DNA from: Bartonella sp. HY038
Lineage (GTDB): Bacteria > Pseudomonadota > Alphaproteobacteria > Rhizobiales > Rhizobiaceae
Direction of reading: 5' to 3'
DNA: 64,000 nucleotides
Assembly (NCBI RefSeq): GCF_014117425.1
Contig: NZ_CP059725.1
Location: forward strand, 2,356,001-2,420,000
In this document: positions 1-64,000 of the stretch, in pieces
How positions within the stretch are numbered: position 1 is the first letter of the stretch
Layout: each line of letters starts with the position of its first letter
Notes under the pieces: generated by a model
Told to the model about the DNA's origin: nothing
The model's database searches: none
Seen by the model: only the letters and a program-made list of their open reading frames with translations
Program-made: the position numbers and the translations under genes

Positions 1-1474
1 TGACAAAATTACACCGGGCATGTTAATGGCTTCACTTCGCCTTAATATACCAACAATCTTTGTGTCTGGCGGTCCAATGGAAGCTGGCAAGGTTGTTTTA
101 AACGGCAAAGAAATTGCCCTTGACCTTGTTGATGCCATGGTTGCAGCAGCAGATGACAGCCATAGCGATGAAGAAGTAAACGCCATTGAGCGTGCTGCCT
201 GCCCAACTTGTGGCTCATGCTCTGGTATGTTTACCGCCAATTCAATGAATTGCTTGACTGAAGCGCTTGGTCTATCTTTGCCCGGCAACGGGTCAACCCT
301 TGCTACCCACTTAGATCGCAAACGCTTATTTGAAGAAGCAGGTCACCGCATTGTCGAACTTGCCAAGCGCTATTATGAGGGCGACGATGAAACGGTTTTG
401 CCACGCTCTATCGCGACATTGCCAGCCTTTGAAAACGCCATGACCCTTGATATTGCCATGGGCGGCTCAACCAATACGGTTCTTCACCTTTTAGCTGCGG
501 CGCAAGAGGGCGAAGTTGATTTTACTATGGCTGATATTGATCGCTTATCACGCAAAGTTCCAGTTTTATGTAAGGTAGCACCTGCGGTTGCCCATGTTCA
601 CATGGAAGATGTTCATCGCGCTGGCGGTATTATGGGCATTTTGGGTGAGCTTGACCGTGCTGGCCTTATCAATAACACAACTTATACTGTCCATTCGCCT
701 ACCATGCGCGATGCATTGCGCAATTATGACGTAAAGCAAACCAATGATCCGGCTGTGCATGATTTTTTCCGTGCAGCACCGGGCGGCGTTCCAACCCAAA
801 CTGCTTTTAGCCAGTCGCGCCGTTATGAAAGCGTTGATCTTGACCGTGAAAAGGGCGTTATCCGTACCAAAGAACATGCCTATTCACAAGATGGCGGCCT
901 TGCCGTACTTTATGGTAATTTGGCGGAAGATGGTTGTATTGTTAAAACCGCTGGTGTTGATGATTCAATCTTGGTATTTAAAGGCCCTGCGCGTATTTTT
1001 GAAAGTCAAGATACAGCTGTTCTTGGCATTTTGAACAATAAGGTCAAGGCTGGCGACATTGTACTTATCCGCTATGAAGGCCCACGCGGTGGCCCCGGTA
1101 TGCAGGAAATGCTTTATCCAACCAGTTACTTAAAGTCCAAGGGGCTTGGCAAAGCTTGTGCCTTGATTACTGATGGTCGTTTTTCTGGTGGTTCATCAGG
1201 TCTTTCTATTGGCCATGTTTCGCCAGAAGCAGCGGAAGGTGGTACAATTGGTTTGGTGGAAGAAGGTGATATCATTGAAATTGATATTCCAAACCGCAAA
1301 ATCCATTTAGCCGTTGATGATGCTGTTCTTGCCCACCGCCGTGAAAAAATGCAAGAAAAAGGCACGGACGCTTGGAAGCCATTGGAAATACGCAAGCGGA
1401 AAATCACCAAGGCTTTAAAAGCCTATGCCGCAATGACCACATCAGCTGCCAAGGGTGCTGTGCGCGAAATTTAA
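1..1474 (+). CDS. ilvD: Dihydroxy-acid dehydratase, 5' end outside window
   Basis: The enzyme dehydrates 2,3-dihydroxy-acids to 2-keto acids in the isoleucine, valine and pantothenate pathways, using an Fe-S cluster. The frame is open from the left edge and reads DKITPG immediately before the first in-window methionine at base 20. Base 1 is the last base of a codon that, by family comparison, should be the first cluster cysteine (GCDK motif). About 490 residues are visible of a family length near 610. The second cysteine motif, [10 protein letters not shown], lies at about base 200. The C-terminal [19 protein letters not shown] stretch is intact. A rho-independent terminator follows directly. 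The methionine at base 20 is not the true start. Confidence 0.96.
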
Positions 1475-1505
1475 ATAGTTTTTGGGCATTAGGAAATCAA
1501 ATATC

Positions 1506-1540
1506 AAAGCCTACGCTTTTTATGAAGCGTGGGCTTTTTG
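1506..1540 (+). terminator. Terminator after ilvD
   Basis: A 12-13 bp stem (AAGCCTACGCTT with its near-perfect complement, one G-T pair) around a short AT loop is followed by a run of T. It starts 32 bases after the ilvD stop. Confidence 0.85.
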
Positions 1541-1883
1541 CTGAAATTAAACCACAATTTGTTTTGGTTTAATTATGTTAATCACTAAATCAAGAGTCGC
1601 AACTTTTGTAAAGTTTGGTTATAAAAGCTAGGTTGATTGACATATGGCGATTCTTATAAGCCTTGCAGTTTTAACTGATAATATTTGTGCGCGTGTTACC
1701 GCTTTTAAACGCTGCACCTTGGATAAAATATGTTTAAAAGCATGAGACCAAGTCATATTATTCAGATAAATTTCTGTGCTTTAAAGCTTTTAGAACAGGC
1801 AAAATTTAAAAATTATCATCATGGATTTTCTTAAAATTTAAGAATGGCATGATACATCAGAATATATAACGCATAGAACCAAA
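1541..1883. other. Intergenic stretch before purA
   Basis: No coding frame with a credible ribosome site was seen. It should hold the purA promoter, but no well-spaced -35/-10 pair was clear. A short AT palindrome (CTTAAAATTTAAG) lies near 1830-1842. Confidence 0.5.
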
Positions 1884-1896
1884 GCGGAGTTTATAA

Positions 1897-3186
1897 ATGG
1901 CCAATGTAGTCGTTGTCGGTGCCCAATGGGGTGATGAAGGCAAGGGTAAAATTGTTGACTGGTTATCAGAGCGTGCTGATATTGTTGTGCGCTATCAAGG
2001 TGGCCACAATGCTGGGCATACGCTGGTTATTGAGGGTGTAAGCTATAAGTTGTCACTTTTGCCCTCTGGTCTTGTACGGGGCAAATCATCCGTTATTGGC
2101 AATGGCGTTGTGGTTGACCCACATCACTTTGTGCAAGAAGTAAAAAAATTGCGCGATCAAGGCGTTGAAATTACCCCTGAAATATTGCGTATTGCTGAAA
2201 ATGCACCGCTTATTCTCTCACTTCACCGTGATCTTGATGCAGCACGTGAAAACGCCACTACTGGCTTGAAAATTGGCACAACCAAGCGCGGCATTGGCCC
2301 AGCTTACGAAGATAAGGTTGGTCGTCGTTCTATTCGTCTTACCGATTTGGCTGAGCCTGAAACTTTGATGGCAAAAATCGAGCGCGTTTTAACCCATCAC
2401 AATGCGCTGCGTCGTGGCATGGGTGAGCCTGAAATTCAGGCACAAGGCTTGTTTGATGAATTAATGGAAGTTGCTGGCGAAATCCTACCCTTTATGGATC
2501 GCACATGGAAATATCTTGATGAGCAACGCCGCAGTGGTGCGCGTATTCTTTTTGAAGGCGCACAAGGCGCATTGCTTGACAATGATTTTGGTACCTATCC
2601 ATTTGTTACCTCGTCCAACACCATTGCCGGTCAAGCTGCAACGGGTTCAGGCATGGGGCCAGCATCAATCGATTATGTTTTAGGCATTGCAAAAGCCTAT
2701 ACAACCCGTGTTGGCGAAGGCCCATTCCCAACAGAGCAAATGAATGAAGTTGGTGAATTCCTTGGCACACGCGGCCATGAATTTGGTGTGGTTACTGGTC
2801 GTAAGCGCCGTTGTGGTTGGTTTGATGCAGTATTAGTACGCCAAATGATCGCTGTTTGTGGCATTACCGGCATTGCCCTTACCAAGCTTGATGTGCTTGA
2901 TGGCCTTGATGAAATCAAAGTATGCGTTGCTTATGAATTAGATGGTGAAGTGATTGATTATTTGCCAGCTTCAATGGGTGCGCAAGCGCGCGTTAAGCCA
3001 ATTTACGAAACTCTTGAAGGTTGGAAAGAAAACACCGCTGGCGCTCGCAAATGGGCAGATCTTCCAGCACAAGCAATCAAATATGTTCGCCATTTGGAAG
3101 AATTGATTGGCGCACCGGTTGCATTGCTTTCAACCAGTCCAGAGCGTGAAGACACCATTTTAGTGACCGATCCATTCGAGGATTAA
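1897..3186 (+). CDS. purA: Adenylosuccinate synthetase
   Basis: The enzyme joins IMP and aspartate using GTP, the first step from IMP to AMP, in the cytoplasm. The protein has 429 residues, the normal length. It opens with the family P-loop GDEGKGK at residues 12-18 and the IMP-binding GGHNAGHT motif near residue 35. The [13 protein letters not shown] and [11 protein letters not shown] motifs are intact. The ATG is preceded by GGAG (about 1884-1888). The gene stands alone, between the ilvD terminator and its own terminator. Confidence 0.97.
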
Positions 3187-3206
3187 CCAAAAAGCTTCTT
3201 AGAAAC

Positions 3207-3240
3207 AAAAGGTTGCCATGGAAATATGGCAACCTTTTTT
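3207..3240 (+). terminator. Terminator after purA
   Basis: A perfect 13-bp stem (AAAAGGTTGCCAT and its complement) with a six-base loop ends in a T run. It may also serve the convergent cysA from the other strand, because the left arm is preceded by A residues. Confidence 0.88.
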
Positions 3241-3265
3241 GTTGGTAATAAGCTAACAATCAATA

Positions 3266-4300
3266 TCAAATCGTGAAAAACTGCGTACGCTTAATGATAA
3301 CGCTGCCTTGTTGTTTTTCATCAATGATCGTTTCCGCTGGCACATCCAGTTCCAAAACATGGTGATCATTGGTTTTAACCACCAAACGCCGACGGCCCGG
3401 CCTATCCATAATTTTCGTAACTATAACTGGCAAAGCATTATTCCCCTGCCCTACTTCACTACACCAACTAAGATCATCAGGACGAATAAATAATTGCGCG
3501 TCACCATTTGGCAAGCCACTTGCATCAATAATTAGATTATCAAGCTTTGCATAACCATTATTAATTTTAACCGGTAAAATATGGGTGTCGCCTAAGAACT
3601 TCATCACAAAGGCCGATTGTGGATTATTACAAACGTCATAAGGCGTACCAAGCTGCTCAATATTACCTTGCTTCAAGATAACCACACGGTCAGCAAGATC
3701 CAGAGCTTCCTCTTGATCATGAGTTACAAATAATGTTGTTATACCAAGTTCATCATGGATTTCACGCAGCCAGCGGCGCAAATCTTTACGCACATTGGCA
3801 TCTAATGCCCCAAAAGGCTCATCAAGCAATAAAACCTTAGGGTCAACCGCCAAAGCACGCGCTAGAGCCACACGCTGTTTTTGCCCGCCTGATAATTGTG
3901 CTGGAAAACGGTTCGCTAAGCCTTCCAATTGGATAAGCTGCAATAATTCCTTGGCCCGTTGTTCTATTTCAGGTTGGCTACGTTTTTTCGCGCGTTTGGT
4001 TTTCATACCAAAGGCAATATTTTCCAAAATTGTCATATGGGGAAAAAGTGCGTAGTGCTGGAAAACAAAACCAACACCGCGATCGCGCACTGGTATATTG
4101 GTGGCATCGTGTTCGCCAAAATAAATATGGCCATTATCTGCAAATTCTAAACCAGCAACCATGCGCAATAAAGTAGTTTTCCCTGAACCAGAGGGTCCAA
4201 GCAAAGCAATCAGCTCGCCACTTTTAATATCTAATGAAAGATTATGCACCGCATGAAAATTATCAAATTTTTTTTCTATATTTTTTAGGGTAATTTTCAT
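3266..4300 (-). CDS. cysA: Sulfate/thiosulfate ABC transporter ATPase CysA
   Basis: This is the ATP-hydrolysing subunit of sulfate import. Walker [10 protein letters not shown] is at residues 35-43, the signature LSGGQKQR at 136-143, Walker [12 protein letters not shown] around 157-167 and the switch histidine at about 194. A C-terminal TOBE-like regulatory part follows. The start was placed at the ATG ending at 4300 because GAGGTTAA lies just upstream and the protein then begins [10 protein letters not shown], as expected. A longer frame reaching 4378 would run into cysW and lacks support. The protein has 344 residues and is the last gene of sbp-cysT-cysW-cysA, seven bases after the cysW stop. 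Confidence 0.93.
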
Positions 4301-4307
4301 TTTAACC

Positions 4308-5201
4308 TCAATGTACCGCTTTGGCTTTTTGTGATGTGATATTTTTTTGCTGGTGAAGATGTTTGCGCCCTGCACCAAGCCGCTCTACGGTAATTTTGGC
4401 AATGATGGTAATAACTGCAAGCAATGTCAAAATCGACGCAGCCGCAAAAGCTCCAACTGTTTGATAATCATGGTATAATAGCTCAACATGTAGCGGTAAT
4501 GTATTGGTTTGGCCGCGAATATTGCCCGATACAATTGATACAGCACCAAATTCTCCCATGACACGAGCATTACATAAAATAACGCCATAAAGCAGTGCCC
4601 ATTTAATATTAGGCAATGTCACGCTAAAAAAAGTCCGCAAACCACCCGCGCCTAGCGATGTAGCTGCCTCTTCTAGATCCCTGCCCTGCACTTGCATTAA
4701 TGGAATAAGTTCACGCGCAACAAAGGGCGCAGTCACAAACATTGAGGCAAGCACGATGCCGGGCAATGCAAACATGATTTTCAAATCATGAGCTTGTAAC
4801 CATTCACCAAAAAAGCCTTGCAACCCATAGACAAAAAGATAAGCGGTACCCGCAACAATGGGTGAAATTGAAAACGGCACTTCAATCAAGACAATAAGGG
4901 CGCGCCGCCCCGGAAAGGTAAATTTGGTTAAAGCCCACGCTGCCATAATACCAAAGACCATATTGATAGGCACAACAATCAACGCAGTTATCAAAGTGAG
5001 AAAAATTGCATGCAAAGTATCGGCATTGCTTAAAGCCGCAAGATAAGTGCTTAAGCCGGCAGAAAAAGCTTCATTCATAATAACAAATAGCGGCGCAATA
5101 AGAAAAATGGCTGTGATAATAAACACTATAGCCAGTAAGCCATAGCGAATAAGCGGTGCTTCACCAATGCGTGCATGATGCTTATGTTTAGATTGTGCCA
5201 T
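4308..5201 (-). CDS. cysW: Sulfate ABC transporter permease CysW
   Basis: This is an inner-membrane permease subunit of the sulfate/thiosulfate importer, 297 residues long, with about six hydrophobic segments after a short basic N-terminus. The permease coupling loop is visible as [15 protein letters not shown]-like family features and the [18 protein letters not shown] segment match CysW rather than CysT. AGGAGC lies six bases before the ATG. The gap to cysT is two bases, so the two are probably translated together. Confidence 0.92.
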
Positions 5202-5203
5202 AT

Positions 5204-6025
5204 TTAGCTCCTAACCAAATAGCGCGATGCACGACTTTGCAATATATTGGTGATGACCAACATGACTAAAGCGGTGATAAGCAAAACAGAGGCAATGGCA
5301 GCCGCCGCACCATATTCATATTCATCAAGACGAATAGTGATAAGCAGAGCTGTAATTTCGGTTTTAAACGGTTGATTGCTTGAAATGAAGATAATGGCGC
5401 CATATTCACCAAGGCCCCGCGCAAAGGAAAGTGCCATACCGGTCAATAAGGCGGGATATAGCTGCGGCAACAAAACGCGAAAAAATACCTCAAAATCACT
5501 ACCACTTAAAGATTGTCCAGCCTCTTCCAAGGCTGGATCAAGTACTTCAAGCACGGGTTGCACGGTACGCACAATGAAAGGCAAGCTGGTGAAAGCCATA
5601 GCAATAATAATACCCAATTGGGTATAGGCAATTTGCCAATTTAGCGGCTTTAAAAGCCCATCATAAAACCAGCCCTTGGTTAGAAAAGTCGTGATGGCAA
5701 TACCTGCAACGGCGGTTGGCAAAGCAAAAGGCAAATCAACAATAGCATCAAGCAAGCGGCGGCCGGGAAACTCGTAGCGCACCAAGACCCAAGCCAGAGC
5801 CAAACCAAAAAACACATTAAAAATTGTTGCAGCCAGTGCACAAAGCGCCGTTACCATATAGCTTGCAACAGCACGCGGCGCTGAAATAATCGCCCAATAA
5901 TCCGCCAAACCTAAACCTGCTGCCTTCATAACCAGGGCAACCAAAGGCAAGGCGATAATAAGTGCAACATAAATGAGCGTAATACCAAGCGAGAGTTTTA
6001 ATCCGGGTAGAACCTGCTTTTTCAC
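5204..6025 (-). CDS. cysT: Sulfate ABC transporter permease CysT (CysU)
   Basis: This is the partner permease of CysW, 273 residues, with six predicted membrane spans. The coupling helix reads LEEAGQSLSGSDFE. The start codon is GTG (MKKQVLPG), with AAAGGA about eight bases upstream. It follows the binding-protein gene across a 128-base gap that contains two stem-loops, which would lower permease expression relative to the binding protein. That arrangement is common in such operons. Confidence 0.92.
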   Translation of the reverse strand: MKKQVLPGLKLSLGITLIYVALIIALPLVALVMKAAGLGLADYWAIISAPRAVASYMVTALCALAATIFNVFFGLALAWVLVRYEFPGRRLLDAIVDLPFALPTAVAGIAITTFLTKGWFYDGLLKPLNWQIAYTQLGIIIAMAFTSLPFIVRTVQPVLEVLDPALEEAGQSLSGSDFEVFFRVLLPQLYPALLTGMALSFARGLGEYGAIIFISSNQPFKTEITALLITIRLDEYEYGAAAAIASVLLITALVMLVITNILQSRASRYLVRS

Positions 6026-6063
6026 ATTTCATTCCTTTATTTTATTTTTGTAGAAAAAGCTTA

Positions 6064-6128
6064 CCAAAAGGCAATTCATTCGCCTTTTGGTTAAACAGAA
6101 AACCATGTGGTTTAAAGCACATGGTTTT
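6064..6128 (-). terminator. Two intercistronic stem-loops between sbp and cysT
   Basis: There are two hairpins in tandem. The arms are AAAACCATGTG (6099-6109) with 6118-6128, and CCAAAAGGC (6064-6072) with 6082-6090. On the minus strand the second is followed within a few bases by CTTTTT. They probably act as a partial terminator or 3' mRNA stabiliser after the binding-protein gene. Confidence 0.65.
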
Positions 6129-6153
6129 TGAGCTATTATAGGATAGATTAAAC

Positions 6154-7161
6154 TTAGCGTTGCTCATAAAGCTGATCGAGAATTTGACCTGAAGCAAAAT
6201 GCTCTTTTTGAATTTTATCCCAAGAGCCAAAAACATCACTCACGGTTAAAAGACGAATTTTTGGAAATCTATCCTCAAACTCGGCTTTGACCTTTGGGTC
6301 ATTAACGCGGTTACCGTTTTCAGCAAGAATTTTTTGTCCTTCTGCTGAATATAAAAAGTTCAAATAAGCTTCTGCCGTTTTGCGAGTACCACGCTTATCA
6401 GCAACACGATCAACGACCGCGACAGGAAACTCTGCCAAAAGGCTTACTTCCGGCGTTACAACTTCAGCCTTTTTTGTACCAAACTCACGCGCAATATTTA
6501 TTGTTTCCGTTTCAAAGGTAATCAGCACATCACCAATATTACGTTCAATAAAGGTGGTGGTTGCGGCGCGTCCGCCCGTATCAAAAACCGGTACATTGGC
6601 AAATAATTTTTTCACAAATTCTTTAGCTTTTTCATCACTATTATCTTCTTTGGCAAATTTTTCTTTGGCAAAAGCATAGGCTGCAAGATAGGTATAACGC
6701 GCATTGCCCGATGTCTTTGGATTTGGTAATACAACTTTCACATCATCACGCACCAAATCATCCCAATTTTTGATATTCTTTGGGTTGCCTGCACGCACTA
6801 AGAAAGAGGGAAAAGAATAATAGGGCGAAGCGTTATTGGGAAATTTATTCTGCCAATCCTTATCAACAAAACCACCCTTTGCCAAAATATCAATATCAGT
6901 TACCTGATTAAAGGTTACAACATCAGCTTCCAAGCCTTCTAATATAGATCTTGCCTGTTTTGATGACCCAGCATGAGATTGATCAATGGTGAGATCAATG
7001 CCAGTTTCTTTTTTATAAAGCGGAATAAAAGCTTCATTAACTTTGCCATAAAGCTCACGGGAAATATCATAAGAAGCATTGAGAATTTTTTGGTCTTCTG
7101 CCTTGAGCGGTGTTGCCCAAAATGCAGTTACAATAGCAGCTAATGTCAAAATCTTTCGCAT
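6154..7161 (-). CDS. sbp: Sulfate-binding periplasmic protein
   Basis: This is the periplasmic substrate-binding subunit that delivers sulfate or thiosulfate to CysTWA. The N-terminus is a clear signal peptide (MRKILTLAAIVTAF, cut after ATPLKA). The mature protein has the family segments ILNASYDISRELY, DQSHAGSSKQAR and GLEADVVTFNQ. The start is the ATG ending at 7161, with GAGGG seven bases upstream. A GTG four codons earlier is less likely. The protein has 335 residues. It is the first gene of the four-gene sulfate operon. It could be named cysP if thiosulfate is preferred, which sequence reading cannot decide. Confidence 0.92.
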   Translation of the reverse strand: MRKILTLAAIVTAFWATPLKAEDQKILNASYDISRELYGKVNEAFIPLYKKETGIDLTIDQSHAGSSKQARSILEGLEADVVTFNQVTDIDILAKGGFVDKDWQNKFPNNASPYYSFPSFLVRAGNPKNIKNWDDLVRDDVKVVLPNPKTSGNARYTYLAAYAFAKEKFAKEDNSDEKAKEFVKKLFANVPVFDTGGRAATTTFIERNIGDVLITFETETINIAREFGTKKAEVVTPEVSLLAEFPVAVVDRVADKRGTRKTAEAYLNFLYSAEGQKILAENGNRVNDPKVKAEFEDRFPKIRLLTVSDVFGSWDKIQKEHFASGQILDQLYEQR

Positions 7162-7331
7162 AATTACCCTCACTATAAAACTTAACTTATTTGTGGCGGC
7201 AATTGAAAAATTTTCAAAGAACAGACTTTGTTTTTATTAGTAGCTAATTAGAATATTTTGCTCACTAAATTATCTTTATAAAAAATAAATGCGATAATGG
7301 CCTGTTTTTAGTAAAGGCTGCGTCATTTATC

Positions 7332-7742
7332 TTAAATTGCATCATTAAAAAGATCATCTAAATAAGTTTTAAAAAAATGATGGATGTTAGCCTTTTCATA
7401 TTCGGGAAAGTGTAGTTTTAGAAAATCCACCTGCTTGCCAATTCGGCTTGCCTTATCAAAATCTATCCGCAAATCTGTATTGGTTAAACCAATGGATGCT
7501 ATGGCGCCATATTGTCCCAGTTGCGTTTCAATAAGCATTAATTGTTCCAAAATTTGACTATGGATTTCAATATAATAACCAACCATGCCAAGCTGTATGT
7601 CTTGGCTTGTGGGGTTGGTAATAATATCAATTATCAAATATTGCTTTGGATCAAGATCATTATCACTTGCCGCGAATCTAACATTATCATCGCTATAATC
7701 AATATGAATATTTTGGCATGAAAAATCTATGTGGTTTTGCAT
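7332..7742 (-). CDS. Small soluble protein, possibly Imm10-family immunity protein
   Basis: The protein has 136 residues, is acidic, and has no signal peptide or membrane span. The central part (about residues 33-90) reads YLIIDIITN, QDIQLGMVGYYIE, QYGAIASIGL and LRIDFD. That order resembles the Imm10 immunity family as I remember it. This is pattern memory, not a search. The ATG ending at 7742 has GAGGG five bases upstream. No toxin gene of the contact-dependent type is nearby, so if it is Imm10 it is an orphan. It sits alone between the sulfate operon and a divergent ABC operon. Confidence 0.5.
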   Translation of the reverse strand: MQNHIDFSCQNIHIDYSDDNVRFAASDNDLDPKQYLIIDIITNPTSQDIQLGMVGYYIEIHSQILEQLMLIETQLGQYGAIASIGLTNTDLRIDFDKASRIGKQVDFLKLHFPEYEKANIHHFFKTYLDDLFNDAI

Positions 7743-7964
7743 TATCCCTCGCAATATTCTTATTATTTTAGAATTAAAACATATACAACTTCAAATGTAG
7801 CTATTTGCATGAAAATATTAAACTATATTAATCCATCCTTGGTGGAAAAGCTTGCTTTTTTTCCCTTCTGCAATAATTATTACCCTTAATGGTTCCATAT
7901 TCTTTTTAAACCATATAAGACTGCGCTAGATTTTTTATAAAGTGCAAATTTTCGGTATTTTCAT

Positions 7965-8630
7965 ATGTCTGCAATTATAGCCTATTTCCCCCAATTAATG
8001 CAGGGGCTTATAGTAACCCTGCAAATCTCGATAGGTGGTTTTTTTCTTGGACTTTTATTAGCAACTTTTATCACCTTTATTTGGAATAGTGTACCTGCAC
8101 CGTTACGATTTTTATTTATTATTTATATTGGTTTTATTAGGGGTATCCCTGAAATTTTAATTATTTTCTTATTTTATTATGGCGGCACATTTTTATTAAC
8201 GAATATATTTAGCACTTATATTGAAGTTAATGGGTTAATTGCTGGAATTTTGGCCCTTGGGGCGGTCTCATCGGCCTATTTTGTTGAAATATTGCGCGGT
8301 GCCTTGAATACCATTCCAGCGGGACAAAAGGAAGCCGCAACTAGCCTTGGCCTTAGCCGTGCAACAACCTTCATCCAAATTATTATACCGCAAATTTTTA
8401 TGTTTGCTTGGCCAGCAGTTGGCAACCAATGGCTTATTATATTAAAGGACAGCGCGCTCGTTTCAGCTATTGGCTATGAAGAATTATTGCGCAAAGCTAC
8501 TGTTGGCGGCAGTGCTGTACGTTCGCAGATGGAGTTTTATATTGCTGCTGCATTGATTTACATCGCTGTTACCACTCTCTCGACTATTCTTTTCAAATCG
8601 GGCGATAAATATATGTCGCAAAGGAGATAG
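7965..8630 (+). CDS. Polar amino acid ABC transporter permease (HisQ/HisM type)
   Basis: This inner-membrane permease has 221 residues and about five hydrophobic spans. The family coupling motif EAATSLGLSRATTF is near residue 125, preceded by SSAYFVEILRGAL. It belongs to the HisMQ/GlnP group that imports polar or basic amino acids or opines. No clear ribosome site precedes the ATG. The second permease starts five bases after its stop. No substrate-binding protein gene is found before or after the operon. Confidence 0.88.
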   Translation: MSAIIAYFPQLMQGLIVTLQISIGGFFLGLLLATFITFIWNSVPAPLRFLFIIYIGFIRGIPEILIIFLFYYGGTFLLTNIFSTYIEVNGLIAGILALGAVSSAYFVEILRGALNTIPAGQKEAATSLGLSRATTFIQIIIPQIFMFAWPAVGNQWLIILKDSALVSAIGYEELLRKATVGGSAVRSQMEFYIAAALIYIAVTTLSTILFKSGDKYMSQRR

Positions 8631-8635
8631 CCGCT

Positions 8636-9346
8636 ATGTCACTTGATGTCTTTTTACAATCTTTCGCGGCAATTTTACCAAGCTTACAGTTAACAATTGT
8701 AATCACCCTTAGCGCCTTTTTCATTGGACAATTATTAGCTTTGCCTTTTGCCCTAGCGCTTTATTCTAAGTCATCGATTTTCTATTGGCCAGTTGCCATT
8801 TACACTTTCATGACACGCGGTAGCCCTTTACTCGTACAATTATTCATCTTTTATAATCTGTTTGGCAAAATAAGCACAGGGCTTGCAATTGAGCGCGGTA
8901 GCTTATTATGGTTCATTTTAAATGATGCTAAATATTGTGCTATGTTTGTTATTGGTCTTAACTCAGCATCTTATATGGCAGAAATTTTGTTAGGTGCTTT
9001 ACGGCAAATTCCAACTGGCCAAGGCGAAGCAGCTATTTCTCTTGGCCTAAAAAAACGCTTTCGACTTTTCGATATTTTATTGCCGCAAGCTTATCGCAAT
9101 GTACTACCAACGATTGGCAATGAAATGGTAATCGTTTTAAAAGGCAGCTCGCTAGCCAGTGTTATTACTGTTATGGACGTATTTGGCACCGCTAAAACAT
9201 TTATGTCAAATAGTTCATCCGCTTTCGAAGCATTTTTAGCCGCAGCAATATTATATTTGTGTATTGGCTTTGTCATTGCAATGATATTTAGAGTGTTGGA
9301 ATATTATTTTTTACCAGCATCGATAACAGGTCACAGAACGAAATAA
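8636..9346 (+). CDS. Polar amino acid ABC transporter permease (second subunit)
   Basis: This permease has 236 residues and carries the same family marks: ASYMAEILLGALRQIPTGQGEAAISLGLKKR near residue 115 and a membrane-rich sequence throughout. It presumably forms a heterodimer with the preceding gene product. AGGAG lies eight bases before the ATG, inside the end of the upstream gene. The ATPase gene follows after 84 bases. Confidence 0.88.
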   Translation: MSLDVFLQSFAAILPSLQLTIVITLSAFFIGQLLALPFALALYSKSSIFYWPVAIYTFMTRGSPLLVQLFIFYNLFGKISTGLAIERGSLLWFILNDAKYCAMFVIGLNSASYMAEILLGALRQIPTGQGEAAISLGLKKRFRLFDILLPQAYRNVLPTIGNEMVIVLKGSSLASVITVMDVFGTAKTFMSNSSSAFEAFLAAAILYLCIGFVIAMIFRVLEYYFLPASITGHRTK

Positions 9347-9430
9347 ATTTTTCATTTTTAAAACGCGTAATTTAAAACAAATTAAAAACAAGACTGATAA
9401 TATAATCAGCAAGGAAATGAAGGTTTCTAA

Positions 9431-10165
9431 ATGATTAAGATTGAAAACCTAGTTAAATTTTTCGGCAAAACGCAAATTTTGCATGATATAAACCTAACGG
9501 TAAAATCGGGCGAGCGTATTGTTTTATGCGGGCCATCGGGCTCGGGTAAGTCAACATTATTACGCTGCCTTAATGGCCTTGAACAACGCAAAAGTGGCAC
9601 GGTGGAAATCGCCGGTCATCATCTAGCACCAGATTGTAAAAATGTTTTAGAGCTTGGCGGCGATGTAGGTATGGTGTTTCAACAATTTAACCTATTTCCC
9701 CATATGAGCGTATTGCATAATCTAACCCTTGCTATGCGCCGTGTGCGTAAAACCTCCAAGACTGACGCGGAAAGCTATGCACGCTCACTTTTAACCCGCA
9801 TGCAGCTTGAAGATAAGGCCGATGCCTATCCAAGGCAATTAAGCGGCGGCCAGCAACAGCGTGTTGCCATCGCTCGTGCTTTATGCATGAAACCCAAAGT
9901 CATGCTTTTTGATGAGCCGACCTCCGCTCTTGATCCTGAAATGGTGAAAGAAGTGCTTGATGTAATGACAGGACTATCCAAGGAAGGTCTCACAATGATT
10001 GTGGTTACCCATGAGATGGAATTTGCCCGCAATGTTGCAGACCGGATAATTTTTATGGATAAGGGTATAATCTTGGAAGATGCAGAGCCGCCGCAGTTTT
10101 TTGATGCACCGCGCCATCAACGTATAAAAGATTTTTTGGCTGATATGCGGCCAACAAACGCTTAA
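9431..10165 (+). CDS. Polar amino acid ABC transporter ATPase (HisP/GlnQ type)
   Basis: This is the energy-coupling subunit for the two permeases upstream, 244 residues long. Walker [10 protein letters not shown] is at 34-42. The Q-loop region reads [16 protein letters not shown], the signature is LSGGQQQR, Walker B is [16 protein letters not shown] and the switch histidine is in [28 protein letters not shown] precedes the ATG. The substrate cannot be read from this subunit. Confidence 0.92.
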
Positions 10166-10427
10166 CCACCCAATACTCATATAAAACGCAATTAAAGAAT
10201 GTAATGCTAGTATTTTGCCAAAAAAACATCGCATAAACCGAAAATGGACATGCGCAGTTAGAATCAAACTAATAACTAGATGGGCATAAATAATAACCTA
10301 AAAAAGCACTTTTTTCTGATTTTTTTGTCACAAAAAACAGTGATCATTGCTTATAAAAATTCATGCATTTTTTGCTTTTAATAGTTTTAAAAATATGCAA
10401 AAACAAACTCATGAAGAGGAGTTAATA

Positions 10428-11129
10428 ATGACGCAGGATATGCGCGATCGCCTTATTGTAGGCCTTGATGTTGCAACCGTTAGTGAAGCCAATGCTATTA
10501 TCAAGACCCTTGGCGATAATGCCACCTTCTATAAAATCGGCCATCAACTTGCTTTTACTGGTGGTTTGGATTTTGCCAAAGAACTCATCCAAGATGGCAA
10601 AAAAATCTTTCTTGATATGAAATTACTTGATATCGATAATACCATTGCTGGTGGCGTTTCAAGTATTTTAAACCTTGGCGTTTCGATGCTAACCCTTCAT
10701 GCTTACCCAAAAGCTATGCAAGCAGCGGTAGAAGCGGCAAAGGGAAGTGATTTATGCCTGCTTGGCGTTACCGTCTTAACCTCGATGGATGCACAAGACT
10801 TAAAAGATGCAGGCTACAATGATACACCGCAAGATCTTGTGTTAAAACGGGCAAAACAAGCACGTGATATTGGTATGGGTGGTATTGTCGCATCAGCCAA
10901 TGAGGCTATGGCTTTACGCCAAGTAATCGGTAATACTATGGCACTCGTTACTCCGGGCATTCGCCTAAGTGGCACAGACCATGGCGACCAAAAGCGGGTT
11001 ATGACACCATTTGACGCCATTCGTGCCGGTGCAAGCCATTTGGTGGTAGCGCGTCCTATTATCAAAGCCGAAGATCCGGTTTTGGTGACACAGTCTATCC
11101 TTGAGGAGATGGAAAAGGCTGCTGTCTAA
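10428..11129 (+). CDS. pyrF: Orotidine 5'-phosphate decarboxylase
   Basis: The enzyme catalyses the last step of UMP synthesis, decarboxylating OMP. The active-site motif [10 protein letters not shown] places the catalytic D63, K65 and D68. The substrate loop reads VTPGIRLSG and the phosphate-binding end reads [11 protein letters not shown]. The start at 10428 has AGAGGAG seven bases upstream and gives 233 residues, the usual size. A longer frame from 10347 has no ribosome site. The CoA-transferase gene follows. Confidence 0.95.
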
Positions 11130-11171
11130 CTCGCAAGAGTTATAATAATATAAATGGGAGGAAATTTCGCC

Positions 11172-11196
11172 CACTGCTTTCTTAAAAAGAGCAGTG
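11172..11196 (+). terminator. Stem-loop between pyrF and the CoA-transferase gene
   Basis: CACTGCT (11172-11178) pairs with AGCAGTG (11190-11196). Only TCCTTG follows, so this may be a weak terminator or a leader hairpin. Confidence 0.4.
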
Positions 11197-11234
11197 TCCT
11201 TGTAATGCTTCGTGCTAATTTTAGAGATAATATC

Positions 11235-12722
11235 ATGTATGACCAACGTATCCGCAGTGCAGCTTTAAGACAGAAAATTGTGTCAAGTGAAGAAGCGGCA
11301 AGCCTTATTCAAAATGGCATGACAATTGGCATGAGCGGTTTTACAAGAGCGGGCGACGCAAAATGTGTGCCGCTTGCTATGGTAAAGCGTGCTGAGCAAG
11401 ATCCATTCAAAATAACGCTTTTAACTGGTGCTTCCCTTGGTCATGATATTGATGGGCTGCTTTGCAATGCTGGGATTACTGCACGCCGCATGCCTTTTCA
11501 GGTAGATTCAACCCTGCGCCATGCGATAAATCGCGGCGAAGTTATGTTTATTGACCAGCACCTTTCCGAAACGGTTGAGCAATTGCGTGCCGGCCAATTA
11601 GCATCTGTTGATATTGCCATTGTTGAAGCCGTAGCTATTCGTGAAGATGGTGGCATCATTCCAACCACATCGGTTGGCAATTCGGCAAGCTTTGTGGAGC
11701 AAGCTAAAAAAGTTATTGTTGAAATTAATATGACCTGCAATCCAGCATTGGAAGGATTGCATGATATATATATTCCACAATTAATTCCTGGACGCACACA
11801 AATTCCGATTGTCAAACCAGAGGACCGTATTGGCACCAATTATATTAAGGTTGATCCCGCAAAAATTGCTGCGATTGTCATTAGTAATCTGCCTGATAGT
11901 CCATCAAATATATTGCCAGCTGATACCGAAACCGCAGCTATCGCAAATCACTTGATTGAATTTTTTATTCATGAGATGAAAAAGGGACGCTACACACAAT
12001 CACTACGGCCTCTACAGGCCGGCATTGGCACTATTGCAAATGCTGTTTTAAGCGGCTTTTTACAAAGCCCGTTTGAAGACCTAAAAATGTATAGCGAAGT
12101 TTTGCAAGACTCAACCTTTGACTTAATGGATTCTGGCAAACTGGTTTTTGCATCTGCCTCATCAATTACCTTAAGCCAAGCCTGCGGTCAGCGCGTTTTT
12201 GACAATATTGAAAAATATAAAGACCGCTTGATATTGCGTCCACAAGAAATCAGTAATATGCCCGGCGTTATTCGCCGCCTTGGTCTTATCGCTATTAACA
12301 CCGCCTTGGAATTTGATATTTATGGTAATGTCAATTCAACCCATGTCAATGGCACCCATATGATGAATGGTATTGGCGGCTCCGGTGATTTTGCTCGCAA
12401 TGCCTCTCTTTCTATCTTTGTCACTAAATCCTTGGCAAAGGGAGGAAAAATATCATCTGTTGTACCAATGGTAACCCACATAGACCATACTGAACATGAT
12501 GTTGATATTCTTGTTACCGATCAAGGGCTTGCCGATTTACGTGGCCTTGCACCGCGCGAGCGCGCCGCCACCATTATCAAAAACTGTATTGCCCCAAGCT
12601 ATCGCGATAAAATGCAAGATTATTTTGATCGTGCGGTAAAACGCGGCGGCCACACACCGCATATGCTTGAAGAAGCCTTTTCATGGCACACAAAAATGCA
12701 ACAAGAAGGCAGTATGCTTTAA
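11235..12722 (+). CDS. Acetyl-CoA hydrolase / succinyl-CoA:acetate CoA-transferase family
   Basis: The protein has 495 residues, matching the AarC/Cat1 class of CoA-transferases, which move CoA between acetate and succinate. Family segments are visible: GMSGFTRAGDAK near the N-terminus, GIGTIANAVLSGF near the middle, and MYSEVLQDS, which should contain the catalytic glutamate. GIGGSGDFARNA and TDQGLADLRGLAPRERA lie near the C-terminus. The ATG at 11235 is chosen because the protein then starts MYDQRIRSAALR, like its relatives. The ribosome site is weak. It may serve acetate handling. A true hydrolase activity cannot be excluded. Confidence 0.85.
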   Translation: MYDQRIRSAALRQKIVSSEEAASLIQNGMTIGMSGFTRAGDAKCVPLAMVKRAEQDPFKITLLTGASLGHDIDGLLCNAGITARRMPFQVDSTLRHAINRGEVMFIDQHLSETVEQLRAGQLASVDIAIVEAVAIREDGGIIPTTSVGNSASFVEQAKKVIVEINMTCNPALEGLHDIYIPQLIPGRTQIPIVKPEDRIGTNYIKVDPAKIAAIVISNLPDSPSNILPADTETAAIANHLIEFFIHEMKKGRYTQSLRPLQAGIGTIANAVLSGFLQSPFEDLKMYSEVLQDSTFDLMDSGKLVFASASSITLSQACGQRVFDNIEKYKDRLILRPQEISNMPGVIRRLGLIAINTALEFDIYGNVNSTHVNGTHMMNGIGGSGDFARNASLSIFVTKSLAKGGKISSVVPMVTHIDHTEHDVDILVTDQGLADLRGLAPRERAATIIKNCIAPSYRDKMQDYFDRAVKRGGHTPHMLEEAFSWHTKMQQEGSML

Positions 12723-12821
12723 ATTTATAAAAATTTTTAGATCATTTTTGCATTCGAAGCTGGCTATTCAAGTACTATAGCCAGCACCTTAAATTGACAT
12801 GCCTAACTTTTAATTTTTCTC

Positions 12822-12860
12822 AACCGCAGGGGGGTAGAAATCCTTTGCGGTTTTGTCTTT
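12822..12860 (+). terminator. Probable terminator after the CoA-transferase gene
   Basis: AACCGCAGG (12822-12830) pairs with CCTTTGCGGTT (12842-12852, one bulge), followed by TTGTCTTTT. A second hairpin, GCTGGCTAT with ATAGCCAGC (12759-12785), lies between it and the gene but has no T run. Confidence 0.55.
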
Positions 12861-13230
12861 TATACAAAGATTGGCGTTATTTGTTCCCCATAATAGCTTA
12901 TGGATAGTTTATATTTTTCCGATACCCTCATAATAACCATGATAGTTTACACCTAAGCAATCATTTGCATCCTTTCAAAGTTACTAAGGTTTGGAATATT
13001 TGTTCTAATCGCGTCAATATTAGGTATGTGATTCTATGCCAATTGCTTTCCCACTCAAGATTTAGTATTTTCTTAAAATATATGTTGCAATAATAACACA
13101 TAAAGCAATGCATCACTTATACTAAAGCACTGATCCAATGGTTTCATATTATTGTAACACTCATAACACGGCACTGTAATATTGTTTTTCTAATCCTTGC
13201 CAAGAAATAAATTTGGCAGTGGAGAAATAA
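12861..13230. other. Porin upstream region
   Basis: About 370 AT-rich bases without a convincing frame. It should hold the porin promoter. GGAG lies five bases before the ATG at 13231. No operator was recognised. Confidence 0.5.
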
Positions 13231-14494
13231 ATGTCAATTCTAAAAACCTTACCGCTAGTGCCGCTCGCATTACTCGCTGGATATAGCGCAGCAAATGCAG
13301 CAGATGCTGTTGTCGTTCCCGTTGAACCTGAACCGGTTGAATATGTCCGCGTTTGTGACGCATATGGTGCTGGCTACTACTATATTCCGGGCACTGAAAC
13401 CTGGCATGCGTATTTCAGGCTATGTTCGCGCCGAAATAAAAGGCGGCGACGACGTATATGCGACCTCGCGTGATGGCATTGAACGCGATACTTACGCATG
13501 GCGTTCGCGTGCGACACTACGCTTCCATACAGCAGCTGAAACTGAACTTGGAACACTACGCACTTATATTGACCTACGTTCAGAGTGGCAAGGTGGCGCT
13601 AACTGGGGTGCAGCCGGCGATAAGACATCATTGCGTTTTGCATATATTGAACTTGGCGGTCTTCGCGTTGGTATGGACGAGTCAATCTTTGCACATTGGA
13701 CTGGCTACCTAGGGAAAGTCATGAACGATGACGTGTTATCACCTAAAGGTTCTACCCGCACAAATATGATTAGCTATACTTATAATTCTGGTAATGGCTT
13801 TTCTGCAATTATTGGTGTTGAGCAAGGTTCTGGAAGTGATATTAATGGTACCCGTTATAATCGCTATTATGACAGTGTTGCTAATCGGTACATCGCTGAA
13901 CGGAGCTATAAACTTGTGGGGCCGCAAATTGATGATTATGCACCGCATGTTTTGGGTGGCTTGAAGTTTAAACAAGGTTGGGGTGCAGTCTCTGCCGTTG
14001 CTGCCTATGATGCTCGCAATGAGGAATGGGCTGGTAAGCTTCGCCTTGATCTTAATGTAACAGATCAGTTCTCAGTTTGGGTTATGGGTGGCTATAAATC
14101 CATGGACGACTACTACAAAGTTGATACATCTGTTAAAGCGTTCAAAAAAGACTATATCAGTGTAGTACGCATTTATAACTCAAACATCGGTGACTGGGGC
14201 GGCGATTGGGTTGTTTGGGGTGGTGGAAGCTACAAATTTACCAAAAATACAAGCTTCAATTTCCAAGCTGGCTATGATGATGAGCGTACCTTTTCAGCCG
14301 CTGCTAATATTTCACACCAAATCGTCCCTGGCTTAACAATTACCCCTGAAATAGCTTACACAAAATGGGATAGCAATTACGGTTATAAGGCAATTTACAG
14401 CGATGCTGGCGCATTGTTAAGCTCTGGCGTTCGCAATAGCATGAAAGGCGAAAATGCATTCCAAGGCATGCTTCGTTTACAACGCTCATTCTAA
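13231..14494 (+). pseudogene. Omp2-type outer membrane porin, frameshifted by one base
   Basis: This is a Brucella/Rhizobium-family trimeric porin. The first frame (13231 to about 13404) encodes a signal peptide ending AANAADA and the family hallmark [21 protein letters not shown]. The family then expects C-(M/L)-R-I-S-G-Y-V. Here the reading shifts: ACC TGG CAT GCG appears where ACC TGC ATG CGT would be in frame. One extra G at 13403/13404 explains it. The +1 frame then encodes [14 protein letters not shown] through to the C-terminal LRLQRSF, with no further damage. Removing one base gives about 420 residues with an aromatic C-terminus typical of porins. It could be a real inactivation or a sequencing error. 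A strong terminator follows. Confidence 0.85.
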
Positions 14495-14518
14495 TCTTAA
14501 ATATTAGAAATTCTATTT

Positions 14519-14554
14519 AAAAAGCCGGCTTGGATAATTCCAAGCCGGCTTTTT
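14519..14554 (+). terminator. Terminator after porin
   Basis: A perfect 13-bp stem, AAAGCCGGCTTGG with CCAAGCCGGCTTT, has a six-base loop and a short T run. Confidence 0.88.
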
Positions 14555-14603
14555 CAACCGTTAAAATCTATTTGCGCCAACTTTTGCAGCATAAGTCTTT
14601 CCT

Positions 14604-15245
14604 TTAGGAAATCATGCTCCAATTCTCATAAACAGGATAACCGACTGTCCGCAACAGTTCTGCTGTTTCAGCCAGTGGCAAGCCAACTACTGCGCTATAA
14701 GAACCAACAATGCGTAATACAAAACTACCGGCTAGACCTTGAATAGCATAACCGCCAGCTTTACCGCGCCAATCACCTGATAAAACATATGCATCAATCA
14801 CAGATTTTGGTAAACGATTAAAACGCACGCGGGTTTCGACAACCCGGTGATGCAGATGACCCTTGGCACATAATACACAAATTGCGGTAAAAACCTTATG
14901 GCTACGCCCTGATAATAGGCGCAAGCATTCGCGAGCTTCATCCTCGCTATCAGGCTTAGGCAAGATGGTTCGCCCAACTGCTACAACCGTATCGGCGCTA
15001 ATAATTGGCGCTTTTTCATATTGTGGTATTAACCGTATGACTTGCGCCGCCTTTTGAGCTTTTTCTAATGCAAGGCGTCTTGCCAAATAAAATGGGTGTT
15101 CACCGCGCTTTGGTGTTTCATCAATATCAGCTGCATGTAAATGATCTGGTTCGATACCTATTTGTTTCAATAATGCCATACGGCGTGGTGACGCTGACGC
15201 CAATATTAAAGGCATTTTATTTTCAATCACTTCATCATGCTGCAT
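14604..15245 (-). CDS. maf: Maf-like nucleotide pyrophosphatase
   Basis: Maf proteins hydrolyse non-canonical or methylated nucleoside triphosphates to monophosphates. The family motif LASASPRR is near the N-terminus (about residues 14-21). The conserved ISADTVV and KPDSEDEA segments follow, then the GDWRGKAGGYAIQG region. The start is taken at the ATG ending at 15245 (MQHDEV), with GGCGGA upstream, giving 213 residues. An internal ATG at MPLILASAS lacks a ribosome site. It lies downstream of infA on the same strand, an order also found in Brucella, but 311 bases separate them. Confidence 0.9.
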   Translation of the reverse strand: MQHDEVIENKMPLILASASPRRMALLKQIGIEPDHLHAADIDETPKRGEHPFYLARRLALEKAQKAAQVIRLIPQYEKAPIISADTVVAVGRTILPKPDSEDEARECLRLLSGRSHKVFTAICVLCAKGHLHHRVVETRVRFNRLPKSVIDAYVLSGDWRGKAGGYAIQGLAGSFVLRIVGSYSAVVGLPLAETAELLRTVGYPVYENWSMIS

Positions 15246-15556
15246 TTTTGTCCGCCATATAGTCAATAAACAATTTTCCTGCTGCTCTAATAGCAACCGG
15301 ACTGCAAAATAGACCAACTATTTTAACATCAAGTAAAATCAAATTATAAAATTGAAAATAACTAGCGGCTATATGAAAAAGCCAAATGCTTGCATGAAAA
15401 AAGCAACACCAAAACAAAGCCTGATTTTTATAAAAGACATAAAAATAAGAGATCTATAAATAGACCTCTATTATTCATCTTTATACCATATTAATCTAGT
15501 GTTTTTATCTTGAACCATAGTATGAATTAAAAGCTGCTATGGTAAATAAAAATAGA
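15246..15556. other. Gap between infA and maf
   Basis: No gene or clear hairpin was seen here. Confidence 0.4.
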
Positions 15557-15775
15557 CTATTTATAACGATAGGTAATACGACCCTTAGACAGATCATAAG
15601 GGGTCATTTCGACCATGACCTTATCGCCTGCAAGCACGCGGATACGGTTTTTACGCATTCTTCCGGCTGTATGGGCAATAATTTCGTGCTCATTATCAAG
15701 TTTTACCCGAAACATTGCATTTGGTAGAAGCTCAGTAACAATACCTGAGAACTCCAAAACTTCTTCTTTAGCCAT
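15557..15775 (-). CDS. infA: Translation initiation factor IF-1
   Basis: The protein has 72 residues and a single OB-fold (S1-like). It binds the A site of the 30S subunit during initiation. The sequence [43 protein letters not shown] and GRITYRYK matches the family end to end. AGGGTTTCA precedes the ATG. An unusually GC-rich palindrome lies in the upstream leader. Confidence 0.98.
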
Positions 15776-16428
15776 TGAAACCCTATTCTATTGAATAAAA
15801 AAAATAATAAACCCATTTACGGGCCGGCCCTCGCCACCTTGGCGCGAAACCTATATGATAATTGTCACCTTGTGAATAATAAAGCATACTTGCCACATAA
15901 TTTTTACATGAAAAGCACATTTATCTGCATCAAATTCAATGAAAACAGCCATAATCAGCAACACTTAGCGGCTCTATAACAGAAAAACATCAAGATTTCA
16001 AGACCAACTTACAAAAGCCCAAAGCAATACAGAATCACTTATCAATTTGAATACTTAAAAAGCAATTTTTTGAAAATTTAAAATCCTATATATCTAAATT
16101 AGGATTAACAAAATGAAACGCTTTTTATAAATATATCTATATTTATAAAAATTTACTTTTTGTAAACTTTTTCTGGAACCTTTTGCCGGCTAAGTCGTTT
16201 TTGTTGTATGAACGCTGACAAATGGCAATTGAGCCAAGCAGCTAAGAGAATTAATCGAACAACCCAGAAGAATTTAACAACAGGAAGCCAATAGCGTTTC
16301 CCGTTAACAGTCTAACCTTGTCAAAATTTGAAGCAAATAAGCGCGAAACGAGTTTTCGCCAATAGAGAAGCTTTGCTTAAAATTATGGGTTTGTGCGGTT
16401 CTTCCATAAAAATTTAAGGATTACGATC
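15776..16428. other. Divergent intergenic region between infA and the SH3-domain gene
   Basis: About 650 bases without a credible frame. At 15821-15830 there is a perfect GGGCCGGCCC palindrome, followed at 15832-15844 by the small hairpin CGCC-ACCTT-GGCG. Both fall in the infA leader or promoter. Nothing was recognised in the remainder. Confidence 0.5.
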
Positions 16429-16881
16429 ATGAACCGTTTTGCAAAATCAATTATCGTTGCTTCAACTCTAGCAATTGCTGTAATTGGCAGCACTTTTACA
16501 GCACAAGCAACCACAATTTCAGCCCCTGCCTTATCATTGCATAATGCACCTGCAACAAGTGCAGCCGTAACCAGCAATATTGCTAAGGGAACTGAAGTTA
16601 ATGTTGGTGTTTGCAATTCAGCTTGGTGCTATGTGACTGCAGGAAACCAAAAAGGTTGGGTTGAAACCAATAAGCTTTCAACACAATTAGCTGCTGCAAA
16701 TAGCAGTGCTCGTTCAATGGCGGTTAGCGGTGGTGCAGCCGGCTCTGCTGCAGCTGGTAGCCGTACCGCATCTGCTGGCTTAAATATTTCAATTACCATT
16801 GTTCCTGAAAAGTCAGAAGCAAAGGCTGCAAACCACAATCGCATTAATGTTGCTAAAATTGCACCACAAAACTTGCGTTAA
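16429..16881 (+). CDS. Secreted bacterial SH3-domain protein
   Basis: The protein has 150 residues. Residues 1-25 form a signal peptide (NRFAKSIIVASTLAIAVIGS, cut near AQA). An SH3b-type repeat follows (about residues 28-78): LSLHNAPATSAAV, IAKGTEVNVGVCNSAWCYVT, KGWVETNKLS. Such domains often bind cell-wall or envelope ligands. The C-terminal half is low-complexity, rich in Ala, Ser and Gly, with no recognised domain. AAGGA precedes the ATG at 16429. The precise role is unknown. Confidence 0.8.
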   Translation: MNRFAKSIIVASTLAIAVIGSTFTAQATTISAPALSLHNAPATSAAVTSNIAKGTEVNVGVCNSAWCYVTAGNQKGWVETNKLSTQLAAANSSARSMAVSGGAAGSAAAGSRTASAGLNISITIVPEKSEAKAANHNRINVAKIAPQNLR

Positions 16882-16924
16882 GAATTTCACAAATCCCCGT
16901 TAGCTAAAATCAAGCTAACCAATT

Positions 16925-16966
16925 GGCCTATCTGATTTCATGATCGATCAGATAGGTCTTTTTATT
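16925..16966 (+). terminator. Terminator after the SH3-domain gene
   Basis: CCTATCTGAT (16927-16936) pairs with ATCAGATAGG (16947-16956), followed by TCTTTTTATTTTG. It lies between convergent genes. Confidence 0.8.
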
Positions 16967-17030
16967 TTGTCTTTTGTTATTTGATGCCGAATAAAATTCT
17001 AAGAAAAAAATCGAACAAAAAAACAATCGA

Positions 17031-17984
17031 TTAAAGGTTGCGACCAATAGCCAAATATTTTTCACGCCGTTCATCACGTAAAGTAATACCATCCTTATCG
17101 GCCATGCTTTTAAGCGCAGCAGCAATAATATTTCCAGTTGCATCCATCACTGCTTCACGATCACGATGTGCACCGCCCAATGGCTCTGGAATAATACCAT
17201 CAATAATCTTTAACTCATAAAGATCTTGCGCTGTAATGCGCATATTGGTCGCTGCATCTTTTGCGCGGGTGGCATCGCGCCAAAGAATAGAGGCCGCACC
17301 TTCTGGTGAGATAACTGAATAAATCGAATGCTCGAGCATGTAAACGCGATTAGCAGCGGCTATAGCAATGGCACCGCCAGAACCGCCCTCGCCGATAACG
17401 ATAGCAACAACAGGAACTTTAAGATTTAGCATTTCAGCCGTTGACCGAGCAATGGCTTCCGCTTGACCGCGCTCTTCCGCACTAACACCAGGATAAGCTC
17501 CGGCTGTATCAATGATTGACACGACAGGAAGATTGAAGCGTTCAGCCATTTCCATGATGCGAACCGCTTTGCGATAGCCTTCAGGACGGGCGGAGCCAAA
17601 ATTATGTTTCAAGCGTGTTTGCGTATCATGACCTTTTTCAAGACCAAGATAGGCAATAGCTTCCCCTTGAAAGCGAGCAAAGCCGGCTTGCAAAGCCTCA
17701 TCTTCACCAAATTTACGATCTCCAGCTAATGGAGTGATATCGCTAAATAGGTGGTTGGCATAATCTAAAAAATGCGGACGATCCGGATGACGCGCAATTT
17801 GCGTCTTTTGCCATGGGGTCAATTTTTTATAAAGATCACGCAATGCCTGCGCAGAGCGCTTTTCAAGACGGTCAATCTCATCACTCATATTGACACTGTC
17901 TTTTTCTTGGCTAAGCTTTTTAAGCTCAAAAATCTGGGCATCGAGATCTGCAACAGGTTTTTCAAAATCAAGGTAATTATACAT
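17031..17984 (-). CDS. accA: Acetyl-CoA carboxylase carboxyltransferase subunit alpha
   Basis: The protein forms the carboxyltransferase with AccD and transfers CO2 from biotin to acetyl-CoA, the committed step of fatty-acid synthesis. It has 317 residues. Markers are the N-terminal coiled region, TPWQKTQIARHPDRPH, the SIIDTAGAYPG and GEGGSGGAIA oxyanion and CoA segments, and YSVISPEGAASILW. The ATG ending at 17984 was chosen. A TTG directly before it is possible, and the ribosome site is weak in either case. xerD lies upstream on the same strand. Confidence 0.96.
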   Translation of the reverse strand: MYNYLDFEKPVADLDAQIFELKKLSQEKDSVNMSDEIDRLEKRSAQALRDLYKKLTPWQKTQIARHPDRPHFLDYANHLFSDITPLAGDRKFGEDEALQAGFARFQGEAIAYLGLEKGHDTQTRLKHNFGSARPEGYRKAVRIMEMAERFNLPVVSIIDTAGAYPGVSAEERGQAEAIARSTAEMLNLKVPVVAIVIGEGGSGGAIAIAAANRVYMLEHSIYSVISPEGAASILWRDATRAKDAATNMRITAQDLYELKIIDGIIPEPLGGAHRDREAVMDATGNIIAAALKSMADKDGITLRDERREKYLAIGRNL

Positions 17985-18147
17985 CAACTATTTAATCCAC
18001 ACGAGTAATTTTGGAGCTATCTTCTATGCACTTTTCATGAAGCAAGCGTTAAAGACCAAAGTATTTGGGACAATTTTACTTTCTTTAACAATGATTGCGC
18101 TTAAAAGAAAACAAAAAAACGCCCTTTCCATGGCAAATTTTATTTTT

Positions 18148-19095
18148 TTACCCTTTATTAGCATTTTCAGCAAGGGGATGAAAGCTATTGACCAGCTTTT
18201 GCAGCCTTTCTTCTAACACATGGGTATAAATCTGCGTAGTCGAAATATCGGCATGACCTAATAATTGTTGTACGGCGCGTAAATCTGCACCATTTTGCAA
18301 TAGATGGCTTGCAAAAGCATGGCGCAATACATGAGGCGATAATTTTTCAGCATCAATTTGCGCGCGGCTAGCAAGTGCTTTTAACTCACGCGCCACCACT
18401 TGCCGCGCAATGTAGCCACTATCTGACTGCGCAGGAAATAGAAAAGGGCTTTTATCTGAGGCTTTATTTTTCCTTATTAAAAGCCACGTTTCGACTGCTT
18501 GGCGAGCTTTATTGGAAAGCGGCACAAGTCGTTCTTTTGCACCTTTACCTTTGACAAGAATAAATTGCGGATTTCCCTCTACTGCCCTCAAGGTAAGGCT
18601 TATGAGTTCTGATATGCGAAGCCCACTTGCATAAAGCATCTCGATTAAAACATATAACCGATAGTTACGATAACGCTCCGCATCGCTCAAATCACTCAAA
18701 TTTGCTTCACTCTCTGCAAAATCAAGTAACAATCCAACTTCTGCTTCACTCATGATCTTCGGCAAAGTTTTAGCTTTGCTTGGGGCATCAATTTGGGCGG
18801 TAGGATCGTCTTGCCGGACATTTTCAGCATAAAGAAATTGATAAAATTGCCGCAAAGTCGAGAGGCGACGCGCTTGCGAGCTTTGGCTAAAACCTTCCAC
18901 CGCCATGCTTTGCAAGATTTTTTCAATATCGCTTTCCATAGCATTGGATAATTGTTTATTAGTTTTAGCAAGCAATTCATCAGCCCATTCAAGATCACGA
19001 TTATAGGCTTCAAGCGTATTGTCAGCAGCGCCGCGCTCCGCACTCATCATTTCTAAAAAGCGATCAATCAACCGCGAAGATTGCTTATTTACCAT
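18148..19095 (-). CDS. xerD: Site-specific tyrosine recombinase XerD
   Basis: XerD resolves chromosome dimers at dif with XerC and FtsK. It has 315 residues. The N-terminal SAM-like DNA-binding domain covers about residues 5-95. The catalytic domain shows the tyrosine recombinase set: R in [10 protein letters not shown]-x-x-R in [15 protein letters not shown] in [11 protein letters not shown], and the nucleophile Y in IYTHV. The ATG ending at 19095 follows GGGTAGC. A TTG four codons earlier is less likely. The xerD-accA neighbourhood is a housekeeping arrangement, so this is not a mobile-element integrase. Confidence 0.94.
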
Positions 19096-19110
19096 AATGC
19101 TACCCAATTC

Positions 19111-19335
19111 TTATTGTGAAGGCTCATTAAGGCGATCTGCATCTAATGCTTGCTCATCGCGTACTGGCTCTACCGGTTGTACAGGCCATGCCCGCAAATT
19201 TAGCTTGTCATTTGGTATTGTAATCGTCAGCTCTGCAGTTTTAGGCTTTACCATATAGGCCAGTGCATAAATTGCACCGCAAAACAATGCGGCAATTGTC
19301 AAAAGAATCAAAAAAATGCGGCGTATGGTTGGCAT
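19111..19335 (-). CDS. Small membrane-anchored protein of unknown function
   Basis: The protein has 74 residues: one N-terminal transmembrane segment (about residues 8-28, IFLILLTIAALFCGAIYALAYM) and a short polar tail beginning KPKTAELTITIPNDKLNLR. It lies 15 bases upstream of xerD on the same strand, so co-transcription is likely. The ATG ending at 19335 has AAAGG seven bases upstream. The longer frame reaching 19497 lacks one. No family was recognised. Confidence 0.65.
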   Translation of the reverse strand: MPTIRRIFLILLTIAALFCGAIYALAYMVKPKTAELTITIPNDKLNLRAWPVQPVEPVRDEQALDADRLNEPSQ

Positions 19336-19575
19336 GCTAACCTTTATTAGAACTAGAATGAATATTTGCATCTTTCCTGCGGGAAAGGTTCTAAAACGCA
19401 TTATTGATTTAAATTGTTGTTTATTTGCTAACGGCCGCAATTTTATTGAATAAATATCGTCAATGTCACTCATTTTAACAAATATCATTAAACTCAACGA
19501 AAATCAGAAGCTTCACAGAGCAGGCGAATTGTTTTAAGGTTAGAATAATTTTGATTTGACTGTTGGAGATAAGAG

Positions 19576-20688
19576 ATGAGCACCACCGTTAGAGTTAATT
19601 TGGATGAACGTAGCTACGATATTTTGATCGGCTCTAATCTTCTTAATTCTTGCGGTGCACTGATTGCATCACGCTTTAAAGGCGTAAGAACAGCCATTGT
19701 AACCGATAGTAATGTGGCAAAAATTCATCTAAAAACGGTAGAAGAAAGCTTAAAGCAGGCTGGCATTGACAATACATCAATCATTGTTGATGCGGGAGAA
19801 AAATCAAAATCCTTTCCTGTCTTGGAAAGAGTCGTAAGTGATCTTCTTGATGCAAGATTAGAGCGTGGTGATATGGTTTTAGCGCTTGGCGGCGGCGTTG
19901 TTGGTGATTTAACTGGTTTTGCCGCCGGCATCGTTCGCCGTGGTATGGGCTTTATCCAATTGCCAACTTCGCTTTTGGCGCAGGTTGATTCTTCAGTCGG
20001 TGGTAAAACTGGCATTAACACAGCACATGGAAAAAACTTGGTTGGCGTCTTTTATCAACCAGAACTCGTGCTTGCCGACACCGAGGCGCTTGACACATTA
20101 AGTAAGCGCGAGTTTCGTGCCGGCTATGCGGAAGTTGCTAAATATGGGCTCATTAACCAACCAGATTTTTTTGAATGGCTTGAAAAAAATTGGCAGGGCG
20201 TATTTGCAGGCGGCAGCGAACGGGTTAGTGCAATTGCCCGTTCATGCCAATCAAAGGCCGATGTTGTTGCCCGTGACGAACGCGAGTCGGGCGAGCGTGC
20301 CTTGCTTAATTTAGGCCATACATTTGGCCATGCCTTGGAAACGGCCACCCATTATGATAGTGGCCGCCTTGTTCACGGTGAAGGAGTGGCGATTGGCATG
20401 GTGCTTGCCCATGAGTTTTCAGCAAAATTAAATCTTTGTGCGCCCGAAGTGGCTTTACGCGTGCGTGCGCACTTAAAAGAGGTTGGCCTGCCGACAGATC
20501 TTGGTGACGTGCCAGGCGGCTTGCCAGATGCTGAAAGCTTAATGGGCTTTATCGCACAAGATAAAAAAGTTGAACGCGGTGCCTTAACATTTATCCTCAC
20601 ACGGGGGCTTGGCCAGTCTTTTGTGGCAAAAAATATCGCAACTTCTGAGGTTTTAGCCTTTTTACAAGAAAAACTTAGCAAAATTTAA
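19576..20688 (+). CDS. aroB: 3-dehydroquinate synthase
   Basis: The enzyme converts DAHP to 3-dehydroquinate in the shikimate pathway, using NAD and a divalent metal. It has 370 residues. The dinucleotide-binding region is [22 protein letters not shown]. The substrate and metal region includes [19 protein letters not shown], the EVAKYGLI segment, and the metal-binding [12 protein letters not shown] and [11 protein letters not shown] histidines. GGAGATAAGAG precedes the ATG. In relatives aroK normally lies directly upstream. Here the 240 bases before aroB contain none. Confidence 0.97.
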
Positions 20689-20739
20689 CAATCGCTAGTT
20701 GATCCTTTAATCGTTATTGGTTAAGAGAAAGGCATCAAT

Positions 20740-21082
20740 GTCCACGTAGCTCAGTAGGATAGAGCACAGGATTCCTAAAAATTGGGCGTTGCAGCTGGGA
20801 AACCCTGCAACGGATCTGCTCAAATTCGGGGAAAGCTTTATTGTTGCGATTTATCCAACAATATGCCAATCCCGAGCCAAGCTTTCAATATTTTAGCGCA
20901 AGCTATCAATTATTGAAGGAAGGTGTAGAGACTGGACGGGCAGCACCTAAAGGTTAAATATAATGTTTACCAATGGTGAAGGGACAGTCCAGACCACAAA
21001 CATAGATGATCCATCTATGGCGATGAAAATCGTAGTGGTATGAATCCTGGGGTCGGGGGTTCGAATCCCTTCGTGGACACCA
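20740..21082 (+). tRNA. tRNA-Arg(CCU), interrupted by a group I intron
   Basis: The 5' exon (20740-20776) gives acceptor GTCCACG, D arm GCTC..GAGC, anticodon stem CAGGA and loop bases TT plus anticodon CCT. The 3' exon (21043-21082) supplies AA, the complementary TCCTG, a T arm with TTCGAAT, acceptor CGTGGAC, discriminator A and an encoded CCA. Joined, the exons give a normal 77-base tRNA with loop TTCCTAA. The break falls after the third anticodon base. The gene cannot work without removal of the 266-base insert. Confidence 0.93.
20777..21042 (+). ncRNA. Group I self-splicing intron in tRNA-Arg(CCU)
   Basis: The insert has 266 bases and no ORF. The 5' exon ends in CCT, which can pair with the internal guide GGG at about 20783-20785, giving the usual U-G pair at the splice site. 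The intron ends in G at 21042, before AATCCTG. Core elements are in order: P-like AATTCGGGGAAA (20823-20834), Q-like AATCCCGAGCCAAGC (20868-20882), R-like AGAGACTGGACGGG (about 20927-20940) and S-like AAGGGACAGTCC (20979-20990). The R GACTG pairs with the S CAGTC to make P7. A P2 hairpin (GTTGCA with TGCAAC) and a P9-like hairpin (21001-21019) are visible. Introns at this tRNA are known from Agrobacterium and other alphaproteobacteria. Confidence 0.93.
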
Positions 21083-21187
21083 TAACCTCTTTTAATTATG
21101 CAACTTATTGTTTTTACTTATTTTTTAAGTTTATGGCAATGAAATAAAAGGTTAGGGCATAACTTAAATTTTCCTTATAGGCATTTG

Positions 21188-21787
21188 ATGGACGCATTTT
21201 TTTATGGCCTTGCAAATGGGCTTAGCTTTTTAGTGGTGATTGGTGCGCAAAATGCCTTTATTTTGAAGCAAGGGCTAAAGCGCGAGCATGTTTTTATTTT
21301 ATGCTTAACCTGCGCCTTATCCGATGCTTTATTGATTGCCTTTGGTGTAACTGGCTTTCATATAGTTTTGCAAAGCCAACCTTGGATTGAACCTTTAATG
21401 CGGTGGGGTGGTGGTTTGTTTTTGCTGTGGTATGGCGGCAAAAGTGCGCTTGCCGCTTACCGCGCTAATGGAAATATGGAACTTGGCAGCACGCAAAAAA
21501 TATCCCTTACAAGTGCTGTTTTAACCTGCCTTGCTTTAACATGGCTTAATCCGCATGTTTATCTTGATACCGTGGTTTTGCTTGGCACGGTCTCTACTCA
21601 ATTTGCCCCTCATCAATATTTATTTGGGCTTGGTGCGGTGATGGGTTCATTTTTATTCTTTTTTTGTCTTGGGTTTGGCGCTCGTTTTTTAAGGCCAATT
21701 TTTAACAATTCTCGTTCATGGCAAATACTTGATAGCATTATTGCGCTTATCATGTGGGCTATCGCGATAAAGCTTTTATTTTTTTAA
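21188..21787 (+). CDS. LysE/ArgO-family amino acid exporter
   Basis: This inner-membrane exporter has 199 residues and about six hydrophobic spans. The family signature GAQNAFILKQGLKREHVF lies near the N-terminus (about residues 19-36), followed by CALSDALLIAFGVTGF. The conserved LTWLNPHVYLDTVV segment is in the middle. This set is typical of the LysE/ArgO branch, which exports basic amino acids. ATAGG lies seven bases before the ATG at 21188. An insertion sequence begins 32 bases after the stop, so the original terminator region may be split. Confidence 0.9.
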   Translation: MDAFFYGLANGLSFLVVIGAQNAFILKQGLKREHVFILCLTCALSDALLIAFGVTGFHIVLQSQPWIEPLMRWGGGLFLLWYGGKSALAAYRANGNMELGSTQKISLTSAVLTCLALTWLNPHVYLDTVVLLGTVSTQFAPHQYLFGLGAVMGSFLFFFCLGFGARFLRPIFNNSRSWQILDSIIALIMWAIAIKLLFF

Positions 21788-21810
21788 ATTAAATGCTTGC
21801 CTATCGTTAA

Positions 21811-21818
21811 AAAAATAT
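21811..21818. repeat. Target-site duplication, left copy
   Basis: AAAAATAT directly abuts the left inverted repeat of the insertion sequence and is repeated exactly at its right end. Confidence 0.85.
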
Positions 21819-22525
21819 GGGGCTGACACCTAAGATTGTGATTTAAGGATGATTTTAAGATCATCTAGCAACTGTTTAGGTGTACCGATATTAAAGCGCC
21901 ATTCACATTCTTTCAAGAAAAGATTGAAATGCTCTTTTGGAACTCCGTTAAACTTTCTCATATGTCGTTTGGCTTGGTTCCAAAAATTTTCAATGCCATT
22001 AATATGGTTCTTTTCATTCGCAAATAAGATTGAATGATTAATGCGGAAATGTTTAAATTCTGAAACATCAAGCGCATTATATCCTCGCCAACAATCTGTA
22101 TAAACAATGCTGTCAGGTACGATTTTCTGGCGGATTATAGGCATAAGCGTATCTGTTTTAGCATCCAAGATGATTTGTGTATAAACTTGACCACCTCGCT
22201 TAAGAATAACAAAGACAGCAACTTTACCTGCGGCTCCTCGACCGCGCATGCCCTTGCTATGACCTCCAAAATAACTTTCATCTAATTCGATTTCACCCGC
22301 AAATTGTTCCGCACGTTCCTGTTGTTTTACGGCAATTGAACATCGCAATTTATGAAAAAAGCGTACAGCTGTATTGCGATGAATACCAGCCAAATCAGCA
22401 GCTGTTCTAGCAGTTGAACCCGCAATGAAGTATTTCATAAGCTCTAACTGCTTATTTCTTGTTAGTTTACAATGCTTTACATACATAAAGAGACCCTAAC
22501 TTATATAAAGTCAGGTGTCAGCCCC
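21819..22525 (-). mobile_element. IS1595-family insertion sequence (IS1016-like), complete
   Basis: The element is 707 bp. Its ends are 13-bp perfect inverted repeats, GGGGCTGACACCT on the left and the complement at 22513-22525. Identical 8-bp direct repeats flank it, the duplication length reported for IS1595 elements. It contains one transposase gene filling most of its length. Intact ends, intact duplications and an open frame point to a recent insertion. Confidence 0.93.
21830..22486 (-). CDS. IS1595-family DDE transposase (ISXO2-like)
   Basis: The protein has 218 residues. An N-terminal helix-turn-helix part (STARTAADLAGIHRNTAVRF) is followed by the ISXO2-like DDE domain. Acidic residues are seen in IELDESYFGGH and VYTDCWRGY, and the third acidic position in GIENFWNQAKRHMRKF. 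The KGMRGRGAAGKVAVFVIL segment is typical. The zinc-ribbon of longer family members is absent, as in the small IS1016-type elements. The frame is intact from ATG to stop and could encode active enzyme. Confidence 0.93.
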   Translation of the reverse strand: MYVKHCKLTRNKQLELMKYFIAGSTARTAADLAGIHRNTAVRFFHKLRCSIAVKQQERAEQFAGEIELDESYFGGHSKGMRGRGAAGKVAVFVILKRGGQVYTQIILDAKTDTLMPIIRQKIVPDSIVYTDCWRGYNALDVSEFKHFRINHSILFANEKNHINGIENFWNQAKRHMRKFNGVPKEHFNLFLKECEWRFNIGTPKQLLDDLKIILKSQS

Positions 22526-22533
22526 AAAAATAT
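22526..22533. repeat. Target-site duplication, right copy
   Basis: This is an exact copy of AAAAATAT at 21811-21818, adjoining the right inverted repeat. Confidence 0.85.
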
Positions 22534-22562
22534 TTTTAAATCGATGAGATAGCGGAAAAAAT

Positions 22563-23342
22563 ATGAGTTGGTTTAAAAAATTTTTTGCAAATAAAAATAT
22601 TCAACCAGTTAAAAAAATGCGGCAAGTCGAGTACATACCCCCATTGGGATAAACACCTGAAACAATACAGACATATTGGCAACATTGTTGGCATGAAACA
22701 ATGGGTCGCACCAATCCTGAACCAGAGGATGAAGCCCTGCCAATTCCTGATAAAGTAAGTTCTGATAATCGCATCAACTTTTTTACCGAATTTGCATTTA
22801 CTGATCAATTGCCCCATGCTGCCATTGAAGAAATGATGTTGCTTTTGCCGCGTGGCGACGCAATATTTAAACGCTTTTTATCGTGGTGGAATGAACCTCT
22901 ACATAAAATAAGCGAGCAGGAAGCCTCAAACTTTTTGCGCACACAGCTAAGTCTTGGCCAGAAGCTTGGCTTTGATGTAAGTTCTCCCGATCAACCGATT
23001 GAGATTATAAGAGGGAGTGATGTCGAAATTTCCGTAGCATTTAAAAATGCCTATGATCCTTTTGATAACATAACCGATGAAACTTATCATCGAGTATTAC
23101 AATCTAGCGGTGAATTTGGCTGGCTAGCCCATAGTTTTTTAAGTGAACCTCTTTATATGGCTGCAGGTTGTCATTACTCCATTGGTCATTGGATATGCCA
23201 ACCATTACAAGCAAACGAAAGTGGTATTGATATAACCGAAGCCCCCTATCGCCTCGCACGCGGTGGTTGGATGTGCGGACAAAGCCAAGATGGTATTTTT
23301 CTATATGATACACGCCTAGAACAACCAAGCAATAATGACTAA
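22563..23342 (+). pseudogene. Unknown protein gene with an in-frame stop codon
   Basis: From the ATG at 22563 the frame reads MSWFKKFFANKNIQPVKK and continues to IPPLG, then TAA at 22650-22652. The same frame continues without further stops: TPETIQTYWQHCWHETMGRTNPEPEDEA and on to the stop at 23342. A single changed base in TAA would restore a 259-residue protein. Without readthrough, translation could restart at the ATG at 22701 (213 residues), which has no good ribosome site. No domain was recognised, and there is no signal peptide or membrane span. It starts 30 bases after the insertion-sequence duplication. It could be a nonsense-mutated gene or a single-base sequence error. Confidence 0.6.
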
Positions 23343-23390
23343 TTTAGAGCACATTCAAAGGCTCGTATAGCTTTGACTATACTCTAAATT
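23341..23390. terminator. Two-way hairpin between convergent genes
   Basis: AATTTAGAG (23341-23349) pairs with CTCTAAATT (23382-23390), with an inner TCAAAG/CTTTGA stem. It sits between the stop codons of the broken gene and the M20 gene. Confidence 0.5.
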
Positions 23391-23410
23391 ATACAGACTA
23401 AATAATCTAT

Positions 23411-24592
23411 TTACTGCAAAAATTCCTCAACCAAATGCACCCAAAAGCTTGCACCAACTTCAATTATTTCATCATTGAAGTTATAGTGATCATTATGTAA
23501 ATTAGCGGAATTCCCATTGCCAATAAAGAGATAGCAGCCGGGACATTGCTCCAACATATAAGCAAAATCTTCACTAAATGAAAATGGCTCATTTTGTCGG
23601 AAAAGCTTCTCTGGACCAAAATTTTTAACGGCAACCCTTTGCGCAAGTTGTGTTAATTTTTCATCATTATAAACCGAAGGCGTAACTGCGCGATATTCAA
23701 CATCAATAGTTGCTCCGTAAGCTGCCCCATAACCTTGCACCAGTTCTTTTATCCGCGTTTCAAGCAAGGCGCGAATATTGGCATCGTAACTACGAACCGT
23801 TAACCGCAATTCTGCAGTTTCTGGAATAATATTAAAAGCATCACCTGCAATAAAGCTACCAACCGTAATAACTGCGGCATCATTGGGAGCAATATTACGA
23901 GAAATAATCGATTGGAGGCCAGAAACAATGGCGCTACCAATTAAAATTGGGTCAATGGCTTTTTGCGGTTGCGCACCATGCCCACTACGACCATGTATGG
24001 TAATTCGCACGCGATCTGAGCCCGCTGTTGCTATTGCGGGAATAAAGCAAAATTGCCCCAACGCTATACCAGGAACATTATGATAGCCAAAAACAGCATC
24101 ACAAGGAAATTTGGTAAATAGCCCCTCCTCAATCATTTTTTTAGCGCCGCCCAAACCTTCTTCGGCAGGTTGAAATATCAACCGAACAGTGCCCGAAAAA
24201 TCTTTTCGCTCCGAAATACAGCGTGCGGCTGTAAGAAGTGTCGTCGTGTGTCCATCATGACCGCAAGCATGCATAACACCGTCATTCTTACTAGCATAAG
24301 CAAGGTCTGTATTTTCAACAATGGGTAAAGCATCCATATCAGCTCTAATTGCCAATATTTTTTTACCTGTCCCTTGCTGCAGAGTTGCAACAATTCCTGT
24401 ACCCGCTATACCTTCGACAACATCATAGCCCCAAGATTTTAGCTTTTCAGCAACAGTTTTTGAGGTTTGAGTTTCATGAAACCCTAATTCTGGGAGCTGG
24501 TGTAGTTGATGACGCAATTTTATCATTTCAGGCAAAAAATTGCTGATATGTTGGCGAATATTATCTACATGCGACGCCAATTTATTCTCCAC
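23411..24592 (-). CDS. M20D-family amidohydrolase (hippurate hydrolase-like)
   Basis: This metal-dependent enzyme cleaves N-acyl amino acids or related amides. It has 393 residues. Metal-site motifs are MHACGHDGHTT (H108, C110, H112, D113, H115), FQPAEEGLGGAK with the catalytic glutamate pair, and GYHNVPG. The dimerisation domain begins GRSGHGAQPQKAIDPI. The start codon is GTG (MENKLAS). A TTG four codons in, with GGAG before it, is an alternative. It lies downstream of an MHS transporter, which suggests it processes an imported compound. A second member of this subfamily is at 51110-52288. Confidence 0.9.
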   Translation of the reverse strand: MENKLASHVDNIRQHISNFLPEMIKLRHQLHQLPELGFHETQTSKTVAEKLKSWGYDVVEGIAGTGIVATLQQGTGKKILAIRADMDALPIVENTDLAYASKNDGVMHACGHDGHTTTLLTAARCISERKDFSGTVRLIFQPAEEGLGGAKKMIEEGLFTKFPCDAVFGYHNVPGIALGQFCFIPAIATAGSDRVRITIHGRSGHGAQPQKAIDPILIGSAIVSGLQSIISRNIAPNDAAVITVGSFIAGDAFNIIPETAELRLTVRSYDANIRALLETRIKELVQGYGAAYGATIDVEYRAVTPSVYNDEKLTQLAQRVAVKNFGPEKLFRQNEPFSFSEDFAYMLEQCPGCYLFIGNGNSANLHNDHYNFNDEIIEVGASFWVHLVEEFLQ

Positions 24593-24740
24593 TTATCTCA
24601 TAATTTCAGCTACAGCCTATCAAATTGATGGCAATAAAATAACCAAAATTATCTCACTGTTAATGTAATTAATTTTATAGGTAAACTTATATTTATGATA
24701 AAAAATCTAACTAAAGATCTTATTGCTTTTATGAAAAGTC

Positions 24741-24768
24741 ATTAGGGGGAACTTTATTGCCCCCTAAT
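24741..24768 (-). terminator. Terminator after the MHS transporter
   Basis: ATTAGGGGG pairs perfectly with CCCCCTAAT across a ten-base loop. On the minus strand GACTTTTC follows. Confidence 0.6.
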
Positions 24769-24777
24769 ATTTATACC

Positions 24778-26067
24778 TTAAGCCTTAGAAGGTTTTGAGA
24801 AATTGGCGGCACAAAGTGCTATGATGCTCACCAATGCTGCAAACATAATATAATAAGCAATGGCGCGGTTATCACCAGTAAAGCCGATAAGTGCGGTAGA
24901 AATAACTGGCGAAAATCCACCAAAAATAGTAACCGCAATATTATAGGATAAAGAAATTCCTGATGATCTAAACGCTGTTGGGTATAATTCTGAAAGTGCA
25001 GCAGACGCTGGCGCTGTATAAAACACCATTAAAACTGCATAGAAAAATTGCTGCGCTATCAATACCCACACAGTTGGATAGGCTGATAATATCCAAAATG
25101 CTGGATAAGCACTTACAAAAATAGCAGCAGCCGCTCCAATCATAATAGGTTTACGACCAATACGATCAGACCATGCACCGACGAATGGACAAAATAGCAA
25201 TACAATACCAACAACAATCATACCAAGATAAGGCGAAGATAGCTCCATCTTTAAATTAGTAATCGCATAAGTTGGCATAAATGAGCTAGCTGTTTTACTT
25301 GTGACGGTCCAAATAATCACAATACCAATACCAATTAGTAGCGCTTTACCGTTGTTTTTTGCAAGCACTGCAAATGGGACATGTTCTTTTGGACCTTTTG
25401 CATTCTGAGCTAAGAATTCTGGAGACTCATCAATCTGCTTTCTAATATAGAAGCCGACAGGCGCAACAAGCATACCAAATGCAAAAGCCACACGCCAACC
25501 CCAACTAGCTACCTGATCAGCATCTAAAAGAGATGTAATACTCCAACCAACAAGGCCAGCCACTAAAAAGGCGCCCGTTTGGCTAACTTGTTGCCAAGCA
25601 GCATATTGACCTCTTTTATGCTTTGGGGCAGTTTCAACGAGAATAGATAAGGCACTACCTATTTCCCCCCCCGCAGAAATCCCCTGAATAAGACGTGCAA
25701 TCACAATAATGATCGGTGCAAAAATACCAATTTGTGCATAGGTTGGACAAAATGCGATAATTGCCATACCTAGTGCCATTAGCAACATTGTTAATGAAAG
25801 AGCTGACTTACGTCCAACGCGATCAGAATAAGCACCTAATACAATAGCCCCTAAAGGACGTGTTACAAAACCAACTGCAAATGTAATAAAGGTTAAAAGC
25901 AGTGATACGACTTCATTTTCTGCTGGAAAAAACTGCTTTGAAATTACAAATGCGAATAAAGCATAAGCACCAAAATCATACCACTCCAATGCACCGCCCA
26001 TGACGGCAGCTGTAATGACTTTTCGTGATACAGCTTTATTTTCAGGTGCCTGCGAAACGTCTCCCAT
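24778..26067 (-). CDS. MFS transporter, metabolite:H+ symporter (MHS) family
   Basis: This inner-membrane symporter has 429 residues and twelve predicted spans. The MHS entry motif GGALEWYDFGAYALFAF is at the first span. The MFS loop GAYSDRVGRKSAL lies between spans 2 and 3 and is repeated as GAWSDRIGRKPIM in the second half. RLIQGISAGGEIG fits the ProP/ShiA/KgtP group, which takes up organic acids and osmolytes. The start is the ATG ending at 26067, with GGAGGT eight bases upstream. A divergent LysR gene lies 155 bases away and is the likely regulator. Confidence 0.92.
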   Translation of the reverse strand: MGDVSQAPENKAVSRKVITAAVMGGALEWYDFGAYALFAFVISKQFFPAENEVVSLLLTFITFAVGFVTRPLGAIVLGAYSDRVGRKSALSLTMLLMALGMAIIAFCPTYAQIGIFAPIIIVIARLIQGISAGGEIGSALSILVETAPKHKRGQYAAWQQVSQTGAFLVAGLVGWSITSLLDADQVASWGWRVAFAFGMLVAPVGFYIRKQIDESPEFLAQNAKGPKEHVPFAVLAKNNGKALLIGIGIVIIWTVTSKTASSFMPTYAITNLKMELSSPYLGMIVVGIVLLFCPFVGAWSDRIGRKPIMIGAAAAIFVSAYPAFWILSAYPTVWVLIAQQFFYAVLMVFYTAPASAALSELYPTAFRSSGISLSYNIAVTIFGGFSPVISTALIGFTGDNRAIAYYIMFAALVSIIALCAANFSKPSKA

Positions 26068-26222
26068 AACTTTACCTCCAATGATTGTTACGACAGAACT
26101 ATCAAAAATCTTCAATTTTAAAGACTGTTAATTGATGATAAGAGTCATAACAAAAAAGTATGGGTAGATTTTCAAAGAATAATGTGAAATTGCATATTCT
26201 AAAATATTTTGTTGGTTCTTAT

Positions 26223-27131
26223 ATGATTGATGTGAAAAAAATTCGTTATTTTTCGGCGGTTGCCCAATATGGCAGCATTTCTGAAGCTGCGCGCCATCTT
26301 TTTATTGTGCAGCCAGCATTAAGCCGACAAATTGCCGAATTAGAATATTCTCTCGGCGTTAGCCTTTTTTTACGCCGGCAAAAAGGCATAGAATTAACTG
26401 CAGCAGGCGAGCAATTACTCAAAGACTGCACTTTTGTTTTACAAGCCCTTGACCAAGCAACAACCAATGTTAAGCGCATCGGCAATCAACAAGAAACCCT
26501 CCATATTGGCAGTGCACCCAGCTATACATGGAACCCATTTTTTATTGAGCTCATAAAAGAATTTCAGGAAGAACACCCGGGAATTAAGCTTATTTTAGAA
26601 CCGACCCTTGCTATTGGCCAAACAGAACGGTTACAACTTGGAACTCTTGATGCTGGATTTATGGCCTGGCGGCAAAAGGCCGATACTACCAAAGCAGCAA
26701 TACCAGCTATGCGCTGTCACCTACTTATTGCTTGCAGCAAAGACAGTCCTTTGAACCAAATGTCAAGAACCAGTTTAAAGCAGCTTGAAAATGAACCTTG
26801 CTTATTTTTTCCACGCGAGATGTCGCCAGAATTTTATGATTTTACTTTGACCGAATGTCGCAAAGCCAAGTTTAAACCCAATATAGTTGAAGCAGCTACT
26901 GATTTTAATTCGTGCCTTGGTCTTGCTTCAAGTGGACTTGGCTATACAATTATATCAAGTGCATCACGCTATAATTGCCCTTCAAACATCAATTTGATAA
27001 AGCATAAAATGTTTAAAGGTAGTTATGATTTAGAATTTGTATACCGCATCCCTGTAGTAAAAGAAGCATTACAACAACTCATTGATTTTTCAAGAAAAAA
27101 GTTGCAACCCATATACCAAATAAAACTATAA
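26223..27131 (+). CDS. LysR-type transcriptional regulator
   Basis: The protein has 302 residues. The N-terminal winged helix-turn-helix (about residues 2-62) reads KKIRYFSAVAQYGSISEAARHLFIVQPALSRQIAELEYSLG. A C-terminal effector-binding domain follows. The ATG at 26223 was preferred because LysR proteins begin just before this helix. Upstream in-frame codons reach 26160 but without support. It is divergent from the MHS transporter gene. A spaced TGTTA...TAACA half-site pair at 26126-26152 is a possible operator. Confidence 0.9.
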   Translation: MIDVKKIRYFSAVAQYGSISEAARHLFIVQPALSRQIAELEYSLGVSLFLRRQKGIELTAAGEQLLKDCTFVLQALDQATTNVKRIGNQQETLHIGSAPSYTWNPFFIELIKEFQEEHPGIKLILEPTLAIGQTERLQLGTLDAGFMAWRQKADTTKAAIPAMRCHLLIACSKDSPLNQMSRTSLKQLENEPCLFFPREMSPEFYDFTLTECRKAKFKPNIVEAATDFNSCLGLASSGLGYTIISSASRYNCPSNINLIKHKMFKGSYDLEFVYRIPVVKEALQQLIDFSRKKLQPIYQIKL

Positions 27132-27185
27132 AAATAGCAAAGAATAACTTATTAAGAACGATTACCCTAAAGCTTTAATTTGCAT

Positions 27186-27359
27186 TTACTTACGATGCAA
27201 TAAGGTTGGCAATCCCCAAATAATCAGTGCAACAATAATCATTAATATTAAAGCTGTTGCCATGCGGATAAAATCAAAATTAACCGCATCGCTTGGGAAA
27301 AAGAAACTAGCCACAGTCCCAGCAAAATCTAATATTATTTGAGCAAGTTCACGTAACAT
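27186..27359 (-). CDS. Small single-span membrane protein
   Basis: The protein has 57 residues: a short N-terminal part (MLRELAQIILDFAG), then a hydrophobic helix around residues 32-52 (MATALILMIIVALIIWGLP) and a basic end LLHRK. A near-perfect ribosome site, GGAGGTGGCC, precedes the ATG ending at 27359, so it is probably translated. It stands alone, convergent with the LysR gene. No family was recognised. Confidence 0.65.
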   Translation of the reverse strand: MLRELAQIILDFAGTVASFFFPSDAVNFDFIRMATALILMIIVALIIWGLPTLLHRK

Positions 27360-27666
27360 GGCCACCTCCATCATATTAAATTATAATACGCCTTTTAAAT
27401 CATTCTAACAAGATGTTAAATTAGCATCAATTATCAAAGAAAAGTCTGCAAAGTTGATTGAATAGCAACAATTTTACCAAGCCTCATCTTAATCAATTAG
27501 CTTATTTGTAAAAGAATAGCTTACCTCTTTCGATTTTTTTAAACCAATTTGTAATTATTATAATTAAGTTGGGGCAATCTGTCTTATTTACACAATTAGC
27601 CTCTAGAAATGTTTTAAAAGATATGCCATCCTCATCGTTAAGCAGGAAAAAGCATTTTTCCATCTT
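27360..27666. other. Intergenic region before the glycine riboswitch
   Basis: Very AT-rich. It should contain the promoters of the small membrane protein (minus) and of the gcv operon (plus). No distinct motif was identified. Confidence 0.4.
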
Positions 27667-27836
27667 GCTGCGGGAGAGAATTTTTCAATAAATCGCCGAA
27701 GGGGAAAACCGCCCGTAATCTCTCAGGCAAAAGGACCGCAGCTAAGATAAAGCAACTCTGGAAAGTCGGGGGAAGCCCCGCGCCGAAGGTGTAAGTGGAT
27801 TCTTCCACGAGTCTCTCAGGCTTTCGACAGAAGGGC
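27667..27836 (+). promoter_or_regulatory. Tandem glycine riboswitch
   Basis: There are two glycine aptamers in series. Each has the conserved GCCGAAGG (27695-27702 and 27782-27789) and the closing CTCTCAGG (about 27720-27727 and 27813-27820). The first aptamer opens with GCGGGAGAG and closes with GGACCGC. It lies about 110 bases before gcvT, so glycine should switch on its own cleavage genes, as known for this class. Confidence 0.95.
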
Positions 27837-27943
27837 ACAATAGTAATCTGCCTATCATGAAGATAGCGCGGATATTGTGTTTTGGTATGCGGGCAAGAAG
27901 ATAAAATCTCTTTCCCAAATGCTAGCCTTTTATGGGAGAGATT

Positions 27944-29050
27944 ATGGGTGACATCGATAGCAATCTAAAAGAATTACCCCTTAAAGCCATGCATGAAGCA
28001 GCAGGTGCAAAATTTGGTGGCTTTGCCGGTTGGCATATGCCAATTACCTATCCGCTTGGGGTGATGAAAGAACATTTGCATACGCGATCAGCAGTTGGGC
28101 TTTTTGATATTTCACATATGAAGCTTATCTTGGTTGAAGGCCCGGACGCCGCCAGTTTTTTAAATCAAGCAGTACCACTTGATGCAGGCGCGCTTAAGCT
28201 TGGCCAGTCGCGCTATAATTATCTTTTAAATGATAAGGCTGGCATTCTTGATGATCTTATCATCACGCGCATTGGTGACACGCGCTTTATGGTGGTTGCC
28301 AATGCTGGTAACGCCGATGCAGATATTGCAGAATTGCAAAAACGTCAAAGTGGTTTTAATTGCGCAATTACGCCGCTTGATCGCGTATTCTTAGCATTGC
28401 AGGGACCGCAAGCAGTTAATGTTATGAATGATTTGGGCTTGCCTGGTACAGATCTTACTTTCATGCATGGTTTGTTAACCGATAATAATTGGTTCATTAC
28501 CCGCTCTGGTTATACGGGTGAAGATGGTTTTGAACTTGCTATACCGCTTGACGACGCAAAGGCTATTGCTGAAAAACTGATTAATGATCCACGCGTTGAG
28601 TGGATTGGCCTTGCAGCACGCGATAGTTTACGCCTTGAGGCCGGTCTTTGCTTGCATGGACAAGATATTACCCCTGAGCTAAATCCAATTGAGGCCGGTA
28701 TCACTTGGGCGGTTACCAAAGCTGTGCGCGAAAAGGCCGATTTTATCGGTGCTAAGGCATTTCTTGAGCTTCTTGCCCAAGGTCCTGCCAAAAAACGCGT
28801 TGGCCTTGCACCACAAAGCCGCCAACCAGTACGCGCTGGCGCCGAACTTTTTGACCAAGATGGGACAAAAATTGGCATTGTGACTTCTGGTGGCTTTGGC
28901 CCATCTTTTGATGCCCCCGTTGCAATGGGTTATGTACCAACGCAGTTTGCCACTATTGGCACAGAAATTTATACCGATGTTCGGGGTAAAAAAATCCCTG
29001 TCCTCGTTCATGCCCTTCCCTTTGTTCCGCAAAATTACTTTAAAGGATAA
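27944..29050 (+). CDS. gcvT: Glycine cleavage system T protein (aminomethyltransferase)
   Basis: The protein transfers the methylene group from the aminomethyl-lipoyl arm of GcvH to tetrahydrofolate, releasing ammonia. It has 368 residues. Family motifs are [15 protein letters not shown] near the N-terminus, FDISHMKL, and [16 protein letters not shown] with the folate-site residues. [16 protein letters not shown] and the C-terminal VAMGYV also match. GGGAGAG lies three bases before the ATG at 27944. An ATG at 27932 overlaps that site and is less likely. It is the first gene of gcvTHP, behind a glycine riboswitch. Confidence 0.96.
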
Positions 29051-29054
29051 ATCA

Positions 29055-29423
29055 ATGTCTACACTTTATTATACCGAAGATCACGAATGGATGAGCGTAG
29101 AAGGCGATATCGCTACTGTGGGCATTACCATCCATGCACAAGAGCAATTGGGTGATCTTGTTTTTGTTGAATTGCCAGATGCTGGAAAAACCATCACGAA
29201 AGGCGATGCGATTGTTGTGGTTGAATCAGTTAAAGCTGCATCAGACGTTTATGCGCCGGTTGATGGAGAAGTGATTGAAATCAATGAAGCTCTTTCCAGT
29301 GATCCATCGCTTGTCAATCAAAGTGCTGAAGATGCAGGCTGGTTATGGCGCATGAAACTCAGTGATAAAAGCCAACTTGATAGCCTGCTTGATAAAGCTG
29401 CCTATGACGCATTGGTCGGCTAG
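29055..29423 (+). CDS. gcvH: Glycine cleavage system H protein
   Basis: This is the small lipoyl carrier that moves the aminomethyl group between GcvP, GcvT and lipoamide dehydrogenase. It has 122 residues. The lipoyl site is K60 in [14 protein letters not shown]. The N-terminus [14 protein letters not shown] and the C-terminal [10 protein letters not shown] are typical. AAGGA precedes the ATG at 29055, four bases after the gcvT stop. Confidence 0.97.
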
Positions 29424-29432
29424 AGGTGATGT

Positions 29433-32228
29433 ATGAGTGAACATTTATTTAAAGATCGCCATATAGGGCCAGACGCCAATGATGTCAGCACTATGCTTGA
29501 TGTACTTGGTCTTGATAGTTTGGACCAGTTGGTCGAGGAGGCAGTGCCGGCCTCTATCCGTCTAAAAGGTTTGCTGGATTTGCCCAAGGCAGCAAGCGAA
29601 GCGGAAGCATTAAATGAATTGCAAGGCATTATGGAACAAAATGCCTTGCATAAAAGCTTTATTGGTCAAGGTTATCACGGCACATTTGTGCCACCTGTTA
29701 TCTTGCGAAATTTATTTGAAAATCCGGCATGGTATACTGCCTATACACCATATCAGGCTGAAATTAGCCAAGGTCGCCTTGAACTTTTATTCAACTTTCA
29801 AACCTTGGTAGCCGAATTAACTGGCTTACCGATTGCTGCTGCATCATTGCTTGATGAAGCAACCGCACTAGCCGAAGCAAACGCTCTTGCTATCCGTTCA
29901 TTTAAAGATAATCGCGAAAAAATTGTTGTTTGTGGTGATTTACATCCGCAAACCCTTGATGTTGCCAAGACACGCGCTATCACTCAAGGCTATAGCGTTG
30001 AAGAAAACGGCACAATTGATGAAAAAACCGCAGCAATTATTGTGCCTTGGCCTGATACCTATGGCGTTTTCAACGATTATTCCGTTGTTATTCGCCAAGC
30101 AAAGGCAGCAGGCGCACGTGTTATCACCGTTGCTGACCCACTTGCCCTTACGCTACTTGCTTCCCCTGCAAGTTGGGGTGCAGATATTGCCGTTGGCTCC
30201 ATGCAGCGTTTTGGCGTTCCTATGGGCTTTGGCGGCCCACATGCTGGTTATCTTGCTGTAGCGAGTGACTTAACCCGTATTATCCCTGGGCGTATTGTTG
30301 GTCAATCAATTGATACCAAGGGGCGTGTTGGCTTCCGTCTTGCTTTGCAAACACGCGAGCAGCATATTCGCCGTGACAAAGCCACATCTAATATTTGTAC
30401 GGCACAAGCATTGCTTGCCAATATGGCAGCATCTTACGCCATTTGGCATGGCCCTAAGGGTTTACAAGCCATTGCTAAGCGTATTCATGAGCTTACAACC
30501 CGCTTTAAAGCGGCGCTTAACGGCGTTAATATTGAAACTTTAGGCGAATATTTCTTTGATTGCGTCACCATAAAAGTCAAAGGTGAAGCGGAAGAAATCG
30601 CCTTTGCCGCTCGCGAAAAAGGCTATTTACTGCGCATTATTGATGGCGATCATTTGTCGATTAATTTTGATGAAGTGTCAACCGACGATGATCTTTACGC
30701 CCTTTGCCAATTATTTGGTGCCAAGGTTGATGAAGTCATTGAAAGTCAATTGCCGGAAGCAAAGCGGTCCGGTCCTTTCATGACGCAACCAGCCTTTCAT
30801 GGTGTAAAATCAGAAACAGACATGATGCGTTATTTACGCCGCTTGGCCGATAAGGATCTTGCCCTTGACCGCGCAATGATTCCACTTGGCTCTTGTACCA
30901 TGAAGCTTAATGCGGCAGCAGAAATGTTACCAGTAAGTTGGCCAAAAGTTGCCAATATTCATCCTTTCGCACCGCAAAGTGATACGGTTGGCTATCGCCA
31001 AATGATTACGCAGCTTGAAGATTATTTAAGCGCAATTACCGGCTTCCCCGGTGTATCCGTCCAACCAAATTCCGGTGCGCAAGGCGAATATGCTGGTCTT
31101 TTAGCCATTCGCCGTTATCATGAATCGCGCGGCGATCATAATCGCAACATCTGCCTCATTCCAGCATCGGCCCATGGTACCAACCCAGCCTCTGCCCATA
31201 TGGCAGGCATGGATGTGGTTGTGGTCAAGTGCCTCAATGATGGTGACGTCGATATTGATGATCTGCGCTTCAAGGCAGAGCAATATAGCGAAAAGCTTGG
31301 TGCCTTGATGATTACCTATCCATCAACCCATGGCGTTTATGAAGAAGGTATTGTCGAAATTTGCGACATTATTCATAAAAATGGTGGGCAGGTTTATTTT
31401 GATGGGGCAAATCTTAATGCATTGGTTGGGCTTGCTCGCCCAGCGGATGTTGGCGCCGATGTTTGCCATATGAATTTGCATAAAACCTTTGCAATTCCTC
31501 ATGGCGGCGGTGGCCCAGGTGTTGGCCCCATTGGAGTCGCAAGTCACTTGAAGCCATTTTTACCCGGTCATGAAGAATTTTCCAGTGATTATGCGGTGTC
31601 TAGTGCACCTTTTGGCAGTGCGTCAATTTTGGTGATTACTTGGATGTATATTCGCATGATGGGGCCCGATGGTTTGCGTGATGCAACCAAGGTTGCCATT
31701 TTAAACGCCAATTACATCGCAACACGGGTAAGCAGCGCCTATCCTATCCTTTATAAGGGTAAAAAGGGTCGTGTTGCCCATGAATGTATTGTTGATACAC
31801 GGGTATTAAAAGATCAATATGGCATCACCGTTGATGATGTTGCCAAGCGGTTGATTGATTATGGCTTCCATGCGCCAACCATGTCATTTCCCGTTGCTGG
31901 CACATTGATGATTGAACCAACCGAGTCTGAACCAAAGGGCGAAATTGATCGTCTTTGTGATGCATTGATTGCCATTGCAGGTGAAGCGAAAAAGGTTGGT
32001 GAAGGCATTTGGCCAAAGGATGATAATCCACTCTTCAATGCGCCGCATGCCTTAGCTGAAACATTGGACGATAATTGGGCGCATGCCTATAGCCGCAAAA
32101 TTGCTGCTTTCCCTGATGAAAACCGCGATCCAACCCAAAAATATTGGCCTCCGGTTTCACGCATTGATAATGTGGCAGGTGACCGCAATCTCATTTGCTC
32201 TTGCCCACCGCTCAGCAATTATAGCTAA
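29433..32228 (+). CDS. gcvP: Glycine dehydrogenase (decarboxylating), P protein
   Basis: This PLP enzyme decarboxylates glycine and loads the rest onto GcvH. It has 931 residues, the fused single-chain form rather than the split P1/P2 form. The PLP lysine is K684 in [17 protein letters not shown]. The [11 protein letters not shown] and [11 protein letters not shown] segments lie in the C-terminal half, and [13 protein letters not shown] at the N-terminus. AGAGGTGATGT precedes the ATG, nine bases after gcvH. A terminator closes the operon. Confidence 0.97.
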
Positions 32229-32233
32229 AATTT

Positions 32234-32262
32234 AAAAGGCTGGTGTAACAACCAGCCTTTTT
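32234..32262 (+). terminator. Terminator of the gcv operon
   Basis: AAAAGGCTGGT pairs with ACCAGCCTTTT around a six-base loop, ending in T. Confidence 0.88.
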
Positions 32263-32313
32263 ATCGAAACCTGCGTTAGCTTTAATGGCTCATGGTTAAG
32301 CCACTGCTATCTG

Positions 32314-32604
32314 CTACTCGTAACCTTTTCCGGCAACAATAAACTGATAAAATCTTTGCCAATCAATATTTTTAATGACATTTTGTGGAAAAACCGCATT
32401 TTCTTCCGTCAATTGAGCCATATCTTCAATATAGCGCGCTATCGCATGCAAAAAGCTTTGCACATCAAAATTAACCCAACCATTTGCCTCATCAACCCAT
32501 GCATTGGTTTTTAACTTTTCGGCTAATTGCTCTTTAGCCAAAACAAACTCATCGCCTAATTCATATAATTTTTTACAAAAATCTTGGTGCGTTTTAATTT
32601 CCAA
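32314..32604 (-). CDS. Small acidic protein, possibly DUF7660-like
   Basis: The protein has 96 residues and is acidic, without signal or membrane segment. The C-terminal half pattern (FLHAIARYIEDMAQL, then IDWQRFYQFIVAGKGYE) resembles DUF7660 proteins, from memory only. The start is TTG (MEIKTHQDF), with AAGGTG about nine bases upstream. A TTG start is unusual here. It is separated by 44 bases from the TetR gene on the same strand and may be read from the same transcript. The function is unknown. Confidence 0.55.
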   Translation of the reverse strand: MEIKTHQDFCKKLYELGDEFVLAKEQLAEKLKTNAWVDEANGWVNFDVQSFLHAIARYIEDMAQLTEENAVFPQNVIKNIDWQRFYQFIVAGKGYE

Positions 32605-32648
32605 AGTTTAACACCTTATAAGCAGTTACAATCTGATAATAAAAAAAA

Positions 32649-33191
32649 TCATGTTCGTTGCAATTCAAGATTATGCGTCTTTGCCAATTTCACAATGCAT
32701 TCTTCACAACCATGCTGTAATTCATCATCAACGAGAACACGCAACCCAATCCCCCGCAACTCATCAACAAAGCTTGCAATATCTTCATCACGATAATCGC
32801 CAATCACATGGTTAGCAATTAAACCATAAAGGCTTTCCATATGCTGTTTCATTGCAATGCGAAGATGCGGTTCATAATTAATTTCAAGCAAAATCGTTAG
32901 AAAAAAACGCATCCGCTCACGATTGAAGAAAAAACTGCTTAAAATTGCAATGATGTTCTTATTCCCATCATCAGAGTTTTGCTCTTGCCGTTGATGGGAT
33001 GCATCGAGAAGCGCAAGAAAAAGATCCGATTTTTTGGGAAAGTAGTAAGTTAAGTGAGATTGGCGCAGACCAGCCTTTTTGACAATATAAGGTTGGGTTA
33101 ATTGCCTTACGCCTTCGCTTTCAACAATATCCAAAGCAATATCAAGAATTTTTTGCTTTAGGTCGTTTTCTGGTGTTTTAAGCTTTGGCAT
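32649..33191 (-). CDS. TetR-family transcriptional regulator
   Basis: The protein has 180 residues. The N-terminal helix-turn-helix (about residues 8-55) reads LKQKILDIALDIVESEGVRQLTQPYIVKKAGLRQSHLTYYFPKKSDLF, with the typical YYF-K-DL end. The C-terminal ligand domain is variable. The start was set at MPKLKTP (AAAGAGC upstream). ATGs eight or more codons earlier are possible. It lies about 110 bases downstream of the receptor-MFS-methyltransferase genes on the same strand. A 15-bp palindrome in that operon's promoter is a good candidate operator. Confidence 0.88.
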   Translation of the reverse strand: MPKLKTPENDLKQKILDIALDIVESEGVRQLTQPYIVKKAGLRQSHLTYYFPKKSDLFLALLDASHQRQEQNSDDGNKNIIAILSSFFFNRERMRFFLTILLEINYEPHLRIAMKQHMESLYGLIANHVIGDYRDEDIASFVDELRGIGLRVLVDDELQHGCEECIVKLAKTHNLELQRT

Positions 33192-33301
33192 TATGCTCTT
33201 TCTATCCGCATTCATAAGTTTTATTAAAATAAACGAGATTAAATCCTCGTCAACCATTTGCTAAAAACTAAAACAAACTAGCGCAATGAATTCCCCCTAT
33301 T

Positions 33302-33979
33302 TTATGATATTGCCTTAAAAGCAAGAGATAGATGGAAACAACAGGCTTGAAAAAACACCGACTGCTTAGTGAAAGCCGTTTCATGGAATAAATCTTCCAT
33401 GTCCCCTTGCGAAAGGCGTACCCATTTGGTTTGGATCCGCTCCATAATGCTATTGACTGCATTTTTATCATGATGGCAAGCCAGCCACATTGCTAACAGA
33501 TCATCATTATCATCAAGCCTTGCGTCAAACATCATAAAATAGCCCCCTGCGACTAATTTGTTTGATAGTTTTTGCAAAAATGTTTTTTTCTCGGCTTGTG
33601 CTATAAAATGCAATACCAAAGAAAGACTTATGGCATCAAAATTGCATTCCTCGCAATCATCAATCAAGCCATGGATTAAAGTAACACGGTGGGCAAGGTT
33701 GGCACCTTTTATCCGTTTTTGCGCCATATCAATCATACCCTTAGATGGATCTACCCCATAAAAATGAGCGTTTGGCAGCAATGGAGCTATCGCCAAGATT
33801 TCACTTCCTGTGCCGCAACCGACAATTAAAATACGCATCTGCTTATCACTATTTTGCGCAGACTTGGCAATCTGCAAGTATTTTAGCCCCATAAGCGATA
33901 ATGCAAGACTATAGCCAGGAATGAGAGTTTGAATACGGTGATCATAATCAAGTGCCGCACTATCTGGAAAAGCCGCCAT
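33302..33979 (-). CDS. Class I SAM-dependent methyltransferase
   Basis: The protein has 225 residues. The SAM-binding motif I is ILIVGCGTGSEILAIA, the motif II acidic end is FYGVDPSKGMIDMA, and later motifs are FDAISLSLVLHFI and GGYFMMFD. The substrate cannot be told. The ATG overlaps the end of the MFS gene by 20 bases, with GGGGGC upstream, so the two are translationally coupled. As third gene after a TonB receptor and an MFS transporter, it may modify an imported chelator or similar small molecule. That role is inference. Confidence 0.85.
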   Translation of the reverse strand: MAAFPDSAALDYDHRIQTLIPGYSLALSLMGLKYLQIAKSAQNSDKQMRILIVGCGTGSEILAIAPLLPNAHFYGVDPSKGMIDMAQKRIKGANLAHRVTLIHGLIDDCEECNFDAISLSLVLHFIAQAEKKTFLQKLSNKLVAGGYFMMFDARLDDNDDLLAMWLACHHDKNAVNSIMERIQTKWVRLSQGDMEDLFHETAFTKQSVFFQACCFHLSLAFKAIS

Positions 33980-35162
33980 TATAAAGCCCCCATATTTTAA
34001 TCACAATGAAAACAAAAAAGGCAAAAGTAAGCGCAAGGATGTTTGGCGCGATAGCGCAGAGTTGATAAAGCACTGCCCCGCCAAAAGGCCCAAGTGCCAT
34101 GCCTAAACCTTGCGCTGCACTATTAAGCCCAGCTACTTTACCTTGCGCACCAAGATTTGTTATAAGGCTTAAAAAGGCAAGATTGCCGGGCAATATCAAG
34201 CCAAGTGCAATACCCATAAATTGTAAGGCAATAATAAGTTGATAGGCTTGGTGAGCAATTGTCACCCCTACCATAGCAAAGCATAAAAGCAACGCGCCGA
34301 TAACAAGCAAATGAAATGCCCTACCCTTTAAAAGCTTAACCCCCAATGTTTGGCTAAAGATCATTAGTAAAGAGGCACCTGTCATAGTTGCACCCGCAAG
34401 GCTAAGCGCATCACCACGCATCATCGCAAAGCTGTCTTCAAACCGCAAAGCCGTAATATGCTGCATAAAACCAAAAATGGTGATGCAAAAAAATGTAATT
34501 AAAAATGCTGGATTGGCTTTTTGAAGATTAATAGCTGCCTTAGCAACACCGATATGATTACCTCTGCCAAGGGATGACATTTTTAGCCAAAAATATATAA
34601 TACCAAGACAAAGCAAAAAGCTTAAGAAAAGCAACCCCAATAGGGGCGCTTTGCTCCCCAATATAAAGAGACAAAAAGCACCAATAATTGCCCCAGAACC
34701 AAAGGCTGCCCCTAATAGGCCCATTGCTTGCGCCCGCATAGCAACCGAGGAATTATCAACCATCCAGGCTTGGGCAGCAGGTAAAATGCCGCCGGACAAC
34801 AAGGATTGCACAAGCCGTACACTTAAAAGTGCGCTAAAAAGCAGTGATATAGGCCACTTATTCATTAAAGCCGAAGCCATGATCATCATGATAATAATTG
34901 TACCACAAGCGGCCGCTAAAAAGCCGATGAGTAAAACTCTTTCGCGACCAAAACGATCACTGAAGAAGCCCCATATCGGAGCAGTGATGACGGCTAATAA
35001 TGCTGTTATACCCAAAATTGCCCCTGTTTGTATAGGTAATAACCCCATATCGCGCCCTAGTGAAGGCAGCGCCAGCAAAAAGAATACTTGAATTGCCGCA
35101 TTGCACATAAGTAAAAATAAAAGTGCAGCCGCCTTGCTAATAAATTTTTGTTCTTCCTCCAT
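33960..35162 (-). CDS. MFS transporter (12-span)
   Basis: The protein has 400 residues and twelve hydrophobic spans. The MFS loop motif is GFFSDRFGRERVLLIGF after span 2. RLVQSLLSGGILPAAQAWMVD in span 4-5 resembles drug:H+ antiporters of the DHA1 group. The start codon overlaps the receptor stop codon (TAATG), so translation is coupled. In this operon it may carry a siderophore or other TonB substrate across the inner membrane, or export one. Direction is not decided by sequence. Confidence 0.88.
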   Translation of the reverse strand: MEEEQKFISKAAALLFLLMCNAAIQVFFLLALPSLGRDMGLLPIQTGAILGITALLAVITAPIWGFFSDRFGRERVLLIGFLAAACGTIIIMMIMASALMNKWPISLLFSALLSVRLVQSLLSGGILPAAQAWMVDNSSVAMRAQAMGLLGAAFGSGAIIGAFCLFILGSKAPLLGLLFLSFLLCLGIIYFWLKMSSLGRGNHIGVAKAAINLQKANPAFLITFFCITIFGFMQHITALRFEDSFAMMRGDALSLAGATMTGASLLMIFSQTLGVKLLKGRAFHLLVIGALLLCFAMVGVTIAHQAYQLIIALQFMGIALGLILPGNLAFLSLITNLGAQGKVAGLNSAAQGLGMALGPFGGAVLYQLCAIAPNILALTFAFFVFIVIKIWGLYNGGFSR

Positions 35163-37345
35163 TAAAACTTCACTTTCATCCCAACAGAGAAACTGCGACC
35201 AATACCGGGAATGCCAGCGAAAACCGGTTGTGCCATTCTATTTTGGCCAGCCTGATAGGCTGAACTTACATAAGTTTTGTTGAAAATATTTTCGATATCA
35301 CCAAATATTTCCCATGTTTCATTTTGCCAGCCAAGATGAAGATTAATTAGGCCATAAGCATCTAATTGGCGGCTATTAGCAGGATCAATCATACGTTTGC
35401 CTGTATAGCTATATTCCAATCGGGCAAATGCCTCACCTTGCGCCCAAAGGTTAAAGTCCCTTTTATATTCACCATAAATAAGCGTGCTAAGTTTAGGAGA
35501 ATAAGGCACTTCATTACCGCGAATAAGGCTATGACCACTGGTGATTTTTGTTTGCAATAGCGCAAGATTTAAGCCAAATTTTAAATTATCGATTGGATGT
35601 ATAACGGATTCCAGTTCGCCGCCATAGCTATGCGTATTGGCATTTTCGACAAAAACACGATCAAAAAACGGGTTAAATGTAAAGAATTGTTCATCTTTAA
35701 TGTCATTATAAAAAGCTGCAGTGGAAATATCAAAAAATCCCGCAATATTTTTTGCTTTAATACCTGCTTCATACGTCCATGTTGTTGAATTTTTATAGGG
35801 AGAAAGTGGAACACCAAAAGCGGCAAATTGATTGTAAAACAAATAGCCGCCCGTTTTTTCCCCTCTTGCTAGCGATGAATAGATTATCGCATTGTCACTA
35901 ATGTTAAATGTTAGCCCAGTGCGGCCGGTTAAAAACGTATCATTTTCTTTGCTGTGATCATAAAATTCTGACCTTGCAGCTTTATGCCCGATAAAACGAC
36001 CATCAAAATCTTTGATTTCATTGGTAAGACGTAAACCCATTATCCAGTTTAAGCGTTCAAATATTTCTATTTTCGTTTCGCCAAAAACTGCTAGATGGGT
36101 TGTATTGGTAATTCCTTTATAGCCACCATTGGGCAAGGATTGACTAACTATATCCGTGGTTGATTGAAAGCGAGACCAAAGCGCCATTGTGCCAACTTGC
36201 CATTCAATATTATTAACGGTTAGCCCATGTAAACGCATTTCATGGCTAGCTTGTAAATTATCTTCATTAATTCGCCTTACATTAACATCGGGTGCTTGAA
36301 ACAAAAAACCTGGTAAATTGGTTTGGGCATTGCCAATAAAACCATCAATGATATCGGCTTTCATTTTGGTATCGTAATAATATAGATTGCTGATTGTCGT
36401 AAGATCGGCTGAGCCAAGATTTTGCTCATATTTCGCCGATATATAAGCTGTTTGGGATTCGAGTTTTGGGCGTGGATTAAATGCATTGCGCGGATATTGC
36501 GGATTGTCTAACCATAAGCCGGTGGTTGGTCTTTGGCGATCTTTTTGCCAAGCGGCACTTATGATCAAAATGCCGGCATTTTCAGTCTCAAAAATAAGCT
36601 TGCCATTCAAAGTGCCATAAAAACGTGACCGCAAATTTCTTTCATTTGATGAAACAACATTGGGAGCCGACCAAGAAATATTGCGTATATCACCATCATA
36701 ATCATAGATTTTTGCTGCAAATAGACCTCTTATTTGCTGATTAATACTGCCCTCAACCGATAACTCCGTTTGCTTTTGCCCGTAAGAGCCTATAGTTGCG
36801 CCCCATGATCGAACCAGATGACGTGATGGATCCTTGGTGGTTATATTAATAGCACCGGCTTGCGCATTAAGCCCGCCATTATTGCCTTGCGGGCCACGCA
36901 ACACCTCAATTTTTTCAATATAGCCAAAGGGCATATCAAACATACGAGCCGGCAGCGGAACGCCATCGACATAATATTTCACCGATGGTGCAATCAAGGC
37001 TGATGAGGAACCAACACCGCGCATATTGATGGTATTGGCAAAGGAAAGCCCAAAATCAGAAAAATTTAAATTTGGGATATGCGGAACTAGCGATTTGGTA
37101 TCGGATATCTGCGCTTGTTGTAATTCTTGATGATTAATAATGGTGCGTGCAAGCGGTTGGGTAAAATCTGGACCTTCTGCACTATCTGCTGATATGGTGA
37201 TTGTTTCAAGTTCGCTTTCATTTTGATTTTGCGCACTTTCTTGCGCCAATCCAGATAAGGTGCTGGCCAAAACACTAGCTACTATTAGGCTATTTCGTAT
37301 TGATGACCTCATCAAATTACTGCCACAAAATTTAAGAAATAACAT
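35162..37345 (-). CDS. TonB-dependent outer membrane receptor
   Basis: The protein has 727 residues. A signal peptide ends near LSGLAQ. A TonB-box-like LETITISA follows at about residues 46-53. The plug domain covers about 65-180, with INMRGVGSSSALIAPSVKYYVDGVPL, IEKIEVLRGPQGNNGG and AGAINITTKDP. The remainder is a beta-barrel ending in the aromatic VGMKVKF. It imports a large or scarce ligand such as a ferric siderophore. The ligand is unknown. AGGTG lies before the ATG ending at 37345. A second ATG eleven codons in is possible. It heads a coupled receptor-MFS-methyltransferase operon. Confidence 0.93.
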   Translation of the reverse strand: MLFLKFCGSNLMRSSIRNSLIVASVLASTLSGLAQESAQNQNESELETITISADSAEGPDFTQPLARTIINHQELQQAQISDTKSLVPHIPNLNFSDFGLSFANTINMRGVGSSSALIAPSVKYYVDGVPLPARMFDMPFGYIEKIEVLRGPQGNNGGLNAQAGAINITTKDPSRHLVRSWGATIGSYGQKQTELSVEGSINQQIRGLFAAKIYDYDGDIRNISWSAPNVVSSNERNLRSRFYGTLNGKLIFETENAGILIISAAWQKDRQRPTTGLWLDNPQYPRNAFNPRPKLESQTAYISAKYEQNLGSADLTTISNLYYYDTKMKADIIDGFIGNAQTNLPGFLFQAPDVNVRRINEDNLQASHEMRLHGLTVNNIEWQVGTMALWSRFQSTTDIVSQSLPNGGYKGITNTTHLAVFGETKIEIFERLNWIMGLRLTNEIKDFDGRFIGHKAARSEFYDHSKENDTFLTGRTGLTFNISDNAIIYSSLARGEKTGGYLFYNQFAAFGVPLSPYKNSTTWTYEAGIKAKNIAGFFDISTAAFYNDIKDEQFFTFNPFFDRVFVENANTHSYGGELESVIHPIDNLKFGLNLALLQTKITSGHSLIRGNEVPYSPKLSTLIYGEYKRDFNLWAQGEAFARLEYSYTGKRMIDPANSRQLDAYGLINLHLGWQNETWEIFGDIENIFNKTYVSSAYQAGQNRMAQPVFAGIPGIGRSFSVGMKVKF

Positions 37346-37362
37346 TGCACCTGATCCCTTGG

Positions 37363-37377
37363 TTGGTAGCCTACCAA
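37363..37377. promoter_or_regulatory. Perfect palindrome, probable TetR operator
   Basis: TTGGTAG-C-CTACCAA is a perfect 15-bp inverted repeat 18 bases before the receptor start codon. It lies at or just downstream of the expected transcription start. A TetR gene ends the same gene group. Confidence 0.65.
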
Positions 37378-37380
37378 ATA

Positions 37381-37407
37381 ACTATATAACATGATGCAAT
37401 TGGTCAA
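37381..37407 (-). promoter_or_regulatory. Putative promoter of the receptor operon
   Basis: On the minus strand TTGACC (37402-37407) is followed by TATAGT (37381-37386) with 15 bases between, or TAGTTA at 17. Spacing of the first pair is short, so the -10 is uncertain. Confidence 0.45.
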
Positions 37408-37671
37408 GTATAATTATTTTTATAGATTGCCTATGTGATGTGGCGTTTTAAATCCTCAAACCAAGCCGCATATTTCTTACCAATGCAAAAGACATAAAGA
37501 GATGTGCAAATAGCTATAAGCATGGCAAATATGACTAAACATAACAGCCATTTAAATATTATGAGAAAGAACTTTAATTAGGCGTAAATTTTAATCAGGG
37601 CTTTTCAAAATAGCTTTTACCTATCGGATTATCAGCACATCATTTTTCTAAGATGCAACAATTTCGAGCAA

Positions 37672-37701
37672 TAAAAAAGTGCCCATTTATGCAATGGGCA
37701 C
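37672..37701 (-). terminator. Terminator after the TerC/Alx gene
   Basis: On the minus strand GTGCCCATT pairs with AATGGGCAC around a five-base loop, followed by TTTTTTATT. It lies 58 bases after the stop. Confidence 0.88.
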
Positions 37702-37758
37702 CTCAATCAAACATTTTATATTAATCGCGTTAGGATTTTAAAACTTAGTTTTATTGCT

Positions 37759-38784
37759 TTATTCTTCTGACTTATCAGGAAAAATGATGCTAGCAATAAT
37801 GCCCAAAGCAAGAACGCCCAACACAACATAAAGGCTCATACTTGCCGAAAGACTATAGCCGTGATGCCAAATATGGTCACTAGCGTTTAACCCAAGCTTG
37901 ATGGCAATGAAAAATAACAAAACAATAACTGCCTTTTCCAATTGCGACAGATATTTTTTGAGAGCTTCAAGAACAAAATAAAGCGTACGAAGTCCTAAAA
38001 TAGCAAACATCATCGCACTATAGACAATAAGTGGCTCGCGGCTAACGGCAATAATAGCCGGCACAGAATCAAAGGCAAACATGACATCAGATAATTCGAC
38101 AACGGCAACACATAGCATAAGCGGGGTAGCATATAGCATTGCTTTGGCACCACGACCAATTGTGATATCTTTATTTTCAGGCTTTTGTAACTCCGCATCG
38201 ACTTCTTTTTGTGTCAAAAGAAAAGCATGCCCTGAAAGCTTAGGCCAAATAGGGAAAAAGCGTTTAACCAAACGATAGGCAAGATGCTGAGAATAATCTT
38301 CGATTTCATCTTCATCGCCATTACTTTTAAGCATCATAACAGCGGTCCACGCAACGACCAAAGCAAATATTAACTCAACATAAGGCCCCAAACTCAATAA
38401 ACCGGTACCAATTGCGACAAATATTGCCCTAAAAACAATGGCCCCGATAATACCCCAATATAAAACTCTGTGCCTATAGCGATCAGGGATAGAGAACCAA
38501 GAAAAAATAGCCATCATGACAAACAAATTATCGACCGATAATACTTTTTCAAGGGCATAACCAGTAACAAATAGGCTGGCAACTTCAGCACCGTGATGAA
38601 CATATAGGAAAGCCGCAAATGCCATTGCGACAATCACCCAAAACACCGACCAAAGCGCAGCACTTTTTAACGAAACCGCCTCATCCTTACGGTGCATAAA
38701 TAAGTCTATAAAAATAGCACCTATAGACAGAATAAGAAAAACAATAACTGTCTCAGTTGGAAAACCAATATGTGTTGAGGGCAT
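37759..38784 (-). CDS. TerC/Alx-family integral membrane protein
   Basis: The protein has 341 residues and eight to nine hydrophobic spans. Two conserved acidic membrane motifs mark the family: ALEKVLSVDNLFVMMAIFSWF near residue 77 and ELSDVMFAFDSVPAIIAV near residue 210. The central loop has the GHAFLLTQ segment of the Alx branch. Members are tied to manganese or alkaline-pH homeostasis. AAGGA precedes the ATG. No manganese (yybP-ykoY) riboswitch was recognised in the long upstream region. Confidence 0.9.
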   Translation of the reverse strand: MPSTHIGFPTETVIVFLILSIGAIFIDLFMHRKDEAVSLKSAALWSVFWVIVAMAFAAFLYVHHGAEVASLFVTGYALEKVLSVDNLFVMMAIFSWFSIPDRYRHRVLYWGIIGAIVFRAIFVAIGTGLLSLGPYVELIFALVVAWTAVMMLKSNGDEDEIEDYSQHLAYRLVKRFFPIWPKLSGHAFLLTQKEVDAELQKPENKDITIGRGAKAMLYATPLMLCVAVVELSDVMFAFDSVPAIIAVSREPLIVYSAMMFAILGLRTLYFVLEALKKYLSQLEKAVIVLLFFIAIKLGLNASDHIWHHGYSLSASMSLYVVLGVLALGIIASIIFPDKSEE

Positions 38785-39465
38785 AATTAATCCTTAAGGG
38801 ATATAAATAAGAAAAAACTTAACTAAGTTAATCTTAGTCGAAATTATCATTACGTTATGCTATAGTCTTTATTATGTCCAGTTTTTTATAAATGGAATAA
38901 ATTAAAATAAATTGATTTACTTCATAAAAACAAGTGATTGATCAACAAAAAAGCTCTTAACCTAAGTTAAAAGATACAAATACAACGACAATAATTCAAA
39001 AAACATTGATGCACCTATCAAAAATATATCAATGTGAAGATGATCTTATTCTTAAATGATAAATGTGACAAAAAGAATAAACCACCTTTATTCTATAGAC
39101 GGCTTGATAAAAATATGGAATGAATGGAATTATAAATAAAAATAAGGGAACATGGGTGTTTTATAATCACCTTGAGTTTTTGAAGATATATCGCATTGTT
39201 GTTTTATGACATCCTATAATTTATGCATGTGCTAAAAATGCAAAAATATAGGATATAATCATTGCATTGGTAATGAAGTGCATAGGCTATTTTGCTATAA
39301 ACACCTAGTGTCAATATGCTCGCTACATTATCAATTCAAGCATAGCCATCTAACGGGTTGGTAATGATACTAAAAAAAATTTAAATACCCTTTTGATGGT
39401 TGCAATCATGCAACTTCAAACAGCTTTTGATTTATAAATACATCTATGGATAATGGGGTATCCAA
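38785..39465. other. Long divergent intergenic region
   Basis: 680 AT-rich bases between the TerC gene and the APC permease gene. No coding frame with a ribosome site was found. A perfect 13-bp palindrome, TTAACT-A-AGTTAA (38819-38831), lies about 35 bases before the TerC gene and could be an operator. The rest is unexplained. Confidence 0.45.
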
Positions 39466-40800
39466 ATGAATGATATTAGTAAATCATCTCTTCACCGAGT
39501 GCTAGGTGTGCCGTCCTTGGTTTTATTCGGCCTTGCTTATATGGTGCCGCTAACAATTTTTACCACCTATGGGGTTGTTACAACTATAACAAAAGGTCAC
39601 CTGCCTGTTGCTTATATTGTAACACTATTTGCCATGTTTTTTACGGCGTTAAGCTATGGTAGCATGGTAAATAAACAACCAACAGCAGGATCAGCCTATA
39701 GTTATTCAAGTAAAGCATTTGGTTCATCGGTGGGGTTTATGGTTGGTTGGACATTGCTGCTAGACTATATATTTCTACCACTCATCAATTTTTTACTTAT
39801 CGGAATATTTCTCCATGAATATTTCCCAGCAATTTCTGCTCATATATGGATTCTTGCATCTATTGCTTTAGCAACAATTTTTAATATTTTAGGCATTAAA
39901 CTTGTAGCAAAAATGAACTTTATCATTGTTGGCACTCAAGCTATTTTTCTCATTGTGTTTTTTGCACTTACCTTTGCAATGGTGGTAAAGGGCGATGCCC
40001 CTTCTATCATTAGCCCCTTTATAGGTGATGATTTAAAATTAAATTCAATTGTTGCTGGCGCCGCGATTCTTTGCCTATCCTTTTTGGGTTTTGACGCTAT
40101 TTCAACCCTATCGGAAGAAGCACATAATCCGCGGCGTAGCGTACCAATAGCGATCATTTTTTGCACACTTATTGCTGGACTACTGTTTATTATCACTGCA
40201 TGGGCAGGGCATTTGGTTTTTCCAAATTGGCAAGATTTCAAAAATGAAGATACTGCTGCAACCGATGTTATGGCAAGATTGGGTGGCCATTTTTTGGTTA
40301 CTTTTTTTACTGCAGCCTATATTGCAGGTGCCTTCGCATCGGCGATGGCATCACAGGTAAGCGTTGTTCGCATCCTTTATTCTATGGGGCGAGACAACAT
40401 GCTGCCCAATCGGATATTTGGTGTTATTAGCAGAAAATTTGGAACCCCAATCGGCGCAACGCTTGTGGTAAGCTTAGTGTCATTATTGGCATTGGTAATG
40501 AGTGTAACATTTGCCGTTAACATGATTAGCTTTGGCGCATTAGCGGCATTTTCGTTTGTTAATCTATCGGTTATAAAAGTCTTATTTATCGATCAAAAGC
40601 AGAATAAGGGCAGCAAACTCATTATTTATGGTGTTTTACCATTCATCGGCTTTTTATTTACACTTTGGCTTTGGACATCGCTTTCTTCTATCACTTTTAT
40701 AATTGGTATGATTTGGTTTGCGATAGGATTTATCTATTTACTGTACCTAACCCGCTTTTTCAAAATAAAACCTAAAGAATTTAACATGGAAGATGAGTGA
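39466..40800 (+). CDS. APC-superfamily amino acid/amine permease (PuuP-like)
   Basis: This inner-membrane transporter has 444 residues and about twelve spans. The first span region reads VLFGLAYMVPLTIFTTYG. TAGSAYSYSSKAFGSSVGFMVGW is the APC family segment after span 2. FLGFDAISTLSEEAHNPRRSVP near residue 205 is the family loop. It most resembles putrescine or other amine and amino acid importers. The next gene encodes a class III aminotransferase of the omega type, which fits uptake followed by deamination of an amine. A weak GGGGTAT precedes the ATG. Confidence 0.87.
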   Translation: MNDISKSSLHRVLGVPSLVLFGLAYMVPLTIFTTYGVVTTITKGHLPVAYIVTLFAMFFTALSYGSMVNKQPTAGSAYSYSSKAFGSSVGFMVGWTLLLDYIFLPLINFLLIGIFLHEYFPAISAHIWILASIALATIFNILGIKLVAKMNFIIVGTQAIFLIVFFALTFAMVVKGDAPSIISPFIGDDLKLNSIVAGAAILCLSFLGFDAISTLSEEAHNPRRSVPIAIIFCTLIAGLLFIITAWAGHLVFPNWQDFKNEDTAATDVMARLGGHFLVTFFTAAYIAGAFASAMASQVSVVRILYSMGRDNMLPNRIFGVISRKFGTPIGATLVVSLVSLLALVMSVTFAVNMISFGALAAFSFVNLSVIKVLFIDQKQNKGSKLIIYGVLPFIGFLFTLWLWTSLSSITFIIGMIWFAIGFIYLLYLTRFFKIKPKEFNMEDE

Positions 40801-40802
40801 AT

Positions 40803-40967
40803 ATGCTGGGACCAATTGACACAATAAATAAATCTGCCACATTGTCTTTGATAGCATCTTGGTTTTCCTATGCTAGCATTGCAGCATTTACATCAGAAGC
40901 TGAAAAAACTTTTGCAGGAAATGCGCTAAAATATAAATTTAAAAGCACGTTACTGCTAAAGCAATAA
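40803..40967 (+). CDS. Possible 54-residue small protein
   Basis: This short frame starts two bases after the permease stop (TGAATATG), with GGAAGATGAG upstream. It encodes MLGPIDTINKSATLSLIASW and on to KSTLLLKQ. The middle is mildly hydrophobic. The position suggests translational coupling. No family was recognised, and a chance frame is quite possible. Confidence 0.25.
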   Translation: MLGPIDTINKSATLSLIASWFSYASIAAFTSEAEKTFAGNALKYKFKSTLLLKQ

Positions 40968-41035
40968 ATAGATATGCTCTAACATGCTCGATATAAATGG
41001 TTATGTCTTTGTTTTTAACTATGGAGGAGAGTTTT

Positions 41036-42403
41036 ATGAACTCGCATAATGATATGAAGAATACTGTTGACCCATTATTATATCCATTTACTGATCCTGA
41101 AAATTTAAAAAAATTTCCACCCATTGTTATTACCGGTGGCAAAGGTGTCTATGTCACCGATAATCACGGAAAAAGCTACATTGATGGGCAAGCTGGCCTT
41201 TGGAATGTTAATGTCGGCCATGGACGCGAGGAAATAAAAGAAGCAATTCGCCAACAATTGGATAAGTTAAGCTATTATTCGCTTTTTGCCGGTTCAAGCA
41301 ATCAACCATCATTGGATCTATCTAATCGCCTTGTTGAGATGACAGCACAAGAAGATATGGGTGCCTGTTTTTTCTCATCTGGTGGCTCGGAAGCAAATGA
41401 AGCCGCATTTAAATTGGTGCGCCAATATTGGCGCTTAAAGGGCGAGCCAAAGCGCACCCATATTATATCGCTTAAAAATGCCTATCATGGTGTTACACTT
41501 GGCGCACTTTCGGCTATTGGCAGCCGATATTATCGCGAAAATTTTGAACCACTCTTATCTTGGTTTAGTCAAGTTGAAACACCCCATCTTTATCGCAATC
41601 CCTTTGGCATCAAAAACCACGAAGAATTAGGCACACTTTGCCTTGATTTAATGGAGCGTGAGATCCTTTATAAGGGGCCAGCCAATGTGGCGGCAATCAT
41701 TGCCGAACCGGTACAAGGTGCAGGTGGTATTATTGTTCCCCCAAAAAACTATTGGCCAGGTTTGCGCCAATTATGTGATAAATACGGTATTTTATTAATA
41801 TCGGACGAAGTTGTCACTGGTTTTGGGCGTTTGGGTTCGATGCTAGGCTGCCGTCATTGGGGCGTGCGTCCAGATATTATGTCTTTTGCAAAAGGCATTA
41901 ATAGCGGTTATGTTCCACTTGGTGTTACAATGATGAGCCGTGAAATTGCCCATACATTTGAAACAACCGACACACCCAATCCTTCAATTCATGGTTTTGT
42001 CCATGGTAACACCTATTCTGGCCATCCTTTGGCTTGCGCTTCAGCACTTGCCAACTTAAAAATTATCGAAGATGAAAATCTTACTCAAAAAGCTGGCGAT
42101 GTTGGACAATATTTTATCGACCGATTAAAAGACCTACAAACCAGACATGAAAATATTGGCGATGTCCGAGGGTGTGGCTTGATGATTGGCGTTGAAATGG
42201 TCGCGGATCGCGAGCATAAAACACCTTTCCAACCATCTGATTATTTTGGCGCAAGAATTGCCGATTATTGCCGCGATCATGGTGTTTTGATTAGAAATCT
42301 TGCTGATACCTTCATTATATCACCACCCTTTATCCTAGAAAAAGAGCATGTTGATATTATGGTCGATACATTTGATGCCGGCATTAAGAGTGTAGCCAAG
42401 TAA
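41036..42403 (+). CDS. Class III aminotransferase (omega-aminotransferase type)
   Basis: This PLP enzyme moves an amino group from an amine or omega-amino acid to a keto acid such as pyruvate. It has 455 residues. Motifs are GLWNVNVGHGREEI near the N-terminus, FFSSGGSEANEAAFKLVRQYW, NAYHGVTLGALS, LLISDEVVTGFGRLG with the cofactor aspartate, and SFAKGINSGYVPLG with the PLP lysine. It most resembles putrescine- or taurine-pyruvate aminotransferases. GGAGGAGA precedes the ATG at 41036. It sits between an amine permease gene and an amidase gene. Confidence 0.9.
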   Translation: MNSHNDMKNTVDPLLYPFTDPENLKKFPPIVITGGKGVYVTDNHGKSYIDGQAGLWNVNVGHGREEIKEAIRQQLDKLSYYSLFAGSSNQPSLDLSNRLVEMTAQEDMGACFFSSGGSEANEAAFKLVRQYWRLKGEPKRTHIISLKNAYHGVTLGALSAIGSRYYRENFEPLLSWFSQVETPHLYRNPFGIKNHEELGTLCLDLMEREILYKGPANVAAIIAEPVQGAGGIIVPPKNYWPGLRQLCDKYGILLISDEVVTGFGRLGSMLGCRHWGVRPDIMSFAKGINSGYVPLGVTMMSREIAHTFETTDTPNPSIHGFVHGNTYSGHPLACASALANLKIIEDENLTQKAGDVGQYFIDRLKDLQTRHENIGDVRGCGLMIGVEMVADREHKTPFQPSDYFGARIADYCRDHGVLIRNLADTFIISPPFILEKEHVDIMVDTFDAGIKSVAK

Positions 42404-42425
42404 AGGCTGCTCATTATAATCGTTG

Positions 42426-42467
42426 AGGTCGCATAGAATTATCAAATTCAGTGCGGCCTTACTTTTT
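42426..42467 (+). terminator. Probable terminator after the aminotransferase gene
   Basis: AGGTCGCA (42426-42433) pairs with TGCGGCCT (42452-42459, one G-T pair), then TACTTTTT. It suggests the amidase gene may have its own promoter. Confidence 0.5.
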
Positions 42468-42631
42468 AGATAATGGCTTTTTAAAAAAAGAAAATCTTAG
42501 CAAAATTATCCAGTATTTTCGCGATTAACAACAACAACCAAAACGATCGCAGGCTAAATTTTTATAAAATAAATCATCAAAAGCAATAACATAATTTTTA
42601 TGATAGCCTTGCTTACGTCGGAGGAGAACCC

Positions 42632-44062
42632 ATGCAAATTACCCAATTATCAGCAGAAAGCCTATCTGCACTTATTCATCGGCGCGAAATTTCATGCCGC
42701 GAGGTTATGGAAGCCTATCTTAACCGCATAGATGCACTCAATCCCTTAATAAACGCTATCATATTGCGGCGTGATAGAGAGATAGTCTTAAAAGAAGCTG
42801 ATAGTGCCGATGCGGCTCTAAAAGCTGGTATATCTTATGGTTGGATGCATGGCTTCCCGCAAGCAATAAAAGATCTATCGCAAGTGGCGGGTTTAAAAAC
42901 AACACGCGGCTCGCTTGCTTATCAAGATAATGTTGCAACCATAGATGACACTCATGTCGCCAGAATTAGATCAGCCGGTGCAATTATTATTGGTAAAACC
43001 AATACGCCTGAATTTGGGTTAGGATCACACACCTATAATGCGTTGCATGGCCGCACCCGCAACCCCTATAATCTTGATAAAAGTGCGGGTGGTTCAAGCG
43101 GTGGTGCCGCCGCAGCCTTAGCTGCCCATATGCTACCAGTTGCAGATGGGTCTGACATGATGGGATCACTGCGCAATCCAGCAGGCTTTTGTAATATTGT
43201 TGGCTTTCGTCCAAGTTTTGGCCGTGTGCCAAGTGGCCCGCAAATATCTTATAATAATATGCTATCGGCTTATGGGCCAATGGGACGCAACGTTAATGAT
43301 ACGGCACGTTTGCTCGCCATACAATCAGGCTTTTCAGCCAATGATCCTAATTCTCTTGCTAATGAAGATCTTAGTCTGACGGATCAATATGATGCGAATA
43401 AAACATTGGTTGGATTTTTAGGCGACATGAATGGTCATCTTGCTATGGAAAATGGCATGATGGATATTTTACAATCTTCCCTTACTGTCATGACAAAAAT
43501 GGGCTGCAACGTTGAAGCTGTTGATATGCGTTTTGATCTTGAAAACCTATGGACAGGCTGGATAAATTTGCGCAGTTGGTCAGTAGCAACCGCCAATGCC
43601 GCGCTTTATGAAAATGAAGAAAAACGAAAACTGCTCAAGCCGGAAGCAATTTGGGAAATTGAACGCGGGCTCAAAATGAGTGGTAGTACCGTTGCCAATG
43701 CCATTAATACCCGCAATCAATGGCTAACTTATTTACTATCCCTATTCGAGCGTTACCACTATTTGGTATTGCCAACCGCGCAGGTTTTTCCATTTGATGT
43801 AAATATAAATTGGCCCGCTAAAATTGCAGAGCGTGATATGGATACTTATCACCGTTGGATGGAAGTGGTTATTCCAACAAGCATGGCAGGTTTACCGGCA
43901 ATTTCGCTACCTGCCGGCTTCTCAGTGGATGGGCTACCTGCAGGCGTCCAAATTATTGGCTGCCCACGAGGTGACCGTGAGCTAATGCAATTTGCTAAAG
44001 CATTCGAGACCGCTAGAGGCCCCATTGACAGACCTCTTGACCAAAGATTAGGCGCATTATAG
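42632..44062 (+). CDS. Amidase-signature family hydrolase
   Basis: The enzyme hydrolyses a carboxamide by the Ser-cisSer-Lys mechanism. It has 476 residues. The triad can be placed: K80 in QAIKDLS, S155 in AGGSSGGAAAA and S179 in DMMGSLRNPAG. The 24-residue spacing between the two serines is the family value. GFRPSFGRVPSG follows. There is no signal peptide, so it acts in the cytoplasm. A GatA role is unlikely, because gatB and gatC are absent and the sequence is nearer to general amidases. GGAGGAGAACCC precedes the ATG. Confidence 0.9.
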   Translation: MQITQLSAESLSALIHRREISCREVMEAYLNRIDALNPLINAIILRRDREIVLKEADSADAALKAGISYGWMHGFPQAIKDLSQVAGLKTTRGSLAYQDNVATIDDTHVARIRSAGAIIIGKTNTPEFGLGSHTYNALHGRTRNPYNLDKSAGGSSGGAAAALAAHMLPVADGSDMMGSLRNPAGFCNIVGFRPSFGRVPSGPQISYNNMLSAYGPMGRNVNDTARLLAIQSGFSANDPNSLANEDLSLTDQYDANKTLVGFLGDMNGHLAMENGMMDILQSSLTVMTKMGCNVEAVDMRFDLENLWTGWINLRSWSVATANAALYENEEKRKLLKPEAIWEIERGLKMSGSTVANAINTRNQWLTYLLSLFERYHYLVLPTAQVFPFDVNINWPAKIAERDMDTYHRWMEVVIPTSMAGLPAISLPAGFSVDGLPAGVQIIGCPRGDRELMQFAKAFETARGPIDRPLDQRLGAL

Positions 44063-44079
44063 CCTTTAAGATTTTAAAA

Positions 44080-44120
44080 TTGAGCATTTTCAAAAAATTT
44101 ATTACATTGAAAATGCTCAA
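44080..44120. terminator. Two-way terminator between convergent operons
   Basis: A perfect 14-bp stem, TTGAGCATTTTCAA with TTGAAAATGCTCAA, has a T-rich stretch on the right and an A-rich one inside. It separates the amidase gene from the binding-protein genes. Confidence 0.8.
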
Positions 44121-44137
44121 CTATTTTTGATAAATAA

Positions 44138-45736
44138 TTATTGTTCTTTCTTCATATTCCAGAAAACTGGTGAAGCGGTCGGCAGCATATCTTTAATATT
44201 TGTATGGCGTGCCTGTGGAATTTGGAATTCACCCAGTGGCACATAAAGCACAAAATCAATCACATGCTGCTGGATTTTTTTTGCAACTTCCTTGCGCTCA
44301 TCATCATTATCTGCTGCGATAAATTCTTGCTTTAACGCCTCTATTTTTTCATCAACCGGCCAACCAAACCAAGCCTTATCTCCACGTCCATTCAACATTT
44401 GCGAATTTAGCGGTGTGGATACTTCAGGTATGATCCATGTGGTAAAGAACATATTCCAACCACCATCCTTGGGGGCTGCCATTGACGCTCTGCGACCAAC
44501 AAGCGTTTGCCAATCCATAGGTTGCAAATCAACATTAAAACCAGCCGCACGTAATTGCTGAGCTGCAACAATCGGTTGCGGCGCTAAAGTTGCAACATCA
44601 GTTGGCTGCATAATAACAATTGGCGTGCCATCATAACCTGCCTCGGTTAGCAAAGCCTTTGCTTTATCAACATCACCCTTATGGGTTAATGATTGCGTAC
44701 CACTTTCATCACCTAGTAATGTACCACAACCAAAGATCGCACCACAAACCTGATAATAGTCTGGTGAAGCCATAAGATTGGCAAGACTTGGTTCTTGTGA
44801 CAGTGCATATAAGGCTGCTTGGCGAATTTTTTGGTTATCAAAAGGCGGATATTTAAAATTCATACGAGCAATTGATTGCGATCCAAATTTATCGCGCTTT
44901 TCAACAACAATATGGTCATCGCCTTCAATAAGCGGAATAAGATCGACTGAGATTTCTTCAAGGTAGTCAATTTCATCATTAGCAAGGGCATTTATAGCGG
45001 TTTGGCTATCTGGCATGCTGATCCATTGTACCTTATCCACATAGACAACTTTACCCCCTGCCATGCCGTCGGCCGGCTCATCACGCGGAATGTAATCGGT
45101 GAATTTTTCATAAGTTACACCAATACCCGGCTTAAAATCGGCAACAACCATTTTAAATGGACCTGAGCCTACAAATTCTTTAATCGCTTGATCGGGCGGC
45201 GTATTTGCCACAGCTTCTGGCATGATAAAGGCAGGAACTGCTGACTCTTTCGATAAAACATCAAGTAAAGGACGGAAAGGCTTCTTTAATGTCCAGACAA
45301 TTGTTTTGTCATCCACGGCTTCTAATTTTTCAGTTGCATCAAATAGTAATTGCCCACCACTATCACGCGCGCCCCAACGCTTTAATGAAGCTACAACGTC
45401 CTTACCAGTAACGGGTGAACCATCATGGAATTTTAAACCATCACGCAAAGTAAAACTATAGGTTTTGCCATCTTCTGACACAGTCCAATCAGCCATTTGC
45501 GGACGTGGATTTGAGTGGGAATCTTGCGCTATCAAAACATCATAGATCATATAACCATGATTACGCGTAATATGCGCAGTTGTTAGAATTGGATCAGTAA
45601 CACGCAAGTCCGAATGCATAACCGCCTTTAAAATAGTTTCGGCAAAAGCGGTTGTTGACGCTAAGGACATAGATAAAGCGATAAGGCCAATCTTCAGGAC
45701 AGAGCGCATTTTAAAGCGATTTTTCTTATATAACAT
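44138..45736 (-). CDS. ABC transporter substrate-binding protein, family 5 (paralogue 1)
   Basis: This periplasmic peptide or solute receptor has 532 residues. The signal peptide ends near STTAFAE. The SBP_bac_5 core follows: PQMADWTVSEDGKTYSFTLRDGLKFHDGSPVTGKDVVASL and RQAALYALSQEPSLANLM. The ATG ending at 45736 has GAGGTGAAC upstream. It is closely related to the next gene upstream along nearly its whole length. It is the last gene of the nine-gene operon whose permeases begin near 55.8 kb, so the two receptors may widen its substrate range. Confidence 0.92.
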   Translation of the reverse strand: MLYKKNRFKMRSVLKIGLIALSMSLASTTAFAETILKAVMHSDLRVTDPILTTAHITRNHGYMIYDVLIAQDSHSNPRPQMADWTVSEDGKTYSFTLRDGLKFHDGSPVTGKDVVASLKRWGARDSGGQLLFDATEKLEAVDDKTIVWTLKKPFRPLLDVLSKESAVPAFIMPEAVANTPPDQAIKEFVGSGPFKMVVADFKPGIGVTYEKFTDYIPRDEPADGMAGGKVVYVDKVQWISMPDSQTAINALANDEIDYLEEISVDLIPLIEGDDHIVVEKRDKFGSQSIARMNFKYPPFDNQKIRQAALYALSQEPSLANLMASPDYYQVCGAIFGCGTLLGDESGTQSLTHKGDVDKAKALLTEAGYDGTPIVIMQPTDVATLAPQPIVAAQQLRAAGFNVDLQPMDWQTLVGRRASMAAPKDGGWNMFFTTWIIPEVSTPLNSQMLNGRGDKAWFGWPVDEKIEALKQEFIAADNDDERKEVAKKIQQHVIDFVLYVPLGEFQIPQARHTNIKDMLPTASPVFWNMKKEQ

Positions 45737-45776
45737 GTTCACCTCTATTTTATTGTTTTAAATTACTGATGGTAAA

Positions 45777-45817
45777 GGTTAGAGATGTTTTAGTCTTGAT
45801 GAAAAATATCTCTAACC
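45777..45817 (-). terminator. Stem-loop between the two binding-protein genes
   Basis: GGTTAGAGAT pairs with ATCTCTAACC across 21 bases. There is no strong T run, so it may act as an mRNA stabiliser or attenuator. Confidence 0.5.
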
Positions 45818-45836
45818 GATTGTTTACTATTGATAG

Positions 45837-47444
45837 CTAATCGGATTTTTTAATATTCCAAAAAACTGGTATCGAAGTGGGTAACATATCGGTCACGTTT
45901 TTATGTCGCCCTTGCGGCATTTGATATTCACCCAAAGGTATATAGATAACAAAATCCAAAACATGTTTTTGAATCTTTTCCGCAACAATTTTGCGTTCAT
46001 CATCATTATTAGCAGCGATAAATTCTTGCTTAAGCTGTTCAAGAGCATCATCTACAGGCCATCCAAACCACCCCTTGTCACCACGACCATTAAGCATAGG
46101 CGAGATTAAAGGGCTGGAAATTTCAGGTACACCCCAATTGGTAAAGAATAAATTCCAACCGCCATCTTTAGGTGCAACCATCGATGCACGGCGGCCAACG
46201 AGCGTTTGCCAATCCATCGGTTGCAAATCCACATTAAAGCCAACGGCTCGCAATTGCTGGGCGGCAACAATAGGCTGTGCCAAAAGGCTAGCCGTATCGG
46301 TGGGCTGCATAATTACAACTGGTGTTCCATCATAGCCAGCTTCTTTTAAAAGCGCTTTGGCCTTTTCAATATCACCATTATGAGTAAGGGTCGAAGCACC
46401 ATCTTCAGAGGCAAGTAAAGTATTACACCCCAAAATAGCACCGCAAACCTTATAATATTCCGGTGATGCCATAAGATTAGCAAGTATAGGCTGTTGGGAC
46501 AGTGCATATAAAGCTGCTTGGCGAATTTTTTGGTTATCAAAGGGCGGATATTTAAAATTCATACGTCCCATGGTTTGAAAACCATATTTATCACGCTTTT
46601 CGACAATGATGTCTTCATCACCCTCAATCAATGGAATAAGGTCAACCGTCACCTGCTCAAGATAATCAACTTCACCATTAGCAAGCGCATTGATTGATGT
46701 TTGGCGGTCTGGCATGCTGATCCATTGCACCTTATCCACATAGACGACTTTGCCCCCTGCTAAACCATCTGGTGGTTCATCACGCGGGATGTAATCGGCA
46801 AATTTTTCATAAGTAACACCAAGCCCCGGTTTAAACTCGGATACAACCATTTTAAAAGGACCAGAGCCAATAAATTCACTGATCGCTTGATCTGCTGGCG
46901 TATTGGCTATGCGTTCGGGCATGATAAAGGCTGGCACGCTCGATTCCTTGGACAAAACAGATAATAGTGGATTAAATGGCTTTTTTAATTTCCATAAAAT
47001 TGTTTTGTCATCAGGGGCGGTAAATTCTTCCGTTGCATCAAGCAATAATTGCCCCCCGCTATCACGCGCGCCCCAGCGCTTTAAAGACGCAATAACGTCT
47101 TTACTAGTGACAGGTGAACCATCGTGAAATTGTAAACCATCGCGCAAGGTGAATTGGTAAGTTTTACCATCTTCTGAAATGGTCCAATCTGCCATTTGCT
47201 GACGTGGCTGCAAATTAGAATCTTGCGCAATCAAAACATCATAGATCATATAACCATGATTGCGCGTTATATGAGCGGTTGTTAAAATAGGATCGGTTAT
47301 CCGTAGGTCCGAATGCATCACCGCTTTAATCACCGTTTCGGCAAAAGCAATTGTTGACGTGAATGACATCGGCACCGACATTGATAACGCAATAAGCCCC
47401 ATTTTAACGATAGAGCCAATTTTTTTGCTATTTTTGTAAAACAT
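45837..47444 (-). CDS. ABC transporter substrate-binding protein, family 5 (paralogue 2)
   Basis: The protein has 535 residues and a signal peptide ending near STIAFAE. It has the same family features as the gene after it and very similar sequence, including the shared MHSDLRITDPILTTAHITRN start of the mature protein. Differences cluster in the middle and near the C-terminus, where ligand contacts are likely. GAGGTGG precedes the ATG ending at 47444. It is 29 bases after the Ntn hydrolase gene. Tandem duplication with divergence is the simplest origin. Confidence 0.92.
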   Translation of the reverse strand: MFYKNSKKIGSIVKMGLIALSMSVPMSFTSTIAFAETVIKAVMHSDLRITDPILTTAHITRNHGYMIYDVLIAQDSNLQPRQQMADWTISEDGKTYQFTLRDGLQFHDGSPVTSKDVIASLKRWGARDSGGQLLLDATEEFTAPDDKTILWKLKKPFNPLLSVLSKESSVPAFIMPERIANTPADQAISEFIGSGPFKMVVSEFKPGLGVTYEKFADYIPRDEPPDGLAGGKVVYVDKVQWISMPDRQTSINALANGEVDYLEQVTVDLIPLIEGDEDIIVEKRDKYGFQTMGRMNFKYPPFDNQKIRQAALYALSQQPILANLMASPEYYKVCGAILGCNTLLASEDGASTLTHNGDIEKAKALLKEAGYDGTPVVIMQPTDTASLLAQPIVAAQQLRAVGFNVDLQPMDWQTLVGRRASMVAPKDGGWNLFFTNWGVPEISSPLISPMLNGRGDKGWFGWPVDDALEQLKQEFIAANNDDERKIVAEKIQKHVLDFVIYIPLGEYQMPQGRHKNVTDMLPTSIPVFWNIKKSD

Positions 47445-47473
47445 GTCCACCTCTTGGCTTTTTGGTTGATAAT

Positions 47474-49876
47474 TTACTTTGGCTTGAATAAATACTGAAC
47501 CTTTGCTGCCTTTTTTATAGCTTCACTTGAATATAGTAATTGTCGATATTGGCCGCTTTGCCAATCATCTTTTAAATCTTGATAATGCTCATTATCAGGA
47601 TTGCCAGATTGACCAGGGGTATTGATAAAAATGCTATTATCCCATTGCCCGACATCAATAATCATGCGCACAGAAGGGCCGGTTGTAACCTGATAATTTT
47701 GCAGATTATATGCCGCCATATTGGGCGATGTTGCGGAGCCGCCAAGCTCGATATCGGCTATCGACCAGTCATCATTAACAAAGTGCTGTAAAGGATGTTG
47801 CAACCGTAATTGATGTAGCTTGCCCCATTGCCACGCCTTATAATCTGTTCCAAGCCTGTTTGTTGCTTCCTCAAAGGCAGTTTTTAGCGTCTCATCAAGC
47901 ACAAGCGCTAAATAATCAATGTTATTTTTGGCAATTTTTGCAAGCTCTAATCGCAAGGATGCAGTGTCAAAAGGCATAGCAAGATTGATCAAACTTTGAT
48001 CTGCACCCTTCGCCTTAGTAAGATATGCCCCAAGATGATTATTAAACCAAATTTCAAATAATGCCGCAGCATTTGATGATTTACTCAAATCACCATTCCA
48101 CTGGCAAAGAATATCAAATGCCAAACGGCTTTCTCGCTTGGTTAACTGCTCAACCTTAATAGACTGAATGAGGCTTTGAACGGTTGTTACTGTGTAAGAA
48201 AGGGTTGAGTTTTGCAACTTAGCGCAATCATCCAAACCTATTTTTTCTTTTTGTTCTAAAAATTGATGAATGACTTTAGATCGACTAACATCCAACCATT
48301 CAAATCCGATTGCTGAATGATTTTTTAGCCATGCTTCATCAATATTCATAGCATTTGCTGTGGCTAAAAATCCCGATGGCGGATTTTGTCTCATAGGCGT
48401 TGTTGATGGATCAGCATAGCCGCTCCACTCAAACATACCATTGCCTGATATCGGCAAAAGCCCTGCCCAATTATGCCTTATAGGAAATGCCCCTGCTGGT
48501 TTCCAAATAATATTGTCATTACAATCAGCATAAATATGATTGACGCTTGGCGTACCCCAGTTTTTTAAACCATTAAGATAGTCATCTGGTGTTTTTGCAT
48601 TCATAACAGCAAGGCTTGCCATATAAGGCGCCATACCGGCATCAAGCCAAACGGTTTTAATGGCATAGACTTTTTTATGCTCGCTATTTTGGAAGATTAC
48701 CGGCCCATGCTTTGTAAATTGCAAAAATAGTTTTTGTGCAGGGTAATTTTTAACCTCGATCATTTCTTCAATATCAATAAAGGCTTCTTCTTGCCCCTGA
48801 TACATATAATGCGTAGATTTTGATGGAGCCATATCATAACAATAAATATCTTCTTGATCGGCATAAAATATCGTTAAGGCAAAAGACGCAAAACCATTAT
48901 GCCCCATGCTAATACCAGGGACACAAGGCTCTCCTGCACCAATAACATCAAGCTGTGGCATGGTAAGATGAATAACATAGCGAACTGAGGGTAAATTATG
49001 GGTTCGGTGTGGATCAAGGGCAAGAATAGGCCGCCCTGTTGCCGATTTTTTACTGGCAATTGCCCAATTATTTGATCCCTCAAGACTAGAGCCTGTACCA
49101 ATCACTTCACTATCCGCGTGATTACCCGTCAGCTTAATCGCCTTATCATCACCAATTTTCCCTGCAGGCGTTATATGCCCCCAATCATCGGCTTCGTCCA
49201 ATTTGGCATTCATACGCTTTCTGTCAAAGCTTACTGGTGCTAAAGCTAGAAAAAAATCATTCAGAATGTGATTATTAGCAAAATCGTCTAAATAGACGTC
49301 ACTATCTTCATTTGAAATAGAAATAAACGGCTCAAGATTTTGCCTTAACCTATCGACATATTCACCAATTTCTATATCTGTTGCGAGAGATAAAATCTTG
49401 GCGCGCAAAGCTTCTGACGATGCGTTGCGGGTAAGTGAATGGCTGCGAATACGCACAACATCTTCTGCTTGCCAAAAATCTGGAAATGTATCAAAGACCA
49501 AAAATTCTGGTGGCAATTTAAATGAGCCAGCTTTAATGCCGTTAATATAGCTATTGATCCCCTTTACAAAAGCTTGGCATATCTCATGTGCATGATCCCC
49601 ATAACAGGCAAATTCTTCTGCCATATTGCCACGATAAAGGAAAAGGCGTGCGGCGCGATCCTGTTTTAAATATCCTGCGCCAAAATCACGAGCAAGCAAG
49701 CCTAACCCGCGTTTACGCCATAAATCGATCTGCCATAAGCGATCACGGGCGGCATTCCAACCTTGTAGAAAGAATAAATCATCACGATTTTGAGCATTAA
49801 TATGGGCAATTCCACTATCATCTATGGTGATTGAAGCATCGGCATGAATATCTTGAAGTTCTATCGGTGTAATCAA
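47474..49876 (-). CDS. Penicillin-acylase-family Ntn hydrolase (S45)
   Basis: The protein has 800 residues. S45 enzymes are made as precursors and cut to expose an N-terminal serine that attacks amide bonds. The expected new N-terminus is S268 in LEGSNNWAIAS, giving an alpha chain of about 267 residues and a beta chain of about 533. Beta-chain motifs include LALDPHRTHNLPS, GISMGHNGFASFAL and TKHGPVIF. No signal peptide is seen, whereas most characterised members are exported, so it may act in the cytoplasm on an imported N-acyl compound. The start is TTG (MITPIELQD), with AGGGG eight bases upstream. Its place between peptidase and binding-protein genes supports a catabolic role. Confidence 0.88.
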   Translation of the reverse strand: MITPIELQDIHADASITIDDSGIAHINAQNRDDLFFLQGWNAARDRLWQIDLWRKRGLGLLARDFGAGYLKQDRAARLFLYRGNMAEEFACYGDHAHEICQAFVKGINSYINGIKAGSFKLPPEFLVFDTFPDFWQAEDVVRIRSHSLTRNASSEALRAKILSLATDIEIGEYVDRLRQNLEPFISISNEDSDVYLDDFANNHILNDFFLALAPVSFDRKRMNAKLDEADDWGHITPAGKIGDDKAIKLTGNHADSEVIGTGSSLEGSNNWAIASKKSATGRPILALDPHRTHNLPSVRYVIHLTMPQLDVIGAGEPCVPGISMGHNGFASFALTIFYADQEDIYCYDMAPSKSTHYMYQGQEEAFIDIEEMIEVKNYPAQKLFLQFTKHGPVIFQNSEHKKVYAIKTVWLDAGMAPYMASLAVMNAKTPDDYLNGLKNWGTPSVNHIYADCNDNIIWKPAGAFPIRHNWAGLLPISGNGMFEWSGYADPSTTPMRQNPPSGFLATANAMNIDEAWLKNHSAIGFEWLDVSRSKVIHQFLEQKEKIGLDDCAKLQNSTLSYTVTTVQSLIQSIKVEQLTKRESRLAFDILCQWNGDLSKSSNAAALFEIWFNNHLGAYLTKAKGADQSLINLAMPFDTASLRLELAKIAKNNIDYLALVLDETLKTAFEEATNRLGTDYKAWQWGKLHQLRLQHPLQHFVNDDWSIADIELGGSATSPNMAAYNLQNYQVTTGPSVRMIIDVGQWDNSIFINTPGQSGNPDNEHYQDLKDDWQSGQYRQLLYSSEAIKKAAKVQYLFKPK

Positions 49877-49915
49877 TGAGGATACCCCTAATCAACAAAG
49901 AAATGAATGTAAAAA

Positions 49916-51049
49916 TTATTCAAGTCGTGTAAATAATCCTGCCATTAGTTTTGCCCGCTCAAGCAAGGACGAAACAAATATATGCTCATTTAAAGTGTGC
50001 AGCCCAGCCCCCCGAACACCAACCCCGCATAGACTAGCTATCCGCAAAGCACCGGTAAAATTGGCGTCAGACCCGCCTCCTTGGCTGCTTGAACTCATGG
50101 GAAAACCAATTTGCGCCGCTATATCCTTTGCAACATTATAAAGTGCCATTGTTTCTGGAAGCTCTGGTGACCAGACTGGCCGTGTAACGCCGCATTGCAC
50201 CCCAAATTTAACGCCATTGAAATCACCTGTTAAAGCACGCATCTTGGCGTTACCCGCATCAAGATCCTCTTGGGTTTTTGCCATGCTCAAAACTTCGGCG
50301 TCACAGGTAGATGACACGCAATTAACCCATTGCCCGCCTCGAATGACACCAACACTAAAAGTGCAATCTTCGCTGGTCATGGCTTCAATTTCACCAATTT
50401 TTTCAGCCATTAAAGCGATGGCCGAACGTCCCTCTTTAAGCCGCCACCCAGCATGGGAGGGAACACCGCTCGTTCTAATATTATAACGCGCAATGGCATA
50501 GCGACCGGTCGTTGCGCCTTGATTTTCTTGCGCAGGTTCAGGGCACAAAACATATTTATTACGCAATGCCTCTTGTTCAATCAACGTGCGTGTTGATGGA
50601 GTTCCTACTTCCTCATCTGGCGTAAATAAAAACGTAACTGGCAATGATGTTTCTAGGCCGTGTTGACGAAGCATTCGCATTGCTTCAAGTGCAACAAAAT
50701 TGCCGCCCTTCATATCCTGAATACCCGGCCCATATAATTTGCCATCCTGCAACCGAAATGGGTTTTGTTGTAATGTACCAATTGGATGAACCGTATCAAA
50801 GTGCCCAGAAACTAAAATTCCCGGTTGCCCAGCATTTTTATGCGGGAATGTAGCCCGTATGGAATCACCAAAGCCCATTCTCCCAGGAATCCGTTCAATC
50901 ATCGCACCGGCAAGCACAAGGTCATAAGAAACTAAGTCCATCATTCTATTAACTGCCGCCGCATCATAGGTTGGACTTTCACATTTAACCCATGTGCCAA
51001 GTCGCTCTATCATGTCACTTTCATCAAATGGTAGATCAAGAAAACCCAT
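49916..51049 (-). CDS. M20-family peptidase (glutamate carboxypeptidase, CPG2-like)
   Basis: This di-zinc exopeptidase has 377 residues. Metal and catalytic positions are visible: H and D in SGHFDTVHP, D in GIQDMKGGNF, the EE pair in TPDEEVG, E in CPEPAQE, and H near the C-terminus in LHTLNEH. The dimerisation domain begins SGVPSHAGW. Relatives remove C-terminal glutamate from peptides or folates, or act on aminoacyl amides. There is no signal peptide. AGGGAGAAG precedes the ATG. It is the sixth gene of the operon. Confidence 0.9.
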   Translation of the reverse strand: MGFLDLPFDESDMIERLGTWVKCESPTYDAAAVNRMMDLVSYDLVLAGAMIERIPGRMGFGDSIRATFPHKNAGQPGILVSGHFDTVHPIGTLQQNPFRLQDGKLYGPGIQDMKGGNFVALEAMRMLRQHGLETSLPVTFLFTPDEEVGTPSTRTLIEQEALRNKYVLCPEPAQENQGATTGRYAIARYNIRTSGVPSHAGWRLKEGRSAIALMAEKIGEIEAMTSEDCTFSVGVIRGGQWVNCVSSTCDAEVLSMAKTQEDLDAGNAKMRALTGDFNGVKFGVQCGVTRPVWSPELPETMALYNVAKDIAAQIGFPMSSSSQGGGSDANFTGALRIASLCGVGVRGAGLHTLNEHIFVSSLLERAKLMAGLFTRLE

Positions 51050-51109
51050 TATATCTTCTCCCTAAATACTTATACTCTTATCTATCGCTCACATTTGCCT
51101 GTTCTGCGT

Positions 51110-52288
51110 CTATGCATGGCTTGTGTCAGCTAACCGCATTTCAATAAGGCGTGCATAAATCGATGCACCAATTGGCAGCAAATCTGGATCAAATATAAAA
51201 CCCGGATTATGAACCGCTTGCGGACCAGGGTGATTAATATTGATATAAGCACCCGGCACTTGGCGCAGCATGAAAGAAAAATCTTCACTTCCCATCATAG
51301 GTGGCGCATCTATATTGATATTTTCCATTCCTAAAATTTCGGCTGTAGCGGCTATATAAGCGTCAGTGCAGTCTGCATCATTGAACAGAACATCGAAAAT
51401 TTCTTTAAACTCAATTGTGATTTTTATATCATGCGCCAAGGCCAATCCTTGGCAAATTGCCGTCATGCGTCTCTGCATCAAATCACGTATTTCAAGATCA
51501 AAAAACCTTAAAGTACCGCCAATTTCTGCAGTTTCAGGAATAATATTATAGGCACTCCCTGTATGAAATTTGGTACATGACAATACCGCCGTACTGGTGG
51601 CAACAATATTACGCGAAACAATCGACTGTAATTGTTGCACCAAGGCGCTACCTATAAAAAGCGCATCCTTAGAGTCTTGTGGTTGCGCACCATGGCTACC
51701 CTTACCATGGATGACAATATCAAAAAAACTTGCACCAGCCATAGCATTCCCTTTACGGATTGCTGCTGTTCCAAGCTTTGCCTGCGGTTTATTATGCATG
51801 CCATAAATTTCATCACAAGGAAAACGCTGAAATAGATTATCAGCAAGCATTGCCTTTGCACCGCCCAATCCTTCTTCTGCTGGTTGAAAAATAAAAACCG
51901 CAGTTCCTTTAAAATCTCGGCTCTGAGCCAAATATTGCGCCGCGCCTAGCAACATGGTGGTGTGGCCATCATGGCCGCAAGCATGCATTTTATTGGCAAC
52001 TTTAGAGCTATAAGCAAGTTCGCTCTGCTCTTCAATTGGTAAAGCATCCATATCGGCTCGAAGACCAATGGTGCGATTGTCATTCATTTTACCATGTAAA
52101 ATACCAACAACCCCAGTTTTACCAACATTGGTATGAACTTCATCAAAGGCAAATTCTTGCAGTTTTTTGGCAACGATTGCTGCGGTTCGCGTCTCCTCAA
52201 AGCCAATTTCGGGATGCTGATGCAAATCTTCAAATAATGCCCGCATTTCTTGTTCATGCTCAGAAATAAAAGGAATAATATTCGCCAT
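51110..52288 (-). CDS. M20D-family amidohydrolase (second copy)
   Basis: The protein has 392 residues. The metal site is MHACGHDGHTT (H102, C104, H106, D107, H109), then FQPAEEGLGGAK and YGMHNKPQ. The dimerisation segment is GKGSHGAQPQDSKD. It is a paralogue of the gene at 23411-24592, sharing most motifs. It probably deacylates an N-acyl amino acid. The start is the ATG ending at 52288, with GGGGGT upstream, eleven bases after the fused ATPase gene stop. The longer frame reaching 52345 would overlap that gene. Confidence 0.9.
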   Translation of the reverse strand: MANIIPFISEHEQEMRALFEDLHQHPEIGFEETRTAAIVAKKLQEFAFDEVHTNVGKTGVVGILHGKMNDNRTIGLRADMDALPIEEQSELAYSSKVANKMHACGHDGHTTMLLGAAQYLAQSRDFKGTAVFIFQPAEEGLGGAKAMLADNLFQRFPCDEIYGMHNKPQAKLGTAAIRKGNAMAGASFFDIVIHGKGSHGAQPQDSKDALFIGSALVQQLQSIVSRNIVATSTAVLSCTKFHTGSAYNIIPETAEIGGTLRFFDLEIRDLMQRRMTAICQGLALAHDIKITIEFKEIFDVLFNDADCTDAYIAATAEILGMENINIDAPPMMGSEDFSFMLRQVPGAYININHPGPQAVHNPGFIFDPDLLPIGASIYARLIEMRLADTSHA

Positions 52289-52299
52289 AATAACCCCCA

Positions 52300-53967
52300 T
52301 TAAGATGCAGAAAGCGTGATTGGTTGCCGGCGTTGGAAATCCCAAAAAAGGCTTGGTGCAGCATCAATTAATGATTTAGTATAGTCATGCTGGGGCGTGC
52401 CTAAAACATCAATAGCGCGCCCTTGTTCAACCACATTCCCCTTTTGCATCACAATAACATCATCACAAATCTGGGCTGCGACACGCAAATCATGGGTGAT
52501 AAAGATAATTGTAATGCCTGTTTCTTTTTGCAAATCATCTAAAAGTTGTAAAACTTGCGCCTGCACAGAAACATCAAGAGCCGAAACAGCCTCATCGGCA
52601 ACCAAAATATCAGGTTTAAGGGCGACAGCACGCGCAATCGCTATACGTTGACGCTGACCACCTGAAAACTGATGCGGATAACGATTTAAACTATCTTCGG
52701 GCAACGACACAATATTTAACAAACGTTGCGCTTCACTTATGGCCTGATCGCGGCTAACCCCATAATTAAGCGGTCCTTCAATCAAGCTACGCTGAATTGT
52801 CCAACGCGGATTTAGAGAGCGAAAAGGATCTTGAAAAACCACTTGTAACTTTTTACGATAGGGTTTCATTTGGTGAGCAGATAGGCCAGCAATATCATCC
52901 CTGCCTAAATATATGCTTCCCTCTGTTGGCTTTATAAGCCGCATGATTGAGCGCGCGACAGTCGTTTTTCCCGATCCAGACTCGCCAACAATACCCAATG
53001 TTCGCCCTGGCGAAATCGAAAAATTGACATTAGTCGCCGCTTTAACAATATTTTTTTTAGCAAAAAAGCCTTTTGAAAAATATTCCATGCCCAAATCTAC
53101 GACATTTATAACTGAAGTTTCATCGCTATTTGGGCGCGGTTGGCGTGGAATAAGACTTGGCACAGAATTTAAAAGCTCTTTACAATAATCAGTCTGCGGA
53201 TTTGTAAAGATATCTTCAACACTGCCCTGCTCAACAATAGAACCTGTACGCATAACACAAACGCGATCAGAAATTTCGGCAACAACGCCCATATCATGAG
53301 TGATAAATAAAACCGCTGTGCCATGGCTTTTTTGCATTTCATCAATAAGTGATAGGATCTGCTTTTGGGTTGTCACATCAAGCGCTGTGGTTGGTTCATC
53401 GGCAATAAGAAGCGCCGGCTCCATAATCAGAGCCATTGCAATCATAATACGTTGGCGTTGTCCACCCGACAATTGATGGGGATAGGAATTAAAAATACGT
53501 TGTACATCGGGTAAGTGGACTTGTTCCAACATATGAATAACGCGCTTGCGCTTTTCATCCTTTGGTAGTTTTGTATGTAAATCAAGAACCTCCATAACTT
53601 GATCGCCAACCCGCATCACCGGATTAAGCGCCGTCATTGGCTCTTGAAAAATCATCGATAATTTGGTGGCACGCAGCTCACGCATTTGCGCCGCGGATAA
53701 ATCAAGAAGCTCCCGACCTTGCAAGTTGATCGAACCCGATTTAACTGATAATGCGCCTTTGGGTAAAAGCCCCATTGTTGCAAGCGAGGTTACCGATTTG
53801 CCGGAGCCGGATTCGCCCACGAGACAAACGGTTTCCCCTTTGCGAATTTCAAAAGAAACCTGTTTTAACACGGGTGGCAAATGGTCAAGATTATCAAGCT
53901 GGACGACAAGATCTTTTACCTTGAAAACGACATCTTGGTCTGAAAAGTCACGTTTTTTAAAAAACAA
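52300..53967 (-). CDS. Peptide ABC transporter, fused double ATPase (DppD-DppF, GsiA-like)
   Basis: The protein has 555 residues and two complete ATPase domains. The first has Walker A GESGSGKS at 51-58, signature LSGGQRQRIMIAMAL and Walker B LLIADEPTTALD. The second has GESGSGKTT, FSGGQRQRIAIARAV and ILVADEAVSALD. Note DEA in place of DEP in the second Walker B. Each domain ends with an oligopeptide-type C-terminal extension (NSVPSLIPRQPR in the first). This layout matches GsiA and YejF, which drive glutathione or peptide import. It is three bases after dppC. Confidence 0.93.
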   Translation of the reverse strand: MFFKKRDFSDQDVVFKVKDLVVQLDNLDHLPPVLKQVSFEIRKGETVCLVGESGSGKSVTSLATMGLLPKGALSVKSGSINLQGRELLDLSAAQMRELRATKLSMIFQEPMTALNPVMRVGDQVMEVLDLHTKLPKDEKRKRVIHMLEQVHLPDVQRIFNSYPHQLSGGQRQRIMIAMALIMEPALLIADEPTTALDVTTQKQILSLIDEMQKSHGTAVLFITHDMGVVAEISDRVCVMRTGSIVEQGSVEDIFTNPQTDYCKELLNSVPSLIPRQPRPNSDETSVINVVDLGMEYFSKGFFAKKNIVKAATNVNFSISPGRTLGIVGESGSGKTTVARSIMRLIKPTEGSIYLGRDDIAGLSAHQMKPYRKKLQVVFQDPFRSLNPRWTIQRSLIEGPLNYGVSRDQAISEAQRLLNIVSLPEDSLNRYPHQFSGGQRQRIAIARAVALKPDILVADEAVSALDVSVQAQVLQLLDDLQKETGITIIFITHDLRVAAQICDDVIVMQKGNVVEQGRAIDVLGTPQHDYTKSLIDAAPSLFWDFQRRQPITLSAS

Positions 53968-53970
53968 TTT

Positions 53971-54852
53971 CTAACTCTCCCGTTTTTTCTGTCTAGGGTC
54001 AAGGTTGTCACGAGCAATATCACCCAAAAGGTTGATACTAAGAACGCAAAGAGCGAGCATAAGACCAGGCCAAAGAATTAAAGAGGGTTTAATACGAAAG
54101 AACACCCGTCCTTCAGCCATAACATTACCCCATGTTGGAATCTCAGTGCTAATACCTGCACCTAAAAATGATAAAATAGCTTCCAGAAGAATGGCTGATG
54201 CCAAGACATAAGTGCCCTGCACAATAATAGGTGGGATAGTATTGGGTAACAAATGCTGGAAAAGTATTTTTGATGTGCTACTTCCCAAAGTCGTCGCCGC
54301 TTCAATATAAGGTTCTTCACGCGCTGTTAATACGACCGATCGCACAAGTCTTACCACACGCGGCACTTCTGGAACGGTGATTGCGATAATAACCGATGCA
54401 ATTGATGGACCATTTAAAGCAACCAATGCAATGGCAATCAATATTGACGGCATGGCCATTAATGCATCCATGGCGCGCATTATAAAGCCATCAGCTACAC
54501 GGAAAAAGCCAGCAAGAAGCCCAAAAACAATACCAACAACCACCGAGAATAATGCCGCAAAGATTCCGATAACCAGTGAAATACGCCCACCTAAAATCAT
54601 GCGTGAAAATAAGTCGCGGCCATAATTATCAGTACCAAGAAAATGTTCCTTACTTGGCGGCTGTAATCTTGCCATTGCATTAATCTGCAATGGATCATGG
54701 GTTGCAATATAGGGTGCAGCTAGTGTGACTATTATAATAATCAACAAAATAACAAGCGCGATAATTGGTCCAAAGCCAAGACGCATCCAGTTTGGAAACG
54801 AAATGATACGCAATAGCCAAAGGTTTTTTGAAGGAGTTGAAGGTACATTCAT
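53971..54852 (-). CDS. Peptide ABC transporter permease (DppC type)
   Basis: This inner-membrane permease has 293 residues and about six spans. The DppC-type N-terminal extension carries HDPLQINAMARLQPPSKEHFLGTDNYGRDLFSR, a family hallmark. The coupling region is EEPYIEAATTLGSSTSKILFQHLLPN. Its start codon overlaps the stop of the dppB-type gene by one base, so translation is coupled. It pairs with the preceding permease. Confidence 0.93.
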   Translation of the reverse strand: MNVPSTPSKNLWLLRIISFPNWMRLGFGPIIALVILLIIIIVTLAAPYIATHDPLQINAMARLQPPSKEHFLGTDNYGRDLFSRMILGGRISLVIGIFAALFSVVVGIVFGLLAGFFRVADGFIMRAMDALMAMPSILIAIALVALNGPSIASVIIAITVPEVPRVVRLVRSVVLTAREEPYIEAATTLGSSTSKILFQHLLPNTIPPIIVQGTYVLASAILLEAILSFLGAGISTEIPTWGNVMAEGRVFFRIKPSLILWPGLMLALCVLSINLLGDIARDNLDPRQKKRES

Positions 54853-55793
54853 CAGTAACGTATCCTTGGATCAAAAATTACATAAGAAATATCAATTAAC
54901 AAGTTGATGAAAATATAAACACCACTCGTCAACAAGATCATCGCCTGAATAATTGGATAATCACGTGCTAAGACTGCATCCACCGTCAAGCGCCCAATCC
55001 CTGGAATGTTAAAGATGCTTTCAGTCACGACAACGCCCGATATCAAGAGGGCAAAGCCGGTGCCAACAATCGTTGCAATGGGTACAGCAGCATTGCGAAG
55101 TGCATGAACAAATAAAATGCGGCTTTCCCCCACGCCTTTAGCGCGAGCGGTGCGAATAAAATCTTCGTTCAAAATATCAAGCATGGCCGCGCGCGTCATA
55201 CGGGCAATCAAAGCAATATAAATGGTTGCCAAAGTGACAGCCGGCAAAAATGCTTTTTGTAAAAATGGTAAAAGCCCTTGCGAAATTGGCGTGAAGCCCT
55301 GCACAGGAAACCATTTCAATTGAACTGCAAATATTAAAATCAAGACATAACCAACAAGGAACACCGGCACTGAAAAGCCCAAAACGGAAAAGCTCATCGT
55401 AAAATGGTCAATCCATGAGCGGTGTTTCCAAGCAGCTAGGACACCCATTGGAATTGCAATAAGCACCGAAAGTATAATGGTAAAAATCGCGATTGAAATA
55501 GTGGCAGAAAGCCGATCAGCAATCATATCACTAACTGGGACGCCTGAGATAAGCGAATTTCCTAAATTACCGCGCAAAAGATCCATTGACCAATGATAAA
55601 ATTGGACAATCAATGGCTCGTTAAGCCCCATGGCAGTACGGATTTTATCCAGTTGCTCTGGCGTTGCCGCATCACCTGCAATAATTGCAGCAGGATCTCC
55701 CGGGGTTAGTCGCAATAATAAAAATACAAAAATAGCCACCAAGAATAAAACCGGAATAATGGAAACTATACGTTTAAGGGTGTATTTAAGCAT
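54852..55793 (-). CDS. Peptide ABC transporter permease (DppB type)
   Basis: This permease has 313 residues and about six spans. DppB features are the N-terminal LLRLTPGDPAAIIAGDAATPEQL, the coupling segment NEDFIRTARAKGVGESRILFVHALRNA, and ESIFNIPGIGRLTVDAVLARDYP. AAAGGTG lies eight bases before the ATG ending at 55793. A GTG three codons earlier is possible. The mlrC-like gene ends 48 bases upstream. Confidence 0.93.
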   Translation of the reverse strand: MLKYTLKRIVSIIPVLFLVAIFVFLLLRLTPGDPAAIIAGDAATPEQLDKIRTAMGLNEPLIVQFYHWSMDLLRGNLGNSLISGVPVSDMIADRLSATISIAIFTIILSVLIAIPMGVLAAWKHRSWIDHFTMSFSVLGFSVPVFLVGYVLILIFAVQLKWFPVQGFTPISQGLLPFLQKAFLPAVTLATIYIALIARMTRAAMLDILNEDFIRTARAKGVGESRILFVHALRNAAVPIATIVGTGFALLISGVVVTESIFNIPGIGRLTVDAVLARDYPIIQAMILLTSGVYIFINLLIDISYVIFDPRIRY

Positions 55794-55841
55794 TAAGAAC
55801 ACCTTTAGAAAGAATAATAATCAAGTGGTTAGGACATATGC

Positions 55842-57356
55842 CTAAACATTGGATAATTGCGAAAACATGAGTCCATCGGGCTCAACTCTTAAGTCTGCCC
55901 GTAGTTTCTTCCAAGGAAGCGATGCCGGTGATAGCGGCATACTGCCTGGCGCAGTAGCAACGATAATGTCCTGCGCTATTTGGGTAAAATCAGCCCTAAA
56001 ATGCACCGAACTTTTCACCACTAAAATATCTTGTTCTTCTGGGATAATTCCAGCCATTTGAAAAAATGCCCGATCCGCCATTTGCGCCGCATGGGTTGTA
56101 ACAACAATACGTACATCATCAATGCGCAGGCAAACTGCTGGCCCAAGATCCATCTCAGTGCCACCGAAATAAGCTCCTGTTGCCTTCACCTTGGCGTCAA
56201 ACAGCCGCTCAATAGTAAAATCTGCCTCAAAAGGTTGATCGCCTCGGATGCCAGATTTTCCACCAAGTTTACAATGGAAGCGATCGCCTTCGTGTAATTG
56301 ATGGGCACTGGCTACCGCTTGCGCATCCACAATAAGACCAATAGCAGCTTTGGTGGCACCACAATTAACCAAGGCGGCAATCATGCCCGTGGTATCAGAG
56401 GAACCGCCTGCACCTGGATTATCTTGAGTATCAGCAATTATGATGGGAAGATCCGACGTTAATGCAAGCGACATTGCCTCATTCACTGCGTCACTGGGCA
56501 ACCAAGCTTTGCCTTTAAATGCGCTTTCGCGATCATTTAGTTCGTCAAGTAAGCTGTCAGCATGCGCTTCAACAGTGTTTATATCATCCCCATAAACAAA
56601 AATAGTAGCGCCACATTCATCAAAATCAGCCGCAGGAAACCCCATGAAAAGTGAAATTGACGAAATATGTGGACTATCTTCGGCTTTTTCTACAAGCTTA
56701 TAAAGACTGGCCGCAGGTTCTAGGCTTGTACATTGCCAAGCAATTGGCGTTAAAAAATCAGCGCGTCGCATGGCTTTATGCCAGTTTTCTTGGCTTTGCA
56801 TAAGATGATCAAGAACTTTAGCAGCGCGATAACCTGTCTCTTTCATATCAATATGGGGGTAAGTTCGAAAGCCAATAAGTGCATCAGCTAATGCAAACAT
56901 TCTTTTGGTAATATTGCCATGAAGATCAAGCGCGCATACGACGGGAATGTCGTATCCAACAACTTTACGTAATCGCTCAAGCAACTCACCCTCGCCATCA
57001 TCCACGTGCTCGGCCATCATTGCGCCGTGAAGATCCAAAAAAATGCCATCAATAGCATCAAGAGAAGCTATGCGATCAATAATTTCAGATGTTAGGTTTT
57101 CATAAGCCTCATAGGTAAGTGGAGCTGATGGAATTGCTCCCGCCCAAAGTGTTGGTAATAAAGTCCAATTTTTCTGGATCCCATATTGTAAACCACCTGA
57201 AATCGCGAGATTAACATTTGCAGCATTGGTTAAAATCTCGTCCCCACGAGATAATGGAATATAACCGCCACCTTGCACAAAATCGTCTAAATCAGCTGAA
57301 TAAGGCGCAAAAGAATTGGACTCGTGCAGAAACCCTGCATAAGCAATTTTTTTCAC
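55842..57356 (-). CDS. M81-family metallopeptidase (MlrC-like)
   Basis: The protein has 504 residues. MlrC is a zinc enzyme first known for opening the last peptide steps of microcystin breakdown. Many bacteria carry relatives of unknown substrate. Zinc and active-site candidates are H11-E12 in HESNSF, D109 and H110 in FLDLHGAMM, H117 in AEHVDDGEGE, and D144-H146 in CALDLHGN. There is no signal peptide. The start is GTG (MKKIAYAG), with AAGGGAA upstream. It is the first gene of the nine-gene transport and hydrolase operon. Confidence 0.88.
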   Translation of the reverse strand: MKKIAYAGFLHESNSFAPYSADLDDFVQGGGYIPLSRGDEILTNAANVNLAISGGLQYGIQKNWTLLPTLWAGAIPSAPLTYEAYENLTSEIIDRIASLDAIDGIFLDLHGAMMAEHVDDGEGELLERLRKVVGYDIPVVCALDLHGNITKRMFALADALIGFRTYPHIDMKETGYRAAKVLDHLMQSQENWHKAMRRADFLTPIAWQCTSLEPAASLYKLVEKAEDSPHISSISLFMGFPAADFDECGATIFVYGDDINTVEAHADSLLDELNDRESAFKGKAWLPSDAVNEAMSLALTSDLPIIIADTQDNPGAGGSSDTTGMIAALVNCGATKAAIGLIVDAQAVASAHQLHEGDRFHCKLGGKSGIRGDQPFEADFTIERLFDAKVKATGAYFGGTEMDLGPAVCLRIDDVRIVVTTHAAQMADRAFFQMAGIIPEEQDILVVKSSVHFRADFTQIAQDIIVATAPGSMPLSPASLPWKKLRADLRVEPDGLMFSQLSNV

Positions 57357-57638
57357 AACTTGTTCCCTTTATCCTTATTGGATATATCTTTTATACGTTC
57401 AGCCTATAGGGAAATGGAAAGTTGTCAATTGCCTTTTTAAAATTTCAATATAATTTTAAGTAAGCCATATTGAGGATATAAAATTAGTACCGTTAGATTT
57501 TAATCTTTAATAAGTTTGATAATTTTTTTGCAAAAAATAATTAAAAATTATGAAATTTTTCTAACGATAGGAATCAGCAGCAGCAAAAATTTTCAATAAA
57601 TATTGAATATAAATTGGGAATTTAACCCAAAATAAGGA
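57357..57638. other. Region between the mlrC operon and tRNA-Met
   Basis: Very AT-rich, without a credible frame. It must contain the promoter of the minus-strand operon. No regulator site was recognised. Confidence 0.4.
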
Positions 57639-57666
57639 CTACCATTAATTTTAAACATAATGGTAG
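57639..57666 (-). terminator. Hairpin at the 3' end of tRNA-Met
   Basis: CTACCATTA pairs with TAATGGTAG across ten bases. On the minus strand the first arm includes the last six bases of the tRNA (CTACCA), and TCCTTATTTT follows the second arm. Confidence 0.55.
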
Positions 57667-57737
57667 CGGAGGAGGGATTCGAACCCCCGACACAAGGATT
57701 ATGATTCCTCTGCTCTAACCTACTGAGCTACTCCGCC
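57661..57737 (-). tRNA. tRNA-Met (CAT), elongator type
   Basis: A 77-base cloverleaf: acceptor GGCGGAG with CTCCGCT, D arm GCTC..GAGC, anticodon stem GAGGA/TCCTT with loop ATCATAA (anticodon CAT), T arm with TTCGAAT, and an encoded CCA. The first base pair is G-T, not the unpaired C1-A72 type of the initiator. Ile2 tRNAs also carry CAT, so elongator Met is the likely but not the only reading. Confidence 0.93.
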
Positions 57738-57907
57738 AAATCAACAAATAATCAATTCTGCAAATCAATTTTGTTGCCGATTTCGCTGTCGGTGGCGTGG
57801 ATATAAAGGGCTAAAATTAATCTGTCAAGCATTGTTTATCGCTTTATCTCTTGTCATATGACGATAAGGCGGATATTGAAACAATATTATTAAAGGAATG
57901 GATTGAA

Positions 57908-58888
57908 ATGTCGCCACGCGTAGCAGTTTTAGGATGCGGTTATTGGGGGAGTAACCATATTCGCACTTTAAAAGGCCTTGGAGCATTGGCCGCGGTTTCT
58001 GACGCTAATACCGACCGCGCCGAGGGCTTTGCAGCTGAACATGATGTCGAGGCAATTGCTATTGATGATTTGTTCACTCGTCCAGATATTGATGCAATTG
58101 TCATGGCTTTGCCACCCCAGTTTCATGCTCAAAATGCGATTCGCGCTGTAGAAAACGGCAAAGATGTTCTTGTGGAAAAGCCAATCGCCCTCAATGTTGA
58201 AGATGCTGAACGAGAAGTTAGAATTGCTGAAGAAAATAAACGCATTTTTATGGTTGGCCATGTTTTGCGCTTTCACCCAGCTTTTGAAAAACTCATGGAG
58301 CTCGTCAATTCTGGTGAATTGGGTGAGATAAAATATATTCATAGCCACCGTATGGGGCTTGGTAAATTCCATACTGAAAGCGATGCATTATGGGATCTTG
58401 CCCCCCACGATCTTTCAATGATTCTTGCTTTAACTGGCTGCGAACCATCAGAAATTCGCGGCGAAGGTGCGGCGATTATTGACCAATTATCTGATTTTGC
58501 CCATGTCCATATGGTATTTCCCAATGGTTTACGCAGCCATTTGGTAGCATCGCGCCTTAATCCCTACCGTGAGCGGCGTTTAACTGTCGTCGGCACCAAA
58601 GCTATGGCGGTGTTTGATGATGTTGAGCCATGGGAGCGTAAACTTGGTATTTATCGCTTTGCGGTTTGGCAGGATAATGGCCAATGGGCATTTACTGCCA
58701 ATGAGCCTGAATATCTTGCCGTAAACGAAGGCATGCCTTTGACACGCGAATTGCAGCATTTCTTACATTGTATAGAAACGCGTAGCGAGCCGCGCACCAA
58801 TGGCCATGAAGCGATTGCAGTATTGAAAATTCTAACTGCTGGCAGTGTGAATCATAGTGGTGCAAGAACTATGCGTGACTTGCTTTAA
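57908..58888 (+). CDS. gnnA: Gfo/Idh/MocA oxidoreductase, probable UDP-GlcNAc 3-dehydrogenase
   Basis: The protein has 326 residues. The Rossmann motif GCGYWG is at 9-14 and the catalytic EKP at 90-92. WDLAPHDLSMILALTG resembles the WlbA/GnnA segment. With the aminotransferase gene that follows it fits GnnA, which oxidises UDP-GlcNAc at C3 on the way to the 2,3-diamino sugar of lipid A known in Brucella and Bartonella. It could instead serve O-antigen sugars, as WlbA does. The ATG at 57908 has AAAGGA upstream. A frame from 57851 is less likely. The symbol rests on context. Confidence 0.78.
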   Translation: MSPRVAVLGCGYWGSNHIRTLKGLGALAAVSDANTDRAEGFAAEHDVEAIAIDDLFTRPDIDAIVMALPPQFHAQNAIRAVENGKDVLVEKPIALNVEDAEREVRIAEENKRIFMVGHVLRFHPAFEKLMELVNSGELGEIKYIHSHRMGLGKFHTESDALWDLAPHDLSMILALTGCEPSEIRGEGAAIIDQLSDFAHVHMVFPNGLRSHLVASRLNPYRERRLTVVGTKAMAVFDDVEPWERKLGIYRFAVWQDNGQWAFTANEPEYLAVNEGMPLTRELQHFLHCIETRSEPRTNGHEAIAVLKILTAGSVNHSGARTMRDLL

Positions 58889-59051
58889 AGCGTTATTGTT
58901 TTATTATAAGTCATGCGTTCAACAGCTGTTACAGTTGTTATCAATCTTGTGAACGCTCACCTGTAGCCATTCACAAAAATCAGGATTAAAACAGATTATG
59001 TTTTGATTCGGTGGTTATAGACCATCATTTTTAAGAAGCGGAGCCGCCCTT

Positions 59052-60170
59052 ATGCAATTTATAGATCTTGGCGCCCAGCGCGCGCGCATTGAAGATAAAA
59101 TCAACGCTGCAGTTTTAAAAGTTATTGCTGATGGGCGTTATATTTTAGGGCCGGAAGTAGCACAGTTTGAAAAAGAACTTGCAGATTATATTGGTGTAAA
59201 GCATGTCATTGCCTGCGCTAATGGCACAGATGCTTTAGTTATGCCATTAATGGCCAAAGGAATTGGTCCAGGGGACGCAGTTTTTTGTCCAAGCTTTACC
59301 TTTGCGGCAACGGCTGAAGTCATTGCCCTTGTAGGTGCTGAGCCTGTATTTATCGATGTTTTGCCCGATACTTATAATATCGACACAAAGCAACTTAAAG
59401 AAGCAATCCAAATGATTAAAAAAGAAGGTCGCCTTACGCCAAAGGCGATTATTCCGGTTGATATATTTGGTCTTCCAGCCGATTATAAGGCAATTAACGC
59501 CATTGCTGGCGAAGAGGGTTTATTTGTCATTGAAGATGCCGCGCAATCAATCGGCGGTAAAAGCGATAATACTATGTGTGGTGCTTATGGTGACGTTGCA
59601 TCGACTAGCTTCTACCCAGCCAAACCTTTGGGTTGCTATGGTGATGGCGGCGCTATGTTTACTGATAGTGACGAACTTGCCGATATTTTACGCTCAATCC
59701 TTTTCCACGGTAAAGGCGAAACCCAATATGACAATGTTCGCATTGGTTTAAATTCACGTCTTGATACTATCCAAGCCGCTATTTTGATTGAAAAATTAGC
59801 CATCCTAGAAGACGAAATGCAAAAGCGTGAAATTATTGGTAAGCGTTACAATGATGGCTTAAAAGATGTTGTCAAAACACCTGTTATTCCTGCAAATACG
59901 CGTTCTGCCTATGCGCAATATACAATTGAAGCAGAAAACCGCGATGGTTTGCGCGCCCATTTGCAAGAAAAGGCCATTCCATCAGTAATTTACTATGTGA
60001 AGCCTTTACACCTGCAAACAGCCTATAAGGACTTTGCCCGCGCGCAAGACAGCTTGCCCGTATCTGAAGGTCTTGCAGAAAGAGTGTTGAGCCTTCCAAT
60101 GCATCCTTATTTAAGCGAAAGCGACCAAGATAAGATAATAGAGGAAATCAGAGCTTTTTATAAAAAATAA
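59052..60170 (+). CDS. gnnB: DegT/DnrJ/EryC1 sugar aminotransferase
   Basis: This PLP enzyme aminates a 3-keto nucleotide sugar. It has 372 residues. Motifs are IDLGAQRARIEDKI and DGRYILGPEV at the N-terminus, ACANGTDALVM, SFTFAATAEVIALVGAEPVFIDV, VIEDAAQSIGG, and the PLP lysine K191 in FYPAKPLGCYGDGG. It is close to WbpE/WlbC and GnnB enzymes. As partner of the upstream dehydrogenase it probably makes UDP-GlcNAc3N for lipid A, or an O-antigen amino sugar. A GGAG site lies nine to ten bases before the ATG. A 163-base gap separates the two genes. Confidence 0.82.
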   Translation: MQFIDLGAQRARIEDKINAAVLKVIADGRYILGPEVAQFEKELADYIGVKHVIACANGTDALVMPLMAKGIGPGDAVFCPSFTFAATAEVIALVGAEPVFIDVLPDTYNIDTKQLKEAIQMIKKEGRLTPKAIIPVDIFGLPADYKAINAIAGEEGLFVIEDAAQSIGGKSDNTMCGAYGDVASTSFYPAKPLGCYGDGGAMFTDSDELADILRSILFHGKGETQYDNVRIGLNSRLDTIQAAILIEKLAILEDEMQKREIIGKRYNDGLKDVVKTPVIPANTRSAYAQYTIEAENRDGLRAHLQEKAIPSVIYYVKPLHLQTAYKDFARAQDSLPVSEGLAERVLSLPMHPYLSESDQDKIIEEIRAFYKK

Positions 60171-60196
60171 GTAAAATTTTTGATCCTCCCAATGAC

Positions 60197-60228
60197 AAGC
60201 CCTTGATGTTTTAGCGCATCAAGGGCTT
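60197..60228 (+). terminator. Terminator after the aminotransferase gene
   Basis: AAGCCCTTGATG pairs perfectly with CATCAAGGGCTT around an eight-base loop, followed by TAAATT. The T run is weak. Confidence 0.65.
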
Positions 60229-60281
60229 TAAATTATCTGCCATATAAAAACGATAGCCGATTTATCTTGGAGCAGAACTTA

Positions 60282-61463
60282 TTAATCCGGCCATTTCCAG
60301 CCAACGCGGTTGATAAGATTGTTATCTTTAAACGTTGTTTCGCTAAATTCTTTATAAAGATTCAATATGGTGCCATGGCCTTGTTTTTCCAATAAATCAA
60401 CCAATGGCTGTGCATGCGATACAACAATGAGCTGCATGTTTTTGGAAGCAGCACAGATAAGCTTAGCCAAGGCCGGTAATAAATCTGGGTGTAGACTTGT
60501 TTCAGGCTCGTTTAAAACCATCAAGCTTGGTGGCCGTGGGGTTAATAAAGCGGCGAGCAACATAATATAGCGTATGGTTCCATCGGATAATTCCGCAGCT
60601 TTTAAAGGGCGTAATATTCCATTTTGACGCATTTGCAGACCAAACCAACCTTCATGGTGGGTAATATCAATTTCAGCCTCTGGAAAAGCAAGGTCGATCA
60701 TCTCAGCCAACAAATTATAATCACCAATTTGCAGAATAGTTTGAAGGGCAGCGGCAACGTCGCTACCATCATTGGCCATAATAGGTGTATAAGTGCCAAT
60801 CTGTGGCTTCCTTGACGGTGCATCGCTATCGGTACGCAGATGATCATAAAACCGCCATGTAAGCAGCGTTTCCCGTAGTTCTAACAATTGTGGTGAAGCC
60901 TGCGGATCGCCAGCAATAAGGCACATGCTCTCATAATCAGAAAGTTCCAAACGCGATGGAGTAAGTTCGCCCTCTAAGTCACGCAACGACAATAAAGCGC
61001 CCTTGCGCAAGGCATGAATGCTTGATTGACGTAAAGCACCACTCCATAAGGTTTCCCGTTTAAAAAGTGGATCATATCGAAAGGGCCCCATGCTTTCTAA
61101 AGAGCTATTTAACGCCCCACTTGTAGGAAAACCAAGTTCCACTGCATAACTCATGTTACGGCTTGAAAATCCTAGCTTTAAACGCTTTTTTTGACTTGAT
61201 ACAGTACCTTGTATGGCGACGCGCCCTGAACGCATATCTCTGGTAATTTTTTCAGGCCCAGCCCAAAATACTGATTGGATTCCTCCTTCTTTAGCTAAAT
61301 TACCAACAAGCTCACCATTTGCTGCTGAAGCCAAAAGGCGTAATGAGCGGTAAAGATTAGATTTGCCCGCGCCATTAGCGCCGGTTATAATGGTAAGATT
61401 GTCTAGTGGCACAATGAGATCGCGGATTGAGCGATAACCAGATATTGCTAATGTATCAATCAT
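60282..61463 (-). CDS. Stand-alone ABC/RecF-type ATPase (AAA_21-like)
   Basis: The protein has 393 residues. Walker A GANGAGKSN is at 28-36, the signature-like AELSDGTIRYIMLLAALL near residue 300, Walker B SLMVLNEPETSLHPDLLP, and a switch histidine in VVSHAQPLVD. It starts with the RecF-like LAISGYRSIRDL. It is too short for a long coiled coil, and no Toprim or nuclease domain is seen, which argues against OLD or RloC. No partner gene is adjacent. The function is unknown, perhaps linked to DNA maintenance. Confidence 0.8.
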   Translation of the reverse strand: MIDTLAISGYRSIRDLIVPLDNLTIITGANGAGKSNLYRSLRLLASAANGELVGNLAKEGGIQSVFWAGPEKITRDMRSGRVAIQGTVSSQKKRLKLGFSSRNMSYAVELGFPTSGALNSSLESMGPFRYDPLFKRETLWSGALRQSSIHALRKGALLSLRDLEGELTPSRLELSDYESMCLIAGDPQASPQLLELRETLLTWRFYDHLRTDSDAPSRKPQIGTYTPIMANDGSDVAAALQTILQIGDYNLLAEMIDLAFPEAEIDITHHEGWFGLQMRQNGILRPLKAAELSDGTIRYIMLLAALLTPRPPSLMVLNEPETSLHPDLLPALAKLICAASKNMQLIVVSHAQPLVDLLEKQGHGTILNLYKEFSETTFKDNNLINRVGWKWPD

Positions 61464-61696
61464 TATTTAACCTTAAAACGAAACGTCCTGATAACCTTTA
61501 CTTGTAAACTTTGTAGATAGATTATCACAGCGAAAATATACATCAAGTCAGATAACTCATAAATATATGAATTTAAATATTTTTTTATTGTATCAGTATT
61601 TCGTTTGTCATGTGGGTAAGTTTATGGTTAATCGCTCTGTACACATCTTGTTAATAAAATTGGTTTTATGCTTTTACCTCAATTAGAGGTATTAAC

Positions 61697-62278
61697 ATGT
61701 CGCGCATTTTGTTTTTTTTAACGCTAGTGGCGTTATTAGCTGGGTGTGCAAGCGCTCCCACTCGTACGACCAATGCTTGTGCTGTTCTTGACCAAAAGAA
61801 CGGCTTTTTCACCAATTGGGAACGCTCTGTAAAAAAAGCCGAGCGCGAATATGGTATTCCAACACCTGTAATTTTGGCAACCATGTATGCAGAATCAAAT
61901 TTCAAGCACAATGCGCGCCCACCACGAACTAAATTACTTGGCTTTATCCCTTGGAAGCGCCAATCAAGCGCATATGGTTATGCACAAGCGCTTGATGGGA
62001 CTTGGGATCGCTATCGCCGCGAAACGGGGCGCACGGGTGCAAAGCGCAATAATTTTGAAGATGCTGCCCGTTTTATCGCTTGGTACCACCGCCAAAGTGT
62101 ACAAAAAAATGGTGTCGCACCCCATGATGCCTATAATCTTTATCTCAATTATTATCTTGGACATACAGGCTATGCACGCGGCAATGGACGCGGTGGCATT
62201 GCCGGGCGCGGTGCGCAGCGCGCGCAAACAATGAGCCGCCAATATGATATGCAATTGCGCCAATGCGGCCGCCGATAA
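61697..62278 (+). CDS. Lysozyme-like (transglycosylase SLT-type) lipoprotein
   Basis: The protein has 193 residues. A lipoprotein signal ends in LLAGC, with C17 as the lipidated residue. The globular part has the lytic transglycosylase start ILATMYAESNFKHNARPP, where E66 is the likely catalytic glutamate, then SAYGYAQALDGTWDRYRRETG and NLYLNYYLGHTGYARGN. This suggests a small outer-membrane-anchored enzyme that cuts peptidoglycan. AGAGGT precedes the ATG. It is not part of an obvious operon. Confidence 0.82.
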   Translation: MSRILFFLTLVALLAGCASAPTRTTNACAVLDQKNGFFTNWERSVKKAEREYGIPTPVILATMYAESNFKHNARPPRTKLLGFIPWKRQSSAYGYAQALDGTWDRYRRETGRTGAKRNNFEDAARFIAWYHRQSVQKNGVAPHDAYNLYLNYYLGHTGYARGNGRGGIAGRGAQRAQTMSRQYDMQLRQCGRR

Positions 62279-62457
62279 AATTATAAACATATTAAACCAA
62301 TAGAGCCTAATTGGCCCTATTGGTTGGGCATAGTCCAAAAATGTTTGTCATTTTAATTTCATCATTTCCATCAAAAATGTCTTAATAATAAAGAATTCTA
62401 TTGCGCTTGACGCATGTTTGGTTAAAAAATCAAAATATTGATTTTAGGGAGATATCC

Positions 62458-63366
62458 ATGAGCGATAATTTTGATAGCCAGCAAGAAATTTTTGAAAAGC
62501 AGGCCGCACTGCTTTCTGCCGCCCTTCCCTATATGCAACGCTATGAAAACAAAACTGTCGTTGTAAAATATGGTGGCCACGCCATGGGTGATCCTGAACT
62601 TGGACGCGCTTTTGCTCGTGACATCGCATTGTTAAAACAATCTGGCATTAATCCTATTGTTGTTCATGGTGGCGGTCCACAAATTGCCACCATGTTGCAA
62701 AAATTGGGTCTTGAATCAAAATTTGAAGGTGGCTTACGCGTCACCGATGCAAAAACCGTTGAAATTGTTGAAATGGTTCTTGCAGGCTCAATTAACAAAG
62801 AAATCGTTGCTATGATCAATGCTGAAGGTGAATGGGCGATTGGTCTTTGCGGTAAAGACGGCAATATGGTTTTTGCCGAGAAAGCACGAAAAACCGTTAT
62901 TGACCCTGATTCCAACATTGAGCGTGTGCTTGATCTTGGCTTTGTTGGCGAGCCAGTGGAAGTTGATCGCACATTATTAGATTTACTCGCCCGCTCAGAA
63001 ATGATTCCAGTTATTGCACCAGTTGCACCGGGGCGCGATGGTCATACCTATAATATCAATGCTGATACATTTGCTGGCGCTATTGCTGGTGCATTAACTG
63101 CAAAGCGTCTTTTATTCTTGACGGACGTTCCGGGCGTTCTTGATGAAAATGGTAAATTGCTCAAAGAATTAACGGTAAGCGAAGCGCGCCGTATGATTGA
63201 AAAAGGCACAATTAGCGGTGGCATGATTCCCAAGGTAGAGACCTGCATTGAAGCCATTCAGCGCGGGGTTGAAGGTGTGGTTATTCTTAATGGTAAAACC
63301 GCCCATTCAGTCTTGCTTGAGCTGTTTACCGAGCGCGGTGCCGGCACTTTGATTGTGCGCGGATAA
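62458..63366 (+). CDS. argB: Acetylglutamate kinase
   Basis: The enzyme phosphorylates N-acetylglutamate in arginine synthesis. It has 302 residues. Motifs are [12 protein letters not shown] at the N-terminus, [13 protein letters not shown], the NAG-binding [36 protein letters not shown], and the C-terminal SGGMIPKVE. The N-terminal extension before the kinase fold matches the arginine-inhibited hexameric type. AGGGAG precedes the ATG at 62458. A frame from 62401 lacks a ribosome site. A HAD gene follows after eight bases, the order seen in Brucella. Confidence 0.96.
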
Positions 63367-63374
63367 GTATTTTT

Positions 63375-64000
63375 ATGGGCGCGCAAAACTTTCCAACGGA
63401 AAAAATAGATTATTGGGTGTTTGATCTTGATAACACCCTTTATCCACCAGGTGACCATCTTTTTTCACAAGTGGATATTAAAATGACTGACTATGTCAGC
63501 AACTTGCTAAACATGGATAGGATAAGTGCGCGCCAATTACAAAAAGACCTTTATCGTGATTATGGTACTACCCTATCTGGTTTAATGCATCTTTATGACA
63601 TTGATCCAGAAGATTTTTTAAATAAAGTCCATGATATCGATTATAGCTGGCTAAGCCCAGCGCCAATTCTTAGGCAAAATTTGCAAAGGCTTACGGGCAA
63701 AAAATACATCTTCACCAATGGTGATTACAATCATGCTATAAATGTATTAACAAGGCTTGGCATTGAAAACGTATTTGATGGCATATTTGACATTAAGGCG
63801 GCTCGATATATTCCAAAGCCCAAGCAAGAGGCCTATGATATTTTTATAAAGAAATTTGCCATAGATCCAAGCCGCGCGGTTATGTTTGAAGATCTTGTCC
63901 GCAATTTGAAAGTGCCAAAATCTTTACAAATGCAAACAGTATTAATAGAACCTATACTACAAGCAACTCAAACCCATGATACACCACAAGGTGATGATAG
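63375..64000 (+). CDS. HAD-family pyrimidine 5'-nucleotidase, 3' end outside window
   Basis: The frame is open to the right edge, about 208 residues. It begins MGAQNFPTEKIDYWVFDLDNTLYPP, where D17 and D19 of the DLDNT motif are the HAD nucleophile and acid. YIFTNGD is motif II, the lysine of PKPKQEAY motif III, and MFEDLVRNLKVPK motif IV. It matches the SDT1/pyrimidine 5'-nucleotidase branch. It starts eight bases after argB and probably shares its transcript. Confidence 0.9.
   Translation, partial: MGAQNFPTEKIDYWVFDLDNTLYPPGDHLFSQVDIKMTDYVSNLLNMDRISARQLQKDLYRDYGTTLSGLMHLYDIDPEDFLNKVHDIDYSWLSPAPILRQNLQRLTGKKYIFTNGDYNHAINVLTRLGIENVFDGIFDIKAARYIPKPKQEAYDIFIKKFAIDPSRAVMFEDLVRNLKVPKSLQMQTVLIEPILQATQTHDTPQGDD

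Follow-up and report, generated by a model that had tools for sequence, protein, structure and literature searches.

The tRNA-Arg(CCU) gene of Agrobacterium tumefaciens reportedly carries an intron, described by Reinhold-Hurek and Shub in 1992 and by Paquin et al. in 1999. The corresponding gene of Bartonella bacilliformis contains BbgpI, a group I intron which is described as self-splicing in vitro and as being spliced in vivo (PMC7717549). According to a table footnote, a tRNA-Arg of the acetic acid bacterium Asaia bogorensis is split by a homologue of a group I intron (PMC4596401), and the introns of Azoarcus tRNA-Ile and of the cyanobacterial tRNA-Leu(UAA) are counted to group IC3 (see the review PMC3984707).

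The 64-kb stretch of DNA analysed here (the window) contains a tRNA-Arg(CCU) gene that is interrupted in the anticodon loop. When introns are allowed, ARAGORN calls a tRNA-Arg(cct) of 77 nt with an intron of exactly 266 bases, displayed as ttcct-Intron-aatcc. The 5' exon (20740-20776) ends with the anticodon CCU, the U being its last base, and the 3' exon (21043-21082) includes the encoded CCA. The intron (20777-21042), the borders of which are set by ARAGORN and by alignment with 53 relatives, is inserted after the third anticodon base; these features, the intron elements described below, and aroB are found on the + strand. As supposed in the first-pass annotation of this DNA, the joined exons are recognized by ARAGORN as a 77-nt tRNA-Arg(cct), and the uncut sequence (20740-21082) yields a tRNA only when the search permits introns. 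The same annotation held that a perfect cloverleaf is obtained only with 266 bases removed. The removal is confirmed by ARAGORN, but the word perfect is slightly strong, since the T stem of the rebuilt cloverleaf has two G-U pairs; all other stems are fully paired. The intron was also called ORF-free, which is a fair description as its longest stop-free stretch on either strand is 59 codons.

The intron of the window shares with BbgpI the interrupted tRNA, an insertion site flanked by CCT, and the stems P1-P9 (PMC7717549). As in Asaia bogorensis, a tRNA-Arg is split by a sequence of group I type, and the window intron resembles those of Azoarcus tRNA-Ile and cyanobacterial tRNA-Leu(UAA) in being a small group I intron situated in the anticodon loop. 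The latter introns interrupt other tRNAs and presumably use other guide sequences; they are likened to the window intron by description and not by alignment. The A. tumefaciens intron occupies the same site in the same tRNA, and it is carried by the A. tumefaciens genomes fetched for this study (e.g., L146 and L176). However, the Agrobacterium introns are found elsewhere in the intron tree, together with those of Rhizobium, and measure 223-240 nt in ten Agrobacterium loci. The Bartonella introns resolved here also differ from the window copy, being 225-234 nt long (278 nt in B. tamiae), while the extra length of the 266-nt window intron is located in P5, P6a, and P8.

A scan for promoters and terminators displayed no promoter-like site on the + strand around the locus, and the only terminator-like site on this strand (21206-21222) falls inside the next gene. 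A gene encoding an IS1595-type transposase (21830-22486) is found just downstream of a lysE-like gene. A 17-kb stretch from the sister genome aligns with window positions 19001-24800 over 19526-21799 only, and the IS1595 element and the sequence beyond it are thus missing from this place in the sister. Further along the window, a single glycine riboswitch aptamer (27661-27748; 69.5 bits) precedes a cluster that by eye resembles gcvT, gcvH, and gcvP.

The Rfam model for group I introns, RF00028, matches the locus over its whole length (model positions 1-253) with 47.0 bits and an E-value of 5.6e-11 when 441 bases are searched. The match runs over 20742-21005, which covers the 5' exon but not the 3' end of the intron. 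In a search of the whole 3.6-Mb genome the locus is the sole significant match (E 1.1e-10). A second candidate (14.6 bits, E 0.55) was rejected as noise; searches allowing E-values up to 10 give matches in eight of 14 control genomes. The covariance-model match that the first-pass annotation asked for at 20777-21042 is thus present, though 3 bits under the curated gathering score of 50 bits. Default scans of the 64-kb window missed both the intron (Rfam at its gathering cut-off) and the split tRNA-Arg(CCU) (ARAGORN). These misses are due to threshold and settings, and are no evidence against the intron. The same behavior is seen for relatives: out of 12 related tRNA-Arg or tRNA-Leu intron loci, three pass the RF00028 cut-off, seven score below it, and two are unmatched at E 0.001. 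With nine of the 12 loci missed, the cut-off is of little use for recognizing this intron family, and with three passing 50 bits, default Rfam annotation would under-count tRNA group I introns.

The core helices were drawn by hand from the window sequence, giving 13 helices (P1-P10 with P6a, P9a, and P9b) which contain standard pairs throughout. The P1 guide GGG (20784-20786) pairs with the CCU of the exon, including the U.G splice-site pair U20776.G20784, and just before it is the P10 half AUU (20781-20783), which would pair with the AAU that starts the 3' exon (21043-21045). P2 (20787-20812) is a hairpin with a GAAA loop. The 5' strand of P3, CUGCUC (20816-20821), has its partner GGGCAG at 20938-20943, and that of P4 (20825-20830) has its partner at 20871-20876. 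P5 (20835-20866) is a hairpin, while P6 (20877-20923) includes P6a (20882-20919) as well as an extra inner hairpin whose loop is GCAA. P7 is formed by the R element GAGACUG (20928-20934) and the S element CAGUCC (20985-20990), and carries one bulged A. P8 covers 20944-20978. P9 (20993-21039) includes P9a (21001-21019) and the GAAA hairpin P9b (21021-21032), and the intron ends with the omega G (21042), a residue that is G in all 138 introns recovered. All pairs of the conserved core, P3, P4, P6, P7, and P8 with the P3/P7 pseudoknot, can form. The ordered core elements, the P7 pairing, the U-G splice-site pair, and the terminal G that were initially noted in this sequence are accordingly all there. 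As judged from the layout, the three-pair P1, the P9 with P9b, and the P2 with its GAAA loop agree with the IC3-type arrangement of Azoarcus, and the window intron may belong to this subgroup.

The exon-intron-exon RNA is predicted to fold 5.7 standard deviations below its shuffled versions (z -5.72), and none of 100 shuffles is as low. Its minimum-energy fold contains P2, P4, P5, P6a, P9, P9a, and P9b, as well as the acceptor and D stems of the tRNA. The split tRNA called by ARAGORN, the RF00028 match, and the intact core all support the original proposal that tRNA-Arg(CCU) is split by a group I intron. The insert almost certainly belongs to the tRNA-anticodon type of group I introns, as do those of Agrobacterium and Bartonella, and is predicted from its sequence to self-splice from the tRNA-Arg(CCU) precursor.

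Guanosine attack followed by exon ligation is the established biochemistry of group I introns (see the review PMC3984707). In the window intron, the attack by a bound guanosine would occur just behind the exon U paired to G in P1, and the released 5' exon would in turn attack at the position following the terminal G. P10, formed by AUU and AAU, would hold the 3' exon during this second step, and ligation of the exons would yield an intact anticodon loop.

The drawn structure was compared with an alignment of 54 sequences including the window copy. These were chosen as representatives at less than 86% identity from 137 introns, that is, the 138 found among the matches listed minus one containing Ns, and were aligned using MAFFT without structural information. 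Without P10, 94.1% of the cells are paired as against 81.0% in shuffled alignments. Changes on both sides are seen for 41 of 65 pairs (28.6 in shuffles), and the number of further pair types is 117 (104.9 in shuffles). The covariation score is 0.370 compared to 0.137 ± 0.005 in shuffles, a value reached by none of the 500 shuffles, which ignore relatedness; controls with slid partners score 0.06-0.11, the real structure being favoured over these by having been drawn from one of the aligned sequences. P3 is paired in 324 of 324 cells with three of its six pairs changed on both sides, and the four closing pairs of P8 are standard in 216 of 216 cells with three of the four changed on both sides. 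The agreement is poorer for the outermost pair of P4, which fails in 22 of the 54 sequences, and for one inner pair of P2, which fails in 34. P1, including the U.G splice-site pair, P7, and P10 are invariant in 54 of 54 sequences, and are thus conserved but uninformative when it comes to covariation. Across the 54 relatives, the group I structure covaries far above the controls.

Within the GTDB family of the window genome, 199 genomes were searched using a query of 345 bases, and a match across both exons and the intron was found in 24 of these, the window genome included. ARAGORN also finds the intron in G173, while in G079 the match is broken into two pieces at the end of a contig. Both genomes of the window's genus in the set (2/2) have the intron. 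A strict pattern for the uninterrupted gene matched 17 of the 199 genomes; other relatives may differ in their exons. A pattern scan of named species genomes matched at least 119 stretches. Altogether 149 loci were examined, 30 from the family genomes and 119 from these named species, some genomes being represented in both sets. Using a regular-expression search, the intron was found at the identical site in 138 of the 149 loci among the matches listed, while two were uninterrupted and nine gave no clear outcome, two of the latter being tRNA-Leu loci. The named hosts among the matches listed include Agrobacterium, Rhizobium, Bartonella, Candidatus Tokpelaia, Mesorhizobium, Aureimonas, relatives of Rhodobacter, Azospirillum, Magnetospirillum, and many acetic acid bacteria. 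The statement that introns at this tRNA are established for Agrobacterium and other alphaproteobacteria thus agrees with the genomes of the named relatives.

Including 13 exon bases on each side, the window intron is 65-80% identical to 135 other introns and 98% identical to that of the sister. The 138 introns among the matches listed range from 212 to 287 nt with a median of 229. Only four are 266 nt or longer, namely the window copy, its sister, Bartonella tamiae (278 nt), and G005 (287 nt), and the claim that the copy is compact is thus refuted. Its P6a region is 43 nt as against a median of 24, being the second-longest of the 54 (2/54 at least as long, counting the window copy). P5 is 32 nt (median 23; 5/54 at least as long), and P8 is 35 nt (median 27; 4/54 at least as long). 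Within the tRNA-Arg(CCU) intron family, the window intron is ordinary, though somewhat long. The intron of G173 (L057) has a hairpin-like stretch inserted in the P1 loop, which makes this loop the longest of the 54, and shorter insertions are seen in L083 and L126.

Group I introns were also found in tRNA-Leu(UAA) of nine family genomes, in nine of the 11 stretches fetched (loci L225-L231, L234, and L235, from G002, G068, G062, G151, G029, G105, G194, G045, and G044). No description of such tRNA-Leu(UAA) introns was seen in the titles and abstract openings of the literature surveyed. In the intron tree eight of the Leu introns form a starred clade, while the ninth, from the small-genome relative G044, sits on a long branch within the Arg introns of Bartonella. 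This intron carries the P7 letters of the Arg type, and an uninterrupted tRNA-Arg(CCU) lies about 9 kb from it in the same genome. It might be that the intron lineage still jumps between tRNA genes and that G044 displays a move from Arg to Leu with the guide sequence rewritten, but as read from these sequences this is doubtful. When two separate origins of the Leu introns were tested for, a single Leu clade was not rejected (p-AU 0.62), the constrained tree having the higher likelihood, and the move is no more than a lead.

The gene directly upstream of the split tRNA in the window is aroB, encoding 3-dehydroquinate synthase (19576-20688; Pfam PF01761 and PF24621, synteny). The same gene is found in this position and on the same strand in the sister, Candidatus Tokpelaia, Bartonella, the small genomes G093 and G076, and Mesorhizobium liriopis. 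The distance from the end of the AroB match to the interrupted tRNA is 35-71 bases in the window, Tokpelaia, Bartonella, the two small-genome relatives, and M. liriopis. The presence of aroB upstream of the tRNA in the window, Tokpelaia, and Bartonella points to old vertical inheritance. In the intron tree (63 rows), the window intron shares a group of 16 rows with the introns of Tokpelaia, Bartonella, and three small-genome relatives (support 87/100, not starred); apart from the Leu intron of G044, these rows are 15 Arg introns. G072 has an uninterrupted tRNA-Arg(CCU) (L237:1856-1932) downstream of aroB, which is the arrangement of the window without the intron and thus a natural empty site. 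It follows that the intron has been lost or gained at least once at this position. The placement of G072 in the AroB tree is not firm.

A recent horizontal arrival of the intron in the window's genus would fit with the empty site of G072 and with exons and intron being matched in just 24 of 199 family genomes; judging by its title, Paquin et al. (1999) also describe the distribution as sporadic. Against such an arrival speak both the grouping of the intron with those of Tokpelaia, Bartonella, and the small-genome relatives, and the shared position between aroB and the tRNA. Possible vehicles give it little further support, as no intron match was found among 50,697 phage records, and the two matches among 72,556 plasmid records, both from Tritonibacter, cover 32% of the query. 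A recent arrival thus seems unlikely. Vertical inheritance from an ancestor that the window's genus shares with Tokpelaia and Bartonella is the favoured reading of the synteny and of the moderately supported intron tree.

The arginine tRNA genes read in the genome have the anticodons UCU, CCG, and ACG. An uninterrupted tRNA-Arg(CCU) is absent from the 48 tRNA genes listed, for which 150 of 257 candidates were scored; Ile(GAU), for instance, was not read. As this listing is incomplete, it is mainly a search of the genome with the joined exons that speaks against a second CCU gene; this search also found no intact tRNA-Arg(CCU). The best match was a tRNA-Met at window positions 57661-57737 (90% over 59 bases), followed by the two exon halves and then by other tRNAs. 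An intact second copy, which according to the first-pass annotation would speak against the intron if the locus gave no spliced product, was accordingly not found by either approach. The CCU tRNA is probably supplied by splicing of the interrupted gene, and we infer that this tRNA reads AGG codons.

The insert could alternatively be a decayed group I intron in a dead tRNA gene, no longer splicing, with AGG being read by tRNA-Arg(UCU). This tRNA is present and could read AGG by wobble, in which case the split gene may be dispensable, and AGG is rare, making up 33 of 852 Arg codons in the 48 long open frames of the window. However, every drawn core pair is intact in the window copy, and both exons still make a full tRNA. 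The sister is 98% identical over the whole unit, and its few differences within the intron by eye spare the core pairs. P1 and P7 have moreover stayed the same in all 54 sequences, the window copy included. A dead gene is thus very improbable compared to a self-splicing group I intron. A tRNA intron spliced by proteins, whether archaeal-type or other, can practically be dismissed, and so can an unrelated insertion. The insert does adjoin the anticodon, close to where protein-spliced introns canonically lie, but it matches the group I covariance model and has a group I core with a P3/P7 pseudoknot and covariation.

The window intron is one more member of an established family, and nothing is changed in the knowledge of group I introns. 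Default scans overlook the one tRNA-Arg(CCU) gene that was found in this genome, and tRNA counts may therefore be wrong for the group. Through the conserved position between aroB and the tRNA, one small ribozyme can be traced over many genomes as it is inherited, lost, or moved.
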